NCBI GenBank assembly: GCA_030148805.1
Contig: JASBSS010000035.1
Coordinates: forward strand, 434,001 to 498,000
Direction: 5' to 3'
DNA from: Thiogranum sp.
Lineage (GTDB): Bacteria; Pseudomonadota; Gammaproteobacteria; DSM-19610
Length of the DNA: 64,000 bases
In this document: positions 1 through 64,000 of the stretch, one piece after another
Position numbering within the stretch: the first letter of the stretch is position 1
Layout: each line of letters begins with the position of its first letter
The notes under the pieces: generated by a model
What the model was told of the DNA's origin: nothing
What the model saw: the letters and a program-made list of their open reading frames with translations, nothing else
Database searches by the model: none
Made by a program: the position numbers and the translations under genes

Positions 1-1217
1 GTGACCGGATTGAAGATGCGGAAAAAAGGCGCGGCGTCGGCTCCGCAGCCGGCGCTCCACTGCCAGCCGAAACTGTTGTTGGCGAGGTCGGCGTCGACCA
101 GGGTGTCGAGGAACCACGCGGCGCCCTGCTGCCAGGGTATCAACAGGTTTTTGCTCAAGATCGAGGCAACCAGCATGCGCACCCGGTTGTGCATCCAGCC
201 GCTGGTCCAGAGTTGGCGCATGCCGGCGTCGATGATCGGGATGCCGGTGTTTCCCTGCTGCCAGGCGCGCAAGTCCTCGGCATAGTCGTCGCGCCACGGA
301 AACCCCACGTAGCGGGTGTCCATGGGCGCGTCGGCGGTCTGCGGAAAGTGGAACAGCAAATGGTGGGCGAACTCGCGCCAGGCGATTTCGCGCAGGAAGG
401 CCTCGGCCGCGGCGACGACGCCGGGGGAGCGTTCCTGCTCCACCCAGGCCTGAACCCGTTGCCAGATCTGGATGGCGGAGATTTCGCCAAAGTGCAGATG
501 CGGGGACAAACGCGAGGTACCGGTTGCCGCCGGGAGGTCACGCGCGGTGGCGTAATCGGCGAGCCGCTGATCCAGGAAGGTTTCCAGTTGCCGCCAGGCG
601 GATTCTTCGCCGGGTTGCCAGTGCTGGTGGAATTCGCTGTCCCAGCCGACGCGCGGTAGCAGTCGCAGGCTCTGCAGCGGTTGTGCCGCCGGCAGATTGA
701 CCTCCGGCGCCGGAAGTCGACCCGCCCCGGCAAACACCTCGCGCGCCGGCCCCAGTCTTTGGAGCGTTTTCCAGAAAGGTGTGAACACCCGATAGGGCGA
801 TCCGTCCACTTTGCCCACCTGCGCCGGCTCGCGCAGCAGCGAGGCGCTGAAGCTTTCCGCGCGCAAGCCGGTATCAGCCAGTTCCCTGCGCAGCTGCCGC
901 TCGCGCTCCTGGGCCCCTGGCGCGTACGAGCGGTTCCAATACAGGGCCTGAGCCCCGCTTTGTCGGGCCGCGCGCCGCAGGGCCGCGGCGCTGTTTCCAC
1001 TCAGGACGTACAGCTCGCTGCCCGAGGCGCGCAGCCGCTGTTGCAGGGCGCCCAGGCTGTGGTGCAGCCACCAGGCACTGGCTGCGCCCCGCGCGCCGGA
1101 TTGCGGATCGTGAACATAGACCGGTACCGGGATCTGACGGCGTTTCAGCGCAACCTGCAAGGCTGGATTGTCGGCCAGCCTTAGATCGTTCTGGAACCAG
1201 ATAAGCGCGCGGCTCAA
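1..1217 (-). CDS. phrB: Deoxyribodipyrimidine photolyase (class I cryptochrome/photolyase), 3' end outside window
   Basis: Light-driven repair of cyclobutane pyrimidine dimers in DNA. The visible 405 residues cover the N-terminal antenna-binding domain (start LIWFQNDLRL, typical of the family) and most of the FAD-binding helical domain. Recognisable pieces are WTSGWMHNRVRM, LLIPWQQGAAWFLDTL and a GWQWSAGCGADAAPFF stretch, which in the family hold FAD contacts and tryptophans of the electron-transfer chain. Translation most likely starts at a TTG at 1217, preceded by AAGGAGAG at proper distance; no in-frame ATG lies nearby. It lies 50 bp downstream of a B12-binding MerR gene on the same strand, suggesting a light-controlled operon. 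The C terminus runs past base 1. The large open frames in other phases here are shadows. Confidence 0.93.
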   Translation of the reverse strand, partial: MSRALIWFQNDLRLADNPALQVALKRRQIPVPVYVHDPQSGARGAASAWWLHHSLGALQQRLRASGSELYVLSGNSAAALRRAARQSGAQALYWNRSYAPGAQERERQLRRELADTGLRAESFSASLLREPAQVGKVDGSPYRVFTPFWKTLQRLGPAREVFAGAGRLPAPEVNLPAAQPLQSLRLLPRVGWDSEFHQHWQPGEESAWRQLETFLDQRLADYATARDLPAATGTSRLSPHLHFGEISAIQIWQRVQAWVEQERSPGVVAAAEAFLREIAWREFAHHLLFHFPQTADAPMDTRYVGFPWRDDYAEDLRAWQQGNTGIPIIDAGMRQLWTSGWMHNRVRMLVASILSKNLLIPWQQGAAWFLDTLVDADLANNSFGWQWSAGCGADAAPFFRIFNPV

Positions 1218-1267
1218 TATGGGCTCTCCTTGCGGCCGATGCTCGGCGATGTGGGCAGGGCGATGGC

Positions 1268-2200
1268 TCAGGTGTGCTTGAGGACCGCGGATATCTGTCG
1301 CAGGGCCTCGGACAAATCGTCTCCAGCGACGATCGCGCCAGCGTTCGCTATTGCCTCGCCGTGACGTGCCGCCAGTTCGCCACCGATGAATACGGGGATA
1401 GCGACGCTCTGCACCAGTTCCGGTAACTGCTTTTCAAGCAGTGTTCCCCCGGATTGCGCCGAACCCGACAACACTACCGCTTCGCACTGGCGGCGCGCGA
1501 GCACTGCCGGCACCTGTGTCACCGGTAGATTGGCGCCCAACAGCAGCACCCGATAGCCGTGGCTGACCGCGTTCAAGGCGAACAACAGTAGACCGAGGTC
1601 GTGATATTCGCCGGGTACGCAGGCCAGCAGCAGGCGCGGGCCATTGCCCCGCGCGTTGCTGTGGTGCACATGGCTGCCGATGCGATTGCGCAGATAGACG
1701 CTGAAGAAATGCTCCTCGGCGACCCCGGTGGCGTGGGCTTCCCAGCGCTCGCCCAGGTGACGCAGCACCGGTACCGCCAGGTTGCGGATGACGAGATCGA
1801 CGGGGTAGAGCGAAAGGGCGTCGTTGTAGGCCGAATCCAGGGCGGCCTCGTCGAAAAGTTCGATCGCGCGCAGCATGCGCGCGCGGTACTCGGGCCAGAC
1901 CCCTGCGCTCGGCGCGGCCGGAGGGCGGCGCAGCGTGCTCGTGGCGGTCTCCAGCAGGGGTTTGACCTGACCGATGGAGATTCCCTGCTCCAGCAAGGCG
2001 AGTATCCCCTGGATGCGGGCGATATCCGCGGCGGTGTAGAGCCGGTGACCCTTGGGCGTGCGCTGCGGGCGAATCAGTCCATAGCGGCGTTCCCACGCCC
2101 TCAGGGTGACCGCCGTCACCCCGGTCTGGGCGGCGACGGTGCGGATGGGATAGAGTGCGACGTTTTCCGATCGGGCGTGCCCGCCCAGGGTCTGTGCCAT
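1268..2200 (-). CDS. MerR-family regulator with B12-binding domain (CarH/LitR-like photoreceptor)
   Basis: 310 residues. Residues about 15-85 form a MerR winged-helix domain (TLRAWERRYGLIRPQRT). Residues about 100-180 form the helical cap and about 187-308 a Rossmann B12-binding domain. The cap carries Wx9EH exactly (W153, E163, H164), and the B12 domain carries ExHxxG (E198, H200, G203), where the His is the lower cobalt ligand in CarH. CarH/LitR proteins bind adenosylcobalamin, repress in the dark and release DNA on light. The residue after W153 is Glu, whereas as I recall Thermus CarH has a His there that ligates cobalt after photolysis. Position directly upstream of a photolyase fits light induction of repair. 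The ATG at 2200 has a GGGAG Shine-Dalgarno. Confidence 0.9.
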   Translation of the reverse strand: MAQTLGGHARSENVALYPIRTVAAQTGVTAVTLRAWERRYGLIRPQRTPKGHRLYTAADIARIQGILALLEQGISIGQVKPLLETATSTLRRPPAAPSAGVWPEYRARMLRAIELFDEAALDSAYNDALSLYPVDLVIRNLAVPVLRHLGERWEAHATGVAEEHFFSVYLRNRIGSHVHHSNARGNGPRLLLACVPGEYHDLGLLLFALNAVSHGYRVLLLGANLPVTQVPAVLARRQCEAVVLSGSAQSGGTLLEKQLPELVQSVAIPVFIGGELAARHGEAIANAGAIVAGDDLSEALRQISAVLKHT

Positions 2201-2299
2201 GCCGGGTGCTCCCTCACTAAGTCCGCCACTGGGGTGCAGTCTAACAAAAAAATCACATTAGCGTAGTGCTGGCGTCGACCGACGCGCAGGATCGCGCCG

Positions 2300-2323
2300 T
2301 CAGCGTGTGTCAGGTTACGCTGA
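2300..2323. promoter_or_regulatory. Inverted repeat TCAGCGT-N10-ACGCTGA in the divergent merR/persulfide dioxygenase region
   Basis: Two perfect 7-bp arms separated by 10 bp lie in the 196-bp gap between the MerR gene (leftward) and the persulfide dioxygenase gene (rightward). The position suits an operator for the MerR protein or for the dioxygenase. The half-site does not match any MerR/LitR consensus I can name, so this is a candidate only. Confidence 0.3.
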
Positions 2324-2396
2324 CTAAAGCCGGGAACCCAGGATGTTACCATGGTGTCCTGGTTGACGATTGCGACCCGAACCCACAGGAGGACTT

Positions 2397-3149
2397 ATGT
2401 TGTTCAAGCAGCTGCAGGAGCCGGATTCGAGTACTTACACCTACTTGCTGAGCTGCCCGCAAAGCGGCGAGACGGTGCTGATCGATCCGGTGCTGGATAC
2501 CGTGGAGCGCGACCTGCAGGTGTTGCAGGAGCTGGGTTTGTCGCTGACGTATACGCTGGATACCCATATCCACGCCGATCACCTCAGCGGCGCCCACCGG
2601 CTGCGAGCGCTGACCGATTGTCGCATCGCCTATCCCGCCATCGACAATCTGGCTTGCGCCGATATCGGTGTGAAGGAGGGCGAAGCGTTCCGCGTGGGGC
2701 AGATAGAGATCCACCCTTTGTTCACGCCCGGGCACACCAACCACCACCACGCCTACCTGATCGACAACGGCACGCAGAAAATGCTGTTCAGCGGGGACGC
2801 GCTGCTGATCGAGGCGTGCGGGCGCACCGACTTTCAATCCGGCGACGCCGCGACGCTCTACGCCAGCATCCACGAGAAGTTCTTCACCCTGCCCGACGAA
2901 ACCCTGGTCTACCCCTGCCACGATTACGAGCAGCGCTACGTCTCCACCATCGCCCAGGAAAAGCAGCGCAATCCGCGCCTGGGCAAGGGCAAGACCCTGG
3001 AGGAGTTCATCGCCATCATGGATGCCATGGATCTGCCGTACCCGCGCAAGATCGATTTCGCGGTCCCGGGTAACGAACAGTGCGGACAGTGCCCCGACAA
3101 TGTCCCCGAGGCCTATCGCGGCCCCTGTGGCATGCGCGACCAGGGCTAG
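2397..3149 (+). CDS. Persulfide dioxygenase (ETHE1-like metallo-beta-lactamase fold)
   Basis: 250-residue cytosolic non-heme iron enzyme that oxidises glutathione persulfide to sulfite in sulfide detoxification. The MBL metal motif is THIHADH (about residues 57-63), followed by the H of TPGHT, the SGDALLIEACGRTDF stretch typical of ETHE1-type enzymes, and the C-terminal His in YPCHDYEQR. The tail carries three extra cysteines (CGQC and GPCGM) that I do not associate with the common ETHE1 ending. The start at 2397 has a strong AGGAGGA site, so an in-frame upstream start at 2370 is unlikely. Its stop overlaps that of the convergent BCCT gene in the tetranucleotide CTAG. Full length and complete. 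Confidence 0.9.
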   Translation: MLFKQLQEPDSSTYTYLLSCPQSGETVLIDPVLDTVERDLQVLQELGLSLTYTLDTHIHADHLSGAHRLRALTDCRIAYPAIDNLACADIGVKEGEAFRVGQIEIHPLFTPGHTNHHHAYLIDNGTQKMLFSGDALLIEACGRTDFQSGDAATLYASIHEKFFTLPDETLVYPCHDYEQRYVSTIAQEKQRNPRLGKGKTLEEFIAIMDAMDLPYPRKIDFAVPGNEQCGQCPDNVPEAYRGPCGMRDQG

Positions 3150-4741
3150 GCGCGCGAGCCCTGCCGGGCTTGCTGATCGGCAGCCAGCGCGCGTTGCAGA
3201 CTGAGCATCAGCAGCCACAGCAGGACCGCGAACGGCAGGCCAGCGGAAATCGCCGCGGTCTGTAGCGCCGTCAGGCCGCCGCCGACCAGTAACACGGCGG
3301 CGACGATGCCCTCGGTGGTGGCCCAGTAGACGCGCTGGGCCGGCGGCGGGTTGGGGTGCCCCCCGGCGGTGATGATATCGATCACCAGCGAACCGGAATC
3401 CGACGAGGTGACGAAGAAGCTGACAATGACCAGCGTCGCCAGGATACCGCTGGCGCGGATCAGGCCCTCCGGCCAAGCGCTCAGTCCGCCGGCCAGCGGC
3501 AGCTTCTCGAGAAAGGTGAACAGCGAGCGGGCCAGGTCGCTCTGTACCGCCGCGACCAACCCCCCGGGGCCGTTGAGTTCGATGTACATGGCGGAATCGC
3601 CGAACACGGACAGCCAGACGAAGGTCAACAAGGTGGTGGCCAGCAGCACGAAGGCGAGAAATTCGCGCAGCGTGCGGCCGCGCGAAATGCGCGCGATGAA
3701 CATGCCGACGAACGGCGACCAGGCGATCCACCAGCCCCAGAAAAACACCGTCCAGCCGTTCTGCCAGTGTCCCTGCGTGTAGGTCTCGTTCCAGAAGCCT
3801 AGATAGAAGAAGTCGTTCAGGTAAAGGCCGAGATTTTCGACCAAGCCGTTGAGCACGAACAGCGTGGGACCGACCAGCAGCACGTAGAGCAGCAGCGCCA
3901 CCGCCAGCAGCATGTTGAGGACCGACAGTCGCTTGATCCCCTTGTCCAGTCCCAGCACCACCGAGACGGTGGCGATGGCGGTGATCGCGCCGATCAGCGC
4001 GACCTGGATGCCGGCGCCAACGCTCAGCCCGAACAGATGGTTGAGCCCGGCGTTGATCTGGGTGACCCCCAGCCCGAGCGAGGTGGCCACCCCGAACAAG
4101 GTCGCGACGCTGGCCACCACATCGATCAGGTTGCCCCAGAAACCGTGGATGCGCTCGCCCAGCAGGGGTTGGAATATGGCCCGGATACTCAACGGCTGGT
4201 CGCGATTGAAGCTGAAATAGGCCAGCGCCAGGCCGGTCAGGGCGTACACCCCCCAGGCGTGCAGACCCCAGTGGAGAAACGTCGTCTTGATGGCGTCTTT
4301 ATAGGCGGCCAGGGTGCCGGGGTCCGCCCCGTGCGGCGGACGGGCGAGGTGGTAGAGGGGTTCGGCCACGGCATAGAACATCAGGCCGATACCCATGCCG
4401 GCCGAGAACAGCATGGCGAACCAGGTGGCACGGCTGAATTCCGGGGTGGCCTGCGGGCCGCCGAGACGAACGCCGGCGTAGGGCCCCAGACCAAGGTAGA
4501 GGAGATAGGCCAGCACCAGGTTGACCGTGAGCACCAGGAACCAGCCGGTCTGATTGGCGATCCACGCCTGCAGCACGTTGACACTGGCGGAGAAGTCGTC
4601 GAAGTAGAACAGGCTCAGCCCGACGAAGAGCACGATCAGCGCCGAGGCGCCCAGAAACACCGCCGGATTGAGATCCAGCCAGATGCGGCCCTTGCGGTCG
4701 CGCAGTGCGCGGTTGCCCCGCGTGGGGCTGTGCGTGTCCAT
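3146..4741 (-). CDS. BCCT-family betaine/carnitine/choline transporter
   Basis: 531 residues with about 12 hydrophobic segments; a sodium- or proton-coupled secondary transporter in the inner membrane. The family signature is clear in NGWTVFFWGWWIAWSPFVGM, including the tryptophan box, followed by ARISRGRT. It is the last gene of the long leftward osmolyte operon, 15 bp after SDMT, which points to betaine uptake or retrieval of leaked betaine. Length is typical for BctP/OpuD-type members. The substrate cannot be fixed from sequence; betaine is inferred from context. Confidence 0.93.
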   Translation of the reverse strand: MDTHSPTRGNRALRDRKGRIWLDLNPAVFLGASALIVLFVGLSLFYFDDFSASVNVLQAWIANQTGWFLVLTVNLVLAYLLYLGLGPYAGVRLGGPQATPEFSRATWFAMLFSAGMGIGLMFYAVAEPLYHLARPPHGADPGTLAAYKDAIKTTFLHWGLHAWGVYALTGLALAYFSFNRDQPLSIRAIFQPLLGERIHGFWGNLIDVVASVATLFGVATSLGLGVTQINAGLNHLFGLSVGAGIQVALIGAITAIATVSVVLGLDKGIKRLSVLNMLLAVALLLYVLLVGPTLFVLNGLVENLGLYLNDFFYLGFWNETYTQGHWQNGWTVFFWGWWIAWSPFVGMFIARISRGRTLREFLAFVLLATTLLTFVWLSVFGDSAMYIELNGPGGLVAAVQSDLARSLFTFLEKLPLAGGLSAWPEGLIRASGILATLVIVSFFVTSSDSGSLVIDIITAGGHPNPPPAQRVYWATTEGIVAAVLLVGGGLTALQTAAISAGLPFAVLLWLLMLSLQRALAADQQARQGSRA

Positions 4742-4756
4742 GGAAAACTACGCGCC

Positions 4757-5596
4757 TCAGGCGGGTTTGCGCATCTGCACGATGCCCCAGGCGAGATAGC
4801 CGTTGTAGGCGGCATCCACCCAGTGTCCCAGTCCCTGGATCATGCGATCGATGTAGTCATCGGAGACCTTGTCGTGCAGTTCCTCGCGCCGCAGCGCCAG
4901 TTCCTGGCGCACGCGGCTGTAGTGGGTCAGCAACTGCGGCGTGAGATCGGTGACACTGAGTTCCTCCCAGCCCAGGCGAGCGGCCTGCTGGCGATAGAAC
5001 GCGAACGACCCGAGCGTCTCCAGGTGAATGCGATCCAGCACCGGCTGCAGCACGCCCTCCGGACAGTCGTCGGCCTGCATCGGGTCGGTGAAGATGAATT
5101 CGCCGCCGGGTTTGAGCACGCGGTCGACTTCGCTCAGCACTTCGGCGCGCTGGCCCGAGTGCAGCAGCGCGTCCTGGGACCAGGCCAGATCGAAGCCGCC
5201 ATCGGGAAACGGAATCTGTTCGAAGCTGCCGTCGACGACCTCGATCCTGTCGGTCAGCGCCGCGGCCTCGGTCAGCGCGCGGTTGCGCGCGTTCTGTGCT
5301 TCGCTGAGGTTCAGGCAGGTGACGTGGCAGCCGTAGCTGCGCGCCAGCGAGCGCGCGGCGCCGCCGTAGCCGGCACCCAGGTCGATGACGCGCGAGGTGG
5401 CGTCCAGGTTCGGCACCTGTTTGGCCATATTGGCCACGGTGCGACCCGAGGCGATGGCGATATCCTCCTCGGCGTGGGCGTAGTTGCCGATGTGGATGTC
5501 CTGGCCGCCCCAGATATGGAAATAGAAATTGTCCGCATCGTCGCTGTTGTAGTACTCCTGCGCCGTCTTGACCGCCTGAGAATAGGACTGGCTCAT
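4757..5596 (-). CDS. Sarcosine/dimethylglycine N-methyltransferase (SDMT)
   Basis: 279 residues, very close to the Halorhodospira SDMT length. Catalyses the SAM-dependent methylations sarcosine to dimethylglycine to glycine betaine. The SAM-binding motif I is VIDLGAGYGG (about residues 69-78), with later FDLAWSQDALLH and LKPGGEFIFTDPM motifs. The N terminus (AQEYYNSDDADNFYF, IWGGQDIHIGNY) is characteristic of the GSMT/SDMT and related small-molecule methyltransferases. The start is the ATG at 5596, which overlaps the GSMT stop as ATGA; the open frame extends upstream to 5851 but that part is GSMT in another frame. Works in sequence with GSMT. Confidence 0.93.
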   Translation of the reverse strand: MSQSYSQAVKTAQEYYNSDDADNFYFHIWGGQDIHIGNYAHAEEDIAIASGRTVANMAKQVPNLDATSRVIDLGAGYGGAARSLARSYGCHVTCLNLSEAQNARNRALTEAAALTDRIEVVDGSFEQIPFPDGGFDLAWSQDALLHSGQRAEVLSEVDRVLKPGGEFIFTDPMQADDCPEGVLQPVLDRIHLETLGSFAFYRQQAARLGWEELSVTDLTPQLLTHYSRVRQELALRREELHDKVSDDYIDRMIQGLGHWVDAAYNGYLAWGIVQMRKPA

Positions 5597-6408
5597 TGCG
5601 GGTCCTCCGGGATATAGCGTTTTTCGGCCACGTGGATGAAGAAATCCGGCTCGTGCTCGCGGTAGGTCTCCTTGAAGTCGCCATAGGTGGTGACCCGTTG
5701 AAAGCCGACCTCCTGCATCAGGCGCTGGGTGTAGTTCTTGCGCAGCGGGAACATATTGAGATGGTAGGTCGAACCGTCGGAGAAGCGATAGCGGAAGCGC
5801 GCCAGCGAGTCGTCGACGTATTCGGGCGAGGCCGAAACGTCTTCGCCGCAATAGTAATAGTTGTGCGTCGGCTCGATCTGCTTGTCGAGGATGGCGTCGT
5901 AGTTGCGCTGGTCGAGGATCAGGATGCCGTCGTGGCGCAGGGTGGCATAGTATTCGGCCAGAGCCTTGCGCCGATCCTTTTCATCGTGCAGGTGGGTGAA
6001 GGAGTTTCCCAGGCAGATGACCGCGTCGTAGAGATCGTGCACATCCCGGTTCAGCCAACGCCAGTCGGCGTGGATGGTGCGCAGGATATGGCCACGTTTG
6101 CGCGCGTTGTTGAAAGCGCGCGCCAGCATCTCCGGGCTGCCGTCGGCGCTGGTGACCTCGAAGCCGGCCTTCAGCAGCTGCACGGAATGAAAGCCGGTGC
6201 CGGTGGCGACGTCCAGCACTTTCTCGGCGCCATGTTCCTTCAGAGTCCGGATGAAAAAGTCGCCTTCGGCCTGGGCGCGTCCTTCCCAGTCGATCAGCTC
6301 GTCCCATTTCTCCACAAAGGAGTGGACGTATTCCTCTTTGTATTTGTCGGTATCGCGGACGCTAAGTGGATCCTGACCGTAGTCTTGTTGAGCGGGTGAA
6401 TAAGTCAT
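5593..6408 (-). CDS. Glycine/sarcosine N-methyltransferase (GSMT)
   Basis: 271 residues, the usual length for bacterial GSMT. Transfers methyl groups from SAM to glycine and sarcosine, the first steps of de novo betaine synthesis in halophiles such as Halorhodospira halochloris. SAM motif VLDVATGTGFHS lies at about residues 64-75, and the family stretches KYKEEYVHSFVEKWDELIDW and YDAVICLGNSFTHL are present. GAGG lies at suitable distance from the ATG at 6408. The 4-bp overlap with SDMT indicates translational coupling. Presence of both methyltransferases means the cell can make betaine from glycine without imported choline. Confidence 0.94.
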   Translation of the reverse strand: MTYSPAQQDYGQDPLSVRDTDKYKEEYVHSFVEKWDELIDWEGRAQAEGDFFIRTLKEHGAEKVLDVATGTGFHSVQLLKAGFEVTSADGSPEMLARAFNNARKRGHILRTIHADWRWLNRDVHDLYDAVICLGNSFTHLHDEKDRRKALAEYYATLRHDGILILDQRNYDAILDKQIEPTHNYYYCGEDVSASPEYVDDSLARFRYRFSDGSTYHLNMFPLRKNYTQRLMQEVGFQRVTTYGDFKETYREHEPDFFIHVAEKRYIPEDPQ

Positions 6409-6451
6409 GGTGTTTCCTCATTGCTGAACTTGCATGCACACGGTTGCGCAC

Positions 6452-8458
6452 TCAGGGATGCCAGCCGAGCCGTTGCGCGGTCTCGCGCGCCTGGCGCGGA
6501 ACGTCGGCGGCGACGAAATGCTGGTGCAGGATCTGCACGCCCAGCAGGTGGTTGATGCTGGCGTCGAGCTGGACCTGGGTGGCGGTTCCGGTTTCGGGTG
6601 CCTCGTGCAGCGCAAACAGTGCCGCCACGCCTGCCGGATCGAGCAGGCCGGCTTCACGGATGGCCGACGGGGTGAGATGGCGGGCGGCCAGGTCCTGCAC
6701 GGCCGCCCATTTTTTGGGATCGGTATGGGCGGGGGGCGCCATGAAGGCGAATTTTTCACGCTTGTAGAGCACTTCCGGCAACAGGCCCTGCATGGCTTCG
6801 CGCAGCACGTATTTTTCCGTGCGGCCATGGATGCGCATCGACGGCGGCACGCTGGCGGCATAGGCGGCCAGGTGGTGGTCGAGAAACGGCGGTCGTGCCT
6901 CCATCGAGTTGGCCATGTCGACGCGGTCTCCACCCCAGGTCAGTATCTGACCTTCCAGCATGGTTTTGATCCATACATACTGGGCCTTGTCCAAGGGGTG
7001 GCGCTGGTCGAGCATGTCGCGGTCGAACTGCTCGGCGATCGCCGCGCCCGGGTCGTAGTCGCGCAGGTCGGCGCCGAGGTCGGGGTCGAGCAGCGCCGGC
7101 ACGTGCTCGGCGGCGGCCAGCCACGGCTGCAGGCATGACGGCGTAAAACCGATGCGCTCGGTCAAGGCGGCATTCTCCACCGCGTTTTCAGCCAGCATGG
7201 CGCCCTTGAACAGCTTGTTGCTTTCAGCCAGCAGCGCCTCCCATTCCTGGCGCTCCCGTGGCTGCAGGTGGTCGAGGCCGTGGAGAAACATGTCGCGGCG
7301 AAAGGCCGGGTAGCCGCCGAACAGTTCGTCCGAGCCCTCGCCGGTCAACACCACTTTGTAGTTCACTTCGCGCACCCGGCGGCTCATCAGGAACTTGGCC
7401 ACGCCGAGGGTGTTATAGATGGTGCGCTCGGTATGCCACAGAGTCTGCTCGAAGTGATCGTACAGGTGGTCGGAATCCAGCCGCAGGATCTCCTGTTCCG
7501 CGCCGGTGGCTTTCGCCATCTCGGTGGCGATGGGCGTTTCGTCGTAATCCTTGTTGTCGAAGCCAATGGTGAACGCGCGCACCGGATCCTGGCTGGCCGC
7601 GGCCGCCAGTCCGAGAATGGCACACGAATCGATGCCGCCCGACAGATAGCTGCCCACGGGAACGTCGGCCGTGAGTCGATGTTGCACGGCTTCCAGCAAC
7701 TGGGCCCGTACGCCGTCGATGTACTCCTGTTCGGCGTAATCGGTGGCATGATCGGCCTCAAGCGGAAATTCCATGTCCCAGTATTTGCGTTCCTCGATGT
7801 GCAGCCGCCCGTCCTTGCGTTTTACCTCGAGGACATAGCCGGGGCGTACCTGCTGGATGCCCTCGAAAGCGGTGGTGCCGGGCACCATCGTCTGCATCAA
7901 CTGGTGGTACAGCCCCTGGGGCGAGAATTTGCGCGGCACCTCGGGGTGGGCGAACAGCACTTTGAGTTCGGAGCCGAACACCAGCGTGCCGTTGACTTCG
8001 GTCCAGTACAGCGGTTTGATGCCGAAGCGGTCGCGCACCAGCATCAGTCGGTCGGTGTTCTTGTCGAACAGGGCGAAGGCGAACTCGCCGCGCAGATGCG
8101 GCAGGGTTTTTTCCAGGCCGTGGCGGCGATACAGATGCAGCACGATTTCCGAATCGCTCTTGGTCTGGAACACATCGCCGCGCGCCGTCAGGTCGGCGCG
8201 GATACGCTGGTAGTCGTACAGCTCGCCGTTCTTGGTCAGCATCAGCCGGCCGTCGGTGGTGCGAAAAGGCTGCCGGCCGCGGCTTTCGTCGAGGTCGATG
8301 ATCGACAGCCGCGCGTGGCTGAAACCCACGCCGTTCATGCTGCACCAGCCGAACCCGTCCGGGCCGCGGTGATACTGGATGGCGGCCATCGCCACCAGCG
8401 TCTCCGGGTCCACGGGTCGGTCGCGATCGGCGTGCATAAATCCGGCAATACCACACAT
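6452..8458 (-). CDS. Asparagine-synthetase-like glutamine-dependent amidotransferase
   Basis: 668 residues with class II glutaminase domain (mature Cys2 in MCGIAGF; residues 2 to about 210) and a synthetase domain with the PP-loop SGGIDS at 273-278 and a downstream GEGSDELFGGYPAF motif. All visible catalytic motifs are intact, so it should use glutamine and ATP to turn a carboxylate into an amide. The family includes true AsnB and paralogues such as AsnO that amidates a dipeptide in the NAGGN osmolyte pathway. It lies 19 bp after a carbamoyltransferase and before GSMT/SDMT, far from any amino-acid biosynthesis gene. I infer a role in amidating an N-carbamoyl amino acid rather than housekeeping asparagine synthesis, but ordinary AsnB activity is not excluded by sequence. 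Confidence 0.9.
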   Translation of the reverse strand: MCGIAGFMHADRDRPVDPETLVAMAAIQYHRGPDGFGWCSMNGVGFSHARLSIIDLDESRGRQPFRTTDGRLMLTKNGELYDYQRIRADLTARGDVFQTKSDSEIVLHLYRRHGLEKTLPHLRGEFAFALFDKNTDRLMLVRDRFGIKPLYWTEVNGTLVFGSELKVLFAHPEVPRKFSPQGLYHQLMQTMVPGTTAFEGIQQVRPGYVLEVKRKDGRLHIEERKYWDMEFPLEADHATDYAEQEYIDGVRAQLLEAVQHRLTADVPVGSYLSGGIDSCAILGLAAAASQDPVRAFTIGFDNKDYDETPIATEMAKATGAEQEILRLDSDHLYDHFEQTLWHTERTIYNTLGVAKFLMSRRVREVNYKVVLTGEGSDELFGGYPAFRRDMFLHGLDHLQPRERQEWEALLAESNKLFKGAMLAENAVENAALTERIGFTPSCLQPWLAAAEHVPALLDPDLGADLRDYDPGAAIAEQFDRDMLDQRHPLDKAQYVWIKTMLEGQILTWGGDRVDMANSMEARPPFLDHHLAAYAASVPPSMRIHGRTEKYVLREAMQGLLPEVLYKREKFAFMAPPAHTDPKKWAAVQDLAARHLTPSAIREAGLLDPAGVAALFALHEAPETGTATQVQLDASINHLLGVQILHQHFVAADVPRQARETAQRLGWHP

Positions 8459-8477
8459 AAACTAAATGACTCCTTGT

Positions 8478-9536
8478 TCAGGCAAAGGTTTTGAGAATGG
8501 TCGAGAGCAACGCCATGCGCATGAACACGGCGCCGCGCGCCTGGGCGAAGTACCAGTTGTGCTCGGTGCCGTCCAGGTCGCGCGCCAGCTCCGCGCCGCG
8601 CGCCAGCGGATGCAGAATGGCAGAGCCCGGCTTCAACGGCGAGGCGGCGCTCAGGCCGTAGCGCGTTCCCAGCTCCTTGTAGTTGTCGCCGACCCAGGCG
8701 ATGGTGTTGATGTACACCACGTCCAGCTCGGGCAGTTCCTTTTGCATATCGGCGCTGATGCGAAACTTCAGCCCGGCGCCTTCCAGCTCCTCGCGTTGGC
8801 CCGGGACGAACGGCTCGGGCTCGTCGGTGATGATGAGCACTTCCTCGAACGCCGGCGCGAAGCGTGACATGAGAATCAGTAGACTGCGCACGGTACGCAT
8901 CACGCCGGGCACGCCGATGATGGCGAAACGGATGCGCTGGCTGGCGTCGATGCTGGCATCGCACAGCGCCGGGCGCCATTTGAGCAGGGCATAGATATCG
9001 GCCATCGCCTGGGTGGGATGTTCGTCGGTGCCGTTGCCGCCGTTGACGATGGGGATGCGCAGCGATTCGAGCATTTCGTACACCGCTTTTTCGTTGCTGT
9101 CGCGCAGCACTACCAGGTCGCTGTAGTGGTTGAGCATCTCGCCGACGTCGAACAGGGATTCGCCCTTGGCGATGCCGGTGGAGGCCGGGTCGGTGATCGA
9201 CATGATGTCGCCGCCGAGGCGATGCCAGGCGCTTTCGAACGACAGCCGGGTGCGGGTGCTCGGTTCGTAGAAGGCGCTGACCAGAATTTTCCCGGTCAGC
9301 GGTCGCACGCTCAGTTGCGGCTGGGTCTCGTAGCGCGAGGCCAGGCGCGCCAGCTGCAGCAGCTGCTCGCGACTGAACTGGCTGGCGGAGACCACCGGTC
9401 GCTGCACCAGGTCGAGCAGCGAGGTCAGATCCTCGGGGATGCGGTTGAGCAATTCGCGTGGTTGTTCGAAGCCCTGGATGTCCAGGGGCTGATCCTCGAG
9501 CGGATCAAGCAGTTTGCGGCTGTATTTGTCTACCAT
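8478..9536 (-). CDS. Divergent ATCase-like carbamoyltransferase, probably not PyrB
   Basis: 352 residues against about 310 for PyrB; residues 1-48 are an extra N-terminal segment. The carbamoyl-phosphate site is intact: STRTR 93-97, K124, R145, HPTQ 173-176, an RTVRS helix at 214-218 and HPLAR 309-313 (HPLPR in ATCase). The loop that binds the aspartate carboxylates in E. coli ATCase (R229 and Q231 in a TRVQKER context) is replaced by DVVYINTIAWVGDNY (272-286), without Arg or Gln. The acceptor is therefore probably not aspartate. Neighbours are an amidotransferase and, upstream, an N-carbamoyl hydrolase; no pyrimidine gene is near. Proposed reaction: carbamoylation of glutamine or a related amino acid. 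The ATG at 9536 overlaps the preceding 40-residue gene by 7 bp. Confidence 0.85.
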   Translation of the reverse strand: MVDKYSRKLLDPLEDQPLDIQGFEQPRELLNRIPEDLTSLLDLVQRPVVSASQFSREQLLQLARLASRYETQPQLSVRPLTGKILVSAFYEPSTRTRLSFESAWHRLGGDIMSITDPASTGIAKGESLFDVGEMLNHYSDLVVLRDSNEKAVYEMLESLRIPIVNGGNGTDEHPTQAMADIYALLKWRPALCDASIDASQRIRFAIIGVPGVMRTVRSLLILMSRFAPAFEEVLIITDEPEPFVPGQREELEGAGLKFRISADMQKELPELDVVYINTIAWVGDNYKELGTRYGLSAASPLKPGSAILHPLARGAELARDLDGTEHNWYFAQARGAVFMRMALLSTILKTFA

Positions 9537-9652
9537 AGTTGCTTCCTCTTCCAGTCGCGGATCAGCAGCGCGAGCAACAGCAGCGGGGCGGCGGTGGTGA
9601 TAGCCAGGGCGCCCAGCACCAGGGCGGAAAAGACGGTCAGGGGCATGGTCAT
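9530..9652 (-). CDS. Small membrane protein, symporter accessory type (40 aa)
   Basis: A 40-residue frame that starts MTMPLTVFSALVLGALA, has one transmembrane helix and ends in a basic tail (RDWKRKQLW). It starts in an ATGA overlap with the sodium symporter stop and ends 7 bp inside the carbamoyltransferase gene, so it is translationally tied on both sides. Sodium:solute and sodium:pantothenate symporters are often encoded next to such tiny one-helix subunits; the role is probably stability or activity of the symporter. The tight overlaps and membrane-protein composition support it as real despite its size. Confidence 0.75.
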   Translation of the reverse strand: MTMPLTVFSALVLGALAITTAAPLLLLALLIRDWKRKQLW

Positions 9653-11100
9653 GACTGGGTGTCCATGTGCAGGGGATGATCTTCACGCAGCTGTGCCCAA
9701 TCGAAGGCGCGCGGCGCCAGCCAGGTGCCGAGCAGCACGCAAACCATGGACACCGCGGCGCCCACCAGGGCGGCGACGTAGAAACCGATGGCGAAATAAC
9801 TGTACAGGCCGGCGGCGCTGCCCAGCACCATGCCGGCGACCGCCGCGGCTGGGTTGGTGCGCCGCCAGAACAGGCCGGCGGCGATCGGCCAGATGGTGCT
9901 GGCGACAAACGCCCCGGTGAAATACAGCAGCTCGGCGAGCGTGGTCAGGCGGGGCGCGCAAAGTATCCAGGTGAGCACGCCCAGGCCGACGATGATGCGC
10001 GCGGCGGCGCGACGCATCTGTTCGGCACTGGCGTGGGGCTTGAAATGCCGGCGGTAGATGTCTTCGACAATGAGTATGCTGGTGGCGGCCAGCAGCGAAT
10101 CGAGACTGGAGGAAAGCGCGGCAAACACCATGATCAGCACCAGCACGGCGCCGGTGACGCCGAGCAGATCGGCGGCCACCATCGGGCCGACCATGTCGGC
10201 GGCGGGGATGTTGATGTTCAGCGCCGGCACCGCCAGGGCGACAAAGCCGGCGACAATCGGAATCGGCGCCCACAACAGTCCCGCCAGGGTATAGGCCTTG
10301 AAACCGACGCCCTCGCGAAAGGAAAACGCGCGGCTCCACCAGACGTTGGAGTGGAAAACCTCGCCGATGCCGAACAACAGGTTGTTGAACAGGAACATGA
10401 TGGCCGCCGGCATCAGCAGATTCAGCAACTCCGGGCGCTCGGCGAGCACCGCGCTGTGGATGCTGGAGAAGCCGACCTTGCCGATGGCCAGAAACGCGAT
10501 CACCACCAGGCCGACCAGAATCAGCAGCGCCTGGATGAAGTCGGTGCCGATCACGGCGCGGAAACCGCCGAGCAGGGTGTAGCCGACGCAGATCGCCAGA
10601 ATGACGGTCATGCCGTAGTGATAGGGGATTCCGGTCAGGGCGTGGATCAGGATGCCGCCGGCCATGCCCATGCTGACCAGCCAGCCCAGGCTGTAGAACA
10701 GGGAGATGGCGAGAAAGACCCGCCAGGCGGTGTTACCGTAGCGGATGCGTACGAAGTCGCCGCTGGTGTAGCCGTTGGGCATCAGACTCCGAATGCGGGT
10801 TGCCAGCGGCGCGAACAGCAGCAGTCCGATCGAGCCCAGCGAGTAGCCGAGCATCCCCCAGACGCCGATTTGAAAAGCCAGTTGCGGCGCCGCCATGGTG
10901 GTGTTGCTGGTCACCCAGGTGGCCATGGCGGTGGCCGTGCCGAGCGCCAGGCCCACGCGGCGCCCGGCCAGCACATATTCGTCGAGCTGGCCGGCGTTGC
11001 GCCCCCAGTACCAGCCCAGCGCCACCCACAGCAGCGAAAAGCCGGCCAGGATCGCCCAGCCGGTGGAGGCGTCGAGAATGGCGCTGTTGACGCTGTTCAC
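9649..11100 (-). CDS. Sodium:solute symporter (SSS family)
   Basis: 483 residues with about 13 hydrophobic segments and the typical SSS core (GRNAGQLDEYVLAGRRVG near the N terminus, then WVTSNTTMAAPQLAFQIG). Inner-membrane sodium-driven importer. Its ATG overlaps the stop of the amidase gene by 4 bp, and its stop overlaps the start of the 40-residue accessory protein. Position inside the osmolyte operon, between degradation-type and synthesis-type enzymes, suggests uptake or recapture of the operon's carbamoylated solute or of its amino-acid precursor. Substrate specificity cannot be read from the sequence; SSS members carry sugars, amino acids, ureides and vitamins. Confidence 0.9.
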   Translation of the reverse strand: MNSVNSAILDASTGWAILAGFSLLWVALGWYWGRNAGQLDEYVLAGRRVGLALGTATAMATWVTSNTTMAAPQLAFQIGVWGMLGYSLGSIGLLLFAPLATRIRSLMPNGYTSGDFVRIRYGNTAWRVFLAISLFYSLGWLVSMGMAGGILIHALTGIPYHYGMTVILAICVGYTLLGGFRAVIGTDFIQALLILVGLVVIAFLAIGKVGFSSIHSAVLAERPELLNLLMPAAIMFLFNNLLFGIGEVFHSNVWWSRAFSFREGVGFKAYTLAGLLWAPIPIVAGFVALAVPALNINIPAADMVGPMVAADLLGVTGAVLVLIMVFAALSSSLDSLLAATSILIVEDIYRRHFKPHASAEQMRRAAARIIVGLGVLTWILCAPRLTTLAELLYFTGAFVASTIWPIAAGLFWRRTNPAAAVAGMVLGSAAGLYSYFAIGFYVAALVGAAVSMVCVLLGTWLAPRAFDWAQLREDHPLHMDTQS

Positions 11101-11837
11101 GCGTCCACCACCGCCTGCAGCTCGGCGATCGCCTCCGCCGTGGTCAGTACCCGCGCATAGCGGTCTTTCATCGTGGTGATGGTGGCTTGCTGCAGGTCCG
11201 GGGTCACGGTGGCGCAGCCGTCGGAGATCAGGGTGACGTAGAACCCCAGGTCACAGGCGTCGCGGATGGCGGTGGAGACGCATTCGTTGCTGTAGACGCC
11301 GACCACGAACAGCCCGTCGATTTTCAGATTACGCAGCACATATTCGATATTGGTGCAGTTGAACACGCCGCTGGCGGTCTTGTTGATCACGATCTCGTTT
11401 TCCAGCGGGGCCACCGCCTCGATGAACTCCGCGTCCTTCGAGCCCGGCGGCGCGTGCAGCCCGAGGCGCTTGTGCCCGGGCCCGCGGTCGCGGCCGTCGC
11501 GGGTCAGGGACTGGATCCGGGTGTGGATCACCTCGAGCTGGCGGGCGCGAAAGGCCGCCTGCAGACGGGCCACGTTCGGCAGCACCGTCTGCTCCAGACG
11601 GTCGAAGTAATAGTCCTGGGCCTCCACCGGCACGCTGCTGGTTTCGGCATTGGCAAACACACCGTGGCCGCGGGCGGCATCGAGGTACTGGATATCGATG
11701 CACAGCAGCGCGGTGTCATGGTGCTGCAGCGATTGCTGGACCCCCGCGGCATGGGTGATGGAGCTGCGATACGTGTCGCGTAAGGGATCGACGTCAGCGA
11801 ACTCGTTTTCGTTTTCGATGGTTTCCTGCTTGCTCAT
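11097..11837 (-). CDS. Isochorismatase-fold cysteine amidohydrolase
   Basis: 246 residues. The catalytic triad of the cysteine hydrolase family is visible: D48 (LLCIDIQ), K153 (INKTASGVF) and C186 (YSNECVSTA). The family includes nicotinamidase, N-carbamoylsarcosine amidase, ureidoacrylate and biuret hydrolases, which open amides or ureido groups. About 35 residues precede the core, longer than usual. It follows the M20 hydrolase with no gap (stop at 11838, start at 11837). I infer hydrolysis of the primary amide, or ureido group, of the solute made by the downstream amidotransferase/carbamoyltransferase pair. The exact substrate is unknown; signalling or non-enzymatic roles are unlikely given the intact triad. 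Confidence 0.85.
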   Translation of the reverse strand: MSKQETIENENEFADVDPLRDTYRSSITHAAGVQQSLQHHDTALLCIDIQYLDAARGHGVFANAETSSVPVEAQDYYFDRLEQTVLPNVARLQAAFRARQLEVIHTRIQSLTRDGRDRGPGHKRLGLHAPPGSKDAEFIEAVAPLENEIVINKTASGVFNCTNIEYVLRNLKIDGLFVVGVYSNECVSTAIRDACDLGFYVTLISDGCATVTPDLQQATITTMKDRYARVLTTAEAIAELQAVVDA

Positions 11838-13079
11838 TTAACCCGCCAGTTGGTGTAGTGTATGCAGCAGCACATTGGCCCCCGCCTCGATATCGTTCCA
11901 GGCGGTCCATTCGGCCGAGGAATGGCTGCGGCCTTCCTTACTGGGGACGAAGATCATGCCCGCCGGCGCCACCGCCGCCACCACCTGGGCGTCGTGCGCG
12001 GCGCCGCTATTGATATGCGTGGCGTCCACGCCGAGTTTTTCCACCGCCGCTTCCACGGCGTTGCGCACCAGGCGGGCGCAGGGCACGGGCGCGATTTCGC
12101 TGAGAATCTCGTATTCGAACATCAGGCCTCGACGCCGCGCGATCGCCGCCAGGGTGCGCTGGAACGCGCCCGCCAGGCGCTCGAGGGTACTGGCGTCGGT
12201 GTCGCGCACGTCGAGCGAGAACACCGCCTGGCCGGGGACGACATTGGCCGCGCCCGGGTGCAGTTCGACCCGGCCGATGGTGGCCACGCTGGCCGGACCG
12301 CCGTGCTCTTCCAGCACCCGGTCGATCTGTCCGGCGAACTCGGTCAGCCCCTGGAAGGCGTCGGCGCGCAGATTCATCGGCGTGGTGCCGGCGTGGTTGG
12401 CCGCGCCGTTGAGCGTGACCTGCCATTTGAACAGGCCGGTGATGGCGTCGACAATGCCGACCGCCACGCCCTGGCGGTCGAGTATCGGGCCCTGTTCGAT
12501 ATGCAGCTCGACATAGGCGTGAATACTGCCCGGCGGGCGCTGGGCGTGCAGCGCCGCGCGCGCATCCAGGCCGCGCGCGGTCATGGCGTCGACCAGGGTC
12601 ACGCCCTCGAGATCGCGGGCGTTGTGCAACGACTCCGGGGTCACCTGGCCGGCCAGCGCCTGGGAGCCGAACAGACCGCCGAAGCGGCCTTCCTCGTCGC
12701 TGAAGGCGGTCGCCTCCAGCGGGCGCTTCAGGGGGAGGCCGGATTCCTTCAGGGTACGCAGTGCCTCCAGCGCGCAGAGCACGCCGAGCGCGCCGTCAAG
12801 GTGACCGGCGCCGGGGACGGTGTCGATATGCGAGCCTGCCATCACGCCGGCGACATCCTCGCGCCAGCCCAGGCGCGCATGGATGTTCGCCGCGCCGTCC
12901 TGATGCGCCTGCAGTCCGGCCGCCTCGATGCGCCCCAGCAGCCACTCCCGGGCCGCCATGTCGCCGTCGGAAAACGCCATGCGGTAGATGCCCTGGTCCT
13001 CACGCCGTCCGATACTGGCCAGATGCTCGATATCCGCGCGCAGACGGGCCGCGTCAATGTGCAAATCGGCAGGTCTCAC
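11838..13079 (-). CDS. M20-type Zn hydrolase (N-carbamoyl-L-amino acid / allantoate amidohydrolase family)
   Basis: 413 residues from a GTG at 13079 that overlaps the preceding stop as GTGA; the open frame continues upstream but overlaps the membrane-protein gene. The two-metal ligands of the AllC/L-carbamoylase group are present: H84 (AGSHIDTVP), D95 (HLDGALGV), E129/E130 (SDEEGRFG), H193 (LHIEQGP) and H386 (EGRSHSSAEW). The central dimerisation insert with ANHAGTTPMNLRAD is typical. The family removes carbamoyl groups from N-carbamoyl amino acids or opens allantoate. No other purine-catabolism gene is nearby, so the carbamoyl-amino-acid role fits better. It would release the free amino acid, CO2 and ammonia from the compatible solute or its acid. 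Confidence 0.88.
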   Translation of the reverse strand: MRPADLHIDAARLRADIEHLASIGRREDQGIYRMAFSDGDMAAREWLLGRIEAAGLQAHQDGAANIHARLGWREDVAGVMAGSHIDTVPGAGHLDGALGVLCALEALRTLKESGLPLKRPLEATAFSDEEGRFGGLFGSQALAGQVTPESLHNARDLEGVTLVDAMTARGLDARAALHAQRPPGSIHAYVELHIEQGPILDRQGVAVGIVDAITGLFKWQVTLNGAANHAGTTPMNLRADAFQGLTEFAGQIDRVLEEHGGPASVATIGRVELHPGAANVVPGQAVFSLDVRDTDASTLERLAGAFQRTLAAIARRRGLMFEYEILSEIAPVPCARLVRNAVEAAVEKLGVDATHINSGAAHDAQVVAAVAPAGMIFVPSKEGRSHSSAEWTAWNDIEAGANVLLHTLHQLAG

Positions 13080-13465
13080 GGCTGTTCCCCTGCACCGCGG
13101 GCGATGAGTGCCACGGTGGCGAGAAACACCAGGGCGCCGACGGCAAAAAAGGCCAGCGCGCGGCTTAGCGGGTGGTGCGCCACGGTCACGGTCACTGGTT
13201 TGCTCCAAGCGATGATGTTGCCCCCCGGTCCGACTTCGCCCGCACGATAAATCCGTGTCCCGTCGGTTTGGCCGGAAATCACCGTGGCGCGGTCCGGCCC
13301 GGTATAAAGGATATGGGCCCGTTGGCTGCCGGGAGTGCGGAACTCAATAGTGACCTGCGGGGTATCCGCCGTCCAATGCAATTGATAATACCCGGCGGTG
13401 GCCACCTGGGTGTCGCTGCCGAGCACCACGGCGGCGCCGGCGGTGGGGGCGCTCAGCAGCAGCAT
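13076..13465 (-). CDS. Small secreted/membrane-anchored protein of unknown function, start uncertain
   Basis: At least 129 residues: a signal-like hydrophobic start (MLLLSAPTAGAAV), a soluble beta-rich stretch of about 80 residues (TPQVTIEFRTPGSQRAHILY, then VISGQTDGTRIYRAGEVGPGG) and one C-terminal helix (ALAFFAVGALVFLATVALI) with a short basic tail. No family recognised. From the ATG at 13465 the signal peptide lacks a basic n-region; the same frame stays open upstream with RWACAAF just before it, so a longer protein is likely. Upstream there is no in-frame ATG, GTG or TTG, only an ATT at 13553-13555 behind GGGGAG. First gene of the operon, overlapping the M20 hydrolase by 4 bp. It would face the periplasm and might sense or buffer osmotic state; that is a guess. 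Confidence 0.6.
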   Translation of the reverse strand: MLLLSAPTAGAAVVLGSDTQVATAGYYQLHWTADTPQVTIEFRTPGSQRAHILYTGPDRATVISGQTDGTRIYRAGEVGPGGNIIAWSKPVTVTVAHHPLSRALAFFAVGALVFLATVALIARGAGEQP

Positions 13466-13600
13466 GAAGGCCGCGCAAGCCCAGCGCGCGGATAACCCAG
13501 GGGCGAAGCGGTCTGCGTTGGGGTGCTTTGGCGTGCGGGCGGTGGTGCTGATAATGGACTCCCCGGTGTCGGGCCCCTACAAGTCGGGCCAAGGGCGATT

Positions 13601-13700
13601 ATTCTAACCCAAAGCAATTTATATAAAAAATTCAATGGTTCAGCAGATGGGAATTTATAATTAACTGATTATTAAAATATTATTTATTTTCCGCTGTCTA
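13601..13700. promoter_or_regulatory. AT-rich divergent control region between the osmolyte operon and marR
   Basis: The gap between the leftward operon and the rightward MarR gene is strikingly AT-rich compared with its flanks. A TAGAAT -10-like hexamer for the leftward operon reads at 13606-13601, with only a poor -35 (TTTTTA). An imperfect inverted repeat, TTTATAAT then ATTATTAAA six bases later (13654-13676), could bind the MarR dimer. MarR-type EctR controls ectoine genes through pseudo-palindromes of this kind in other halophiles. No other gene-like feature is visible in about 13466-13766. Confidence 0.45.
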
Positions 13701-13766
13701 TGTAATAGTTTGGAGACAAATGATATTAACGTTCAGTTCACACGGTATGCAGGGTTGGACAGGCCG

Positions 13767-14291
13767 ATGGTCTTACATAACACCAAGGTCGATCAGGTAC
13801 TCAGCGCGCTGCGGCGGGTGATTCGTGCGGTCGATCTGCATTCGCGCCAATTGGTGCAAAGCCACGGCCTCACCGGACCGCAGGCGCTGGTCCTCAAGGC
13901 CTTGGGGAGTGCCAGTCTGTCGGCTGGCGCGCTGGCCGAGCAGGTCAGTCTCAGCCAGGGGACGGTCACGGACATTCTCAACCGGCTGGAGCAACGCGGG
14001 CTGGTCACGCGGCTGCGCTCGCAAAGCGACCGTCGCCGGGTCATGGTGGCGCTGGCGCCGGCGGGTCGCGAGTGCCTGGCCTCGTCGCCGCCCTTGCTGC
14101 AGGACCGCTTCGCCTCGCGCTTCGAGGAACTCGACGACTGGGAGCAGAGCCTGTTGCTGGCCTCGCTGCAGCGCATCGCCGCGATGATGGACGCCGAGGA
14201 GCTGGGCGCCGCGCCGGTGCTTTCCAGCGGTTCCGTGCGTGCCACGCCCGAAGCGGTGGAAAAGGTGGTGGAGCCTGGCGCCAATGAGTGA
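13767..14291 (+). CDS. MarR-family regulator, divergent from the osmolyte operon (EctR-like position)
   Basis: 174 residues from the ATG at 13767 (a TTG at 13710 would add 19 residues but lacks a Shine-Dalgarno). The winged-helix core is clear: LTGPQALVLKALG, SLSAGALAEQVSLSQGTVTDILNRLEQRGLV as helix-turn-helix, and RSQSDRRRVMVALAPAGREC as the wing. The N-terminal dimerisation helix RRVIRAVDLHSRQL resembles the EctR group that represses ectoine genes in halophilic methylotrophs, from memory. Divergence from the osmolyte operon makes that operon its most likely target. The last 8 bp overlap the next gene. Confidence 0.85.
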   Translation: MVLHNTKVDQVLSALRRVIRAVDLHSRQLVQSHGLTGPQALVLKALGSASLSAGALAEQVSLSQGTVTDILNRLEQRGLVTRLRSQSDRRRVMVALAPAGRECLASSPPLLQDRFASRFEELDDWEQSLLLASLQRIAAMMDAEELGAAPVLSSGSVRATPEAVEKVVEPGANE

Positions 14292-14670
14292 ATCGGCTGC
14301 GCTCGCGCCGCCGTTGATCGGACACCGACAGGACGCTCGCGCGCTGGCGCAAAATCTGGTCCGTATCATGGATACGCTCCAGCTCTATCAGGCGGAGGTG
14401 GCGCGTATTCTGGGGTTGCACTGCGCCCAGGTGGCGGCCCTGGTCCAGGGTCGCGCGCGATTGAATCCTGAAACTCCGGCCTGGATCAAGGCGCGGCGGC
14501 TGGAGCAGGTCTATGCGGAGCTACATCAGCGCTGCGGCGGCGACAGTATGGCGATGTACCGCTGGCTGCACCTCGAGCTGGCACCCTTGGGCGCCACGCC
14601 GCACCGGTTGCTGGTGGACGAGCACGCACTCGAGGCGGTGCTGGCTTGCCTGCAAGGCCCACGGCAGTAG
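14284..14670 (+). CDS. Xre-like protein with MbcA/ParS/Xre-type C-terminal domain
   Basis: 128 residues. Residues about 17-60 look like a Cro/Xre helix-turn-helix (LQLYQAEVARILGLHCAQVAALVQGRARL). The C-terminal part (MYRWLHLELAPLGATPHRLLV, then HALEAVLACL) resembles the DUF2384 domain of MbcA/ParS/Xre antitoxins. No RES-type toxin follows, so this looks like an orphan regulator rather than half of a toxin-antitoxin pair. The ATG at 14284 lies inside the last codons of the MarR gene (8-bp overlap), so the two are coexpressed and may regulate the divergent osmolyte operon together. Confidence 0.65.
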   Translation: MSESAALAPPLIGHRQDARALAQNLVRIMDTLQLYQAEVARILGLHCAQVAALVQGRARLNPETPAWIKARRLEQVYAELHQRCGGDSMAMYRWLHLELAPLGATPHRLLVDEHALEAVLACLQGPRQ

Positions 14671-14724
14671 GCCAGGGCTACGGGCTGTGAGAGACTAGGC
14701 CGGTTTTTGCCGCCAGCCCGGAAC

Positions 14725-15666
14725 ATGAGCACCAGTCACCGCCCGAAATTCCAGCTCCGCTTGTTGCAGCCGCGCTTCTGGCCGGCGTGGTTGGCGGTAG
14801 GCTTCAGCGCGTTGCTGGCCTATTTTCCGGCAGGGTTTCGGGCCCGCCTTGGGGATCTGCTGGCGGCGGTGCTGGTGCGTGGCGATTCCAAGCGCAAGCG
14901 GCTGGCGCTGCGTAATCTGGAGATTTGTTTCGGCCAGCTGTCGGCGGCCGAGAGGCAGGCTTTGCTGCGTCGTCATGCGCGCGTGTCGGCGCAAGTGTTT
15001 CTCGGTTACGGCCAGTTGCTGCTGCGCTCTCCCCGTCATTTGCGGCAACAGTTCTGCGTCGAAGGGATGGATATCGTCGCGCGCCAGCAGGCGGCGGGCC
15101 GGGGCATCATCCTGCTGACGCCGCATTCGCTGGCGCTGGAGTACGCCGGTCAGTTCCTGACTATCGATCATCCCATGGTGACCATCGTGCGCGTGCATCA
15201 TAAGAACGATCTGCTGGACTGGTTGGTGACGCGGTTCCGCGACCGTTACGCGCAGGGCGGCGTGTTCAGCCACGCCAACAGCATGCACGGGCTGATCAAG
15301 GCGGTGCGCGGCGGCAAATGGCTGTATTACCTGCCGGACGATGATCGGGCGATGGACAATAACGTGTTCGCGCCCTTCTACGGGGTGGCTAAAGCCAGCG
15401 TGCCGACCCTGGGCCGTCTGGCGCGCGCCTGCGAGGCGGCGGTGATCCCCACTATGACCGCCTGGTGCCCCGATCGGCGGCGCTTTCTGATCCGTTTTCT
15501 GCCGCCGCTCACGGGACTGACAGGCCGCGACCCGGTCGCCGATGCCACCCGGGTCAACGCGGCGCTCGAACAGATTATCGACCTCGACCCGGCTCAGTAC
15601 ATGTGGTCGGCAAAACTGTTTCGTGTGCGTCCGCCCGGCGAGGCGGATCTTTACACCGACCTCTGA
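14725..15666 (+). CDS. Lipid A biosynthesis lauroyl/myristoyl acyltransferase (LpxL/HtrB-like)
   Basis: 313 residues. Inner-membrane acyltransferase that adds a secondary acyl chain to lipid A. The catalytic HX4E motif is H134 to E139 (HSLALE). An N-terminal hydrophobic segment (FWPAWLAVGFSALLAYFP) anchors it to the membrane, and the family motifs YLPDDDRAMDNNVFAPFYGV and YMWSAKLFRVRP are present. The ATG at 14725 is preferred over a TTG 18 bp upstream because GGA lies before it. Which LpxL/M/P subtype it is cannot be told. Confidence 0.88.
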   Translation: MSTSHRPKFQLRLLQPRFWPAWLAVGFSALLAYFPAGFRARLGDLLAAVLVRGDSKRKRLALRNLEICFGQLSAAERQALLRRHARVSAQVFLGYGQLLLRSPRHLRQQFCVEGMDIVARQQAAGRGIILLTPHSLALEYAGQFLTIDHPMVTIVRVHHKNDLLDWLVTRFRDRYAQGGVFSHANSMHGLIKAVRGGKWLYYLPDDDRAMDNNVFAPFYGVAKASVPTLGRLARACEAAVIPTMTAWCPDRRRFLIRFLPPLTGLTGRDPVADATRVNAALEQIIDLDPAQYMWSAKLFRVRPPGEADLYTDL

Positions 15667-15680
15667 GCGGGGGCGCTCAG
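15663..15680. terminator. Hairpin shared by two convergent genes
   Basis: CTGAGCG-GGGG-CGCTCAG, a perfect 7-bp stem with a 4-base loop. It contains the stop codon of the acyltransferase (15664-15666) on one side and that of the convergent glycosyltransferase (15677-15679) on the other. No T-tract follows on either strand, so it may act as a bidirectional mRNA 3' end stabiliser rather than a classical terminator. Confidence 0.4.
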
Positions 15681-16546
15681 CCGGCGGTGCCGGTGCGTTT
15701 GCGCATGCGTTTGAACAGCCGCGCGACGAAAAACACGGGTGAGAGCGTGACCACGATCATCTCCGCGGGGCGCATCAGTTTCGACAACAGCAGTTCGCGG
15801 TGACGCGAATGTGTCACCAGGTGCTTCAGCTTGCGCTTGTCTTTGGGTTTGGGCTGAAAATTGAAGTTGTCGCTGCGGCTGACGCTTTGGGTGGCGATCA
15901 TGGGGAACAGCGCATAGGTGCCGGGCAGCTCCGCATAGGCCGAATCCAGCGCCTTGCCCACCAGGCGCAGTTTTTTCACCCCGGGCGCGCCCCAGGGGTG
16001 GGTGTTGAGCCATTCGAGCAGCAACGGGCTGACGATGTAGGCGTGCGCGCAGGCCGAACCCGTGCGCAGCACGTTGTGGCGCACCGGATAGGCCCACACC
16101 GGCCAATGACCGAGGAAGAAGATCCGCCAGTCGTGCGGCAGGCGTGCCAGCGCGCGACTGACCGAGCGCAGTCTGCGCGGCTTCAGGTTGTGGCTGAAGT
16201 GGACATCGTCCTCCATGATCAGCGTGGCCTGATAGCCCCGGCGCAAGGCGTCCTGGCCGACGGCGCGGTGCGATTCCCAGCTGCCGATGATGCCCTTTAC
16301 CGGATGCTTGAGCGGACGGTAGAACATCACTTTCCGGCACAGGCCGACTTGGTGGAATTCCCGGGCGACATTCTGCGCCCGGTCCTCGCGGCTTTTCAGC
16401 GAAATGCAGTAGGCGCCGTCGAGAAAGGACCAGTCCAGCGCCTGCTCCGGGGCGATGCTGCCGTTGCAGTAAGGGCAATCGGGATCGGGTGGGCAGGGGT
16501 GGAAGACCGCGGTTTCGGCGCCGTTCCCGGCGGCCTCGGCGGTCAT
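15677..16546 (-). CDS. Glycosyltransferase family 25 (LPS biosynthesis type)
   Basis: 289 residues from an ATG at 16546 that overlaps the upstream gene as ATGA. GT25 features are visible: AYCISLKSREDRAQNVAREF near residue 45, then TLIMEDDVHFSHNL with the metal-binding acidic cluster, and ACAHAYIVSPLLLEWL. GT25 enzymes add beta-linked sugars, often galactose, to lipooligosaccharide. A cysteine pair near the N terminus (CPPDPDCPYC) is an addition to the usual fold and might bind a metal. The C terminus is basic with a hydrophobic stretch, suggesting membrane association. Cotranscribed with the flavoprotein-like gene upstream. Confidence 0.8.
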   Translation of the reverse strand: MTAEAAGNGAETAVFHPCPPDPDCPYCNGSIAPEQALDWSFLDGAYCISLKSREDRAQNVAREFHQVGLCRKVMFYRPLKHPVKGIIGSWESHRAVGQDALRRGYQATLIMEDDVHFSHNLKPRRLRSVSRALARLPHDWRIFFLGHWPVWAYPVRHNVLRTGSACAHAYIVSPLLLEWLNTHPWGAPGVKKLRLVGKALDSAYAELPGTYALFPMIATQSVSRSDNFNFQPKPKDKRKLKHLVTHSRHRELLLSKLMRPAEMIVVTLSPVFFVARLFKRMRKRTGTAG

Positions 16547-17877
16547 TCGCCGGCCCCGTGGGCGGGGATGCCGGGATAGCCGCGGAAGCCGTTGCCGGCG
16601 ATGAAGCCGTCGCGGATGGAATCGGCGATGCCCTGGAAGATCCAGCGGCCGTAACGGCCCACCTGATAAATACCGGCCTCCTCCAGCGCGCGCAACGCCT
16701 GCTGTTTCCACGGCGAACCGGGCCAGGACCAGGTGTAGGCCACGTCCACCCAGGTCGGGTGGACCACTTCGGCCTCGCCGATAAAGCCCCATTGCTGTAA
16801 TTCCCGGACCACGTTGGCGCAGTAATTGGCCACGTTGGCCGCGTCGGGTTGGGCGCCGGCGGGGTAGGCGCGTTCGATATAGATGCTGACGCGATCGCCC
16901 GCGGCGCGCGCCGAAGCGGGCAAGAAGCTGCGGTCGACGTTGCTGTAGAAACCGACGCGGTGGAAGCCGGAATCGGAGCGGGGAATGTACAGCCAGTGGT
17001 CGTCGGGACACTTGTCGCCGCGGGTGGCGCCGATGTTCAATACCAGCACCGAGGTGTGCGGGTCGGCCTTGGCCGCTACCGTCAGGCCGGCCATGTTCAT
17101 GACCTGGTTCAAGGGCAGCGTCGAGAGTATCTGCTGATACGCCTGTTCGCTGCCGTCGGCGAACCGGATTTTGCGCGCCTCCAGGTCGAACCCGGTGACG
17201 CGACGGCCGTACGCCACCTGGCATTGGGCGGCCATGCGTTGGGCCAGCAGGTTGAGGCCACCTTCGGGATAGATGAAGGTGGTGTTGTAGCCGACCGCCG
17301 GCGCGTCGGCGAACGCGCCCTGTAACGCCAACTTGAGATTGACCGGCGACTTGTAGCTGTCTTGCGGGGCGATGTCGCGGTAAAGACCGGCGGTATAGAG
17401 TTCGTGGAAGGGCGCGAAGAACAGGTCGCCGAGGGTGTCGCCGAAATTGCCCGAGACCCAGTCGGCCATGGTCGTCCCGGGCGCCGCCGGGCTGGCCATT
17501 TCCGCCAACGCCTGCAAGGCCACCGACTTGTCGAGATAACGCAGGTGGTTCTGGATCGGATAGGGGACGTAACTGCCGTTGTCGGGGAAATACACCGAGG
17601 AGCGGCGCGCGTAGCGGCGCACCGGTACCAGGCGGCGGATGAAGTGCAGCACCGTCGGATCGCCGCCGAAAATCCAGTGGCCGCCGCCGTTTTCGAAGCG
17701 ATAGGCCTCATCCTCGTCGCTGTCCGGCGGCAGCGGTTGTTCGTCGCCGGGACGCATGCGGTATGACAGGCAGATGCCGCCCGGGCTGTCGGCCGCCTCG
17801 ACGACCGGCAGCCCGGAGGCGATGCCGGCGGCCAGGCCGGTCATGCCGGCGCCCAGGATCAGCGCATTTTCTTCCAT
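16543..17877 (-). CDS. FAD-dependent protein of the UDP-galactopyranose mutase/protoporphyrinogen oxidase superfamily
   Basis: 444 residues. The N terminus has the dinucleotide-binding fold (ALILGAGMTGLAAGIASGLP, then VVEAADSPGGICLS), followed by ENGGGHWIFGGDP and a C-terminal FAD stretch near GRYGRWIFQGIADSIRDGF. The middle (FFAPFHELYTAGLYRDI, and the PIQNHLRYL stretch) resembles UDP-galactopyranose mutase and polysaccharide-linked amine-oxidase-like flavoproteins. It is coupled to a GT25 gene, so a role in making a nucleotide-sugar such as UDP-Galf is attractive but unproven. The ATG at 17877 is chosen because AAGGAC precedes it and it directly starts the Rossmann strand. Confidence 0.7.
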   Translation of the reverse strand: MEENALILGAGMTGLAAGIASGLPVVEAADSPGGICLSYRMRPGDEQPLPPDSDEDEAYRFENGGGHWIFGGDPTVLHFIRRLVPVRRYARRSSVYFPDNGSYVPYPIQNHLRYLDKSVALQALAEMASPAAPGTTMADWVSGNFGDTLGDLFFAPFHELYTAGLYRDIAPQDSYKSPVNLKLALQGAFADAPAVGYNTTFIYPEGGLNLLAQRMAAQCQVAYGRRVTGFDLEARKIRFADGSEQAYQQILSTLPLNQVMNMAGLTVAAKADPHTSVLVLNIGATRGDKCPDDHWLYIPRSDSGFHRVGFYSNVDRSFLPASARAAGDRVSIYIERAYPAGAQPDAANVANYCANVVRELQQWGFIGEAEVVHPTWVDVAYTWSWPGSPWKQQALRALEEAGIYQVGRYGRWIFQGIADSIRDGFIAGNGFRGYPGIPAHGAGE

Positions 17878-18096
17878 CCGAAATGTCCTTACTTTAAGTG
17901 AATAGGTTGCCGCGCCGAGCGGGCGCAAAAGCGAATTCTAAATGATTCGTCGCCCGGACACACACCCGGGCGTCCACCGGGGGGGTGGAGATGCCGGCGA
18001 CGACCGCGCGCGCCGGTAGCGCTGCCGCTGTTCAGCGGTCGTCCCGGCCGTGTTATATTTGTCGCCCGCATTTACCCTACCGAGCCGGGGCTTCCT

Positions 18097-18864
18097 GTGA
18101 CTTTCAGCGACCGATTCCGCAGCTTCCGCCGCAAACATGTAAAGCGCGCCGGGAAATTCCTCATCGCCCGCGTCAGCCGGTTCATCGCCAGCCAGTCGCT
18201 GATCGGGAATCAGCCGGTGTTCGACAAGTCGATCTTTCCCTGGACCGCGGATTTCGAGGCCAACTGGGAGAAAATCCGCGCCGAGCTCGACGAGGTGCTC
18301 AAGGTGCGCGAGGCCCTGCCTGCCTTCCACGAGATCTCGCCGGATCAGAAGCGGATATCGGTGGCCGATCACTGGAAGACCTTCGTCTTCTACGGCTTTG
18401 GCATTCGCGTCGACGCCAACTGCGAGCGCTGCCCGGAAACCGCGCGCCTGTTGGATCGGTTGCCGGATATCGAGAACGCCTGGTTTTCGATCCTCGCGCC
18501 GGGCTATCACATCCCGCCCCATTGCGGTCCGACCAACGGCATCATTCGCATTCATCTCGGTTTGATCGTGCCGCGCGAGCGGGACAAATGCCGCATTCGC
18601 GTCGACGACCGCATCCTGCACTGGGACGAAGGCAAATGCATCGTCTTCGATGACTACTATGAACACGAGGTGTGGAACGATACCGACGAGCAGCGCGTGG
18701 TGTTGTTCTTCGACGTCGACCGCCCGTTGCGACCGTGGGGCCGTTTCGTCAACCGCCTGATGATCGCCGGCATCAAACGCAGCGCCTATGTGCGCGACGC
18801 CCAGAAACGGCTGCAGCTGTGGGAAGACAAGTTGCGCAATTACAAGGCGGACAAAGCGGCCTGA
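18097..18864 (+). CDS. Aspartyl/asparaginyl beta-hydroxylase-family dioxygenase (LpxO-like)
   Basis: 255 residues, GTG start. Fe(II)/2-oxoglutarate dioxygenase fold: first iron ligand region IPPHCGPTNGIIRIHLGLIVP, second in YYEHEVWNDT, and the 2-oxoglutarate arginine in QRVVLFFDVDRPL. In gammaproteobacteria the closest functional class is LpxO, which 2-hydroxylates the secondary acyl chain of lipid A. Nearby LpxL-like and GT25 genes support an LPS role. A basic, amphipathic N terminus (FRRKHVKRAGKFLIARVSRFI) could bind the membrane. Other members act on proteins or small molecules, so LpxO is a context inference. Confidence 0.8.
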   Translation: MTFSDRFRSFRRKHVKRAGKFLIARVSRFIASQSLIGNQPVFDKSIFPWTADFEANWEKIRAELDEVLKVREALPAFHEISPDQKRISVADHWKTFVFYGFGIRVDANCERCPETARLLDRLPDIENAWFSILAPGYHIPPHCGPTNGIIRIHLGLIVPRERDKCRIRVDDRILHWDEGKCIVFDDYYEHEVWNDTDEQRVVLFFDVDRPLRPWGRFVNRLMIAGIKRSAYVRDAQKRLQLWEDKLRNYKADKAA

Positions 18865-18878
18865 TCCGAGCGCCGCGG

Positions 18879-20483
18879 CTACCTTTTTTCCGTCGCCCGC
18901 GCGTCCCCCGGCGCGCCCGGTTCCTCCCAGCGGGCGAGGAGTGCGCTGCGCACGGTCTCCAGGGTCACGGTTTGGCTGTCGACGTGCAGCGTATGTCGCA
19001 GCTCGGCCTCGGTCAGCGCCTGGCAGCCGCGCTGCTGTACGGCCAGCACGTCGAGGTCGGCTTCCGAGGGGTCGCCGCCTTGCCGGGCGCGCGCCAGGAT
19101 GCGCTGTCGCAGCTGCCGGGGAGTCGCGCTGCAGTGCAGAATGATGAACACCGCTTTGCGTTGCCGCGCCAGTCGGTAAAAGCCTGCCCGCTGGGCCTGC
19201 TGGAGGAAGGTGGCGTCGACGCAGACCGGATAGCCGCCATCCAACGCATGCGCGGCGCTTGCGGCCAGCGCCTGATAGGTGTTTTGCGTGCCGGCGGGCG
19301 TGTAGAGGCCTTGCCCGGGCGGCGAATGGCTGTTCTCCAGCGCTCCCAGACCCGCCAGCCGCTTGCGTTCGATATCCGAGCGCAGGTGGATCAGGCCGAG
19401 GGCCTCGCTCAAGGCGCCGGCCAGGGTGGATTTGCCGGAACCCGACAAGCCGTGGGTGATCAGCAGCAGCGGGGTCCTGGCCTCCAGCTGCGCCGCCGCC
19501 AAGGCGACATATTGCCGGTACTGACGCCAGGTGTCGCGCGCGATCCGATCCTCGGAATCGGCCTGCTGGCGGCGCAATAGCGCGACCTTTGCGCGTACCA
19601 GGGCGCGGTAGACGAAATAATAGCGCAGCACACCGAGTCCGACGTAATCGCCGCCAAATTGCAAATAGCCGTTGAGAAAGCGAAAAGCCAGGCTCGTCTG
19701 GCCGCGTTGGGCGAGATCCATGAGCAGAAAGGCGATTTCGCTGATCACGTCGATCCAGCGTAGTTCGGGATTGAACTCGATGCAGTCGAAGGGGGTGACG
19801 CGGTCACCGATCAGGGTGATGTTGCCAAGGTGCAGATCGCCGTGGCATTCGCGAACGAACCCGTTGACCTTACGTTGCCGCAACAACGGGATGAGCTGGG
19901 CGTGGTGGTCACGGCACCAGCGCTGCAAGCGCAGGATCGGCCGGCGCTGCGCGTCGGTTTCCAGGTGGGGCAGAATCTGACGGAAGTTGTCCTCCACCCA
20001 ACGCCTGACCTGTTCCGGGGCGCCGTAATCGCTGTCGGCGGCGGCCCGTTCGGCGCCGTGGTGAAACTCGCCCACGACCCTGACCAGTTGGTCGATGTGC
20101 CCGGGCCGCAGCCGCCGGCTCGCGGCCAGTTCGCTCAGCAGGCCACCGGCGGCGAACTGGCGCATGCGCACCGCGTACTCCAGCGCCGCGCCGGCGGCGC
20201 CGACCCTGGGGTGTCCGGGGGTGGCGCCAATACTCACCACGTCCAGGTAAAGCCGCGGGGCGAAGCGCCGGTTGAGGCGGATCTCTTCCTCGCAGTAATG
20301 CCGGCGTTTCGCCAGGGTGGAAAAATCCAGGAAGCCGAAGTTCACCGCTTTTTTGATCTTGTAGGCATACTCGCCGGTGAGCAGGATCCAGGCGCTATGG
20401 GTCTGGCGCAGCTCGATGGCGCCGCAGCGATGGGGATAGGCGCGAGGGTCGAGCAGTCCCTGGATGAGTGGCGGTGCTTCCAT
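18879..20483 (-). CDS. Fusion of APH-like kinase domain and P-loop kinase (AAA_33 type)
   Basis: 534 residues. Residues about 30-310 resemble aminoglycoside/choline-phosphotransferase-like kinases, with the catalytic loop CHGDLHLGNI and a later DCIEFNPELRWIDVISE metal motif. Residues about 340-510 form a P-loop kinase with GLSGSGKST near residue 345-352 and LRSDIERKR. Such fusions are common in environmental proteobacteria and lack an assigned substrate. It is likely cytosolic. It stands alone, convergent with the beta-hydroxylase gene. A weak GC-rich hairpin followed by TTTTTT (near 18868-18896) lies between the two genes. Confidence 0.8.
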   Translation of the reverse strand: MEAPPLIQGLLDPRAYPHRCGAIELRQTHSAWILLTGEYAYKIKKAVNFGFLDFSTLAKRRHYCEEEIRLNRRFAPRLYLDVVSIGATPGHPRVGAAGAALEYAVRMRQFAAGGLLSELAASRRLRPGHIDQLVRVVGEFHHGAERAAADSDYGAPEQVRRWVEDNFRQILPHLETDAQRRPILRLQRWCRDHHAQLIPLLRQRKVNGFVRECHGDLHLGNITLIGDRVTPFDCIEFNPELRWIDVISEIAFLLMDLAQRGQTSLAFRFLNGYLQFGGDYVGLGVLRYYFVYRALVRAKVALLRRQQADSEDRIARDTWRQYRQYVALAAAQLEARTPLLLITHGLSGSGKSTLAGALSEALGLIHLRSDIERKRLAGLGALENSHSPPGQGLYTPAGTQNTYQALAASAAHALDGGYPVCVDATFLQQAQRAGFYRLARQRKAVFIILHCSATPRQLRQRILARARQGGDPSEADLDVLAVQQRGCQALTEAELRHTLHVDSQTVTLETVRSALLARWEEPGAPGDARATEKR

Positions 20484-20619
20484 GGGCGTGGCAATCCGTA
20501 TGCGGGCAGGGCTGTGCGCCGGCCGACGGCGCGGCGCGCGCGACCGCCTTGCCCGGGTGTCCCGCCGTCGTGTCGCGCGACCCGCGCGCCCGAGGTCGCA
20601 CCCGCGCCGGCGGGCGCGC

Positions 20620-21336
20620 TCAGCGCTGCTGCATCTGGCGCATCATGTCCTGCATGTTGGGCAATTGCTTGAGCATGCTCCCGGTGTTGATCACCTGATA
20701 GCCCGAAGGGATGGCAAAGGCGTTGGCGGGCAGGCGGGCGTTTTTGTCGATGCGCAGGATTTCGCTCACCAGCCGTCCGTTGGCGTCGTTGATCCGCATC
20801 GGCACGCCGATGGTGCCGGCGTGTTGCGACAACTGCGTGCCGGCGCGCTGGCAGGGGTCGGCACGGTGGTTGAAGGCCGACATCAGCGCATCGGCGCGCG
20901 TGGCCATGCGCTGCATCATCTCCAGGGTGTCCTGCAAGCCGGCGTCTTTCAGGGCCTGCGGCGAGGCGGCCACGCTGCCGCAGGGCGTGCCGTCGGCGGT
21001 ATAACTGTAGCGGGCGGTCGGGTACCCGGCGATACGGGGCCCCTCGCCCAGCTTTTTGAACTCGACCCGCACGCCCTGGGCGCCCGCGGCGTTGCCCCCG
21101 GATCTGAGCAGATCGCTCATGTCCATCACGCGGCGTTCCTTGGTCATGACGATGAACATCGTCTCGGCCACGCTATCGACCACCATGTAGCCGTCATTTT
21201 GCGTCTCCATGCGCGACATCGAGCCGTCGCGCCATACCTGCGTCTGGCCCTGGGGGGTTTTCACCTCGATCAGCGTGGCCGCCTGAGCGGCGGAATTGAT
21301 CAGCAGCAGCGCCGCCAGCAGGGCGGTTTTGGTCAT
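20620..21336 (-). CDS. Secreted protein of unknown function (DUF4412-like)
   Basis: 238 residues with a clear signal peptide (KTALLAALLLINSAAQA, cleavage near residue 19). The following region reads like the DUF4412 type of beta-rich periplasmic proteins (TQVWRDGSMSRMETQNDGYMV, TMFIVMTKERRVMDM). Two cysteines (CGS, CQR) could form a disulfide. The C terminus is rich in Met and Gln (LPNMQDMMRQMQQ). Good GGAGGATCC site before the ATG. No operon partner. The 136 bp between this gene and the kinase fusion (20484-20619) are very GC-rich and show nothing I can name. Confidence 0.7.
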   Translation of the reverse strand: MTKTALLAALLLINSAAQAATLIEVKTPQGQTQVWRDGSMSRMETQNDGYMVVDSVAETMFIVMTKERRVMDMSDLLRSGGNAAGAQGVRVEFKKLGEGPRIAGYPTARYSYTADGTPCGSVAASPQALKDAGLQDTLEMMQRMATRADALMSAFNHRADPCQRAGTQLSQHAGTIGVPMRINDANGRLVSEILRIDKNARLPANAFAIPSGYQVINTGSMLKQLPNMQDMMRQMQQR

Positions 21337-21534
21337 CGTGGATCCTCCGGTCGGGTGCTTGGCCCAGTCAGGGTTTCGAGCCTAACAGCCCGGGCGGGGC
21401 TTGTCAGCCGCGGCGGTGTCGGTGGGGCCGCCGGCTCGCTGTGGGACTGCAGCGTCTATGGTGCGGCGGTTTTCAGTTGCCGGAACGGACGTGCTAGAGT
21501 CGGATGATCGGTGTGCCAGAGCCAGGAGGCCCGC

Positions 21535-22905
21535 ATGGCGTTCGACATCATCAATCCCGCGACGGGCGAAAAAATAGACAGCTACGCGGAAATGCGCCCC
21601 GCGCAGGTGCAGGGGGTGGTGGAAGAGGCGGCCGCCGCGCAGCGTGGCTGGGCGCAGACCCGTTTCGCCGAGCGCGCGCGCCTGATGCGGGCGGCGGCGG
21701 AGGTGCTGCGCGCCAACCAGGGCGAATACGCCGGCCGGATGGTGGCGGAAATGGGGAAGATTCACGCCCAGGGTCTGGCCGAGGTGGAAAAGTGCGCCTG
21801 GGTGTGTGAGTACTACGCCGAGCATGGGGAGGCGTTCCTGAGCCCGGAAACGGTCACGACCGAGGCGACGCGCAGCCTGGTCACGTTTCCGCCGCTGGGG
21901 TTGATCTTGGCGGTCATGCCCTGGAATTTCCCGTTTTGGCAGGTGTTCAGGTGTGCGGTGCCGGCGCTCATGGCGGGCAACGGGGTGCTGTTGAAGCACG
22001 CGCCCAATGTCTTCGGCTGTTCGCTGCTGCTGGAGGATATCTTCCGTCAAGCCGGCTTTCCTCAACATCTGTTGCGTTCGCTGCTGATCGATATCCCCCA
22101 GACCACGGCGGTCATTCACAGCCCCTGGGTGGCGGCGGTGAGCGTGACCGCCAGTGTTCGCGCCGGCCGAGCGGTAGCGGCCGAAGCCGGTAAGGCGTTG
22201 AAAAAATGCGTATTGGAGCTGGGCGGGTCGGATGCCTTCGTGGTGCTGGAAGACGCGGATGTGGAAAAAGCGGTACAGGCCGGGGTTCTCAGCCGGTTCC
22301 AGAACAGCGGCCAGAGTTGTATTGCCGCAAAACGTTTTATCGTGGTCGAATCGGTCTACGCGGATTTCGAGCAGCGCTTCGTGGCCGCGGTGGCGGCGTT
22401 GAAAACCGGCGATCCGAGCGATCCGCAGGTCGACATCGGCCCGTTGGCGCGGCGTGACCTGCGCGACGGCCTGCACGATCAGGTGCAGCGTAGCGTCGCC
22501 GCCGGGGCGCGCCTGCTGATCGGCGGCGAGGTGCCTCCCGGGCCGGGTGCCTATTATCCGCCGACGGTCCTGGCGCAGGTGCGCGCAGGGATGGCAGCCT
22601 GGTCCGAGGAGTTGTTCGGTCCGGTGGCGACGCTGATCCGGGTGCCCGACGAGGCGGCCGCGCTGGCGGTGGCCAATGGCACGGAATTCGGGCTCGGCGG
22701 GTCGGTGTGGACGCGCGACCTGGCCCGGGGCGAGCGTATCGCCGCCCAGGGGCTGCAATCGGGCGCGGCCTTTGTCAATGCCATGACCAAATCCGATCCG
22801 CGCATGCCTTTCGGGGGGATTCGCTGTTCCGGTTACGGCCGGGAGCTGTCCAGCTACGGGATTCGCGAATTCGTCAACGTGCACGCGGTGTGGGTGGAGG
22901 CGTGA
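21535..22905 (+). CDS. NAD(P)-dependent aldehyde dehydrogenase, succinate-semialdehyde type
   Basis: 456 residues. The ALDH general base E228 (LELGGSDAF) and catalytic C262 (NSGQSCIAAKRF) are in place, as is GPVATLIRV and the C-terminal MPFGGIRCSGYGRELSSYGI. The length and the start MAFDIINPATGEKI resemble the Sad (YneI) class of succinate-semialdehyde dehydrogenases. AGGAGG lies 6 bases before the ATG at 21535. No GABA genes are close, so the physiological aldehyde is open. The 198 bp upstream, shared with a divergent gene, show only a weak promoter-like TAGAGT at about 21495. Confidence 0.85.
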   Translation: MAFDIINPATGEKIDSYAEMRPAQVQGVVEEAAAAQRGWAQTRFAERARLMRAAAEVLRANQGEYAGRMVAEMGKIHAQGLAEVEKCAWVCEYYAEHGEAFLSPETVTTEATRSLVTFPPLGLILAVMPWNFPFWQVFRCAVPALMAGNGVLLKHAPNVFGCSLLLEDIFRQAGFPQHLLRSLLIDIPQTTAVIHSPWVAAVSVTASVRAGRAVAAEAGKALKKCVLELGGSDAFVVLEDADVEKAVQAGVLSRFQNSGQSCIAAKRFIVVESVYADFEQRFVAAVAALKTGDPSDPQVDIGPLARRDLRDGLHDQVQRSVAAGARLLIGGEVPPGPGAYYPPTVLAQVRAGMAAWSEELFGPVATLIRVPDEAAALAVANGTEFGLGGSVWTRDLARGERIAAQGLQSGAAFVNAMTKSDPRMPFGGIRCSGYGRELSSYGIREFVNVHAVWVEA

Positions 22906-22926
22906 GGCTGGCGAAGATTTGCTCAG

Positions 22927-22945
22927 GTAAATGAGAATCATTATA
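22927..22945 (+). promoter_or_regulatory. Fur box upstream of the iron permease
   Basis: GTAAATGAGAATCATTATA matches the 19-bp Fur consensus GATAATGATAATCATTATC at 15 of 19 positions. It lies 35 bp before the ATG of the cytochrome c-FTR1 gene, over the expected promoter. Iron-replete repression of the permease is therefore very likely. Confidence 0.85.
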
Positions 22946-22979
22946 ATTACCCTCTGTCCTTCTCTGTGGGTTTCCAGCC

Positions 22980-24878
22980 ATGTCCCGTTTGCCGCTCTTC
23001 CTCGCCCTGCTGCTCGTCGCCGGCCTGGCGCGCGCGGGTGATCTCCAGCAGCTGTTGCAGCTGATCGACTACGTGGGCGTCGATTACGCCGAGGCGGTCG
23101 TCGACGGCAAGGTGGTCAACCCGGGCGAATACGCCGAGATGCAGGATTTCGCCGCCGGCATCGCGCAACAGGCCGCGAGCCTGCCGGCCAACAGCGCACG
23201 GGCAAAAATTCAGCAGCAGGCCGCCGAATTGGTGCGTCAGGTCGACGCCCGCGCGGGCGCCGCCGAGGTCAGCGCGCAGACCACGTCGATGCGTTTGACC
23301 CTGGTTGAAGCCTATCAGGTGACCGTGGTGCCGGCGCAGCCGCCGGACCTGGCGCGCGGCGCGGCGCTCTACGCCGAGCAGTGCGGCGCCTGTCACGGTG
23401 CCACTGGCGCCGGCGACGGCCCGCTGGCCGCCGGCATGCAACCGCCGCCGGTGGACTTTACCGATCGGCAGCGCTATGCCCAACGCACCCTCTATGGGCT
23501 GTACAACACCATCACCCAGGGGGTGGCCGACACGGCCATGAAGGCCTATCACGAATTGCCGGCGGCCGATCGCTGGGACCTGGCGTTCTACGTCGGCAGC
23601 CTGGGGGCGCCGGAGTTGGACCGGGACGCGGCGGATCTGCTGCTCGACAACCCGTCCTTGCGGCCGCTGCGCAATCTGCAGACGTTCACCGTCACCACGC
23701 CCGCGGGCGCGCAATCGGCCTATGGCGCCGAGGGTGCCCACCTGATGGCCTGGTTGCGCGCCAATCCCCAGTCCCTGTTCGACACCCGCTCGCCCCTGCG
23801 TTTCGCGCGCAACCGCCTGGACGATGTGGTCGTCGCGTACCGCCTCGGGGACAACGAACGGGCCTATCAACTGGCGGTGGAGGCCTATCTCGAGGGTTTC
23901 GAGCTGGTCGAGCGCGGCCTCAACGCGGTGGATCCGCAGTTGCGCGTCACCATCGAGGGCGCGATGACCGGGTTGCGCACGCAGATCCGGGCAGGCGTGC
24001 CCCAGGGCGATCTCGAAGCCGAGGTGGCGCGGATCCAAGACCTGCTGGATACCGCCTCATCCCGGCTCGATGGGCTTGGCCTGTCGGGGGCGACGGCCTT
24101 CACCAGTGCGTTCTTCATCCTGGTGCGCGAGGGCCTGGAGGCGTTGCTGGTGGTGGCCGCGCTGGCGGCGTTTCTGGTCAAGACCGAACACCGCGACAGC
24201 ATGCGGTATCTGCATTTCGGCTGGATCGGCGCGCTCGCGGCCGGTTTTCTGACCTGGCTGGCCTCGGTGTACCTGATCGAGATCAGCGGCGCCAATCGTG
24301 AGATCACCGAGGGTGTGGCCGCGCTGATGGCAACGGCGGTATTGTTTTACGTGGGCTTCTGGCTGCACGACAAAACCAGCGCCGCCCAATGGAAGCGTTT
24401 CATCGAGACCAATGTGCGCCGGGCCCTGAGTACCGGAACCTTGTGGGGGCTCGCAGGTTTGTCTTTCATCGCGGTCTATCGCGAGGTGTTCGAGACCATT
24501 CTTTTCTACCAGGCCCTGTGGGTGCAGACCGAGGGTGACGGCAAAACCATGGCGATGAGCGGTTTTGGCGCCGGGGTGGCGGTGTTGGCGGTGCTGGCGT
24601 GGGTGGTGATCCGCTACAGCGCGCGCCTGCCCTTGCGTCAGTTCTTCAGCTTCACCGGTGTGTTGATGTTCGTGCTCGCGGTCATCTTCGCCGGTAAGGG
24701 CGTGGCCGCGCTGCAGGAGGCGGGGTATATTCCGGTTAGTCCCGTGAGCTTCCCGCGCATCGATCTGCTGGGCGTGTATCCCAACCTGCAGGGGCTGGCG
24801 CTGCAGCTGGCGCTGCTGCTGTTGGCGTTGTTTCTCTGGTATGGTATGCCGGGTAAGCGGCAGCAGACGGTGTCCTGA
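22980..24878 (+). CDS. Cytochrome c-FTR1 fusion iron permease
   Basis: 632 residues. Signal peptide at residues 1-20; periplasmic region with a single c-type heme motif CGACH at 135-139; then an FTR1-family membrane part of about seven helices from residue 370. Two iron-transport motifs are visible: REGLE at 383-387 and REVFE at 501-505. FTR1 permeases import ferric iron coupled to oxidation of Fe(II). Here the heme domain on the same chain could take the electron, replacing a separate ferroxidase or EfeO/EfeB. A Fur box precedes the gene. Followed 2 bp later by a CbiX-type chelatase gene. Confidence 0.88.
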   Translation: MSRLPLFLALLLVAGLARAGDLQQLLQLIDYVGVDYAEAVVDGKVVNPGEYAEMQDFAAGIAQQAASLPANSARAKIQQQAAELVRQVDARAGAAEVSAQTTSMRLTLVEAYQVTVVPAQPPDLARGAALYAEQCGACHGATGAGDGPLAAGMQPPPVDFTDRQRYAQRTLYGLYNTITQGVADTAMKAYHELPAADRWDLAFYVGSLGAPELDRDAADLLLDNPSLRPLRNLQTFTVTTPAGAQSAYGAEGAHLMAWLRANPQSLFDTRSPLRFARNRLDDVVVAYRLGDNERAYQLAVEAYLEGFELVERGLNAVDPQLRVTIEGAMTGLRTQIRAGVPQGDLEAEVARIQDLLDTASSRLDGLGLSGATAFTSAFFILVREGLEALLVVAALAAFLVKTEHRDSMRYLHFGWIGALAAGFLTWLASVYLIEISGANREITEGVAALMATAVLFYVGFWLHDKTSAAQWKRFIETNVRRALSTGTLWGLAGLSFIAVYREVFETILFYQALWVQTEGDGKTMAMSGFGAGVAVLAVLAWVVIRYSARLPLRQFFSFTGVLMFVLAVIFAGKGVAALQEAGYIPVSPVSFPRIDLLGVYPNLQGLALQLALLLLALFLWYGMPGKRQQTVS

Positions 24879-24880
24879 AG

Positions 24881-25279
24881 ATGCGGGCGTTGTTGATTGT
24901 GGCCCATGGCAGTCGACGCGAGGACTCGAACGACGAAGTGCGGGCATTGGGGAAAGTCGTGGCCGCACGCGCTCGCGGGGAGTTCGACCAGGTTAGTTGC
25001 GCGTTTCTGGAATTGGCCGAACCGTCGATACCGGAGGGCATCAAAGCGCTCGCGGCGCAAGGTATGCGCGAGATCACGCTGGTGCCGTACTTTCTTTCTG
25101 CCGGCCGACACGTCGTAGAGGATATTCCGGCGGAGATTAAAAAGGCGGGCTCACTCCCAGAGGGAGTTACGGTGCGCGTCGCACCGTATCTCGGGTGTTC
25201 GCAGGAGATGGCCGATTTGTTGCTGGCCCAGGGGAGGGCGTTGTCGGGGGGTTGTTTTCAGGCTCCGCCGCGTGGATGA
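24881..25279 (+). CDS. Sirohydrochlorin/cobalt chelatase, single-domain CbiX/SirB type
   Basis: 132 residues, the size of the short CbiX form. The metal-binding histidines are in LLIVAHGSRRE (H9) and LVPYFLSAGRHV. Inserts Fe or Co into sirohydrochlorin for siroheme or cobalamin synthesis. It lies 2 bp after the iron permease and is probably controlled by the same Fur box, which favours iron and siroheme. The last about 12 residues (SGGCFQAPPRG) look like a variable tail. Confidence 0.87.
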   Translation: MRALLIVAHGSRREDSNDEVRALGKVVAARARGEFDQVSCAFLELAEPSIPEGIKALAAQGMREITLVPYFLSAGRHVVEDIPAEIKKAGSLPEGVTVRVAPYLGCSQEMADLLLAQGRALSGGCFQAPPRG

Positions 25280-25334
25280 TGCGTTTGGCGCCACCAAGCT
25301 AAGGCGCGTATAGATCCAGGGCTACGAGTTGCAG

Positions 25335-26783
25335 ATGGTGGAAATTGATGCATTGATGAGCACCAGCGGCGTTGGTTTCGGTACCAGTGGCGCCCGCGGT
25401 ACCGTCGCCGCTATGACGGATCCCGTCTGTTACGCCTATACCTGTGCATTTCTCCAAGCAATGGAGGCGCAATGTTTGTTACGCGGCGGTATGGAAGTCT
25501 ATTTCGCCGGAGATCTGCGGCCCAGTACCGGACGCATTCTGGCGGCGGTAAAATGTGCCATTACGGATCGTGGTTATCAGCCAGTTTACGCGGGGCGCCT
25601 TCCGTCCCCGGCTCTAGCCGCTTATGCTATGAAGCGACGAGCCGCTTCAATAATGGTTACTGGCAGCCACATCCCCGACGACCGCAATGGCATTAAGTTC
25701 AACCGTCCCGATGGGGAAATTCTTAAGGCCGATGAAGCGTTGATCCGAGCCCAGGAGGTGCTGTTGCCGGTGCCATTTCCGGTGCTCGACGCTAGCTTGC
25801 CCGCGCCCGATATGGCGGCGGAAAACAGCTATTTAGAAAGGTGCTGTGCGTTCTTTGGAGAATCCTGTTTGGCCGGTATGCGTGTCGGCGTATATCAGCA
25901 TTCAGGGGTTGCGCGAGACTTGCTGGTTAAAGTGTTGGTCGCCTGCGGTGCGCAAGTGACTCCGCTCGGTCGGTCAGACTCATTTATCCCTGTGGATACG
26001 GAAGCCATTCGCGATGAAGATGTGCGTCTTGGCCGAAGATGGGCGGCGGAGCATGGCTTAGACGCCTTGGTCTCTACCGACGGCGATGCTGACCGGCCGT
26101 TGATCGCTGACGAACGGGGGCAATGGCTTCGCGGTGATGTGGTGGGGGTGTTAACTGCGCGTTTTCTTGGCGTCGAGACATTGGTGACGCCGGTAAGCAG
26201 CAATAGCGTGGTGGAGGCATCTGGCTGGTTTGACGCGGTATACCGTACTCGGATTGGTTCGCCATACGTGATAGAGCGCATGAATCAGGCGGTGGGTGAG
26301 GGGCGAAAAAAAGTCGCCGGATACGAGGCCAATGGCGGTTTTTTGTTGGCTTCTGATTTGTCAAAAAACGGTAAGTTATTGTCGGCACTACCTACCCGGG
26401 ACGCTTTCGTCCCCATCTTGGCCGTTCTAGCGACAAGCCGTGAAAGCGCAGGTAGAATCAGCGAATTGCTTGCTAGTTTGCCGGCGAGGTTTACCGCCAG
26501 CGATCGGTTGGAGGATTTTCCCACAGAGCTCTCCCAACAGAATTTGATTAAGTTGGCGGCCTCGCGCGCTGCTGTAGAGGCGATGTTTGGGGCGCTGTGC
26601 GGTCGGGTGCGGACTATCGACAGGACAGATGGATTGCGTATCACGTTTGAAAACGATGAGGTCGTTCATTTGCGGCCTTCGGGTAATGCGCCGGAGTTAC
26701 GGTGCTATAACGAAGCGTCGAGCGTTGAAAGAGCCGAGGCACTCAATCGCGCTTGTATCGCCGAATTAGGTGCTTGGCGGTAG
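25335..26783 (+). CDS. Phosphomannomutase/phosphoglucomutase family enzyme
   Basis: 482 residues, alpha-D-phosphohexomutase fold. Visible motifs: GFGTSGARG near the N terminus, the phosphoserine loop VTGSHIPDDRNGIKF, the metal loop STDGDADRP, and the C-terminal phosphate-binding RPSGNAPELR. Converts mannose-6-P to mannose-1-P (or the glucose pair) and so would feed GDP-mannose for the gmd/fcl genes at 50.7-52.8 kb. The ATG at 25335 is preferred over a TTG two codons earlier. It marks the start of the polysaccharide locus; a mannose-1-P guanylyltransferase is not present in the window. Confidence 0.88.
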   Translation: MVEIDALMSTSGVGFGTSGARGTVAAMTDPVCYAYTCAFLQAMEAQCLLRGGMEVYFAGDLRPSTGRILAAVKCAITDRGYQPVYAGRLPSPALAAYAMKRRAASIMVTGSHIPDDRNGIKFNRPDGEILKADEALIRAQEVLLPVPFPVLDASLPAPDMAAENSYLERCCAFFGESCLAGMRVGVYQHSGVARDLLVKVLVACGAQVTPLGRSDSFIPVDTEAIRDEDVRLGRRWAAEHGLDALVSTDGDADRPLIADERGQWLRGDVVGVLTARFLGVETLVTPVSSNSVVEASGWFDAVYRTRIGSPYVIERMNQAVGEGRKKVAGYEANGGFLLASDLSKNGKLLSALPTRDAFVPILAVLATSRESAGRISELLASLPARFTASDRLEDFPTELSQQNLIKLAASRAAVEAMFGALCGRVRTIDRTDGLRITFENDEVVHLRPSGNAPELRCYNEASSVERAEALNRACIAELGAWR

Positions 26784-26920
26784 TCTCACGTTTTTCGAGA
26801 TAAGAAAAATGACAATCTTCGGCTCACATCTGTCGGGCTGATGGTGCGAAACAGAAAATTCATAGTAACGTCATTATTTTTTTGTTGTGCGCGAGCGCTT
26901 ATTAGCTAAGGAAATGATGT

Positions 26921-28705
26921 ATGGAGTACTTCGTGCCGCCCCACGGGGGGCGTCTAGTGAGTCTGCTGGTGGACGCGCAGCGGGCCGAAAATCTGAAAGG
27001 TGAATCTCATGCCTTTCCTTCGCTGACGCTCAGTCAGCGGCAGGTTTGCGATCTGGAATTGTTAATCAATGGCGCGTTTTCTCCGTTAACGGGATTTTTG
27101 AATCAACGTGACTACGAGGCGGTTGTCGATAGCTGCAGGCTGGCTGATGGTACGGTGTGGCCAATCCCAATTGTACTAGACGTTACCGAGGCATTTGCCG
27201 CAAAGCTGAAGTTGGGTTCTAAGGTGGCTCTACGCGATGGTGAAGGTTTCATGCCGGCGGTTCTTACCGTGGAGGATATATGGCAGCCTGATCATTCCCG
27301 GGAAGCTGAGCAAGTTTACGCGACGACTTCAGATTTGCATCCAGGCGTTCGTTATCTGCGGGAGTCGGTCAAGCCAGTTTACTTGGGTGGTCGGATCGAA
27401 GGGGTGCAGTTACCCACACATCATGATTTTGAAAGCTTCTGGGATACGCCTGAAGAATTGCGTGCCCTTTTTAATAAAAAGGGCTGGCGGCGTGTCGTCG
27501 CGTTTCAGACTTCGAAGCCTATGCACAGGTTGCAGAGAGATATCACCCTGCAGGCTGCCAAGGACGTTCAAGGTCATATTCTATTGCACCCTACCGTAGG
27601 CGTGACGAAGCCGGGAGACCTTCAGTATTACGCTCGCGTGCATTGTTATCAGGCTATACGACAGTATTATCCGCGTCATCTCGCGATTTTATCTTTATTG
27701 CCGCTCGCGATGCGAATGGCGGGGCCTCGCGAAGCTCTGTGGCACGCGATTGTGAGTCAAAATTACGGTTGTTCGCATATGATCGTTGGTCCAAAGCATG
27801 CGTATCCTCCGGCTTCCTCTATAGGAAGAGTTTCAGCGAGCCTCTCTTCGGAGGAATCTGAACCTAGGGCATTTTATGCCCCTTACGAGGCGCAAGATTT
27901 AGTCCTTAAATATAAAGACGAGCTGCATATCAAGCCGGTTCCAGTAGAGACTATGCACTACGTTCCGTCGCTTGATCGCTTCATGGCCGAATCAGATATC
28001 AAGAAGAACAAAGTCGAATATATCGAGTACACTGACGCGCAACTGAAAAAGGATTTGTTGAGTGGTGAAGGTATCCCGTCCTGGTTCAGCTATCCGGAAG
28101 TCGTGCGAGAACTACAGAAAGCTTATCCGCCGCGCAGCCGTCAAGGGTTTACTCTGTTTTTTACCGGGCTCTCCGGTTCGGGAAAATCGACACTCGCCAA
28201 AATTATTTATGCCAAGTTGCTGGAGACTGGTGACCGCCCGGTAACTTTGCTTGATGGGGACATCGTGAGACTGAATTTGTCGAGCGAACTCGGTTTTTCC
28301 AAGGAGCATCGATATCTGAATGTCAATCGGATTGGCTACGTGGCAAGCGAAATCACCAAGAATCGCGGTGTGGCTATTTGTGCACCTATCGCTCCGTATA
28401 CGCAAATGCGTCGTTCTGTACGGGAAATGATTGAGCCGCACGGAGGTTTTATTGAAATCCATGTTGCTACTTCGTTGGATGCCTGCGAGGCTCGCGACCG
28501 TAAAGGGCTCTACGCCAAAGCTCGGCGCGGAGAGATTCCGGAATTTACCGGTATTAGCGATCCTTACGAGGTGCCAAGGAATCCAGAGCTACGAATCAAT
28601 ACTGAAGGGCTCACTCCAATGGAAGCTGCTCAGGATATTTACCTGTACTTGCTGCGCGAGGGCTATTTGGACAACAGCGGGCTGTCGAAAGATGAGAGTA
28701 TCTAA
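26921..28705 (+). CDS. cysC: APS kinase with degenerate ATP-sulfurylase-like N-terminal domain
   Basis: 594 residues with the architecture of bifunctional Sat-CysC. The C-terminal APS kinase domain is intact: P-loop GLSGSGKST at about 416-424 and LDGDIVRLNL after it. The N-terminal domain has lost the sulfurylase active site: the family motif QTRNPxHRAH reads QTSKPMHRLQ (196-205) and GRDHAGP reads GPKHAYP (290-296). This matches what is known for Thiobacillus denitrificans Tbd_0210, a hexameric APS kinase with an inactive sulfurylase-like domain. The product, PAPS, is the sulfate donor for sulfotransferases, two of which lie in this locus. The 137 bp before it hold no clear promoter. Confidence 0.88.
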   Translation: MEYFVPPHGGRLVSLLVDAQRAENLKGESHAFPSLTLSQRQVCDLELLINGAFSPLTGFLNQRDYEAVVDSCRLADGTVWPIPIVLDVTEAFAAKLKLGSKVALRDGEGFMPAVLTVEDIWQPDHSREAEQVYATTSDLHPGVRYLRESVKPVYLGGRIEGVQLPTHHDFESFWDTPEELRALFNKKGWRRVVAFQTSKPMHRLQRDITLQAAKDVQGHILLHPTVGVTKPGDLQYYARVHCYQAIRQYYPRHLAILSLLPLAMRMAGPREALWHAIVSQNYGCSHMIVGPKHAYPPASSIGRVSASLSSEESEPRAFYAPYEAQDLVLKYKDELHIKPVPVETMHYVPSLDRFMAESDIKKNKVEYIEYTDAQLKKDLLSGEGIPSWFSYPEVVRELQKAYPPRSRQGFTLFFTGLSGSGKSTLAKIIYAKLLETGDRPVTLLDGDIVRLNLSSELGFSKEHRYLNVNRIGYVASEITKNRGVAICAPIAPYTQMRRSVREMIEPHGGFIEIHVATSLDACEARDRKGLYAKARRGEIPEFTGISDPYEVPRNPELRINTEGLTPMEAAQDIYLYLLREGYLDNSGLSKDESI

Positions 28706-28717
28706 GGCGCGCATTCG

Positions 28718-29608
28718 ATGAAAGGCATTATTCTTGCCGGGGGGTCTGGTACCCGTCTTTACCCATTGACACGTTCGGTGAGTAAGCAGTTGATGCCGGT
28801 GTATGACAAGCCGATGATTTATTATCCGCTCTCTACGCTGATGTTGGCGGGAATCCGAGAAATCCTGATTATTACCACGCCTGAGGATAGCGCCGCGTTT
28901 CAGCGCCTATTAGCCGACGGGGAGCAGTTCGGCGTAGATATTCGCTATGCGGTTCAGCCGAATCCGGGGGGGTTGGCGCAAGCCTTTCTTATTGGAAAAG
29001 ATTTTATTGGTAATGATGCCTGCAGTCTGGTGCTAGGAGACAATATATTTTATGGCTACGGCATCGGCACCAATTTGCGGCGCGTAGTGGCGGAAAAGAC
29101 ATCGGGGGCAACGATTTTTGCCTATAGGGTTCGTGATCCGCAACGGTACGGCGTCGTGGAATTTGCCGATGATGGCCGTGCCTTATCGATCGAGGAAAAA
29201 CCCGTGGCGCCCCGTTCGCATTTCGCGGTGACTGGCCTGTATTTTTACGACAACGAAGTTGTGGATATTGCTGCTTCCTTGCGGCCTTCAGCGCGCAACG
29301 AGTTGGAGATCACGGACGTGAATATGCGTTATCTGTCGGCGGGGAAACTGAATGTTCAGGTGTTGGGGCGCGGTACTGCTTGGCTGGATACCGGTACGCA
29401 TGAGTCTCTATTGCAGGCGGCAAATTTTATTGAGACCGTCGAGCAGCGGCAGGGACTTAAAGTGTGTTGTGTGGAGGAGATTGCTTATCGCCTGGGCTAT
29501 ATAAATGCCGATCAGCTGGAGCGCTTGGCTCTGCCGCTAGCGAAAAACAGCTATGGACGGTATTTGCTTGAGCTCCTTGCCGAAGATCGGAACTTCAATG
29601 AAAGTTAG
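28718..29608 (+). CDS. rfbA: Glucose-1-phosphate thymidylyltransferase
   Basis: 296 residues, full length. Makes dTDP-glucose from glucose-1-P and dTTP, the first step to dTDP-L-rhamnose. The nucleotidyltransferase signature [18 protein letters not shown] opens the protein, with [17 protein letters not shown] and VLGDNIFYG after it. Overlaps rfbC by 11 bp. Head of an rfbACDB block. Confidence 0.96.
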
Positions 29609-30158
29609 GCCGCAAAAGATCCCAGAGGTACTGTTGATAGAGCCAGACGTCTTCGGTGACGACCGCGGATTTTTTATGGAGAGTTGGCACCAGAAAAAAT
29701 ACGCTGAAGCGGGATTGGGTCTGAACTTTGTGCAAGACAATCATTCACGTTCCACCGCGGGAGTGCTGCGAGGACTGCACTATCAGTTGCGGCGGCCGCA
29801 AGGAAAGTTGGTCCGCGTCGTAACCGGTGCAGTGTTCGATGTGGTGGTTGATATCAGAGTCGGTTCGCCTAGCTTTGGGCAATGGCTGGGGGTTGAGTTA
29901 AGTGAAAAGAACCGTCTTGAACTCTATGTCCCACCTGGATTCGCGCATGGCTTTTGTGTGTTGAGTGACACCGCAGATTTTCTTTACAAGTGCACCGACT
30001 TCTATGCGCCTGATGACGAAAGGGGTATTCTGTGGTCTGATCCAGATCTCGGTATAAATTGGCCGACCAGAAATTTTACCATTTCGCAAAAGGACAAGGC
30101 TAATAGCCGTCTTAGTGAACTAGAAGGGCAGTTGCCCCCGTATAGAGATCGGATATGA
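29598..30158 (+). CDS. rfbC: dTDP-4-dehydrorhamnose 3,5-epimerase
   Basis: 186 residues from the ATG at 29598, within the end of rfbA; a longer frame from 29553 would start inside rfbA with no family similarity. Cupin fold with the catalytic His in LRGLHYQ and the conserved [14 protein letters not shown]. Third enzyme of dTDP-rhamnose synthesis. Overlaps rfbD by 4 bp (ATGA). Confidence 0.95.
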
Positions 30159-31057
30159 CCATTTTAATAACCGGCGCTAATGGTCAACTGGGGCGGGAAG
30201 TGGTCGCACAGCTTCAAGAGAGGGAAAGGCCGGTAATCGCGGCTGGGCGGGAAGTTGCGGACTTTAGCCGACCGAACCGTGTTTATGAGTTTGTAGCTGA
30301 CTGTGCTGCTGATTGGGTGATAAATTGCGCCGCATATACTCAGGTGGATAGAGCTGAAGATGAGCGGCAACTTGCGTTTACTGTTAATCGAGACGCTGCA
30401 CGCGCATTGGCTTTAGGGGTAAAGCGCAGCGGGGGAAGGCTGCTGCACGTCTCGACAGATTTTGTTTTTTCGGGCGAGCAATCCCACCCTTATGAAGAAG
30501 GCGATACGGCTGCACCTCTAGGCGTATACGGGCAATCGAAATTTGAAGGGGAGTTGGCGGTTAGAGAGGTGTTTCCAGAAGCATTGATTTTGCGAACAGC
30601 TTGGGTCTACGGAGAATATGGGCGCAATTTCGTTAAAACGATACTGCGATTGGCAAGGGAGAAACGTGAGCTCAAGGTGGTTGATGATCAGATCGGTACG
30701 CCGTCATGGACGTACGACATTGCTAAGGCAATGCAGGCGCTGATTTTCTCAAACGCAAGCGGAGTGTTCCACTTTACCAACGAAGGCGTGGCGTCATGGT
30801 ATGACCTGGCAATGGAGGTAGTTGTGTCAGCAAAAAGGATGGGCATGCCGTTGGTCGCTGAAATTGTCCATCCGATTCCTAGTAGAGACTTTCCTCTGAA
30901 AGCGAGGCGCCCTGCTTACTCAGTTCTTAGTAAGGAGAAAATTCGAAAAACTTTAAATTACGAAATTCCACACTGGCGTGACAGTTTGCATATCATGCTG
31001 AAGCGCCTGATTGCTGATATACCGACTGCAGAGACAGCGGAGCATCTCATTTTATGA
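30155..31057 (+). CDS. rfbD: dTDP-4-dehydrorhamnose reductase
   Basis: 300 residues. NADPH-dependent short-chain reductase fold: ITGANGQLGREVV at the N terminus, catalytic Tyr-Lys pair in GVYGQSKFEGE, and LRTAWVYGEYGRNFVKTI. Final step of dTDP-L-rhamnose synthesis. Overlaps its neighbours by 4 bp on both sides. Confidence 0.95.
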   Translation: MTILITGANGQLGREVVAQLQERERPVIAAGREVADFSRPNRVYEFVADCAADWVINCAAYTQVDRAEDERQLAFTVNRDAARALALGVKRSGGRLLHVSTDFVFSGEQSHPYEEGDTAAPLGVYGQSKFEGELAVREVFPEALILRTAWVYGEYGRNFVKTILRLAREKRELKVVDDQIGTPSWTYDIAKAMQALIFSNASGVFHFTNEGVASWYDLAMEVVVSAKRMGMPLVAEIVHPIPSRDFPLKARRPAYSVLSKEKIRKTLNYEIPHWRDSLHIMLKRLIADIPTAETAEHLIL

Positions 31058-32106
31058 AGCGTTTATTGGTGACTGGCGGCGCCGGTTTTATCGGCTCAAA
31101 CTTTATCAAATATTGGTTGGAGCACCATCCTCTGGATCGGGTTGTAAATCTGGATGCACTGACTTATGCGGGAAATCTAGAGAATCTAACATCTATCGAC
31201 GCCAATCCGAATTATCGGTTTGTGCGCGGCGATATTTGTGATGCCGGCTTCGTAGTTCAGGTGCTCGAAAGTGAACATATCGATACAATAGTTAATTTCG
31301 CTGCCGAATCACATGTTGATCGTTCGATCCTAGGGCCTGCAGCATTTGTTGAGACCAATATTCGTGGCACCTTCGTGCTTTTGGAGGCGGCGCGTAACTA
31401 TTGGGATAAAGGCGCTGATGAATCCCGCTTTCTGCATGTATCGACTGACGAAGTTTACGGGTCCCTTAATCAAGGAGCTGCGCCTTTTACCGAGCAAACA
31501 GCATTTGCTCCGAATAGCCCCTATTCGGCATCGAAGGCGGCGTCTGACCATCTAGTGAGAGCCTACTTTCATACCTATGGCCTACCAGTTGTGACCACCA
31601 ATTGTTCCAATAATTATGGTCCGTATCAGTTCCCCGAGAAGCTGATTCCTTTGGTCGTTATCAATGCTTTGGAGGACAAGCCGTTACCCGTGTACGGGGA
31701 CGGGCAAAACATTCGCGATTGGCTGTATGTGGAGGATCATTGTCGCGGTATTGATGCTGTGATTCAAAGTGGGCGAGTTGGGGAAACTTACAATATCGGC
31801 GGCTGTAACGAGATTAGAAATATCGACATCGTGCACCAGGTTTGCGCCCTTATTGACCAAATGAGACCTTCACGGCGTCCGAAGGCCGAACTAATTACTT
31901 TTGTGCCGGATCGCCCCGGACATGATTTGCGTTATGCGATCGACGCGAGCAAGATTCGGCGCGAACTCGGCTGGGAGCCTAGGTATACCTTTGAGGCGGG
32001 TCTTGCGGATACTGTTCGCTGGTACCTAGATCACGAGCCATGGTGGTCGCGTGTTCGCGATGGACTTTACCATCAGTATATGGAATTGCAATACAGAAAA
32101 TCTTAG
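31054..32106 (+). CDS. rfbB: dTDP-glucose 4,6-dehydratase
   Basis: 350 residues. Extended SDR fold with VTGGAGFIGSNFI, the catalytic TDEVYGSL and YSASKAASDHLV, and the substrate stretch NCSNNYGPYQFPEKLIPL. Second step of the dTDP-rhamnose path; completes the rfbACDB set, so rhamnose is very likely a constituent of the polysaccharide made by this locus. Confidence 0.96.
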   Translation: MKRLLVTGGAGFIGSNFIKYWLEHHPLDRVVNLDALTYAGNLENLTSIDANPNYRFVRGDICDAGFVVQVLESEHIDTIVNFAAESHVDRSILGPAAFVETNIRGTFVLLEAARNYWDKGADESRFLHVSTDEVYGSLNQGAAPFTEQTAFAPNSPYSASKAASDHLVRAYFHTYGLPVVTTNCSNNYGPYQFPEKLIPLVVINALEDKPLPVYGDGQNIRDWLYVEDHCRGIDAVIQSGRVGETYNIGGCNEIRNIDIVHQVCALIDQMRPSRRPKAELITFVPDRPGHDLRYAIDASKIRRELGWEPRYTFEAGLADTVRWYLDHEPWWSRVRDGLYHQYMELQYRKS

Positions 32107-32157
32107 ATAAGCCTATTATTGAGTGACTTGCTAATCAGGGGTACAGGGGCTGGGATC

Positions 32158-32817
32158 ATGGAGAACACGGCGAAAGATAACTCGTATTATTCGCAGGATC
32201 GCGGTGAGCTGCTAGCTTTTGTTCCCCCGGGAGTCCGGAAGGTATTGGATGTCGGCTGTGGTGAGGCCTCTTTTACACAAAGTGTCAAAAAGGCTTTCAA
32301 CGCAGAGGCCTGGGGGTTGGAAATGGTGGCTGCTGCAGCCGATATTGCGCGGTCGAGGCTCGATCAAGTTCTAGTCGGAAGTTTTGACGACCGGTTTGCC
32401 GATCTTCCACAGAAGTATTTTGACTGCATTTTTTTTAATGATGTGCTCGAGCATATGGAGAACCCCGAACGTGTACTGAGCGCATCAAAGAAATTACTTT
32501 CCGAAGAGGGCGCTATAATGTGCTCGATACCAAATGTTCGTTTCTTCCCGAATTTGCTTGAGCTGCTAATAAAGAAAGATTGGAGATACAGGGATGGAGG
32601 TGTGTTGGATAGGACGCATCTTCGTTTTTTTACCTTAAAGAGTATAGAGCGTCTCTTCGCTGATTTGGGCTTCGAAATAGTAAAAATTTCTGGCATCAAT
32701 CCCATTAAATCGCACAAGGCAAAACTTCTATACGGTCTCATCAATACCCTGACCTTGGGGTTCTTTGCCGATACTCAGTATATGCAGTTTGCTTGCGTTA
32801 TAAAGCCGCGTGTCTAG
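32158..32817 (+). CDS. Class I SAM-dependent methyltransferase
   Basis: 219 residues from the ATG at 32158 (AGGGGCTGGG before it; a TTG at 32119 would add 13 residues). SAM motif VLDVGCGEASFT, then FDCIFFNDVLEHMENP and LLSEEGAIMCSIPN, the usual Methyltransf_11/23 order. The C-terminal half carries a YRDGGVLDRTHLRFFT stretch common in sugar or polysaccharide methyltransferases of EPS loci. Substrate is probably a sugar unit or chain end; not provable here. Confidence 0.82.
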   Translation: MENTAKDNSYYSQDRGELLAFVPPGVRKVLDVGCGEASFTQSVKKAFNAEAWGLEMVAAAADIARSRLDQVLVGSFDDRFADLPQKYFDCIFFNDVLEHMENPERVLSASKKLLSEEGAIMCSIPNVRFFPNLLELLIKKDWRYRDGGVLDRTHLRFFTLKSIERLFADLGFEIVKISGINPIKSHKAKLLYGLINTLTLGFFADTQYMQFACVIKPRV

Positions 32818-32937
32818 GCTTCAGGATGGCCGGTTGGCGGGTCGGTAGATTCCCTTTGTTTTTTTCATTACCTATGCTTGATCCTCATCGTATCTCCGCC
32901 GCTCAAGTGAAGCCTTTATTTTGAACGGCTTAATATA

Positions 32938-34257
32938 GTGTTTCGATCGAAAAAAAACGGGACCAAGTACTTAGAGGTGTTGTGGTCGCTATTGTGCCGC
33001 AACTGGAGCTTCCTGAGGGGTGTTGCGTTGGTGTCGGGTGGCGCGGTGGCTGCACGGCTCATTGTGGTGCTTGCGACTCCCGTAATCGCCCGCCTGTTTA
33101 CCCCTGATGACTATGGTCAGGCGGCGATTTTTGTATCGATAGCGGCTGTGCTTGCCAGTATCAGTTCTTTGGGTTACGAAACGGCTATTGTCGTTGCGGA
33201 CGATGACGGTGAGTCCAGGAGGCTCGTTCTACTGTCCTTCGCGGTTCTGACGGGATTCTGCTTATTGCTGCAAGCACTCTTGATAACGGCTTCTTCGTTT
33301 GAAATACAACTTCTATGGACAAGTAATCTGCATCACTGGGATATGTTGTTGCCCGCGGGGATTTTTATTCTGGGGGCGGAGAAGATTTTAAGGTCTGTGG
33401 GAGTCAAAGAAAAACTTTACTCCGTACTTGCCGAATCCGAATTTGGGAATGCGACCTCGACGGTGGGTACTCGAATCTCACTCGGCTGGATGTATGGCTC
33501 TACACTTGGCGGGCTCATCATCGGGTATTTGGTCGGCGGTATGGTAAGTGTAGCAGTATTAATTGCGCGCTTAAGGCGTTTTCGTCGGCCTCGTCAGTGC
33601 AATTCTCCTCATATCCGGCTGTCATCCCTGGCAAAAAAACACAAAGATTTCCCGCTCTACAGCGCGCCAAGCGGACTTTTTACTGCGCTGTCCGAGTATT
33701 TGCCAATTCTCTTGTTGGGTTGGATCTATGACCCGATGGTTGTCGGTTTTTACGCGCTCACCGGTCGCCTGCTCAGAATGCCGACGATATTTATAGGGAG
33801 GGCTCTTCAGCAGGTATTCCTGTCGAAAGCCGCTGAAATTTTGCGGCAGTCGCGGCAGCTCTTCGGCCCGTTAACGAAAACTACGCTAGGATTGGCCGCC
33901 ATCGGCTTGCCGATTTTTTTGCCGATTTTTTTCTACGGTGAACCCATTGTTAACATGGTGCTAGGCGAGAAATGGGCGGAAAGCGGACGGTATGCGGTGC
34001 TTTTAACACCTTGGATGTTCACCACATTCGTGGCGACGCCGAGTGTCGCGGTTTTCATCGTTGCTCGTAAACAGCATTTGATGATGGCGCTACAGTTGCT
34101 GCGTGCTGTAACGCTGTTTGTTCCGTTCCTATTAGCGGAATTGCTACAGATTCAGGCATTGGACGCGATAGCCATACTGAGCGGAATCAATACGGCGATC
34201 AACCTCGCTATTATCGCCCTGGCCTATGGTTTTTGTGCTCTTAAGGGAAGCCAATAA
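32938..34257 (+). CDS. Wzx-type polysaccharide flippase
   Basis: 439 residues, GTG start, about 12 hydrophobic segments. Belongs to the MATE/MVF-like oligosaccharide flippases; the start LVSGGAVAARLIVVLATPVIARLFTPDDYGQAAIF is typical. Moves the lipid-linked repeat unit from cytoplasm to periplasm. Together with the Wzy-like protein at 35.3 kb it indicates a Wzx/Wzy-dependent pathway. The 120 bp before it hold a T7 run (about 32861-32867) and a small inverted repeat AAGCC-N12-GGCTT (about 32912-32933) with no clear role. Confidence 0.85.
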   Translation: MFRSKKNGTKYLEVLWSLLCRNWSFLRGVALVSGGAVAARLIVVLATPVIARLFTPDDYGQAAIFVSIAAVLASISSLGYETAIVVADDDGESRRLVLLSFAVLTGFCLLLQALLITASSFEIQLLWTSNLHHWDMLLPAGIFILGAEKILRSVGVKEKLYSVLAESEFGNATSTVGTRISLGWMYGSTLGGLIIGYLVGGMVSVAVLIARLRRFRRPRQCNSPHIRLSSLAKKHKDFPLYSAPSGLFTALSEYLPILLLGWIYDPMVVGFYALTGRLLRMPTIFIGRALQQVFLSKAAEILRQSRQLFGPLTKTTLGLAAIGLPIFLPIFFYGEPIVNMVLGEKWAESGRYAVLLTPWMFTTFVATPSVAVFIVARKQHLMMALQLLRAVTLFVPFLLAELLQIQALDAIAILSGINTAINLAIIALAYGFCALKGSQ

Positions 34258-34312
34258 CTAATTGAAATAAAAATTTATTTTGCGGTTTCGTGGAGGTTGT
34301 TGGCGGTGAGCT

Positions 34313-35260
34313 ATGCACGTGGAAACGTTGAGCAACAATAGTGGCGACGAAATGAGTAAACCCAGCAGGTATGAACAATCTCCAGTATTTATCGTAGGGG
34401 GGTCGAGAACGGGTTCAGAGCTGATCCGCAATATTTTAATCACGTGTTCGGAAATCGACTTGTTACCGGAGATGGCTTTGATCTATCCCAGGCATCTGCA
34501 TCGTGACTTCCGTTCTCGGACTAGGTCGATTCGCCGTAATTTGCATGACGATCGCGCAATAAACGATCTGGTCGAATTGATATACTCGGGTCAATTATAC
34601 GGTATGTTCTGGGAGGGAATCGGGCAGGATTTAGGGACAAACAAAAAACCTTTGCGTGAGCGATTATTGGCCTCAGACCGCACGCTTCGAGGCATTTTTC
34701 TGGCCCTGATGGAACTTAGTGCCGACGTTCACCGCAAGACCATCATAGGGGCAAAGTTTCCTGTGCATATCAGTTATGCGCCTATTCTGAGAACTTGGTT
34801 TCCCAATTGTAAAATAGTGCACACCATCAGGGATCCGCGGGCAAGCTACGCCTCGCAGGCGCGAAAACGGGAAAAAAAATGGACGACCAAGACGGGTATG
34901 GCGTGGGAACGTGCGCTTCAGTTCGCCCATATTAATATTCAATTTCGTTCCCAAGTGTGGCTGCATAGGCACTTGGCTGACCAAGGTAATTATTACCTGC
35001 TTCGCTACGAGAAGCTGGTGGAGAATTCAGAGCGCGAACTCCGTACATTGTGTAAAGTACTGGAAATCGATTTTAGCGACCAAATGCTAAAACCAACATT
35101 GCGAAACAGTTCGTACGGAGAGAAAAATCGAGTCGGCGGTGAAATTGCGGTGAATTCGTTGGATTCGTGGAGGAAATACGTAACTCCGGCGGCATCTCGC
35201 ATAATGTATGCGCTACACGCCTCGGCTCTGCGTAGTATGGGCTATGAGGAATGCGGCTAA
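34313..35260 (+). CDS. PAPS-dependent sulfotransferase
   Basis: 315 residues. The 5'-phosphosulfate loop is FIVGGSRTGSELI (about residues 25-37), and the 3'-phosphate-binding segment is IVHTIRDPRASYAS. The remainder shows the Sulfotransfer_1/3 layout with LLRYEKLVENSERELR and a C-terminal WRKYVTP. It would sulfate a sugar hydroxyl of the polysaccharide using PAPS from the APS kinase at 26.9 kb. An alternative start at 34352 would shorten it by 13 residues. Confidence 0.82.
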   Translation: MHVETLSNNSGDEMSKPSRYEQSPVFIVGGSRTGSELIRNILITCSEIDLLPEMALIYPRHLHRDFRSRTRSIRRNLHDDRAINDLVELIYSGQLYGMFWEGIGQDLGTNKKPLRERLLASDRTLRGIFLALMELSADVHRKTIIGAKFPVHISYAPILRTWFPNCKIVHTIRDPRASYASQARKREKKWTTKTGMAWERALQFAHINIQFRSQVWLHRHLADQGNYYLLRYEKLVENSERELRTLCKVLEIDFSDQMLKPTLRNSSYGEKNRVGGEIAVNSLDSWRKYVTPAASRIMYALHASALRSMGYEECG

Positions 35261-35306
35261 GCGGACGGACGCAAGTCGATTCCCCGCATGCCCGAGGAGA
35301 GGTGAA

Positions 35307-36647
35307 TTGAACAATACATACAAGCGTAATGCATGGCTTATTGCGTTTCTTGTCGCCTTGGCGTTCAAGCTTTTTTATCTCACGCCATGGGGGTATATCA
35401 AGGGGGTTTACAGTACACGAGACGTCGCGCTCGTTTTGATTTGGGTTTTGATTATTAAGTATATTATTTCCCAAACAGACGCTGCGCGCCTGCGCGGCCC
35501 CATAGTTTGGCTTATGGGCTTTTATTTTCTGCTGGTTCTGGTTCATGTCACCCTCGCGAGCTTCAATTATTCTCAATCACTACTGAACGGTTTAATCGCC
35601 GCACGTTCCCAGTTTATGTACGGAGCTTTTTTCTTATTTATTTTTATGTTCGAAAACTCACGTGCAATCGTCCGAGTTCTAGATGTGCTGAGCGCGTTGG
35701 CCGTATTGATTTTGACCCTGGCGGTCATTAACTACTTTTTTCCTGTCGTGTTTCATCAGCAGCAGTGGGGTGAGTGGGAGGTGTATCGCGCCGGTATTCG
35801 ACGTGCCTTTATCCCAGCAATGCCCCTGATTAACCTTGGCGCCGTTTGGATGTTCTGCCGCTGGGCCGACACCTCTCGCGGCAGAGGCGGCGCTGTCGTC
35901 CCTTTCGCCGCGCTATTCCTGTTGGCGGGACATTTTTTTCATCAGAGCAGAGGTCAGATCTGGGGGTTGCTGGCGGCACTGATTGTCTTGGCTCTAATTG
36001 GCAGACGATTCGTTCAACTTGGATACGTGCTTGGTGCCGCGCTAATAGCGGGCGTAGTGCTGAGCGTCACGATGCCTGAAAATCTTCTGCTTAACCCGTT
36101 CACTAGTACCTTTAAGGATCTAAGTGAAGGCAGCGGTACCGTGAAGGCGCGGGAATCGCAACTTGCAGACGATATTAAGGTATTTATGGAGCACCCATGG
36201 ATCGGTAGCGGAGCGATTGCCTTACGTGCCTCAAAAGCTGATGAAGTTCAAATGGCTCACGATGTCAGTATTAGCTCGCTTACTCACAAGGTGGACCTAG
36301 GGTATCCGCATTGGGTGAAGATGTACGGCGTGATGGGCGTCATATGGTTGTTTTTGCTATATTACTTTCTTTACAAGCGCGCAAGAGAAAACTATAGAAA
36401 CAGCAACGGTGATGACAAGCTCGTCAGTCTGTGGGCGCTTGTGTTTCTGGCGTTCATCGCGGTGTCAGGCGTCACGCTTAACCAATTCTTAGTGCCAGAA
36501 CAAATACTCCTTATGTGTTTATTGCCGGCAGCAGTGGTTAGAGTCGGCCAGTTCGGGCGAGTGGATAAGTCTGCGGAATTGGCGATGCCCAGAACCACCA
36601 GTGCTACCCGGGATGTGGGGCGGGTGTTACGTCCGAAGAAACGCTAA
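35307..36647 (+). CDS. Polysaccharide polymerase/O-antigen ligase-like membrane protein (Wzy-type)
   Basis: 446 residues with about 10-12 hydrophobic segments and a large loop near residues 270-340. A TTG at 35307 behind AGGAGAGGTGAA is the best start; the frame is open further upstream, into the sulfotransferase gene, but with no membrane-protein character. The general layout matches Wzy/WaaL-type integral membrane glycosyltransferases, which are too variable for firm typing. Stop and next ATG overlap by one base (TAATG). Given Wzx nearby, polymerase is the likelier role. Confidence 0.72.
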   Translation: MNNTYKRNAWLIAFLVALAFKLFYLTPWGYIKGVYSTRDVALVLIWVLIIKYIISQTDAARLRGPIVWLMGFYFLLVLVHVTLASFNYSQSLLNGLIAARSQFMYGAFFLFIFMFENSRAIVRVLDVLSALAVLILTLAVINYFFPVVFHQQQWGEWEVYRAGIRRAFIPAMPLINLGAVWMFCRWADTSRGRGGAVVPFAALFLLAGHFFHQSRGQIWGLLAALIVLALIGRRFVQLGYVLGAALIAGVVLSVTMPENLLLNPFTSTFKDLSEGSGTVKARESQLADDIKVFMEHPWIGSGAIALRASKADEVQMAHDVSISSLTHKVDLGYPHWVKMYGVMGVIWLFLLYYFLYKRARENYRNSNGDDKLVSLWALVFLAFIAVSGVTLNQFLVPEQILLMCLLPAAVVRVGQFGRVDKSAELAMPRTTSATRDVGRVLRPKKR

Positions 36648-37603
36648 TGCAGATTCCGAGGAAACAGGATGCTATTGTGGCATCAATCTTGATAGTCAAT
36701 TGGAATACGCGGGAGTTGTTAGCGGCTTGTCTGGATGCGGTGTTCGAGCATTGGGGGTTGGTTGGTATCGAGGTTATTGTCGTCGACAACGCGTCCGGTG
36801 ACGGCAGTGTGGAGATGGTGGAGGAGAGGTTTCCTCAGGTCGTTCTAATCAAGAATAGGGATAACGCGGGATTTGTTAAAGCGAACAACCAAGCGGCAGC
36901 GGTAGCGAAGGGGCGCTATATAGTGCTGTTGAACAGCGATACCGAGCCCTTGGACTCGGGACTTAGCCGGCTAATTGCTTATATGGAACAGTCGCCCGGT
37001 ACCGGCGTCGTTTCCGGAAAACTGATTAACGAAGATGGCACGTTCCAGCGCCCTTTTCGTCGCTTTCCCAGAATGACTGGAGCCTATTTCCGCCATAGTC
37101 TGCGATTGATCGTAGGCTTCAATACGCCTTTCCATCGTAGATATTTAATGCAGGATACTGGATCCGCGGAGATGCTTGAGGTTGACTGGCTCTCTGGCGC
37201 TTATCTCGTGATTAGACAAGAGCTTATTGAGCGAGGAGAGCTGTTCGATCCAGAGATTTACATGTACTACGAAGATACAACCTTGTGTCGTTCCGTGTGG
37301 CAGCGTGGATACAAGGTGGTTTATCTTCCGATGGCCCCAGTGGTTCACTATCAAGGGTCAAGTGCCAAAACTGTGCGCGCAAGGGCTGCCTATTTTAGCT
37401 TTAGAAGCAGCGTTATTTACTTTCGCAAGCAAAACGGCCAGTTGCCTGCGGCGCTCTATCGGGGCGCCGTTCTGACAACCTGGAGAGCGCTAAGGCTATT
37501 GTTTCGACTAACCTCTTTTCTCCCTTCGGAAGCCATCGGCAGGAAAGCGGCGCTATTTTCCGAACTTTGCGACTATGAGCGTGAGTTTTCCAGAACAGTA
37601 TGA
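36647..37603 (+). CDS. Family 2 glycosyltransferase, rhamnosyltransferase-like
   Basis: 318 residues. GT-A fold with ASILIVNWNTRELLAACLDA at the start, IVVDNASGDGSVEMV, the DXD-type LLNSDTEP motif, and EVDWLSGAYLVIRQ with MYYEDTTLCRSVWQRGYKV. This is the WcaA/WbbL-like group, often rhamnosyltransferases, which fits the rfb genes upstream. Predicted to act on the cytoplasmic face on a lipid-linked sugar. Confidence 0.87.
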   Translation: MQIPRKQDAIVASILIVNWNTRELLAACLDAVFEHWGLVGIEVIVVDNASGDGSVEMVEERFPQVVLIKNRDNAGFVKANNQAAAVAKGRYIVLLNSDTEPLDSGLSRLIAYMEQSPGTGVVSGKLINEDGTFQRPFRRFPRMTGAYFRHSLRLIVGFNTPFHRRYLMQDTGSAEMLEVDWLSGAYLVIRQELIERGELFDPEIYMYYEDTTLCRSVWQRGYKVVYLPMAPVVHYQGSSAKTVRARAAYFSFRSSVIYFRKQNGQLPAALYRGAVLTTWRALRLLFRLTSFLPSEAIGRKAALFSELCDYEREFSRTV

Positions 37604-38730
37604 TGAAAGTTCTCCACATCGTTTCTGATTTTGGTCAAGGTGGCACCCAGACTTATGTTTGCGGATTGTTAGAGGAGCAGATTGGACGTAATGAGTTAAA
37701 AGTCGACGTGATTGCGTTGTTTTTCCGTGGAGCGCTTTGGGATCGCGCCCGTGCCACCGGAGCTGGTTTAGATTGTGTAGAAATGCGAAACGCATTGGAC
37801 GGGTTGGGGTTGCTGCGGTTTTTTCGGCGTTTAAGAGCAGGTAATTATGACATTGTTCACGTTCATGCTATACATCCTTTGGTAAGCCTGCTCCTAAGGT
37901 GGAGCGGGGCTTATTGCATCTACCATGAGCATGGTGGCGGGCTCCTTGCAGGGGAGGTGCTGCCTAGGCTCATTTATACAGTCTTCGAGAGGAGCTACGA
38001 TGGATTCATCGCCATCTCTGCCTTCATGAAGGGGTATGTAGAGGCTATAAATCCGAGGCTCGGAGACCGGCTGCACCTCGTTTACAACGGCGTCGATATG
38101 AAGTCGATTGAAATGATCGAGAAGATTCCTTATGCGGCGTTGCCCTCATCATGGCCCGAAGACGCGCTGGTTGTCGGTACGGTCGGAAGGCTCGTGCCAC
38201 TAAAGCGAGTTGACGTCTTTATTTCTGTCGCGGCGGAACTCGCTAAGAGGTTTGAAAACGTCGTATTTCCCATTGTGGGCGACGGACCAGTTCGCCGAGA
38301 GCTAGAGGCTCAGGCCAGCCGCTTGGGGATACAGCGATCAGTATTGTTTCTTGGGTATCGGCCGGATGCCGTTTCGATAATGAAGCGCTTTGACGTTCTT
38401 TTATTTACGTCTGAATTTGAGGCTTTTGGCTTAGTGATCGCGGAGGCGATGGCAGCAAGTGTGCCGGTGGTCGCCATAAGCGGCAAACGTACAGCCGTCG
38501 AAGAGATTATCGACGACGAAGTAGACGGTATTGTTGTCGGCGAGGCAGACGTCCAGCAGCTGGCAGAGAAAATAACTATGCTCATTGAGCAGCCCGGATT
38601 ACGCGACGCCATTAATCGAAATTCCCGGGAAAAAGTTAGGACCTGTTTCTCTATGAAAAGTAACGTAGAGCGCTTGTCTGAGCTATATCGGTGCGGGGCT
38701 GTAGGGTTGAGAGGCTCGCCAGACAGATGA
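37600..38730 (+). CDS. Family 4 glycosyltransferase
   Basis: 376 residues, GT-B fold. N-terminal domain starts KVLHIVSDFGQGGTQTYV; the C-terminal donor-binding domain has VVGTVGRLVPLKRVDVFI and the EX7E-type FTSEFEAFGLVIAEAMAASVPVV. Overlaps both neighbours as ATGA. Donor and acceptor unknown. A second in-frame ATG directly follows the first. Confidence 0.88.
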   Translation: MMKVLHIVSDFGQGGTQTYVCGLLEEQIGRNELKVDVIALFFRGALWDRARATGAGLDCVEMRNALDGLGLLRFFRRLRAGNYDIVHVHAIHPLVSLLLRWSGAYCIYHEHGGGLLAGEVLPRLIYTVFERSYDGFIAISAFMKGYVEAINPRLGDRLHLVYNGVDMKSIEMIEKIPYAALPSSWPEDALVVGTVGRLVPLKRVDVFISVAAELAKRFENVVFPIVGDGPVRRELEAQASRLGIQRSVLFLGYRPDAVSIMKRFDVLLFTSEFEAFGLVIAEAMAASVPVVAISGKRTAVEEIIDDEVDGIVVGEADVQQLAEKITMLIEQPGLRDAINRNSREKVRTCFSMKSNVERLSELYRCGAVGLRGSPDR

Positions 38731-41700
38731 CGGATTCCAATTCGTATGCTTGGGCGCGACTGGTTCCTCGGCGTGAGGTGGTAGGCAAGTTCGTTGGGAT
38801 ATCGCCTAGCGCTATAGGGCAGCTTAGCCGGGCTATAACTCTATTCGGAATGGTGCTTTTGGCGGCAGTTCCGTCAGTCGCGTTAGCTACGTGTTATGGC
38901 CAGGTATCCGACGAGGGGTGGCACGCGCAAGCCATACGAGTGCGTGGTAAGATGTCGTTAAAATTTGAAGAGGATGACGCTACGAGGCGCACTCCTATCG
39001 ACTGGAGCGCGAGACGCGAGGGCGACGGTGGGTTCGCTGAGGGGGTGGATGCGGTGCGCACAGCAAAGGGAGTTACGACTTTCACTACCACTAATAATAC
39101 TTTATTTGGCTGGGGCATCAATTCTGACAAAGAAGTGGTACCGAGAGATCTGGCCATTGGGCGCGGCTGGGTGACCGATAGGAACCCATGGGTAGTGCAG
39201 TTGCGAATTCAGCAGTCAAAAAAAACGTCAAAATGGTTTGTTGGGACTCGTCGTTTAGCGTATGGCCGGAGCGTTGAGGCGAGTAAATCTTTTGAGGTAA
39301 AGGGGAGATCAGAGCAAACTGTCACGGTGCCGATGGGCTGGATCGATAAGCCGCTTATAGGCGTCTTTGTCGGTACCACTGATCCTGGGAATAAAGTTTC
39401 CGTTAGATGGGTGAAGGTAGGGCGACCGTCTGCAGTGAGGTATTTTCGAAAGTCTTTAGTGTTGCCGCAAGCACCCGTCGCCGGAAAATTGGTGCTCGGT
39501 ACAAATGGTCGTTTTCGGCTGCGGATCAACGGGCGACTGATAGCCGAACGGGGCGGAGGTGATCCTTTTCAGCGCCGACAACACGTTATCGATAATTTGG
39601 CGAAGTATTTTCGTCGCGGGGAAAACACTATATCGGTCGAGAGCGAGGCGATAGGTACCTTCAGTAGTGTATCTAATCCAAAAGATTATTTTTTTCTTCA
39701 GGGCTTGGTGTTTGTTGCATCAGGTGAAGCGGTTGCGATCAACACCGACAGCACATGGAGCGGAAGTTACAGCGATGAGGCAGGTTGGGATCAGCCCGGG
39801 TTTAACGATTCGCGATGGAAAAAGGTGGTTTCCATCGGCGGCGTGAAGCGTTTGAATTTGGATGGATCGTCTGACAACGGCAGCGGAGCTTTCATAGAGC
39901 CGTCTTACATGGGGCGTATAATGGTGGCGCCGCTCGATCACGAATATCCGTTTTTTTCGGTGCGCGAAGGCGCTAAATTTTTGTTGAACGTTATTGCCCC
40001 TGCCGCGACAGGAGAGTCAAAACTGGTTTATTCCGTGGCTACAACCGCGGGAGAGGAGATTAAACAGGGACAACTGGTGTTGGGCGACTCGCCTGATCCA
40101 TGGTTACAGGCCGCCCAATTAGTAATTCCCCAGTTGAATAGCGGGCCAAAGCACCTGTGTCTTAATTACTTTTATCGAGGAAAATTGGTAGAGCGGCGAA
40201 GTTACGAGTTTGTCATGGCTGGAGAAATCTCTCAGCGCGTTGTCGATGGAAATAGTTTTGACGACGGAATTAAGCGGATACTTCGCGACGTGATAGACCC
40301 CGTGAAGGACATTCAAGAGGGTCGCTATATGTCAAATGGGGAGGCCGGTAATCTCTGGTCCTCTTTTCGTATGAGGACGACTGGCGGAAATTCCTATGTT
40401 GAAACAGGACCAAGAAAAGGAGACTGGCTTTCGTTTAAATACAGAATAAAAAATCTATACAGACCGCACGTCGTGGAGTTGAGCTATCCTGCCGACACGA
40501 ATAGAAACATGAGCGTTGTGGTGGCTGAGAAAAATCCTTTTCTGCATTTGCGTAACCTCCAGCCCAATGGCGCTGTTACCCGTTCGGTCGGGGGTGTTTA
40601 TACCTCGGATGGTAATCGCGGAAATGCCGGACAGGGGGTGTTCCATTTGTTATTCTGGCCAACCCAGCATGAGGGAACTCTTACCGTTATCACTGGCGCG
40701 CGCACGAAACTATTGCGACGGGGGGCATTGTCGTCGGCAAAAATATATGAAATTGAAGATGAGTTGCCCGCGCTAAAACCTTCAGCCGGGCTCTCGAATC
40801 GCTTCTTCGGGCCGTATTCGGAGCGTATTGATAGAACATTGCCTCGAGTGTTTTACGCTGGTGAGCTAGGTGCGAAGTTTCCGTATTTGCTCGTGGACGG
40901 CTATTTTGACGGCTACTATACGGCTTGGTATCAAACCATAAGCAACCTAATTAGATACTTGCGTTTCACAGGTCAAAATACCTATTTTGCGGGAATCTAC
41001 ATGTACAATGGAGCTTGGTTTCCATCAAGTCGGTTTCAGGGCAGTCCGACTGATGGTGCCGATGATAGCGGGTTAGGTTGGCCAGGGGGTGCAGTGGCAT
41101 TGATGGCGAGGATGTTTGAGGCAAACGATCTCAATCTGGTTCTGGGGGTGGAATTTTTCGGCTCTAGAAAGATTCTTCAGCTTGATGACGCCAGCGATGC
41201 TGAGGTCCAGCAGGGCCGAGAATCTGTGCGACTGATTAATAATAACGGAGAGCAAGTTCATGGCTATGGAGTATATAATTTCCTTCTGCCCGAAGTGCGC
41301 GATGAGATGGTTGCGCTCGCGAAGGAGATCACTGACAGGTACAGACAGTATCCGGGGGTCAAGGGCATCACGTGGTTGCAGGCTCCGGTATTCCCGCCGG
41401 AAATGGGTCGTGGCAGTTGGGCGGACCGCCCTAGCGGACTGGAGGTCGGGTACGGCGACAAGACCATAGATTTGTTCAGGCGGGAAACAGCGGTTCCCGT
41501 GCCAAAATTTGAGGGGCCGCGGCGCTTCGCCCAGCGCTATGAATGGTTGTTGCAAAATGCGAAGAAAAGTTGGATATCCTGGCGAAGCAATAAAGTTTAC
41601 GAACTCGACGAAACCCTGGCGTCTGTCTTTCGTAGCGCAAGGCCCGATTGGAAGGTTTGGAAGCTCACTAGAACGCTTCCGGACAGGTCCGTTAAAGCTT

Positions 41701-42191
41701 GGTCGGAAAAGCGCCTGGATTTTACCTCGATTTTCGAATACCGGGGGATCGATCCTGATCACTACGCCAAGGGGGCGTCGCCTAAGTTGATGCCGGTGCT
41801 TGAATGGACAGGTGAGCAGTTTTTCGGTGACACGCTTGGGGATATGGACGCTGCTCAACTGACAGAAAAGTTTAATCAAGCTCCGGAGCTGGGGCGGGTG
41901 TTAACTGGCGGCGGAGTCTTTCTGCGGATGACGTTTATGCTCGAGCGAACGTTGTCAACGAATAGGCTCTGGCCGTGGCAAAGTCTGAAGGTGGTATCGA
42001 GCCCCGGGCCGGCGGGCCGGGGCTTTGTTGCCTTGGCGCGGCCGATTTTTCAGGAGTTTGACCCTCAAGCGGTGATGACGGGTTGGAGCGATAGCGGTCA
42101 TATTATGGGGCACGAGCAAGGCATAAGGGATATTGGGCGGTTATTCGAAGTGCAGCGGATAAATAGAGAGCCATCGCCGGCAGTTAACTAA
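38727..42191 (+). CDS. Very large secreted putative polysaccharide-processing protein (novel glycosidase-like)
   Basis: 1154 residues. An atypically long n-region of about 43 residues precedes a signal sequence (ITLFGMVLLAAVPSVALA), so export is likely. Residues about 236-365 resemble the jelly-roll domain of alpha-L-rhamnosidases (LVLGTNGRFRLRINGRLIAE, then GWDQPGFNDSRWKKV). Residues about 707-1010 look like a TIM-barrel glycoside hydrolase region (KFPYLLVDGYFDGYYTAW, LNLVLGVEFFGSRK, GVKGITWLQAPVFPPE), but no known GH family is certain. Aromatic content is high. It overlaps the GT4 gene as ATGA and sits among rhamnose and sulfation genes, so trimming, release or modification of the polymer in the periplasm is plausible. 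Possible later start at a GTG about 17 codons in. Confidence 0.65.
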   Translation: MTDSNSYAWARLVPRREVVGKFVGISPSAIGQLSRAITLFGMVLLAAVPSVALATCYGQVSDEGWHAQAIRVRGKMSLKFEEDDATRRTPIDWSARREGDGGFAEGVDAVRTAKGVTTFTTTNNTLFGWGINSDKEVVPRDLAIGRGWVTDRNPWVVQLRIQQSKKTSKWFVGTRRLAYGRSVEASKSFEVKGRSEQTVTVPMGWIDKPLIGVFVGTTDPGNKVSVRWVKVGRPSAVRYFRKSLVLPQAPVAGKLVLGTNGRFRLRINGRLIAERGGGDPFQRRQHVIDNLAKYFRRGENTISVESEAIGTFSSVSNPKDYFFLQGLVFVASGEAVAINTDSTWSGSYSDEAGWDQPGFNDSRWKKVVSIGGVKRLNLDGSSDNGSGAFIEPSYMGRIMVAPLDHEYPFFSVREGAKFLLNVIAPAATGESKLVYSVATTAGEEIKQGQLVLGDSPDPWLQAAQLVIPQLNSGPKHLCLNYFYRGKLVERRSYEFVMAGEISQRVVDGNSFDDGIKRILRDVIDPVKDIQEGRYMSNGEAGNLWSSFRMRTTGGNSYVETGPRKGDWLSFKYRIKNLYRPHVVELSYPADTNRNMSVVVAEKNPFLHLRNLQPNGAVTRSVGGVYTSDGNRGNAGQGVFHLLFWPTQHEGTLTVITGARTKLLRRGALSSAKIYEIEDELPALKPSAGLSNRFFGPYSERIDRTLPRVFYAGELGAKFPYLLVDGYFDGYYTAWYQTISNLIRYLRFTGQNTYFAGIYMYNGAWFPSSRFQGSPTDGADDSGLGWPGGAVALMARMFEANDLNLVLGVEFFGSRKILQLDDASDAEVQQGRESVRLINNNGEQVHGYGVYNFLLPEVRDEMVALAKEITDRYRQYPGVKGITWLQAPVFPPEMGRGSWADRPSGLEVGYGDKTIDLFRRETAVPVPKFEGPRRFAQRYEWLLQNAKKSWISWRSNKVYELDETLASVFRSARPDWKVWKLTRTLPDRSVKAWSEKRLDFTSIFEYRGIDPDHYAKGASPKLMPVLEWTGEQFFGDTLGDMDAAQLTEKFNQAPELGRVLTGGGVFLRMTFMLERTLSTNRLWPWQSLKVVSSPGPAGRGFVALARPIFQEFDPQAVMTGWSDSGHIMGHEQGIRDIGRLFEVQRINREPSPAVN

Positions 42192-42212
42192 CTAACAGGC
42201 AGGTGTGCAGCA

Positions 42213-43070
42213 TTGGTTATGAAAAGCAATCAGGTCCAGCAATCGATCATAGGCTTTGTTCATATTGAGAAGGCGGCCGGAACCACGTTGATCCATATTC
42301 TGCGCTCGAATTTCTTTTTGAGATATTGCGACATCAGGCCACTATCGGCCGGAACGAACGGGGCCTTTTGCGCAAACGATTTAAGGCGAGTGCTTGCCAT
42401 TAATCCGTTTATCAGATGCGTTGCTGGACATGCGCTCAGGCCGTTTGGCCATTTCGATAGCGGGTGTCCCCGGCTTTTATTTATTACTTTATTGAGGGAT
42501 CCTATTCAGCGTTATATATCTCAATACCAATATCTCACGGAAGAGATGAACGAGAAATATAGTTTCGAGGGATTTCTTGCGACAGAAAAATTCAATAATT
42601 TTCAGACAAAAAAAATAGCAGGATGTGAAGACGTGGAATTGGCTAAGAACCGATTGGAAGGCCAGTTCCTTTTGGTTGGAGTGGTCGAGGAATTCGACGA
42701 GTTTTTAGTTCTTTTGAAAAAGAAACTGGCGCCGATGGAGTTCGATCCGAGATATACACGGGTGAACGCGGCAAGAGACAAAGGCCTATCGGCTAGGATT
42801 GCCGAAAAATACTATCAGTCGATAGTGGAGCGCAACAGAGCGGATATCGAATTGTATCGCTACGTGAAAGAATGCCTAATACCGAGAGATCGGGCGTGGT
42901 ATGGTGAGAGTCTCAAAGGGGAGGTGGACAAGTTGCGTAAAGCACAAACAATAGCGCCCATGATGCGCTTAAAGTCACAAGTTGACTTTGTGGTAAGAAA
43001 GGCCTACATCGAACCCGTTACCGGTGTCATGCGCAAGCTAGCGGGGTTGCCAGCCAGAGGCTCTTACTGA
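42213..43070 (+). CDS. Sulfotransferase family 2 (carbohydrate 2-O-sulfotransferase-like)
   Basis: 285 residues, TTG start behind AGGTG (an ATG two codons later is possible). The PAPS-binding motifs are FVHIEKAAGTTLIHIL (5'-phosphosulfate loop) and LFITLLRDPIQRYISQY (3'-phosphate segment), the pattern of heparan/chondroitin sulfotransferases of the Sulfotransfer_2 group. It is a different subfamily from the one at 34.3 kb, so the polymer may be sulfated at two kinds of position. Confidence 0.84.
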   Translation: MVMKSNQVQQSIIGFVHIEKAAGTTLIHILRSNFFLRYCDIRPLSAGTNGAFCANDLRRVLAINPFIRCVAGHALRPFGHFDSGCPRLLFITLLRDPIQRYISQYQYLTEEMNEKYSFEGFLATEKFNNFQTKKIAGCEDVELAKNRLEGQFLLVGVVEEFDEFLVLLKKKLAPMEFDPRYTRVNAARDKGLSARIAEKYYQSIVERNRADIELYRYVKECLIPRDRAWYGESLKGEVDKLRKAQTIAPMMRLKSQVDFVVRKAYIEPVTGVMRKLAGLPARGSY

Positions 43071-43104
43071 GTAGAAGTCGTCTCAAGACAAAGCTGATTC
43101 ACAT

Positions 43105-44364
43105 ATGAACGAATCTAGTAAGAAAATCAGGGTTGGCATCATTTATCCATCAGATCCAACGGGGTCGATTCAAGGGGGGATTGAAAGCTTTATACGGGGG
43201 ATCATCGGATGGGCTCCGGATGATATCCAGTTCGCGGTTATCGGGGTGACCACTGACCGTAGGTCTCGTCCTGTCGGAAAATGGGTGGAGTGTGAGGTGG
43301 GTAAAAACCGTTTTGACCTGTTTCCATTGTTTGCTATTGACGATACGCGGCAGCAAGCGAGGATTCCCGCTACGGTGAGTTACACTGCGCGGCTTGCGCG
43401 GGAAGTACATAAGCATCGATTTGATGTGCTTGACTCACATCGAATTGAGCCGTTTTTGCCCTATATATTTTGCCGCACGCCGAAGCATTTGTTTTTACAT
43501 CAAAACATGGAGTCTATTAATGACCAACGAAGCGATATTAGATGGAAATATCTGCCTTGGCTGTATTTCCAATTAGAGCGTATTCTGTTAACTCGTATCA
43601 ACAGCGTCCACGTCGTGCGCCAAGACGCTGTAACAGCCTATCGGGAACGTTATCCAGCGATTAAATCGCGGTTCAACTTTATACCTACCTGGTTTGAACC
43701 GGATACATTTTATCCGGTCTCGGTGGATAGACGAGTTGAATTGCGTGAGATTTTGTCTTCATCCTACGGCATTCCCCGGCAAAGTCTGTTGATCGCTTTT
43801 GTTGGTCGTTTGGACCGACAGAAAGACCCTGTGCTGCTGCTGGACGCGTTTCACCTAGTGCTAGCGCAATTCGCGGACGCTCGTTTGCTGATTATGGGGG
43901 ACGGAGTATTGCGCTCAGCGATGGAGGAGCGTATTCGTGAGCTAGGGATGGCTGAAAACGTTGTACTTGCTGGTTCGGTGCCGCCCAAAGTCGTTGCGAA
44001 CCATCTTCAGGCATCCGATATGCTTGTGTTGTCATCGGTCTATGAAGGTATGCCGATTTGCATGCTGGAAGCCATGGGTTGCGGTTTGCCAGTCGTGTCG
44101 ACCGACGTGGGTGAGGTAAGGCGAATTATTAGTTCTGGAGTGAATGGCGTTATCTCCAAAGACAGGACGAAGAAGGAGCTGGCACGTGCGATAGCCTTGT
44201 GCGTACGCCATTTAGATCAGTACAAGGGTAGGCCGTGCCTTGAAGTTGCGGCACAATACGTGCCGGACGCAGTGTTAAAGGTGGTTTATCAAAACTATCG
44301 GCAACTGGCGAGGAGGCGAAGCCAGATATCCCCTTCGGGAAGTACCTCTGAGCCGACAGAATGA
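43105..44364 (+). CDS. Family 4 glycosyltransferase
   Basis: 419 residues, GT-B fold. N terminus VGIIYPSDPTGSIQGGIESFIRG; donor domain LLIAFVGRLDRQKDPVLLLDAF, then VVLAGSVPPKVVANHLQASDM and LSSVYEGMPICMLEAMGCGLPVVSTD. Complete. Sugar specificity unknown. The last about 20 residues are a Ser/Arg-rich tail. Confidence 0.88.
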   Translation: MNESSKKIRVGIIYPSDPTGSIQGGIESFIRGIIGWAPDDIQFAVIGVTTDRRSRPVGKWVECEVGKNRFDLFPLFAIDDTRQQARIPATVSYTARLAREVHKHRFDVLDSHRIEPFLPYIFCRTPKHLFLHQNMESINDQRSDIRWKYLPWLYFQLERILLTRINSVHVVRQDAVTAYRERYPAIKSRFNFIPTWFEPDTFYPVSVDRRVELREILSSSYGIPRQSLLIAFVGRLDRQKDPVLLLDAFHLVLAQFADARLLIMGDGVLRSAMEERIRELGMAENVVLAGSVPPKVVANHLQASDMLVLSSVYEGMPICMLEAMGCGLPVVSTDVGEVRRIISSGVNGVISKDRTKKELARAIALCVRHLDQYKGRPCLEVAAQYVPDAVLKVVYQNYRQLARRRSQISPSGSTSEPTE

Positions 44365-44454
44365 CTGGGGCCGATTTAGAAAAGGGCGTCGCGAGTTTGT
44401 GTATCCGCTGCTGGGAGCCGCTCTTACCTGCGATCGTTATTTGAGTGAAGCGGT

Positions 44455-44463
44455 TGCTATACT
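44455..44463 (+). promoter_or_regulatory. Extended -10 promoter candidate (TGC-TATACT)
   Basis: TGCTATACT in the 130-bp gap before the STELLO-like gene matches an extended -10 (TGn then five of six TATAAT bases). No good -35 is present. It lies about 31 bp before the ATG at 44495, giving a short leader. The two following genes overlap, so this could drive a sub-operon. Confidence 0.4.
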
Positions 44464-44494
44464 GGCGCCAACTTACACGCGAGAGTGATATCTG

Positions 44495-45496
44495 ATGACA
44501 GCTAGGCGCGCCTTGGTTCTAACCACCATTAATCCACCCAACGAGGCGCTACGTGCGCTCGCGGCAGGATGCATTGAGCATGGTATTTACTTTGTAGTTG
44601 CCGGCGACACTAAAAGTCCACCCGATTTTTCGCTGGATGGGGCTGAATTCTTAAGTATTGATAGGCAGCTTGAACTCTTTCCGCTTTTTGCACGTACACT
44701 TCCAGTTAGGCATTATACCCGCAAAAATATCGCCTATCTGCTCGCGATCAAGAACGGATGTGATCTGATTCAGGAAACCGATGATGATAATCTCCCCTAC
44801 GATGCGTTCTGGTCCTGTGATTTATCAGCGTCGACTATCACAACCGTCACTTCCTCTTCTGGCTGGTACAACGTTTACTCGCATTTTACCGATGAGCATA
44901 TCTGGCCTCGTGGCTTTGGGCTGTCGAAAATAAATTTACCCGGGACTATTGAGAAAGAGAGGCAGAATGCTAAGGGATATATCTTGCAAGGTCTGGCTAA
45001 CGAAAATCCGGACGTGGATGCTATTTATCGCCTGACCTCACGTTTGCCTGTGAAGTTTCGCGAAGAAGAGCCGGTGATGCTTAAGCCAGGTACCTGGTGC
45101 CCGTTTAACAGCCAGAATACGGTGTTTGCGAAATCGGTTTTTCCGTTGCTTTATCTGCCCTCTTATTGCAGTTTCCGCATGACTGATATCTGGAGATCAT
45201 TTGTGGCACAAAGGTGCCTTTGGGAGTTGGGGGAAGGTGTCATCTTCCATTCAGCCACAGTTTACCAGAAAAGAAATGAGCATAATCTTATTCAGGATTT
45301 TTCAGAGGAGGTGCCGGGATACCTAAACAATGAGCTTATCGTTGCTCATTTGGAGTCATGCAATCTCGATAATGAGGATATGGTGCGTAACCTAATAGTA
45401 TGTTACGAGAAACTAGTAAAAGAAAACATTGTTGGAAAAGAAGAGCTGGGCTTGGTTAACGGCTGGGCTGAGGAAGTCGAACGCTTGATGCAATGA
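44495..45496 (+). CDS. STELLO-like (DUF288) glycosyltransferase family protein
   Basis: 333 residues. The N terminus ALVLTTINPPNEALRALA and the acidic cluster IQETDDDNLPYDAFW match the bacterial members of the STELLO/DUF288 family, named after plant cellulose-associated Golgi proteins and proposed to be glycosyltransferases. Other conserved-looking parts are MLKPGTWCPFNSQNTVF and FRMTDIWRSFVAQRCLW. No signal peptide. It overlaps the next gene by 4 bp. Activity of bacterial members is not established as far as I know. Confidence 0.68.
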   Translation: MTARRALVLTTINPPNEALRALAAGCIEHGIYFVVAGDTKSPPDFSLDGAEFLSIDRQLELFPLFARTLPVRHYTRKNIAYLLAIKNGCDLIQETDDDNLPYDAFWSCDLSASTITTVTSSSGWYNVYSHFTDEHIWPRGFGLSKINLPGTIEKERQNAKGYILQGLANENPDVDAIYRLTSRLPVKFREEEPVMLKPGTWCPFNSQNTVFAKSVFPLLYLPSYCSFRMTDIWRSFVAQRCLWELGEGVIFHSATVYQKRNEHNLIQDFSEEVPGYLNNELIVAHLESCNLDNEDMVRNLIVCYEKLVKENIVGKEELGLVNGWAEEVERLMQ

Positions 45497-46509
45497 GAAG
45501 GCCTGGGTCCTTGCATATCATCGGAATAGTCACGAATCGCGATTACGTTAGCTGGCCCTCCTGGCATATAGTGCATGAGTGGGAGGACGCATTCGCTGAT
45601 GAGCTGGATGTTCCGCTGCTTAAGTTGAAACGAAAAACTTTCGCAGAAAAAGTCATTGGCCGTATGATTGATCTTGGTCCTTACAGGATTATCCGAGATG
45701 GATGGGAGCGGTTTCGACGGCTTGAAGGATATACGCTGGCTTTTCACATGACTCCTGCCAACTTTGTCAGGCGCGGGGAAATTCCAATTATTATTGACTT
45801 TGCGCAAACCCAGGATCTCAAGAGATTTTATAGCGCCTATGCTGATTGCGCCTTGGTGTTAATTTCTAGCATGGAGGTTTTTAGGTACCTTAAAGAAAGA
45901 AGTTGTCCGCTAAATATTCACCACTTGGCTTTGTCATTGCCCGATCGACTGAAGTTGAGTCACTTGCCGCGGAAAGAATTCGATGTGATTTTTCCTGGCA
46001 GAAGTAGTGAGCCATTCATCTCCTATATGAGGCGATTGACCCATGAAGAGCCTGATATAGAATATGTTTTTCGTAAAGAGATTCGGGAGGGGGAGATGCG
46101 TTACGTGTCGAGTAAGCGTGGCGAGCTGGGTGAATTTGCGGCGCGTAAAGATTATCTTGCGCTATTAAAGAGATGCCGTGTTGCCTTATATACTTCTCCA
46201 GGCTCCGGCGGTGAAGCCGATAGACTCGGTGGATTTAGTCCGGTTACGCCTCGGTTGCTAGAGTGTCTCGCTTGCGGTTGTGTCGTAGTTGGGCGTTATA
46301 CTGACAACGCGGATTTCGCCTATTACGGTGTCGGCGAGGTTGTGGAGAATATAGTTTCATATCAACAGTTTAAGCATTCCGTCTTGGAGGGTTTACGGGC
46401 TGGCGAGGGATGCCAGGTTGATGCTCGATACGAGAGTTTTCTGGATCGACATGTTACCAGTAAACGTGCGCGTCGCCTTCGCGTAATTATGCAGCAAGAG
46501 TGCGATTGA
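45493..46509 (+). CDS. Glycosyltransferase-like protein, CgeB/GT1 type
   Basis: 338 residues. No catalytic motif is as clear as in the GT4 genes, but the C-terminal half (YLALLKRCRVALYTSPGSG, then FSPVTPRLLECLACGCVVVGRYTDNADF) has the layout of the Glyco_trans_1_2/CgeB donor domain. The N-terminal half reads as a Rossmann-like acceptor domain. Paired with the STELLO-like gene by a 4-bp overlap. Role in extending the polymer inferred from context. Confidence 0.65.
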   Translation: MRRPGSLHIIGIVTNRDYVSWPSWHIVHEWEDAFADELDVPLLKLKRKTFAEKVIGRMIDLGPYRIIRDGWERFRRLEGYTLAFHMTPANFVRRGEIPIIIDFAQTQDLKRFYSAYADCALVLISSMEVFRYLKERSCPLNIHHLALSLPDRLKLSHLPRKEFDVIFPGRSSEPFISYMRRLTHEEPDIEYVFRKEIREGEMRYVSSKRGELGEFAARKDYLALLKRCRVALYTSPGSGGEADRLGGFSPVTPRLLECLACGCVVVGRYTDNADFAYYGVGEVVENIVSYQQFKHSVLEGLRAGEGCQVDARYESFLDRHVTSKRARRLRVIMQQECD

Positions 46510-46674
46510 CGATTCGGTGCGCAACCAGCGTCGGTAGCAGACCTATATCCGCAAATTGTGAGCGATCTTCATAAAGTTGCCGACCGCCCTTACATTGTCC
46601 CGCGCTAGGACAGGCTGGCGAGACGGTGTATAGCTGTAAGTTGAGTGTCCGACAACGACAACGATGAGATTTTC

Positions 46675-47436
46675 ATGGATACGGTAACATTGTTGGGGTA
46701 TCGAACCAGTTCAGCTGGCCTTGAGGGCGATGTCGCTCAGGCGTGGAATTTGCTGCACTCGAAGACCGATAGCCATTACATCGCGTGTTCCAATCCCCAT
46801 TCGTTAGTAGAGGCTCGAAGGGACCCGGATTTTAGCGCCGCATTAGCGAATGCGGAAATCTTGCTTCCCGATGGTATCGGTATTGTCCTAGCTGCCAAAT
46901 TGCTGGGATTGAATATACAGCAACGCGTCGCCGGGTCGGAATTTTTTATGGAGTTCTCCAGGCAGGCCCAGGCGCGGGGAGGGGTTAAGTACTTCTTTAT
47001 AGGGTCTACCGACAGAGTTCTCGCGTTACTGGTAGAGCGACTCCAGAAGGAGTTTCCAGATATCCTGGTCTGTGGAGTTTATTCTCCTCCTTTCAAGGAC
47101 GAATTTGATGAGACAGATAATATACATATGATTAACCGAATCAATATGGCGAAGCCGGATGTGCTGTGGGTTGGAATGACGGCGCCTAAACAGGAAAAGT
47201 GGATTTATCAGAATCGGAACAAGCTTCGGGTGCCTTTGGTGGGGGCAATCGGGGCGGTATTCGATTTTTACGCCGGAACAAAAAAACGTGCCCCCGATTG
47301 GGTTTGCAAAATAGGTTTGGAGTGGCTGCCGCGCTTCCTGCGTGAGCCTAAAAGGCTATTTAGACGAAATTTTATATCTAGCCCTTTGTTTTTGTTTATG
47401 GTGTTGCAGGAGAAATTCAGGAAGTGGAATCGCTAA
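46675..47436 (+). CDS. WecG/TagA/CpsF family glycosyltransferase
   Basis: 253 residues from the ATG at 46675; a GTG at 46645 would add ten acidic residues not typical of the family. Conserved GT26 parts are present: SNPHSLVEARRDPDFSAAL, LLPDGIGIVLAAKLL, YFFIGSTDRVL, and the C-terminal DVLWVGMTAPKQEKWI and VGAIGAVFDFYAGTKKRAP. The family transfers ManNAc(A)- or glucose-type residues to a lipid-linked sugar, usually as the second step of repeat-unit assembly. The 165 bp before it contain no clear promoter. Confidence 0.9.
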   Translation: MDTVTLLGYRTSSAGLEGDVAQAWNLLHSKTDSHYIACSNPHSLVEARRDPDFSAALANAEILLPDGIGIVLAAKLLGLNIQQRVAGSEFFMEFSRQAQARGGVKYFFIGSTDRVLALLVERLQKEFPDILVCGVYSPPFKDEFDETDNIHMINRINMAKPDVLWVGMTAPKQEKWIYQNRNKLRVPLVGAIGAVFDFYAGTKKRAPDWVCKIGLEWLPRFLREPKRLFRRNFISSPLFLFMVLQEKFRKWNR

Positions 47437-47472
47437 CTGGCTCGATGCTTGAGCTGGAGGTTGGAGAATAGA

Positions 47473-49044
47473 ATGAATAGCGAACGGGTGTGGCAAAACG
47501 GTGCGACAGTGTGGCTGGTGGTGATTTCATCGGCCTTTTTGTTAGGTTTTGTGTATTTCGATGGTCTGTCCTATATGGCTAAGATCTGGGAAAGGCAGGA
47601 GGAATACAGTTACGGCTATTTGATTCCTTTTATTTCGTTATTTTTTATTTGGCAAAAGAAGCGCGAGTTGGAAGCTCTGGCGTTTTCGGGATCCTGGACA
47701 GGGTTACTGATACTGGCTGTAGGCCTTGTATTTTTTGTGCTGGGGGAATTGAGTACTTTATATGTTGTAATTCAGTACTCCTTCTTAATATCTCTTGTTG
47801 GGCTGGCGCTCGCCTGGATCGGCTGCCGAGGTCTGAAGATCGTGTGGGTCCCTTTGCTGTTTCTTATATTCATGATTCCGCTCCCCAATTTTTTGTATCA
47901 GGGATTATCCGCTCACCTGCAGTTGATTTCCTCTGAGATTGGGGTGGCGGTTATCCGGTTGTTCGGCATCTCGGTTTATCTTGAAGGCAATGTTATCGAT
48001 TTGGGAACTTACAAGCTGCAGGTGGTGGAAGCGTGCAGTGGTCTTCGCTATCTGTTTCCCCTCATGGCGCTGGGGTTCATGATGGCCTATATCTTTCATG
48101 CGCCCTTTTGGAAAAGGGCGGTGCTTTTCTTGTCAACGATACCGATTACAGTGCTGATGAACAGTTTTCGAATTGGTGTTATCGGTGTAATGGTCGAATA
48201 TTGGGGGCAGGCAATGGCGGAAGGCTTTCTGCATGACTTTGAAGGTTGGGTCGTGTTTATGAGTTGCCTTGGCATACTTCTCGTGGAAATCGTCATTCTT
48301 TCTAGGATAGGTCCGAACTCTGAGCCTCTGAGAGAAGCTTTTGGTTTCTATTTGCCGGAGTCTACGCCCAAGTCTGCCGAAGTCCGGCACCGCCAAATGC
48401 CCAAGTCGCTGTTGGCGTCCGTGGTGCTGCTTTTGAGCACAGCGCTGCTTGCACAATCTCTCAATAATCGGGAGCAAGTTGTCCCTCAACGAACGGAATT
48501 CGCCGCTTTCCCCCTCATCATCGGCGAATGGAAGGGGCGCAGCGACAAGCTGGAAAGTATCTATCTTGATATTCTGAAGCTTGACGACTATCTGATGACC
48601 GATTATGTGAGCCCCACTGGGGAGGTGGTCAACTTTTATGTCGCTTATTACGCCTCACAAACGAAAGGCGAATCCGCTCATTCGCCGCGTTCTTGTCTGC
48701 CGGGTGGGGGCTGGGAGATTGCGAGCCTTCAGCAAAAGAAGCTTGATGGTGTCACGACTGCAAACGGAACTCCTATTAGAGTTAACCGCGCTGTAATCAA
48801 GCAAGGAGAGAATACCCAACTCGTATATTATTGGTTCCAAGGGCGGGGCCGTGTCATCACCAACGAATATATGGTCAAGTGGTACATTTTTTGGGACGCA
48901 TTGACAAAAAACAGAACGGATGGAGCTTTGGTCAGGCTGACGACGATGGTTGCTCCCGACGAGGATGTTAGTGCGGTAGACCATAGAATGGTAGGTTTTG
49001 TGCGACAGGTGAGTGGCATCTTAAGTCAATATGTCCCGGACTGA
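47473..49044 (+). CDS. xrtD: Exosortase with fused EpsI domain (XrtD-like)
   Basis: 523 residues. Residues about 10-290 form the polytopic exosortase core with the predicted catalytic triad C188 (VEACSGLRYLFP), R233 (NSFRIGV) and H254 (FLHDFEGW). Residues about 320-515 form an EpsI (DUF3485)-type domain (FPLIIGEWKGRSDKLE, SPRSCLPGGGWEI). That fused layout is characteristic of XrtD, the VPLPA-CTERM-type exosortase, rather than XrtA. Exosortases cleave and transfer C-terminal sorting signals in Gram-negatives that make EPS. The ATG at 47473 follows a GGAGG-rich stretch. No sorting-signal protein was seen in this window. Confidence 0.85.
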   Translation: MNSERVWQNGATVWLVVISSAFLLGFVYFDGLSYMAKIWERQEEYSYGYLIPFISLFFIWQKKRELEALAFSGSWTGLLILAVGLVFFVLGELSTLYVVIQYSFLISLVGLALAWIGCRGLKIVWVPLLFLIFMIPLPNFLYQGLSAHLQLISSEIGVAVIRLFGISVYLEGNVIDLGTYKLQVVEACSGLRYLFPLMALGFMMAYIFHAPFWKRAVLFLSTIPITVLMNSFRIGVIGVMVEYWGQAMAEGFLHDFEGWVVFMSCLGILLVEIVILSRIGPNSEPLREAFGFYLPESTPKSAEVRHRQMPKSLLASVVLLLSTALLAQSLNNREQVVPQRTEFAAFPLIIGEWKGRSDKLESIYLDILKLDDYLMTDYVSPTGEVVNFYVAYYASQTKGESAHSPRSCLPGGGWEIASLQQKKLDGVTTANGTPIRVNRAVIKQGENTQLVYYWFQGRGRVITNEYMVKWYIFWDALTKNRTDGALVRLTTMVAPDEDVSAVDHRMVGFVRQVSGILSQYVPD

Positions 49045-49057
49045 GTAGCATTACTCT

Positions 49058-50674
49058 ATGCTGTTATTTTCGGCTTTTCTGGTTGCACTGGTAGTCACCA
49101 TGACCCTTATCCCCCCGCTCATGCGTGTGGCGCAACGGCTGTCTGTCTTGGATGTCCCAAATGAGAGAAAGCTGCATACTGGCGCCGTTCCGCGAATAGG
49201 CGGTATGGCCATGGTGGTGGGGGCCTGTATCCCTATATTCCTCTGGCTACCCCACGGCGACAGAGTTACGGCGTTTCTGTCTGCCCTTCTCGTTCTGCTC
49301 ATATTTGGAGCTTGGGACGACCGGAGAGAACTGGATTATCGCCTGAAGTTCTTAGGCCAGTTTTTGGCGGTTCTTTTGATTGTATTCTGGGGTGAAGTCA
49401 CCATTTCCGTTTTTCCCTTCGCAGGAATGGACCCGGTCCCAGCATGGTTGTCAATACCGGTTACCGTGGTTTTTCTGGTGGGCGTAACCAACGCCGTCAA
49501 TCTTTCTGACGGGCTTGACGGTCTCGCGGCAGGGGTTACTTTGCTTTCGCTCGGCACCATTGCGTTCTTGGCAAACTTGGCAAACGGCGATGAGATTATG
49601 GTTACGTGCTTCATTATCGCCGGGGCCATTTTTGGCTTCCTGCGTTACAACACTTACCCGGCTCGGATTTTTATGGGCGATACCGGCAGCCAGTTTCTCG
49701 GTTTCACGGTAGGCGTGTTGTCCATAGCACTAACCCAACAGGTGAATACTGCGCTAAACCCATGGTTGCCATTGTTTCTCGTAGGGTTGCCAATGGTCGA
49801 TACGCTCTTTGTGATGGCAAAAAGGATAAGCGAGGGACGCTCGCCATTTGCGGCGGATCGAACTCACATGCACCACAGGCTTTTAAGTATGGGCTTAGCG
49901 CACTACGAAGCCGTAAGTGTCATTTATATTACGCAGGCGGCATTTCTTCTGACTGCCGTTCTACTCCGCTATCACGGAGACCTCGTAGTAATACTGGCGT
50001 ATTTCGCTTTGGTCGGGCTGTCGCTGGGGACAATTTTGTTGCTGCAACCGCGCCGCGGCTGGCCGGGGCTGAAATGGGGGCGTTTGACTCGGCATGTAGT
50101 GCGGCTGGATGGTAGTGATACGATTCAGCGCTGGTCCCTCCGGATCATGCAATGCGGTGTAGCAATTTACTTGGTGTCCGGAACGCTCATGTTAACCCGC
50201 GTGCCCGTTGACATCTCAGTTAGCGCATTGATAATTCTGCCTATATTGCTTGTCCGGCTGCGCTGGGCCTCCCGGTTGCGGGTTCTCTCCCTGCGCCTGC
50301 TGATATTCCCTACCATCGCGTTTGCCGTTTACCTAATGCACCGTGAGCAGGCGGTCACTGAACTTATGCCGCCAGCTTTGAGAATTGGCTTGCTTGTTGT
50401 AATGTTAGTACTCATGCTGCTTGTGATTCGGACGACAAAAGATCAGACGTTTCAGACGACCCCAACTGATTTGCTGGTGATAGCCCTAGCTGGTGGGGTC
50501 GGGGTGCTATATCAGCAAGGGATGATCGAGGTGTCCCAGGTTCCCGTCGTATTGAGTATAGTAGTGCTCTTCTATGTCGCCGAGCTGATTATGCGGCATA
50601 TGAAGCGGATCTGGAACTGTTTTACTGTCGGTATAGTAGCGGTATTAGTCCTCCTGTCACTGCAGTTCTTTTAA
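49058..50674 (+). CDS. WecA/MraY-family undecaprenyl-phosphate sugar-1-phosphate transferase with C-terminal extension
   Basis: 538 residues, multi-pass. The catalytic acidic motifs are clear: AWDDRRELDYRLKF, VNLSDGLDGLAAG, and FMGDTGSQFLGF, with HTGAVPRIGG and ADRTHMHHRLL. The enzyme starts the repeat unit by loading a HexNAc-1-P type sugar on undecaprenyl phosphate. Normal WecA is about 350 residues; here about 180 additional hydrophobic residues follow the core, giving several extra helices of unknown role. Such extended forms are known in exosortase-linked loci, from memory. Confidence 0.85.
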   Translation: MLLFSAFLVALVVTMTLIPPLMRVAQRLSVLDVPNERKLHTGAVPRIGGMAMVVGACIPIFLWLPHGDRVTAFLSALLVLLIFGAWDDRRELDYRLKFLGQFLAVLLIVFWGEVTISVFPFAGMDPVPAWLSIPVTVVFLVGVTNAVNLSDGLDGLAAGVTLLSLGTIAFLANLANGDEIMVTCFIIAGAIFGFLRYNTYPARIFMGDTGSQFLGFTVGVLSIALTQQVNTALNPWLPLFLVGLPMVDTLFVMAKRISEGRSPFAADRTHMHHRLLSMGLAHYEAVSVIYITQAAFLLTAVLLRYHGDLVVILAYFALVGLSLGTILLLQPRRGWPGLKWGRLTRHVVRLDGSDTIQRWSLRIMQCGVAIYLVSGTLMLTRVPVDISVSALIILPILLVRLRWASRLRVLSLRLLIFPTIAFAVYLMHREQAVTELMPPALRIGLLVVMLVLMLLVIRTTKDQTFQTTPTDLLVIALAGGVGVLYQQGMIEVSQVPVVLSIVVLFYVAELIMRHMKRIWNCFTVGIVAVLVLLSLQFF

Positions 50675-50702
50675 TATGGGTTTTACATAGGGGTGAAAAT
50701 TT

Positions 50703-51806
50703 GTGGTTGTGCGGAATAATCATAAAGTAGCGCTGATTAGCGGTATTACCGGGCAGGACGGCGCATATCTGGCGGAGTTTCTTCTGAGCAAAGGCTATGT
50801 AGTCCATGGCATCAAACGCCGCGCTTCCTCGTTTAATACGGACCGAATCGATCATCTGTATAAGGACCCCCACGACAGCGAGCGCAAGTTTATTCTCCAT
50901 TATGGAGATCTGACCGATTCGACTAATCTCATTCGCATTATTCAGGAAGTCCAACCCGATGAAATCTATAATCTGGCTGCACAGAGCCATGTGGCCGTAT
51001 CGTTTGAAACGCCTGAGTATACGGCCAACGCCGATGCTTTAGGCACATTGCGCTTGCTAGAGGCGATTCGGATTCTTAAGCTGGAGAAGAAAACCCGTTT
51101 TTATCAAGCGTCCACCAGTGAGTTATATGGCAAGGTGCAGGAGATTCCGCAAAAGGAAACCACACCCTTCTACCCGCGTAGTCCGTATGCGGTAGCCAAG
51201 CTGTATTCCTATTGGATTTGCGTCAACTATCGGGAAGCCTATGGCATATATGCCTGCAACGGTATTCTATTCAACCACGAATCGCCTGTGCGCGGTGAAA
51301 CGTTTGTTACTAGAAAGATCACTCGCGCGGTAGCGCGCATAAAGCTGGGATTGCAGGATCGATTGTATCTAGGAAACCTCGATTCCAAGCGCGATTGGGG
51401 GCATGCTAAGGACTACGTGAGAATGCAGTGGCTGATGTTGCAGCAAGAGGAGCCGGATGACTATTGTATTTCTACGGGAGTGCAGTACTCGGTGCGCGAT
51501 TTTGTCGACGCGGCCTTTAAGGAAGTGGGTATATCAGTACGCTGGGAGGGCGCCGGTATCAACGAGAAAGGGTACGATGCCGAACGCGGCGCGCTATTGG
51601 TCGAAGTCGATCCTCGTTATTTTCGCCCCACGGAAGTCGAAACCTTACTCGGCGATTCCAGCAAAGCGAAAGAAAAGCTCGGCTGGGTGCCGGAGATCAC
51701 GCTCGATGAAATGGTGGCGGAAATGGTGCGAGGCGATCTCAGGATTGCCGAGCGCGACGAACTCTGTCGACGTGAAGGTTTTGATACCTATGAGTATCAC
51801 GAATAA
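50703..51806 (+). CDS. gmd: GDP-mannose 4,6-dehydratase
   Basis: 367 residues, GTG start behind AGGGGTGAAA. Extended SDR with [19 protein letters not shown], the catalytic [11 protein letters not shown] and [12 protein letters not shown], and [16 protein letters not shown]. Converts GDP-mannose to GDP-4-keto-6-deoxymannose. With fcl downstream it gives GDP-L-fucose. Confidence 0.96.
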
Positions 51807-51846
51807 AGCCTCTCGAGTCTTGTTTTCAAGAAGGTAGAGCGACGTC

Positions 51847-52797
51847 GTGGAAATTGATGCGAAGATCTACGTGGCGGGGCATCGGGGGCTGGTCGGCTCC
51901 GCTATCGTGCGTCGTCTCGAGGATGCGGGATTCAGAAATTTGATCGTGCGCAGTAGCAGCGAGTTGGATTTGCGCGAGCAGGTGGCGGTGCGTGACTTTT
52001 TTGCCAGCGAAAAGCCCGATTATGTCATATTGGCGGCAGCCAAGGTTGGGGGCATTCTTGCCAACGATAGCTATCCGGCTGAGTTTATCTATGACAACCT
52101 TATGATGGAGGCAAATGTCATACATGCGGCCTGGAAGAACAACGTAAAGAAGCTGCTAGCATTAGGCAGTACCTGTATCTATCCACGACTAGCGCCGCAA
52201 CCCTTGCGCGAAGAATATTTGTTAACCGGGCCGTTGGAGCCAACTAACGAGTGGTACGCTATTGCCAAGATCGCGGGCATTAAGCTGTGCGAGGCCTATC
52301 GAAAACAATACGGCTGCCATTTTATAGCGGCTATGCCGACTAATTTGTATGGCCCCGGTGATAACTTCGACTTGAATAATTCGCACGTATTGCCTGCGCT
52401 GATACGAAAATTTCATGATGCCAAATCGAGCAATCTGCCGAGCGTTACGCTCTGGGGTACTGGAAAGCCTTTGCGGGAATTTCTTTATGTAGACGACATG
52501 GCAGATGCATCGCTATTCCTCCTCAAAAACTATGATGACTCAGAAATTGTAAACATTGGGGTGGGAAAAGATATATCCATAGCTGATCTTGCAGGGATTA
52601 TAAAACAAGTTGTCGGTTATGGCGGTACCGTGGTGTATGACACCTCTAAGCCGGACGGCACGCCGCGTAAGTTGGTTGATGTGTCGAAACTCACTGGTCT
52701 TGGCTGGTCAGCAACGACAGATTTGCATGCAGGTGTCGAACAGACCTACCAATGGTTTTTGGAAAACCAGGCTCGATTGCGCGGTGTCGCAAAGTAA
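51847..52797 (+). CDS. fcl: GDP-L-fucose synthase
   Basis: 316 residues, GTG start. SDR fold with [15 protein letters not shown], the serine-bearing [16 protein letters not shown] and catalytic [17 protein letters not shown]. Epimerises and reduces the Gmd product to GDP-L-fucose. Fucose is therefore a likely constituent of the exopolysaccharide alongside rhamnose. Confidence 0.95.
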
Positions 52798-52830
52798 TTA
52801 ACCACTTCTGTTTTTGGGTTGGAGGGGCAA

Positions 52831-55470
52831 ATGAATTCGATAAACCATCGCCTGGTCAGAGGCATTGTAGTGGCGCTATTGGTAGCCATGCTCGTGTCAT
52901 GCGGCGGCAAGGAAGAACGTAAAGCAAAGTATTCTGAGCGTGGGAAGACCTATTTGGCGGAGAAGAATTACGAAAAAGCCAGAATAGAGTTCAAAAATGT
53001 CCTGCAGATAGACCCCAAGGATGCGCATGGGTATCTGTATCTTGGGGAAATTGAAGAGCGGGATAGGAATTGGGGGAAAGCGTTCGGCAACTACAAGAAA
53101 GCCTCGGAACTCGATCCAGATCTTGTGGAGCCACGGGTTCGACTGGCCAAGTTCTATTTGGCGCAAGCGGGTGCGCTGGAGGCGCGCGACGAAAAGGCTG
53201 GAGCGGCCAATGCCTTGGGATTGGTGCAGGAGCAGATCAAGGAAATACGTAGGCGTGATCCGGAAAATGCCGAGGCTCTGACGTTGGAGGCAACGCTCTG
53301 GGTCAACGACGGTGAGGTTGAAAAGGCGATGGGACAACTTGAAAAAGTTATTCTCCGAGAGCCCGGGCTACAAACGGCCGCTGCGCTTCTGGCGAGTATT
53401 TACGATCAGAAAGGCCGGCCTGCGGATGCGGAGGCCGTGTTGATCAAAGCGGCGGAGGCCAACCCAGATCCAGTCGTACTGGAACAGCGTCTTGTGACGC
53501 ACTATGCCGGACAACAGGAGAATGACAAAGCAGAACAGGTGTTGCGGGGGATTGTCGAAAAAAACCCTGAGGAGTTGAGCTATCGAATAGGCCTGGCTTC
53601 CTTCCTGAGCCGTACCGGTCAGCTGGATAAGGCTGAGCAGGTGTTGCAAGACGCAATCGCTGCCGACCCGGAGGATCCCCATCGCTATTTGTTGCTTACA
53701 CAGTTCCTGGCCTCCCGCAAGAGCGGGGAAGCAGCGATCGCTAAGCTTGAGCAGTTTGCCGCGCAACGTCCGGATATGGCGGAATTGCAGATGTCGCTGG
53801 TCAATATGTATCTATCATCGGGGCAGAAAGGTTTAGCGAGGCGAACGTTGGAGGCAGTTATCGATAAGCAGGGTTTCGACCCAGCTGGAATCGAAGCGCG
53901 CGTGGCTCTAGCGCAGTTGCTTGCTGCTGAGAATAAGGATGACTCGCGTGTGTCCGAGCTACTCAAGCAAGTGCTGGAAAAAAATCCACGCGACAACGGT
54001 GCCCTACTGCTGAAGGGCAAGCTTGCCGCGAATCGCCAGGATTATATAGAGGCGATCAATGACTTCCGTTCGGTTCTCAAAGATCAGCCAAATAACGCTG
54101 AAGTGCTGCAATTGCTCGCGACGGCTCACTTGGCTAATAATGAGAAAGAATTGGCTATGGATACGCTGCGTCGAGGCGTGGAAGCAAATCCGGGGAATGT
54201 CAAACTGCGCTTGAGTTTGGCGCAACTGCTGGCGCAGGGCAACGACATTGACGGTGCGATCAAGCAGGTGGATAGCGTGCTTAAAGCTGCCAAAGACAGC
54301 CAGGCGGCGCTTAAGATGAAGTTTGACTTGTTAGCGCGCGAAGGCGACGTGGCCGGCATGCAGGAGATCGCCAAGCAGATGCAGGAACAGGCCCCGGACA
54401 GCGAAGTCGGATTTATCCAGGAAGCGCGCCTGCATTATGGCCAGAAAGACTATACTGCCGCAATTAGGGCTCTCGAGCGCGCGTTAGAAATAAATCCCGA
54501 AAGTGTGCCAGCGCTACTGGCAAAATACGAAGTACTGGTTGCTCAGAAGGACTATTCTGCCGCCATCAAGGTGACTGACCGGCTTCAGCAGGTGCTGCCG
54601 AACAGCGGCGAAGGATCCTTTCGTAAGGGACGTCTGTTGGCGGAACAAGGCGACGTGTCTGGTGCCGTCGAGCAGTACGAAACTGCTTTAACTAAGGCGC
54701 CGAATTCGGCAGAGGTTCTCGCAGCACTGATCAACCTGGAGACGCGACACGGGAGATCCGATGATGCTGAGCGCCGCCTGCAATCAATTTTGAAGAATAA
54801 TCCGCGACATCCGTCTGCAAATGATCTGCTCGGACTCATTTATTTGGTTAAGAAGGATTTCTCGAAAGCAGCTATGGCCTTTGAGCGACAGATAGAGGTT
54901 AATCCAAAAAATTCCACGGTATTTGTTCAGTTGGCACAGGCGCGTTCCGCTAACGATGATCTGACGGGTGCCGTGAGTGCCTACGAGGATGGCCTGAAGC
55001 GACTGCCCAACGATGTACGGTTGATGATAGGCTTAGCTGGCTTGCGCGAACGACAGAAGGACTACGAGGCGGCTATTTTACTCTACGAAAAGATATTGGA
55101 AGTTCAGCCAGGTAACGCTGTCAGCACTAACAACTTAGCGGCGCTGCTAGCGGATCACCGCGCTGACCAAGCCAGTCTGGATAAGGCGGTCAAGTTGGCG
55201 GCAGACCTGGAGAAAACCGATCAGCCCGCGTTCCTGGATACAGCGGCTTGGGCCTATTATCGGAAAGGCGAGTACGACAAAGCGGCCAAATTGATGCAGG
55301 AAGTGATCGAGAAGGCGCCCAAGGTTCCTGTGTTTCAGTACCATTTGGGAATGATCTACCTCAAACAGGGTGACAAGGCTGCGGCCAAGGAATTTCTTAC
55401 AAAAGCCACGGCTGGGGAGTACCAGTACCAAGGGGTCGACGAAGCCCGGGCTACTCTAAAATCGCTGTAA
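52831..55470 (+). CDS. prsT: PEP-CTERM/exosortase-system TPR lipoprotein PrsT
   Basis: 879 residues. Lipoprotein signal MNSINHRLVRGIVVALLVAM with lipobox LVSC (Cys24), so it should be anchored in a membrane facing the periplasm. The rest is a long series of TPR-like helical repeats (for example YEKARIEFKNVLQIDPKDAHGYL cut short: AHGYLYLGEIEE, then LLAQGNDIDGAIKQVDSVL and KQGDKAAAKEFLTKA). Length and layout match PrsT, which accompanies PrsK/PrsR in exosortase loci, probably as a scaffold for polymer export. GGAGGGGC precedes the ATG at 52831. Confidence 0.86.
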   Translation: MNSINHRLVRGIVVALLVAMLVSCGGKEERKAKYSERGKTYLAEKNYEKARIEFKNVLQIDPKDAHGYLYLGEIEERDRNWGKAFGNYKKASELDPDLVEPRVRLAKFYLAQAGALEARDEKAGAANALGLVQEQIKEIRRRDPENAEALTLEATLWVNDGEVEKAMGQLEKVILREPGLQTAAALLASIYDQKGRPADAEAVLIKAAEANPDPVVLEQRLVTHYAGQQENDKAEQVLRGIVEKNPEELSYRIGLASFLSRTGQLDKAEQVLQDAIAADPEDPHRYLLLTQFLASRKSGEAAIAKLEQFAAQRPDMAELQMSLVNMYLSSGQKGLARRTLEAVIDKQGFDPAGIEARVALAQLLAAENKDDSRVSELLKQVLEKNPRDNGALLLKGKLAANRQDYIEAINDFRSVLKDQPNNAEVLQLLATAHLANNEKELAMDTLRRGVEANPGNVKLRLSLAQLLAQGNDIDGAIKQVDSVLKAAKDSQAALKMKFDLLAREGDVAGMQEIAKQMQEQAPDSEVGFIQEARLHYGQKDYTAAIRALERALEINPESVPALLAKYEVLVAQKDYSAAIKVTDRLQQVLPNSGEGSFRKGRLLAEQGDVSGAVEQYETALTKAPNSAEVLAALINLETRHGRSDDAERRLQSILKNNPRHPSANDLLGLIYLVKKDFSKAAMAFERQIEVNPKNSTVFVQLAQARSANDDLTGAVSAYEDGLKRLPNDVRLMIGLAGLRERQKDYEAAILLYEKILEVQPGNAVSTNNLAALLADHRADQASLDKAVKLAADLEKTDQPAFLDTAAWAYYRKGEYDKAAKLMQEVIEKAPKVPVFQYHLGMIYLKQGDKAAAKEFLTKATAGEYQYQGVDEARATLKSL

Positions 55471-55738
55471 ATAATTACGCATAAACTTTGAGCGATGTAT
55501 TTTTGCTCTAGCGTTGAGTTAGATTTATTTCCTAAATAACAATTACTTAGTATCTATTGCATGGCCCGCGATGCTGATGTGGCATGTGGCGAATATGTCT
55601 GACTAGTCGACAACTCTATCAATAAGCTATAGTTATCGGCCTGTTTGGGGGGATTTTCAGGCCAGCACCTACTGACCGGGAGGGTGGGGTTGGCAGCCCT
55701 TACTCATGCTGTAAACAATAAGGTTCGGGCCATGCTCA
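55471..55738. other. 268-bp intergenic region between prsT and prsK
   Basis: AT-rich first half (up to about 55620), then GC-rich again, so this marks the right-hand edge of the low-GC polysaccharide locus. No gene, tRNA or convincing sigma-54 promoter (TGGCAC-N5-TTGC) was found. A short G6 run and a possible leader lie just before prsK. Confidence 0.5.
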
Positions 55739-57854
55739 ATGGATAACATCGGAGCCATCAGTTACGCATGTGGGGCCGGGGTCTTTCTGGCGCTTACCCT
55801 CTTGTTGTTGACGGGTCAGCGCGACCGCCCGCACAAGTATGCCCTCATGCTCGCCTCCCTGGTCAGCGCCATCTGGCTCGGCGTCACCGCGTGGCTGGAG
55901 AGCCGCGGCCACTCCTCGTGGTTGTCGTACCTGCTCGAACCCCTTCGCGACTTGGCGTTGATGGCCTTCATTCTGCGCATGCTGAGCGCGGCCTATACGA
56001 CGCCGAGCGAGGCCAGCCGTTATTTCACCCGCAGTTTCGGCCTGCTGGGGGCGTACGCGTTGTTCATGGTCATGCTGGTGCTGTTGCGCGCCACCTCCGA
56101 ACAAACGGTGCCGAGTGCCGCCGGGGTCGATCTGCTGTTATCGGGATTCCTCATCATGGCCATCGCCGGCCTGGTGCTGGTCGAGCAGCTGATTCGCAAT
56201 GCCCGCGCCCAGTCCCGCCGCTCGGTGAAATATCTGTGCATGGCGCTCGGAGCGCTGTTCGTCTACGACTTTTACCTCTATTCCAGTGCGCTGCTGTTCC
56301 ACGGTGTGGACCCGGCCTTGTGGAGCGCGCGTGGTTTCATCAACGCGCTGGTGGTGCCGGTGATCGGCATCGCGGCCTTGCGCGACCCCGAGTGGTCGCT
56401 GGACATTTTCGTTTCCCGACGGGTCGTCTTTCATACCGCGGCTCTGCTCGGGGCCGGTGTCTATCTGTTGGCGATGGGCTTCGGCGGCTATGTGATCCGC
56501 GAGTACGGCGGTACCTGGGGCACCATCGCCCAGGTCATTTTTCTCTTCGGCGCGGTATTGATGCTGTCGATCCTGCTGTTCTCCGCGCAATTGCGCGCTA
56601 CCTTGCGGGTATTGATCAACAAGCATTTCTTTCATTACAAGTTCGAATATCGTGAGGAATGGTTGCGCTTCATCCGCACCCTGACCACCGAAGAGCCGAA
56701 TGAGCAGTTGCGGGAGCAATCGATCAAGGCGATCGCCGATATTCTGCACTGTCCGTCGGGGCTGCTTTGGTTGTATCGCGAGCCGAATCGTTACGAACTC
56801 GCCGCCACCTGGCAGGTCAAGGCACCGCCCGTGGCTTGTCAGTTGGACCCCGACAGCTCCCTGGTGCGGTACCTGCGCGATGAGGAGTGGGTGGTCAACT
56901 GCGACGAGTTCAGGCTTTCGCCGCAGGTCTACAAAGGGCTTGAACTGCCGGCCTGGTTCGATCAGATCGAAAACGCCTGGTTGATCACCCCGCTGGTCTT
57001 CCATGATCGTCTGCTGGGACTGGTGGTGCTCACCCGGCCCCAGGTCGAGGACTCGCTCAACTGGGAGGACTACGATCTGTTGCGCATCGTCGGGCGTCAG
57101 TCCGCCGCCCATCTGGCGCAGCTGGAAGTCGCCCAGGCGCTGGCGCACGCGCGCCAGTTCGAGGCTTGCAGTCGCCTGTCCTCGTATGTGATGCACGATC
57201 TGAAGAATCTCATCGCCCAGTTGTCATTGGTGGTGTCGAACGCGGCGCGGCATAAGAACAATCCGCAGTTCATGGAAGACACGATTCAGACGGTGGAGAA
57301 CTCGGTGAATAAGATGAATCGTTTGTTGGCGACGCTGCGCAGCGGTCACGATCCGGCGGAAAAGGATCTGGCCGACGTCGATGTCTGCGAGATGCTCCAG
57401 GACACCATGCAGACGATGTCAGCGGGCAAACCCAATCCGTCGCTGGACTGCCAGGCGGTCGGACTCTTCGTAAAGGCCAACCGCGATCGGTTGTCGGCGG
57501 TCGTCGGACACGTGGTGCGCAACGCCCAGGATGCCACCCCGGACGACGGCCGCATCATCGTCAGGTTGTTCAAACAAAACGATCAGGCGGTCATCGAAGT
57601 GCAAGACACGGGGTCCGGGATGGACGCTGCATTCATTCGCGACCAGCTGTTCAAGCCGTTCACCAGTACTAAGGGGAATTCCGGAATGGGCATAGGGGCT
57701 TACGAAACCCGGGAGTTGATCCGCAACCTCGGGGGCGACGTCGAGGTCATCAGTCGTCCGGGCGAGGGCACGACCTTCCGCATGCGCATTCCGATTAGCG
57801 CGGAAGCCCGAAGTGGTGTAAAGTCTGTCGACAATATCAATAACGGACAGGTTC

Positions 57855-59210
<1,356 letters not shown>

Positions 59211-59220
59211 AAGCTTGAAC

Positions 59221-59263
59221 GGCGGCTGGCATGGCGCCGCGCCTTGAACGCGCGCCGGCCGCC
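59221..59263. terminator. GC-rich nested hairpin between convergent prsR and dsbD
   Basis: Outer arms GGCGGC and GCCGCC enclose an inner CGCGC/GCGCG stem. It sits in the 92-bp gap between two convergent genes, where a bidirectional terminator is expected, but there is no T-tract. Confidence 0.35.
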
Positions 59264-59302
59264 ACCGTGGCTTGGCGTCGGGGCCACAGGTCGAATCGCT
59301 GT

Positions 59303-61588
59303 TTATAGTCCTTGCAGATGTTTGACGAATTGATCGGCGGGTACGAAGCCGACCAGGGATAGCTCTTTGCGCAGCTGGCCGTTGCCGTCGTAAAAGAGAA
59401 TGCTAGGCGGCCCGATCAAGTTGAAACGTTTCAGCAGCGCCTTGTCGGCGGCGTCGTTTTTGGTCACATCCGCCTGCAGCAGCACGAATCCCGCCAGTGC
59501 CTGCTGGACCTCGGGTTTGGCGAAAGTGTATTTCTCCATCTCCTTGCAGCTCACGCACCAGTCGGCGTAGAAATCCACCATCACCGGTGTCCCCTGGGCC
59601 TTGGCGGCGGCAAGTTCGCGATCCAGATCCTCGACGGTCTTGATTTGTTTAAAGGGCAGGTGCGCCTGCTGTACCACCGCGCTCCCGCCCCCGGCAGCGC
59701 CGCGCATGGCCTGCAACGGTTGCAGCGGATCGTGAGCCCCACTGGCCGCGCCGATCAACAGCAGCACGCCATAGACCAGCGAGAGCACGCCGACGCCTTT
59801 CCACAGCCGCCGCCAGCCGCTGGCCTCCACCGGCAGCGGGTCCAGGGCGTGCAGATAAATCGACGACAGAATGAGCAGTATCGCCCATAGCAACATGGTG
59901 ACCGCCGCCGGCAGAATACGCTCGAGCATCCAGATGGCCACGGCCAGCAACAAGACGCCGAAGACCGCCTTGATCGCGTCCATCCAGGGGCCGGCCTTGG
60001 GCAGCAGCTTGCCGGCACCGGTGCCGATGGCGATCAACGGCGCGCCCATGCCCAGGCTGAGCGCGAACAGGGCCAGCCCGCCCAGCACGGCATCGCCGGT
60101 CTGGCCGATATAGATCAGCGCGCCGGCCAGCGGCGCGGCCACGCAGGGCCCGACGATGAGCGCGGAGAGAAAGCCCATGACAGCGACGCCGCCCAGGCTT
60201 CCGCTGCGCTGACGGTTGCTGATTTCCGTCAATCGACCCTGAACGAACGCCGGCATCTGCAATTCGAAGAAACCGAACATCGACATGGCCAGGAGCACGA
60301 ACACGGCGGCGAACACCGACAGAATCCAGGGGTTCTGAAACGCCGCCTGCAGATTTTCGCCGAACAGACCGGCGATCACGCCGGCCACCGTATAGGTGGC
60401 GGCCATGGCCAGCACGTAGACCAGCGACAACACGAACCCGCGGCGTGCCGTCATCTGTTCGCCCTGCCCGACGATGATGGAAGACAGGATGGGGATCATG
60501 GGGAAGACGCACGGGGTGAACGCCAGCAGCAGGCCAAAACCGAAAAACGCCAGCAGCATGAGCAGACGGTTGTCCTGGCCCAGTTGCCTGGCGATCGCGT
60601 CCTGTTCGCTCAGCGCCGGCGCCGCCGCGGCGCTCGCCTGCTCGCTGGCGGCCGGCGTTGCCGCGCCCTGCGCGCCGTTCGTCGTGCCGCTCGACAGACT
60701 CGCCGCGGAGGCGGCCGGCAAGAGTAGGTCGAAACTCTTGCTGACTGGCGGATAGCACACGCCACGTTCGGCGCAGCCCTGATATTTGACGGTCAACTTG
60801 ACCGGACTGGGTTGTTCGCTTTGGCGTTGTAGCGGCAGGCGGGCGCTGACGCTGTTGTGATAGACCTGCACTTCGCCGAGGAACTCGTCGTTCTTGTGTT
60901 CGCCTTCGGGCAACTGCGCCGGCAACAAAGTGACATCCTTGGCGTCGGCGAGCGCGAACTCGAAGCGGGTGCGGTAGAGGTAATAGCCCTCGGCGATCTG
61001 CCAGTCGGCGCTCAGGGTCTGCGCATCGGCCACCGCGACGTTGACCCGGAAGGCCTCGTCGGCGGGCAGCAGTTCGTCCTCGCCGCCAAAGCCCAGGCGC
61101 GCGCCCAGGTCCTTGAGCGATTGCAGGCCGGCCTTATCCTCGGCGGCGCTGCCGCCGGCGGCGGCCAGTTGCAGCGAGGCCTCCTGGGTCTGCGGCGGGT
61201 AGCAGACGCCGGCGTCGGCGCAGCCCTGCGAGTTCGCTTTGAGGATGAAGTTTTCGGGCGCGCCGGCGCTACCGCTCAGCGGGATATCCACCACGACTTT
61301 GTGGCGGTAGGTCTCCATGCGGCCGAAAAACTCGTCGTTCTTGATTTTGCCGGCGGGCATCACCGGTGTGCCAAGCTCGATCCCTGCGGCATCCGTGGTG
61401 AACTTGATCTTGTCCTTGTAGAGATAATAGCCATCGGCCACCTCCCACACCGCCCGAATGTGGTCGCCCTCGACGCTCGCGCTGAAGCTGAAGGCCTGAT
61501 CGGCCGGTAGCAGTTCATCGCCCCCGAACAGATCCGCCTGGGCCAGCGAGACCCAGCCCGCCAGCAGAATGAATAACCAGTGTTTCAT
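59303..61588 (-). CDS. dsbD: Thiol:disulfide interchange protein DsbD with two N-terminal domains
   Basis: 761 residues; E. coli DsbD has about 565. After the signal peptide (1-18) come two similar nDsbD domains, about 20-148 and 168-295. Each keeps its cysteine pair (SQGCADAGVCYPP and YQGCAERGVCYPP) and the repeated GxDELLPADxAF opening. Then an Ala-rich linker, an eight-helix membrane domain with AFTPCVFPM and GPCVAAPLAG, and a C-terminal thioredoxin-like domain with WCVSC. It moves electrons from cytoplasmic thioredoxin to periplasmic partners, including cytochrome c maturation. The tandem domain may serve two partner sets. Starts inside the cutA stop (ATGA). Confidence 0.93.
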   Translation of the reverse strand: MKHWLFILLAGWVSLAQADLFGGDELLPADQAFSFSASVEGDHIRAVWEVADGYYLYKDKIKFTTDAAGIELGTPVMPAGKIKNDEFFGRMETYRHKVVVDIPLSGSAGAPENFILKANSQGCADAGVCYPPQTQEASLQLAAAGGSAAEDKAGLQSLKDLGARLGFGGEDELLPADEAFRVNVAVADAQTLSADWQIAEGYYLYRTRFEFALADAKDVTLLPAQLPEGEHKNDEFLGEVQVYHNSVSARLPLQRQSEQPSPVKLTVKYQGCAERGVCYPPVSKSFDLLLPAASAASLSSGTTNGAQGAATPAASEQASAAAAPALSEQDAIARQLGQDNRLLMLLAFFGFGLLLAFTPCVFPMIPILSSIIVGQGEQMTARRGFVLSLVYVLAMAATYTVAGVIAGLFGENLQAAFQNPWILSVFAAVFVLLAMSMFGFFELQMPAFVQGRLTEISNRQRSGSLGGVAVMGFLSALIVGPCVAAPLAGALIYIGQTGDAVLGGLALFALSLGMGAPLIAIGTGAGKLLPKAGPWMDAIKAVFGVLLLAVAIWMLERILPAAVTMLLWAILLILSSIYLHALDPLPVEASGWRRLWKGVGVLSLVYGVLLLIGAASGAHDPLQPLQAMRGAAGGGSAVVQQAHLPFKQIKTVEDLDRELAAAKAQGTPVMVDFYADWCVSCKEMEKYTFAKPEVQQALAGFVLLQADVTKNDAADKALLKRFNLIGPPSILFYDGNGQLRKELSLVGFVPADQFVKHLQGL

Positions 61589-61920
61589 GAGGCCTCGTCG
61601 TTATGTGTGTCTATCCAGTGGAGATATTCCGCCAAACCGCCACTGACTGGGACCATAATGATTTCCGGAAGTTCGTAAGGATGCTGTGACCGCAGCGCGG
61701 ATTCCAGCCGCGGGTAGTCGCGGGCGCGGGCCTTGATCATCATCAGTACCTCGTTGGCGTGTTCCACCTTGCCCCGCCAACGGTAGTGCGAGATCACGCC
61801 CGGTATCAGAGAGACGCAGGCGGCCAGCCGATATTCCAGCAGCTGGCCGGCGATCCTCTCGCCGGTATCGCGGTCGGGAACGGTGCTGTAAACGATGATC
61901 GCGTCGCTGGTGTCGCCCAT
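61585..61920 (-). CDS. cutA: Divalent-cation tolerance protein CutA
   Basis: 111 residues, usual size. The family stretches AACVSLIPGVISHYRWRGKV, EVLMMIKARA and HPYELPEIIMVPV are present. A trimeric PII-like fold implicated in copper tolerance. Coupled by a 4-bp overlap to dsbD, an arrangement common in gammaproteobacteria. Confidence 0.95.
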   Translation of the reverse strand: MGDTSDAIIVYSTVPDRDTGERIAGQLLEYRLAACVSLIPGVISHYRWRGKVEHANEVLMMIKARARDYPRLESALRSQHPYELPEIIMVPVSGGLAEYLHWIDTHNDEAS

Positions 61921-62018
61921 GGGCCAGGGACCATACCCGAGCGCCCGGCGCCCAACAAGCCGCTTTGCGGGGTTTTGTCGGTTGTGCCAGCCGTGCCCCC
62001 CGCGCTATGGTGGCTTTT

Positions 62019-62450
62019 ATGAATCCGTTCGCCGTATTGTTCCTGCTGCTGCTGGTGGTGCCGCTGGTGGAGCTCTATTTTCTGATCCAGGTGGGACGGG
62101 TCATCGGCGCCATCCCGACCATCGCCCTGGTGGTCTTTACCGCCTTGCTGGGCGCCATGCTGCTGCGCCTGCAGGGCTGGGCGACGCTGCAGCGCACCCG
62201 CCTGACCCTGGCGCGGGGCGAGCTGCCGGCGCTGGAGGTGCTGGAGGGCGTCTTGCTGGTGCTGGCGGGTATCTGTCTGTTGTTGCCCGGCTTCGTCACC
62301 GATGTCGTTGGTTTCCTGCTGTTGGTTCCCACACTGCGCCAGGGGTTGGTGCGGGCGTTTCTGCGCCGCAATCCGCCGCCCGCCGCGCGGCCCCCCGGGC
62401 GCGAGGAGCCCCGCACCATCGAAGGCGAATATCGCCGCGAAGACGATTGA
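62019..62450 (+). CDS. fxsA: FxsA family membrane protein
   Basis: 143 residues from the ATG at 62019 with GGTGG before it; longer in-frame starts lack the hydrophobic beginning. Four hydrophobic stretches: FAVLFLLLLVVPLVELYFLI, IPTIALVVFTALLGAML, VLEGVLLVLAGICLLLPGFVTD and VGFLLLVPTL. E. coli FxsA suppresses F exclusion of phage T7. The C terminus is Pro/Arg/Glu-rich. Commonly found just upstream of groESL, as here. Confidence 0.88.
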   Translation: MNPFAVLFLLLLVVPLVELYFLIQVGRVIGAIPTIALVVFTALLGAMLLRLQGWATLQRTRLTLARGELPALEVLEGVLLVLAGICLLLPGFVTDVVGFLLLVPTLRQGLVRAFLRRNPPPAARPPGREEPRTIEGEYRREDD

Positions 62451-62471
62451 CGGGCGATTCACCCGTCACGC

Positions 62472-62499
62472 TTGACTCCCGTCATTTCCCGGCTATTAT
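62472..62499 (+). promoter_or_regulatory. Sigma-70 promoter of groESL
   Basis: TTGACT (62472-62477), 16-bp spacer, TATTAT (62494-62499). The -10 directly abuts the CIRCE element, so HrcA bound there would block RNA polymerase. Confidence 0.75.
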
Positions 62500-62525
62500 T
62501 AGCACTCACTTGGTGTGAGTGCTAA
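62499..62525 (+). promoter_or_regulatory. CIRCE element (HrcA operator)
   Basis: TTAGCACTC-N9-GAGTGCTAA, identical to the CIRCE consensus in both 9-bp arms. It sits 53 bp before groES. The chaperonin operon is therefore under HrcA control, not only sigma-32. Confidence 0.97.
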
Positions 62526-62577
62526 CAAGCGGCCCCTCACAAATACTAAAGCATTAATGCGAAAGGAGAAATTACTG

Positions 62578-62868
62578 ATGAACCTTCGTCCTCTGCATGA
62601 TCGAGTGATCATCAAGCGCATGGAAGAGGAGCGTACCTCTCCCGGCGGCATTGTCATCCCCGACAGCGCTGCCGAGAAACCCAGCAAGGGAGAAGTCATT
62701 GCTGCCGGCAAGGGCAAGCGCAACGATTCGGGCGATATCGTCGCCATGGATCTCAAGGTCGGCGACAAGGTCCTGTTTGGTAAATACTCTGGCACCGAGG
62801 TCAAAGTCGATGGCGAAGACCTCCTGGTAATGCGTGAAGAAGACATAATGGCTGTCATTGAAGCCTGA
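62578..62868 (+). CDS. groES: Co-chaperonin GroES
   Basis: 96 residues from the ATG at 62578, behind AAGGAGA; the upstream frame to 62515 would overlap the CIRCE element. [18 protein letters not shown] start, mobile loop around [18 protein letters not shown], and [19 protein letters not shown]. Caps the GroEL ring. Confidence 0.98.
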
Positions 62869-62905
62869 GCTTACGACACAGCCTGAAACTCGAGAGGATT
62901 TATAA

Positions 62906-64000
<1,095 letters not shown>

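Follow-up and report, generated by a model that had tools for sequence, protein, structure and literature searches.

The window analysed here, a 64,000-nucleotide stretch of Thiogranum sp. DNA, carries six minus-strand genes between positions 6452 and 13465. They encode an AsnB-type glutamine-dependent amidotransferase (6452-8458; PF00733 306 bits, GATase_7 137 bits), an ATCase-fold carbamoyltransferase (8478-9536; OTCace_N 126 bits, OTCace 39 bits), an SSF sodium:solute symporter (9649-11100; PF00474), an isochorismatase-fold amidase (11097-11837; PF00857), an N-carbamoyl-L-amino-acid hydrolase of the M20 hydantase/carbamoylase family (11838-13079; TIGR01879 383 bits, cut-off 204), and a small protein with an FN3-like domain and a C-terminal transmembrane helix (13076-13465), whose annotated start is uncertain. 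Adjacent genes overlap or abut from the symporter through the amidase to the M20 hydrolase. For the five genes named by the initial annotation, coordinates, strand and family all agreed with the profile and open reading frame results. The sixth gene, coupled to that of the SSF symporter, had been overlooked, as had a divergent gene for a MarR-type regulator on the plus strand (13710-14291, with a more likely start at 13767; MarR_2 52 bits).

Several lineages have an orthologue of this regulator adjoining the set. The intergenic region between marR and the operon contains a block without assigned strand, ATTCTAACCCAAAGCAATTT (13601-13620), which is conserved in all four Thiogranum-type genomes compared, is missing from other loci, and could be a promoter or an operator. 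A search for a clear palindromic MarR operator gave only one weak 11-base inverted repeat.

On its other side the set is flanked, also on the minus strand, by genes for betaine synthesis and transport: a glycine/sarcosine N-methyltransferase (GSMT, 5593-6408; NF051855 501 bits, cut-off 350), a sarcosine/dimethylglycine N-methyltransferase-like protein (SDMT, 4757-5617; NF041675 388 bits, below the cut-off of 550) and a BCCT betaine/choline/carnitine-type transporter (3146-4741; PF02028 597 bits). These genes do adjoin the set in the window, as initially described, but they fall outside its conserved part: the adjacency is limited to the Thiogranum-like genomes and a few besides, and since most lineages keep the set without them there, they were ruled out as part of the pathway. 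The description of the locus as an operon likewise fits the window, while elsewhere the carbamoyltransferase-amidotransferase pair alone is constant and the recycling and transport genes vary. The set is not a chance assembly, because dozens of loci have these genes in the same order, with 56-92% identity. A plasmid-borne origin was rejected, as the plasmid collection gave no match above 60% identity.

Active sites and family placement

Ectothiorhodospira marismortui accumulates N-carbamoylglutamine amide (CGA) (PMC1224877), although as a minor solute only, and the initial annotation had proposed that the genes of the window make and recycle this compound or a close analogue. The product of 8478-9536 is the proposed L-glutamine N-alpha-carbamoyltransferase of the first step. 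Three transcarbamylase paralogues are present in the Thiogranum genome, namely PyrB, OTC and this enzyme, which is therefore not the sole PyrB of its genome; with PyrB and OTC both encoded elsewhere, its identity with either was ruled out. It belongs to the transcarbamylase superfamily by its fold, the S-T-R-T-R motif and the equivalents of H134, R105 and R167, and it shares with PyrB (TIGR00670) both the fold (the top matches among solved structures are ATCases throughout, at Z about 28) and the carbamoyl-phosphate site. In 97 orthologues the carbamoyl-phosphate motif STRTR, AKGE, H173 and R214 are invariant, as are the equivalents of E. coli K84, R105, H134 and R167 (97/97), so that the ATCase residues for carbamoyl phosphate and the alpha-carboxylate are retained. 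In contrast, the Arg/Gln pair for the aspartate side chain, R229 and Q231, is lost in 97/97, which speaks against the use of aspartate only. The TRxQ of PyrB is replaced by N-x-I-A-W, with A, S, T or K at position 278 and A, V, S or L at position 280 in the 97 orthologues, where 7/7 PyrB paralogues have R and Q, and HPLP is changed to HPLA. The enzyme also differs from PyrB in scoring 177 bits with TIGR00670, below the curated cut-off of 236.95 (183 bits for the orthologue from E. marismortui DSM 4180), and its orthologues form their own clade (support 99/99), paralogous to the genome's own PyrB. Such an active-site pattern fits an alpha-amino acid whose side chain is neutral, and the loss of the Arg/Gln pair would be stronger evidence against an ordinary ATCase than for glutamine as substrate.

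The product of 6452-8458 is the proposed N-carbamoylglutamine 1-amide synthase of the second step. Its membership in the AsnB-type enzymes follows from a TIGR01536 score of 442 bits against a cut-off of 267, together with a Cys2 glutaminase and an SGGxDS synthetase domain, and Cys2, the glutaminase and SGGIDS motifs are conserved across 86 sequences. With the model of the N-acetylglutaminylglutamine amide (NAGGN) amidotransferase, TIGR03104, it scores 315 bits, under the cut-off of 570, and its orthologues form their own clade (100/100) apart from the N-acetylglutaminylglutamine amidotransferases. It was ruled out as the NAGGN enzyme, since the genome encodes its NAGGN amidotransferase elsewhere, on contig C28.

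The isochorismatase-fold amidase is proposed to hydrolyse the 1-amide of CGA as the first recycling step. It has the fold and Asp-Lys-Cys triad of the cysteine amidases BiuH, RutB and nicotinamidase, with D48-K153-C186 kept in at least 98% of 74 sequences, whereas its scores (73 bits against the BiuH cut-off of 370, and far under that of RutB) place it in an unnamed subfamily. The M20 enzyme, in turn, is the proposed N-carbamoylglutamine hydrolase of the second recycling step. Like the M20 hydantoinases and carbamoylases, it matches TIGR01879 over its full length and above the cut-off, and its metal ligands H84, D95, E130, H193 and H386, as well as the carboxylate-binding N279 and R292, are conserved in at least 98%. 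Among its best models is the N-carbamoyl-L-glutamate hydrolase ErtE (NF058540), from which it differs by a score of 383 bits, below the cut-off of 520, and by a genomic partner that is the synthesis pair. Retention of N279 and R292 fits a substrate with a free carboxylate, in other words an enzyme that would act after the amidase.

For the SSF symporter, re-uptake of CGA is proposed. It shares the PF00474 family with PutP/OpuE-type symporters and differs from them in falling under every NCBIfam cut-off encountered and in having the FN3-like membrane protein alongside in every locus examined. The gene of this small protein tracks that of the symporter exactly (both present in 49, neither in 9, discordant in 0). 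In the window the protein has no Pfam or NCBIfam match; its AlphaFold2 model (pLDDT 93.5) has mostly FN3/Ig domains as best, though weak, Foldseek matches, and it is proposed as an accessory subunit of the symporter.

Distribution and alternative explanations

The carbamoyltransferase and the amidotransferase were each found in the identical 23 of 369 Gammaproteobacteria genomes, in agreement with the co-occurrence expected of two synthesis genes. This pairing is not due to linkage, because Thiorhodospira sibirica encodes all four enzymes in four distant places. Around the synthesis pair, which is the constant part, hydrolases and transporter behave as detachable modules: the SSF gene is absent in Ectothiorhodospira, and Idiomarina-type genomes keep the pair and the transporter and have no amidase gene. 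The neighbours scanned beside the Kangiella and Idiomarina loci (dehydrogenases, an esterase, an ECF sigma factor with its anti-sigma factor, and a protein whose function is unknown) offered no candidate for a replacement amidase. Many Thioalkalivibrio genomes and many other salt-loving bacteria carry the set, and glycine-betaine synthesis genes are enriched in carriers (11/18 against 4/126; Fisher p = 4e-9 by genome and 2e-4 by genus).

The type strain of E. marismortui, DSM 4180, corresponds to the genome FOUO01 (PMC8877833). Here the genes for the M20 enzyme, amidase, carbamoyltransferase and amidotransferase stand in a row (locus L060), so that the species known to produce CGA carries the set. 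This genome has three transcarbamylases in total, OTC, PyrB and the enzyme of the set, and several further AsnB-family proteins, because of which the argument by elimination is valid for the first step only. No gene assignment for CGA, reported in 1991 from a single purple bacterium, was found in the open-access literature under several spellings of the solute. Betaine, ectoine and trehalose have been reported for the Halorhodospira group. The paper on Thioalkalivibrio versutus D301 gives glycine betaine as the main solute and no sucrose, and leaves CGA unmentioned, with assays that could have missed it. Thiorhodospira sibirica and Ectothiorhodospira magna were described as devoid of genes for betaine and ectoine synthesis (PMC7824335), and the CGA set suggests a possible solute of their own.

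An analogue of CGA could also be the product, if the carbamoyltransferase took a neutral amino acid other than glutamine, such as asparagine, glycine or alanine, and the neutral osmolyte were its N-carbamoyl amide. The changes in the side-chain pocket would indicate no more than that the enzyme does not recognise an acidic side chain in the ATCase fashion, and at 56-92% identity within the family specificity could vary. However, the known compound of E. marismortui is CGA itself, its type strain has the set and no other spare transcarbamylase, and the pocket residues N277, I279, W281 and HPLAR, invariant in 97 sequences, argue for one substrate, which makes such an analogue unlikely. The symporter, amidase and M20 hydrolase have a catabolic look, with the amidase nearest to the biuret hydrolase and RutB models, and could be read as a set for importing a ureido compound, similar to biuret, allantoate or a carbamoyl amino acid, and scavenging its nitrogen, in which the carbamoyltransferase would run in reverse towards carbamoyl phosphate. 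We regard this as very improbable, given that the constant part consists of the carbamoyltransferase and an ATP-consuming amidotransferase, for which a breakdown route has no role, that hydrolases and transporter are optional, and that the genes examined included no carbamate kinase. It is just as hard to credit that the amidotransferase is the asparagine synthetase of the cell, with no functional reason for its linkage to the carbamoyltransferase, which would be a diverged enzyme of pyrimidine synthesis. The TIGR01536 score would allow it, and the Kangiella and Idiomarina genomes that were scored for the AsnB family and GatB lack GatB and have the amidotransferase as their sole full-length AsnB-family protein. 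On the other hand, a separate PyrB exists, the window genome and DSM 4180 have GatB, and the gene occurs in just those 23 genomes, always with the carbamoyltransferase, even where unlinked.

The proposed CGA pathway and comparison with NAGGN

Taken as a whole, the sequence evidence supports the initial interpretation, and it is quite probable that the conserved set makes, takes up and recycles CGA. We infer its substrates, step order, transport substrate and osmotic control. The ATCase-like enzyme would carbamoylate L-glutamine at its alpha-amino group, with carbamoyl phosphate as donor, and the AsnB-like enzyme, consuming ATP and taking nitrogen from the amide of a second glutamine, would convert the free 1-carboxylate of the resulting N-carbamoylglutamine into the amide, giving the uncharged CGA. 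Upon osmotic down-shift, or for nitrogen recovery, the amidase would take off the 1-amide and the M20 enzyme would then remove the carbamoyl group, returning glutamine, while the symporter with its small membrane partner could recover leaked or external solute.

It is likely that this is the first CGA gene set identified, in which an aspartate transcarbamylase has been repurposed to build an osmolyte together with an AsnB-type amidotransferase, and that CGA, with dedicated enzymes for its recycling and a sodium symporter made of two parts, is widespread in marine and haloalkaliphilic Gammaproteobacteria (Thioalkalivibrio, Kangiella, Idiomarina and sulfur-oxidising clam symbionts). If so, genes would be at hand for a compatible solute known since 1991 from chemistry alone and from one organism, transcarbamylases would join the enzymes of osmolyte synthesis, and CGA would be predicted in many cultured bacteria, where it could be checked by mass spectrometry. 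In profile scores the genes look like those for aspartate carbamoyltransferase, asparagine synthase and allantoate amidohydrolase, and the pathway is therefore easily masked by annotation.

The closest known parallel is the NAGGN system, which in Pseudomonas aeruginosa comprises AsnO, Ngg, a peptidase and the MarR repressor PA3458 (PMC8070244). Both systems would cap the alpha-amino group of a glutamine derivative and amidate its alpha-carboxylate with an AsnB-type enzyme to reach a neutral osmolyte, and both have a hydrolase in the same operon and a divergent MarR gene. The MarR of the window was unmatched in the 13 NAGGN neighbourhoods compared, so that the MarR likeness is taken as one of analogy only and a regulator shared with NAGGN operons is not supported. 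The two systems also differ in the amidotransferases, which belong to separate clades, and in the cap itself, a carbamoyl group that would be added by a transcarbamylase in the CGA set and an acetyl/dipeptide cap made by Ngg in NAGGN.

The gene set and its distribution

The five genes of the operon proposed in the initial annotation for the synthesis and recycling of N-alpha-carbamoyl-L-glutamine 1-amide (CGA) were all found at their given positions on the minus strand of the window: an AsnB-type amidotransferase (6452-8458), an ATCase-fold carbamoyltransferase (8478-9536), a sodium symporter (SSF; 9649-11100), an isochorismatase-fold amidase (11097-11837) and an M20 hydrolase (11838-13079). 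A sixth gene, for a small protein (13076-13465), lies ahead of them in the same direction. A MerR-type regulator with B12-binding domains (1268-2200) is located downstream of the betaine transporter gene. The genome (3.78 Mb, nearest relatives Thiogranum MAGs) encodes three transcarbamylases; besides the window copy these are OTC and PyrB, as expected, both located off the window's contig. Full-length AsnB-family proteins number two, the gene-set amidotransferase and that of N-acetylglutaminylglutamine amide (NAGGN; locus L198, contig C28:68788-70545 of this genome, G000). Asparaginyl-tRNA could form without AsnB, since GatB is present. Betaine, NAGGN and CGA, three nitrogenous osmolytes, may all be made by this genome.

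Among 369 evenly drawn Gammaproteobacteria, the carbamoyltransferase (E <=1e-80) and the amidotransferase (E <=1e-200) were each detected in 23, and these were the identical 23 genomes. Thiorhodospira sibirica has copies of all four enzyme genes at 63-71% identity, scattered over a single contig at 0.66, 1.60, 2.31 and 2.47 Mb. The four enzyme genes are held together in the genome by selection, even where the cluster has been lost.

A search of relatives revealed 18 carbamoyltransferase orthologues in about a dozen genera, 17 of them, the window's copy included, with at least 62% identity and the remaining one a contig-end fragment, while the next matches reached at most 39%. Gene order was unchanged in the longer stretches compared. 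One 39% identical relative (L022, G028:C10) holds two in-frame TGA codons and could be a pseudogene or belong to a sister family. In a scan of named genomes 80 loci were kept (56-92% identity), with carriers including several Ectothiorhodospira species, Thiorhodospira, Thioalkalivibrio, Thiohalobacter, Thiohalophilus, Kangiella, Aliikangiella, Idiomarina relatives, and Thiodiazotropha and other clam symbionts, which we take to be marine, haloalkaliphilic or halophilic taxa. Two MAG contigs that carry the gene set, labelled Hyphomicrobiaceae (L105) and Leptospiraceae (L117), may represent either transfer beyond Gammaproteobacteria or mis-binning.

Proposed synthesis, recycling and transport parts

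In 58 loci with full flanks, 57 contain both the carbamoyltransferase and the amidotransferase gene, the sole exception being T. sibirica. The amidase is accompanied by M20 in 45 loci; in eight (Kangiella, Aliikangiella and one MAG) the M20 is more diverged in sequence and the amidase missing, and in four Idiomarina-type genomes neither is nearby. Searches of Idiomarina, Pseudidiomarina and Kangiella genomes found no amidase orthologue elsewhere, and the Idiomarina genome holds a distant M20 (47%) away from the gene set. The small protein and SSF occur together in 49 loci and are both missing in nine, never apart. Based on these co-presence counts and genome-wide amidase and M20 searches, the gene set consists of three parts: a constant synthesis pair, recycling and transport. 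On the far side of the diverged M20 that adjoins the gene set, Kangiella aquimarina has an ECF sigma/anti-sigma pair (L091 3096-4330), which could provide local control.

The strict co-occurrence with SSF suggests that the small protein is its accessory subunit, apparently undescribed. Its high-confidence model shows a membrane helix after a beta domain that weak Foldseek hits liken to FN3; orthologues of this single-pass protein occur among the scanned loci (L040-L119).

Of the two hydrolases assigned to recycling, the amidase shows no loss in its Asp-Lys-Cys triad, and M20 retains its metal ligands and the Asn/Arg pair N279/R292, which in this family binds the substrate carboxylate. These features suggest an amide-first order, in which the amidase would strip the 1-amide before M20 strips the carbamoyl group.

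CGA as the candidate product

For the known CGA producer, Ectothiorhodospira marismortui, the genome of the type strain DSM 4180 is available (FOUO00000000; PMC8877833). There (L060), M20 (5981-7216), amidase (7255-7947), carbamoyltransferase (8001-9068) and amidotransferase (9146-11155) follow in a row. Exactly three OTCace proteins are encoded: the gene-set carbamoyltransferase, a second protein bearing the HCLP motif of OTC and a third with a PyrB-type R-x-Q segment. The chemistries needed for CGA, one N-carbamoylation and one carboxylate amidation, are exactly those predicted for the gene pair. In all 97 carbamoyltransferase sequences the equivalent of E. coli ATCase R167 is retained and R229 and Q231 are lost; given the roles of these residues in ATCase, such a pocket fits an alpha-amino acid whose side chain carries no charge.

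Glycine/sarcosine methyltransferase genes, counted only above the curated cut-off, occur in 11 of 18 carriers versus 4 of 126 non-carriers among 144 relatives (p 4e-9 when counted by genome and 2e-4 when counted by genus, with only partial correction for relatedness). In the study of Thioalkalivibrio versutus D301, which measured specific compounds, glycine betaine was the main solute and CGA goes unmentioned; CGA may be a minor solute there, like in E. marismortui. In D301 at high salt, glutamine synthetase and ammonium/nitrate uptake genes were up and methyltransferase genes were not, a pattern compatible with a glutamine-derived solute, yet not evidence for it.

Comparison with known systems

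The carbamoyltransferase forms a clade distinct from PyrB and OTC (support 99/99), as does the amidotransferase from those of NAGGN (100/100). Between marR and the operon, a 20-base intergenic block (13601-13620) is kept in four Thiogranum-type genomes. A homology link between the window MarR and NAGGN operons was looked for in 13 NAGGN neighbourhoods and none was found; the arrangement is nevertheless alike, as the window gene is divergent to the gene set, just as P. aeruginosa PA3458 is divergent to the NAGGN operon that it represses (PMC8070244).

Follow-up and report, generated by a model that had tools for sequence, protein, structure and literature searches.

Genes for a proposed pathway to the osmolyte carbamoyl-glutamine amide, built around a paralogue of aspartate carbamoyltransferase in Thiogranum

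What does a relative of aspartate carbamoyltransferase (ATCase) do when the residues that would hold aspartate have been replaced? The question is raised by a gene in a stretch of 64,000 nucleotides from Thiogranum sp. (assembly GCA_030148805.1, contig JASBSS010000035.1, positions 434,001 to 498,000), here termed the window. The gene lies on the minus strand, with its ATG at position 9536 and its stop codon ending at 8478, and encodes a protein of 352 amino acids; the plus strand of the same interval is broken by internal stop codons. The features of the locus are as follows, the proposed functions being read from sequence.

3146..4741, minus strand: BCCT-family betaine-type transporter (TIGR00842, 489 bits, cut-off 407.55)
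4757..5599, minus strand: sarcosine/dimethylglycine methyltransferase-like protein, glycine betaine synthesis (NF041675, 389.2 bits, below the cut-off of 550)
5593..6408, minus strand: glycine/sarcosine N-methyltransferase, glycine betaine synthesis (NF051855, 501.5 bits, cut-off 350)
6452..8458, minus strand: AsnB-type glutamine-dependent amidotransferase with MCGIAG nucleophile and SGGIDS loop; proposed to amidate an alpha-carboxylate
8478..9536, minus strand: carbamoyltransferase of the PyrB/ATCase fold with the aspartate-binding Arg and Gln replaced; proposed L-glutamine N-alpha-carbamoyltransferase
9649..11100, minus strand: sodium:solute symporter (SSS), conserved beside the pair; proposed uptake of the product
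11097..11837, minus strand: isochorismatase-fold amidase, accompanying the M20 gene; proposed removal of the 1-amide in breakdown, the reaction being a guess
11838..13079, minus strand: M20 hydantoinase/N-carbamoyl-L-amino-acid amidohydrolase, start codon not fixed; proposed removal of the carbamoyl group
13076..13465, minus strand: orf129, a small membrane-type protein; by eye, its hydrophobic N-terminus resembles a leader and a hydrophobic helix lies at the C-terminus; possible symporter accessory
13602..13623, no strand assigned: 22-bp block in the gap that separates the MarR gene from the operon; possible operator or promoter
13710..14291, plus strand: MarR-family regulator, divergent from the operon

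The carbamoyltransferase belongs to the aspartate/ornithine carbamoyltransferase superfamily, with Pfam scores of 125.6 bits for OTCace_N and 38.6 bits for OTCace. It is nearest to aspartate carbamoyltransferase, yet scores below the cut-off of that family (TIGR00670, 176.9 versus 236.95 bits), and alignment gives 31% identity with E. coli PyrB. The ornithine, putrescine and YgeW carbamoyltransferases have the superfamily and the carbamoyl-phosphate domain in common with it, but its scores fall far below their cut-offs (81.1 against 280.85, 74.4 against 500 and 31.8 against 500 bits, respectively). An AlphaFold2 model (pLDDT 89.3, pTM 0.89) was compared with solved structures. Among the matches listed the ATCases were best, with Z = 37.0 for 5iln_C; comparison with the PALA-bound ATCase 1d09_A gave Z = 36.1 and an rmsd of 2.0 Å over 298 residues, and among the matches listed by VIA-align the best 50 were ATCases throughout, a list so short that the lack of other families in it carries no weight. 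In a tree that included 8 of the 23 genome PyrB sequences extracted (the L189 PyrB was left out), the paralogues without the aspartate grip form one group (98/93) beside PyrB. Because the branches between families are long, we claim no more from the tree than the paralogue group itself.

The substrate site was aligned with E. coli PyrB, ArgI and YgeW, and with the PyrB and ArgF of the window genome. The residues expected to hold carbamoyl phosphate are all where they had been placed (STRTR 93-97, K124, R145 and HPTQ 173-176), and matches were found for E. coli S52, T53, R54, T55, K84, R105, H134, Q137 and R167. Residues 272-286 read DVVYINTIAWVGDNY, as originally stated, and HPLAR occupies 309-313; the original observation is confirmed. 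In PyrB, R229 and Q231 grip the side-chain carboxylate of aspartate, and R167 holds the alpha-carboxylate. The alignment pairs R229 with T278, Q231 with A280 and P268 with A312.

Is the altered pocket a property of the family? We aligned 51 sequences picked from the orthologues fetched, excluding one (L084) with an in-frame stop near the start of its match; partial sequences among the transferase relatives are one row of another alignment (L013) and three matches (L014, L015, L047). The equivalents of K84, R105, H134 and R167 are invariant in all 51, as is STRTR of the carbamoyl-phosphate site, and Q137 is kept in 50. The R229 position is occupied by A (31), S (14), T (5) or K (1), and the Q231 position by A (45), S (3), V (2) or L (1). 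The P268 position is A in every sequence, so that the change of HPLPR into HPLAR is universal here. N277 and W281 are new invariants, and the residue signature of the transferase is N-[AST]-I-A-[WF] with HPLARG. Had the Arg and Gln simply shifted within the pocket? No R-x-Q equivalent is present in the loop of any of the 51 aligned orthologues. The consistency across these sequences argues that the change reflects neither chance nor sequencing error. The aspartate-binding loop had been described as lost; its Arg and Gln are indeed gone, but the loop has been replaced and slightly shortened (by about 3 residues relative to E. coli PyrB, and by 4 relative to one archaeal ATCase) rather than simply lost. 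The extension of about 40 residues at the N-terminus is real by several signs: G22, P26, L29, E35, L40 and L43 are nearly invariant in the 51-orthologue alignment, the MVD start is common to the four rows compared, and AlphaFold2 predicts helices within it. Set beside the PyrB catalytic chain (TIGR00670), the enzyme is alike in its fold (Z about 36-37), its carbamoyl-phosphate residues and the four invariant equivalents; it is unlike it in the replacement of R229, Q231 and P268, the shorter loop, the extension, the score below cut-off and a clade of its own.

Could the protein nevertheless be an ATCase adapted to salt, with a rebuilt aspartate pocket, that serves pyrimidine synthesis next to an asparagine synthetase? 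ATCase is its closest fold and sequence family, and the neighbouring amidotransferase scores above the general asparagine synthase cut-off (TIGR01536, 442.3 versus 267.1 bits). However, a separate protein above the TIGR00670 cut-off was found in each of the 24 carrier genomes searched, the paralogues all lying below it, and the 23 carrier PyrBs that were read (of 24; that of L189 was not extracted) all contain the R-L-Q motif. In the window genome the PyrB-like gene adjoins a dihydroorotase-like gene, the latter read by eye (L028), and ArgF adjoins an aminotransferase resembling ArgD (L029). Since all 24 carriers tested encode an ordinary PyrB, we regard the carbamoyltransferase as separate from the ATCase of the cell. 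The absence of both aspartate-binding residues across 51 orthologues and the TIGR00670 score of 176.9 against 236.95 bits also speak against a salt-adapted ATCase, and a scan of proteins from the operon and its neighbourhood revealed no further pyrimidine gene. We consider this explanation very improbable.

The strictest companion of the carbamoyltransferase is the amidotransferase, the gene for which lies directly downstream after a gap of 19 bp. The carbamoyltransferase occurs in 23 of the 369 genomes of the window's class (at least 60% identity) and the amidotransferase in 23 of the same 369 (at least 68% identity, the next best match being 39% with none between); compared by eye, the two lists are of the same 23 genomes. 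We also named the best 80 loci of 574 relatives, which gives a lower bound. The pair is adjacent in 75 of these 80. In two of the best 80 of 574 (L098, L123) the two hydrolases alone lie between transferase and amidotransferase, two more are cut by the end of a contig, and in one, Thiorhodospira sibirica (L086), there is no amidotransferase within 10 kb and a copy with 71% identity elsewhere in the genome. T. sibirica (L086, L214) has thus kept both genes unlinked, and no hydrolases or symporter were found around either. A distant transferase homologue (L216, G502:C3:402000-418000) from another class of the phylum, with 44-46% identity, is the sole match in 398 genomes besides the window's own; there the order orf129, symporter, transferase and amidotransferase (53%) is that of the window. 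Its transferase retains HPLARG, and W281 has become F. Going by record title, orthologues outside the Gammaproteobacteria are seen in a Leptospiraceae MAG (L123) and a Hyphomicrobiaceae MAG (L112), which could represent transfer or misbinned contigs. Within the window's genus the pair is patchy, the transferase being found in 7 of 17 genomes including the window's; one of the seven copies is a fragment at a contig end, and several of the other genomes are incomplete.

We compared the residues of 72 linked amidotransferases (more than 480 residues matched) together with that of the window. The Cys nucleophile and the Asp of the SGGxDS loop are kept in 73/73. The position of E. coli AsnB Arg325, mutation of which abolishes activity according to PMC8496222, is a gap in all 73, but also in 7/7 NAGGN amidotransferases and in 7/7 other AsnB-like proteins, and its loss therefore proves little. 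The acidic GEGSDE motif of E. coli AsnB is kept in 73/73, whereas Q replaces the first E in the NAGGN enzymes (7/7). In a computational model of human ASNS described in PMC6748925, these acidic residues are assigned to the amino and carboxylate groups of aspartate. An amino group already carbamoylated would not need them, and the kept motif thus favours amidation before carbamoylation, or a different acceptor. The evidence from the amidotransferase pocket is mixed, and we rest no proof on it.

The genes upstream of the pair suggest uptake and breakdown. The M20 enzyme scores 382.9 bits against TIGR01879 (cut-off 204), and its nearest solved relative is the N-carbamoyl-L-amino-acid hydrolase 3n5f (298 bits). 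The top NCBIfam match of the amidase is biuret hydrolase, far below cut-off (72.8 versus 370), and orf129 has no match in Pfam or NCBIfam. Among the 70 loci with room within the best 80 of 574 relatives, the symporter is present in 61, each of the two hydrolases in 55, and orf129, ahead of the symporter or operon, in 52. The hydrolases co-vary (56 versus 57 loci among the best 80 of 574); the exception is L091, which starts within the operon. The Ectothiorhodospira loci keep the hydrolases and have no symporter; Kangiella and the Idiomarina relatives keep the symporter, and hydrolases are absent there at 50% identity or above, although the Kangiella loci have an M20 gene of 43% identity nearby on the opposite strand. 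The symporter and hydrolases vary between loci and the pair stays, which argues that synthesis is the core of the system and that uptake and breakdown are optional.

This variation bears on whether the operon is catabolic, importing a carbamoyl compound from outside and degrading it, with the carbamoyltransferase working in reverse to give carbamoyl phosphate. In favour is the presence of a symporter, a carbamoylase and an amidase in one operon. Yet the strictest partner is an amidotransferase that consumes ATP, and the amidase is absent from 15 loci longer than 20 kb, including those of Kangiella and the Idiomarina relatives, with the pair still present in 14 of the 15 (among the best 80 of 574). 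In addition, no match to carbamate kinase was found among the ten operon and neighbour proteins scanned. A catabolic role is accordingly improbable in our judgement, though less so than the salt-adapted ATCase.

Pocket, separate PyrB in 24/24 carriers, partner amidotransferase and operon agree in supporting the original prediction of a new acceptor, one that would lack a side-chain carboxylate. What might it be, and what product would result? Known operons offer a parallel. That for NAGGN in Pseudomonas aeruginosa is described in PMC8070244 as having a divergent MarR repressor, an AsnB-type amidotransferase, a ligase and a peptidase, the product being a neutral amide derived from glutamine. 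As portrayed there and in PMC1224877, the NAGGN operon (asnO/ngg with MarR PA3458) and the window operon are alike in an AsnB-type amidotransferase that caps a glutamine derivative (in the window, putatively), a hydrolase and a divergent MarR gene, and NAGGN and the product that we propose below would both be osmolytes with masked charges. They differ in that NAGGN synthesis uses a GNAT-type ligase, where the window has its carbamoyltransferase. Is the window amidotransferase then the NAGGN enzyme, AsnO? It is not: it scores 314.9 bits against TIGR03104 (cut-off 570.1), and in a tree the linked amidotransferases form a 100/100 clade separate from that of the NAGGN enzymes, also 100/100. Since it fails both comparisons, and since the first enzyme is a carbamoyltransferase, we conclude that the window operon works like the NAGGN operon without being a member of that family. 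A NAGGN amidotransferase is encoded elsewhere in the window genome (G000:C28:68788-70545, 919.9 bits against the cut-off of 570.1), which may in consequence make three amide or betaine osmolytes.

The betaine-synthesis and BCCT genes follow the amidotransferase with gaps of 43, -6 and 15 bp, and glycine betaine synthesis is probably co-transcribed with the operon in the window. The two methyltransferase genes occur in 5 of 64 loci with room (among the best 80 of 574 relatives).

We propose that the product is carbamoyl-glutamine amide (CGA), which is glutamine with exactly one carbamoylation and one amidation. An enzyme that has kept the Arg for the alpha-carboxylate and lost the grip on a side-chain carboxylate, with an amidotransferase added, would match this chemistry. 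The ATCase-like enzyme would carbamoylate L-glutamine on its alpha-amino group, with carbamoyl phosphate as the donor; the R167-equivalent Arg would grip the alpha-carboxylate, and the replacements of R229 and Q231 would fit the amide side chain. The AsnB-type enzyme would amidate the alpha-carboxylate at the expense of ATP, with a second glutamine as the source of ammonia, and the result would be a ureido-amide without charge. The symporter may import CGA, and when salt falls the amidase and the N-carbamoyl-amino-acid hydrolase would break it down to glutamine, CO2 and ammonia.

CGA was reportedly first described, as a salt-protecting compound, by Galinski and Oren in 1991. Ectothiorhodospira marismortui is the only organism from which it is reported in PMC3857566 and PMC1224877; it is a minor solute there, and PMC3857566 mentions a Raman study that did not see it. 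The assembly of E. mobilis DSM 4180 (FOUO) is that of the E. marismortui type strain (PMC8877833), and we infer that the 1991 work used this strain. Its locus (L068, NZ_FOUO01000006.1) has the hydrolases, the transferase and the amidotransferase behind a MarR gene, and is adjoined by a sucrose synthase gene (1182 bits, cut-off 810.4). The presence of the pair in the type strain of the reported producer supports CGA as the product, and the context (the betaine genes of the window, the sucrose synthase of E. marismortui and the likeness to the NAGGN operon) supports a role as an osmolyte. Among the matches listed, carriers include Thioalkalivibrio, Kangiella, Idiomarina, Aliidiomarina, Thiohalophilus and Ca. 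Thiodiazotropha. These are marine or haloalkaliphilic bacteria. Taking these lines together, we put at roughly three in four the probability that the operon serves the biosynthesis and recycling of CGA, and that it is more widespread than the one known producer. Counting against CGA are the kept GEGSDE motif, its minor share among the solutes of E. marismortui and the Raman result, the loci that lack the symporter or the hydrolases, and the patchy occurrence of the pair within the window's genus.

Might a pathway of the same kind make another ureido-amide, a cousin of CGA from a different neutral amino acid such as asparagine, or a product modified only once? The pocket tells us only that the grip on a side-chain carboxylate has gone, N277 and W281, though invariant, are not enough to single out glutamine, and the amidotransferase retains the acidic pocket of asparagine synthetases. 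Against this, the sole known producer of CGA carries the pair, and the open-licence PMC literature yielded no further osmolyte that is a carbamoylated amide. Such a cousin is unlikely, though we give it more weight than any other alternative to CGA.

Glutathione amide is known from purple sulfur bacteria. The amidotransferase might therefore make this compound, with the transferase an unrelated neighbour, and PMC8877833 gives signs of glutathione amide in the Ectothiorhodospiraceae. According to the same source, however, glutathione reductase was not found in E. mobilis or E. marismortui, both of which bear the pair. Moreover, transferase and amidotransferase co-occur one to one, and the pair is also found in Kangiella and Idiomarina. 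Of the explanations considered, we find this the least credible.

If CGA is indeed the product, these would be genes for a compatible solute for which none were found in the open-licence PMC literature, and CGA would be predicted in many bacteria with no prior report of it. It could be common in those of the sea and of soda lakes, such as Thioalkalivibrio, Kangiella, the Idiomarina relatives and clam symbionts. Thiorhodospira sibirica, previously without annotated osmotic genes, would gain an osmolyte. Glutamine, or its amide, would be added to the few acceptors of the carbamoyltransferase superfamily. With somewhat less confidence than in the operon function itself, we suggest that this is probably a third kind of neutral amide osmolyte pathway, in which a carbamoyltransferase aimed at glutamine and a C-terminal amidotransferase are joined by plug-in uptake and breakdown, and that CGA is a common osmolyte.

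The CGA unit may be controlled by the MarR protein acting as a repressor. Scans of the gap between the MarR gene and the operon for promoters and inverted repeats yielded, apart from the shared 22-bp block, no decisive result. The window and two related loci have this block letter for letter, and it is absent from the rest of the 216 loci searched; the matches are L016, L018, L048 and L050, but these are apparently just two places, each represented twice (L016/L048 and L018/L050). The MarR proteins of the window and of E. marismortui are 33% identical over 103 residues, and the E. marismortui gene is oriented in the same way as its operon; given this identity and the differing orientation, the two may not be orthologues. 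At the far side of the osmolyte genes lie a CarH-like MerR regulator with B12-binding domains (1268-2200, minus strand) and a hydrolase of the metallo-beta-lactamase fold (2370-3149, plus strand).
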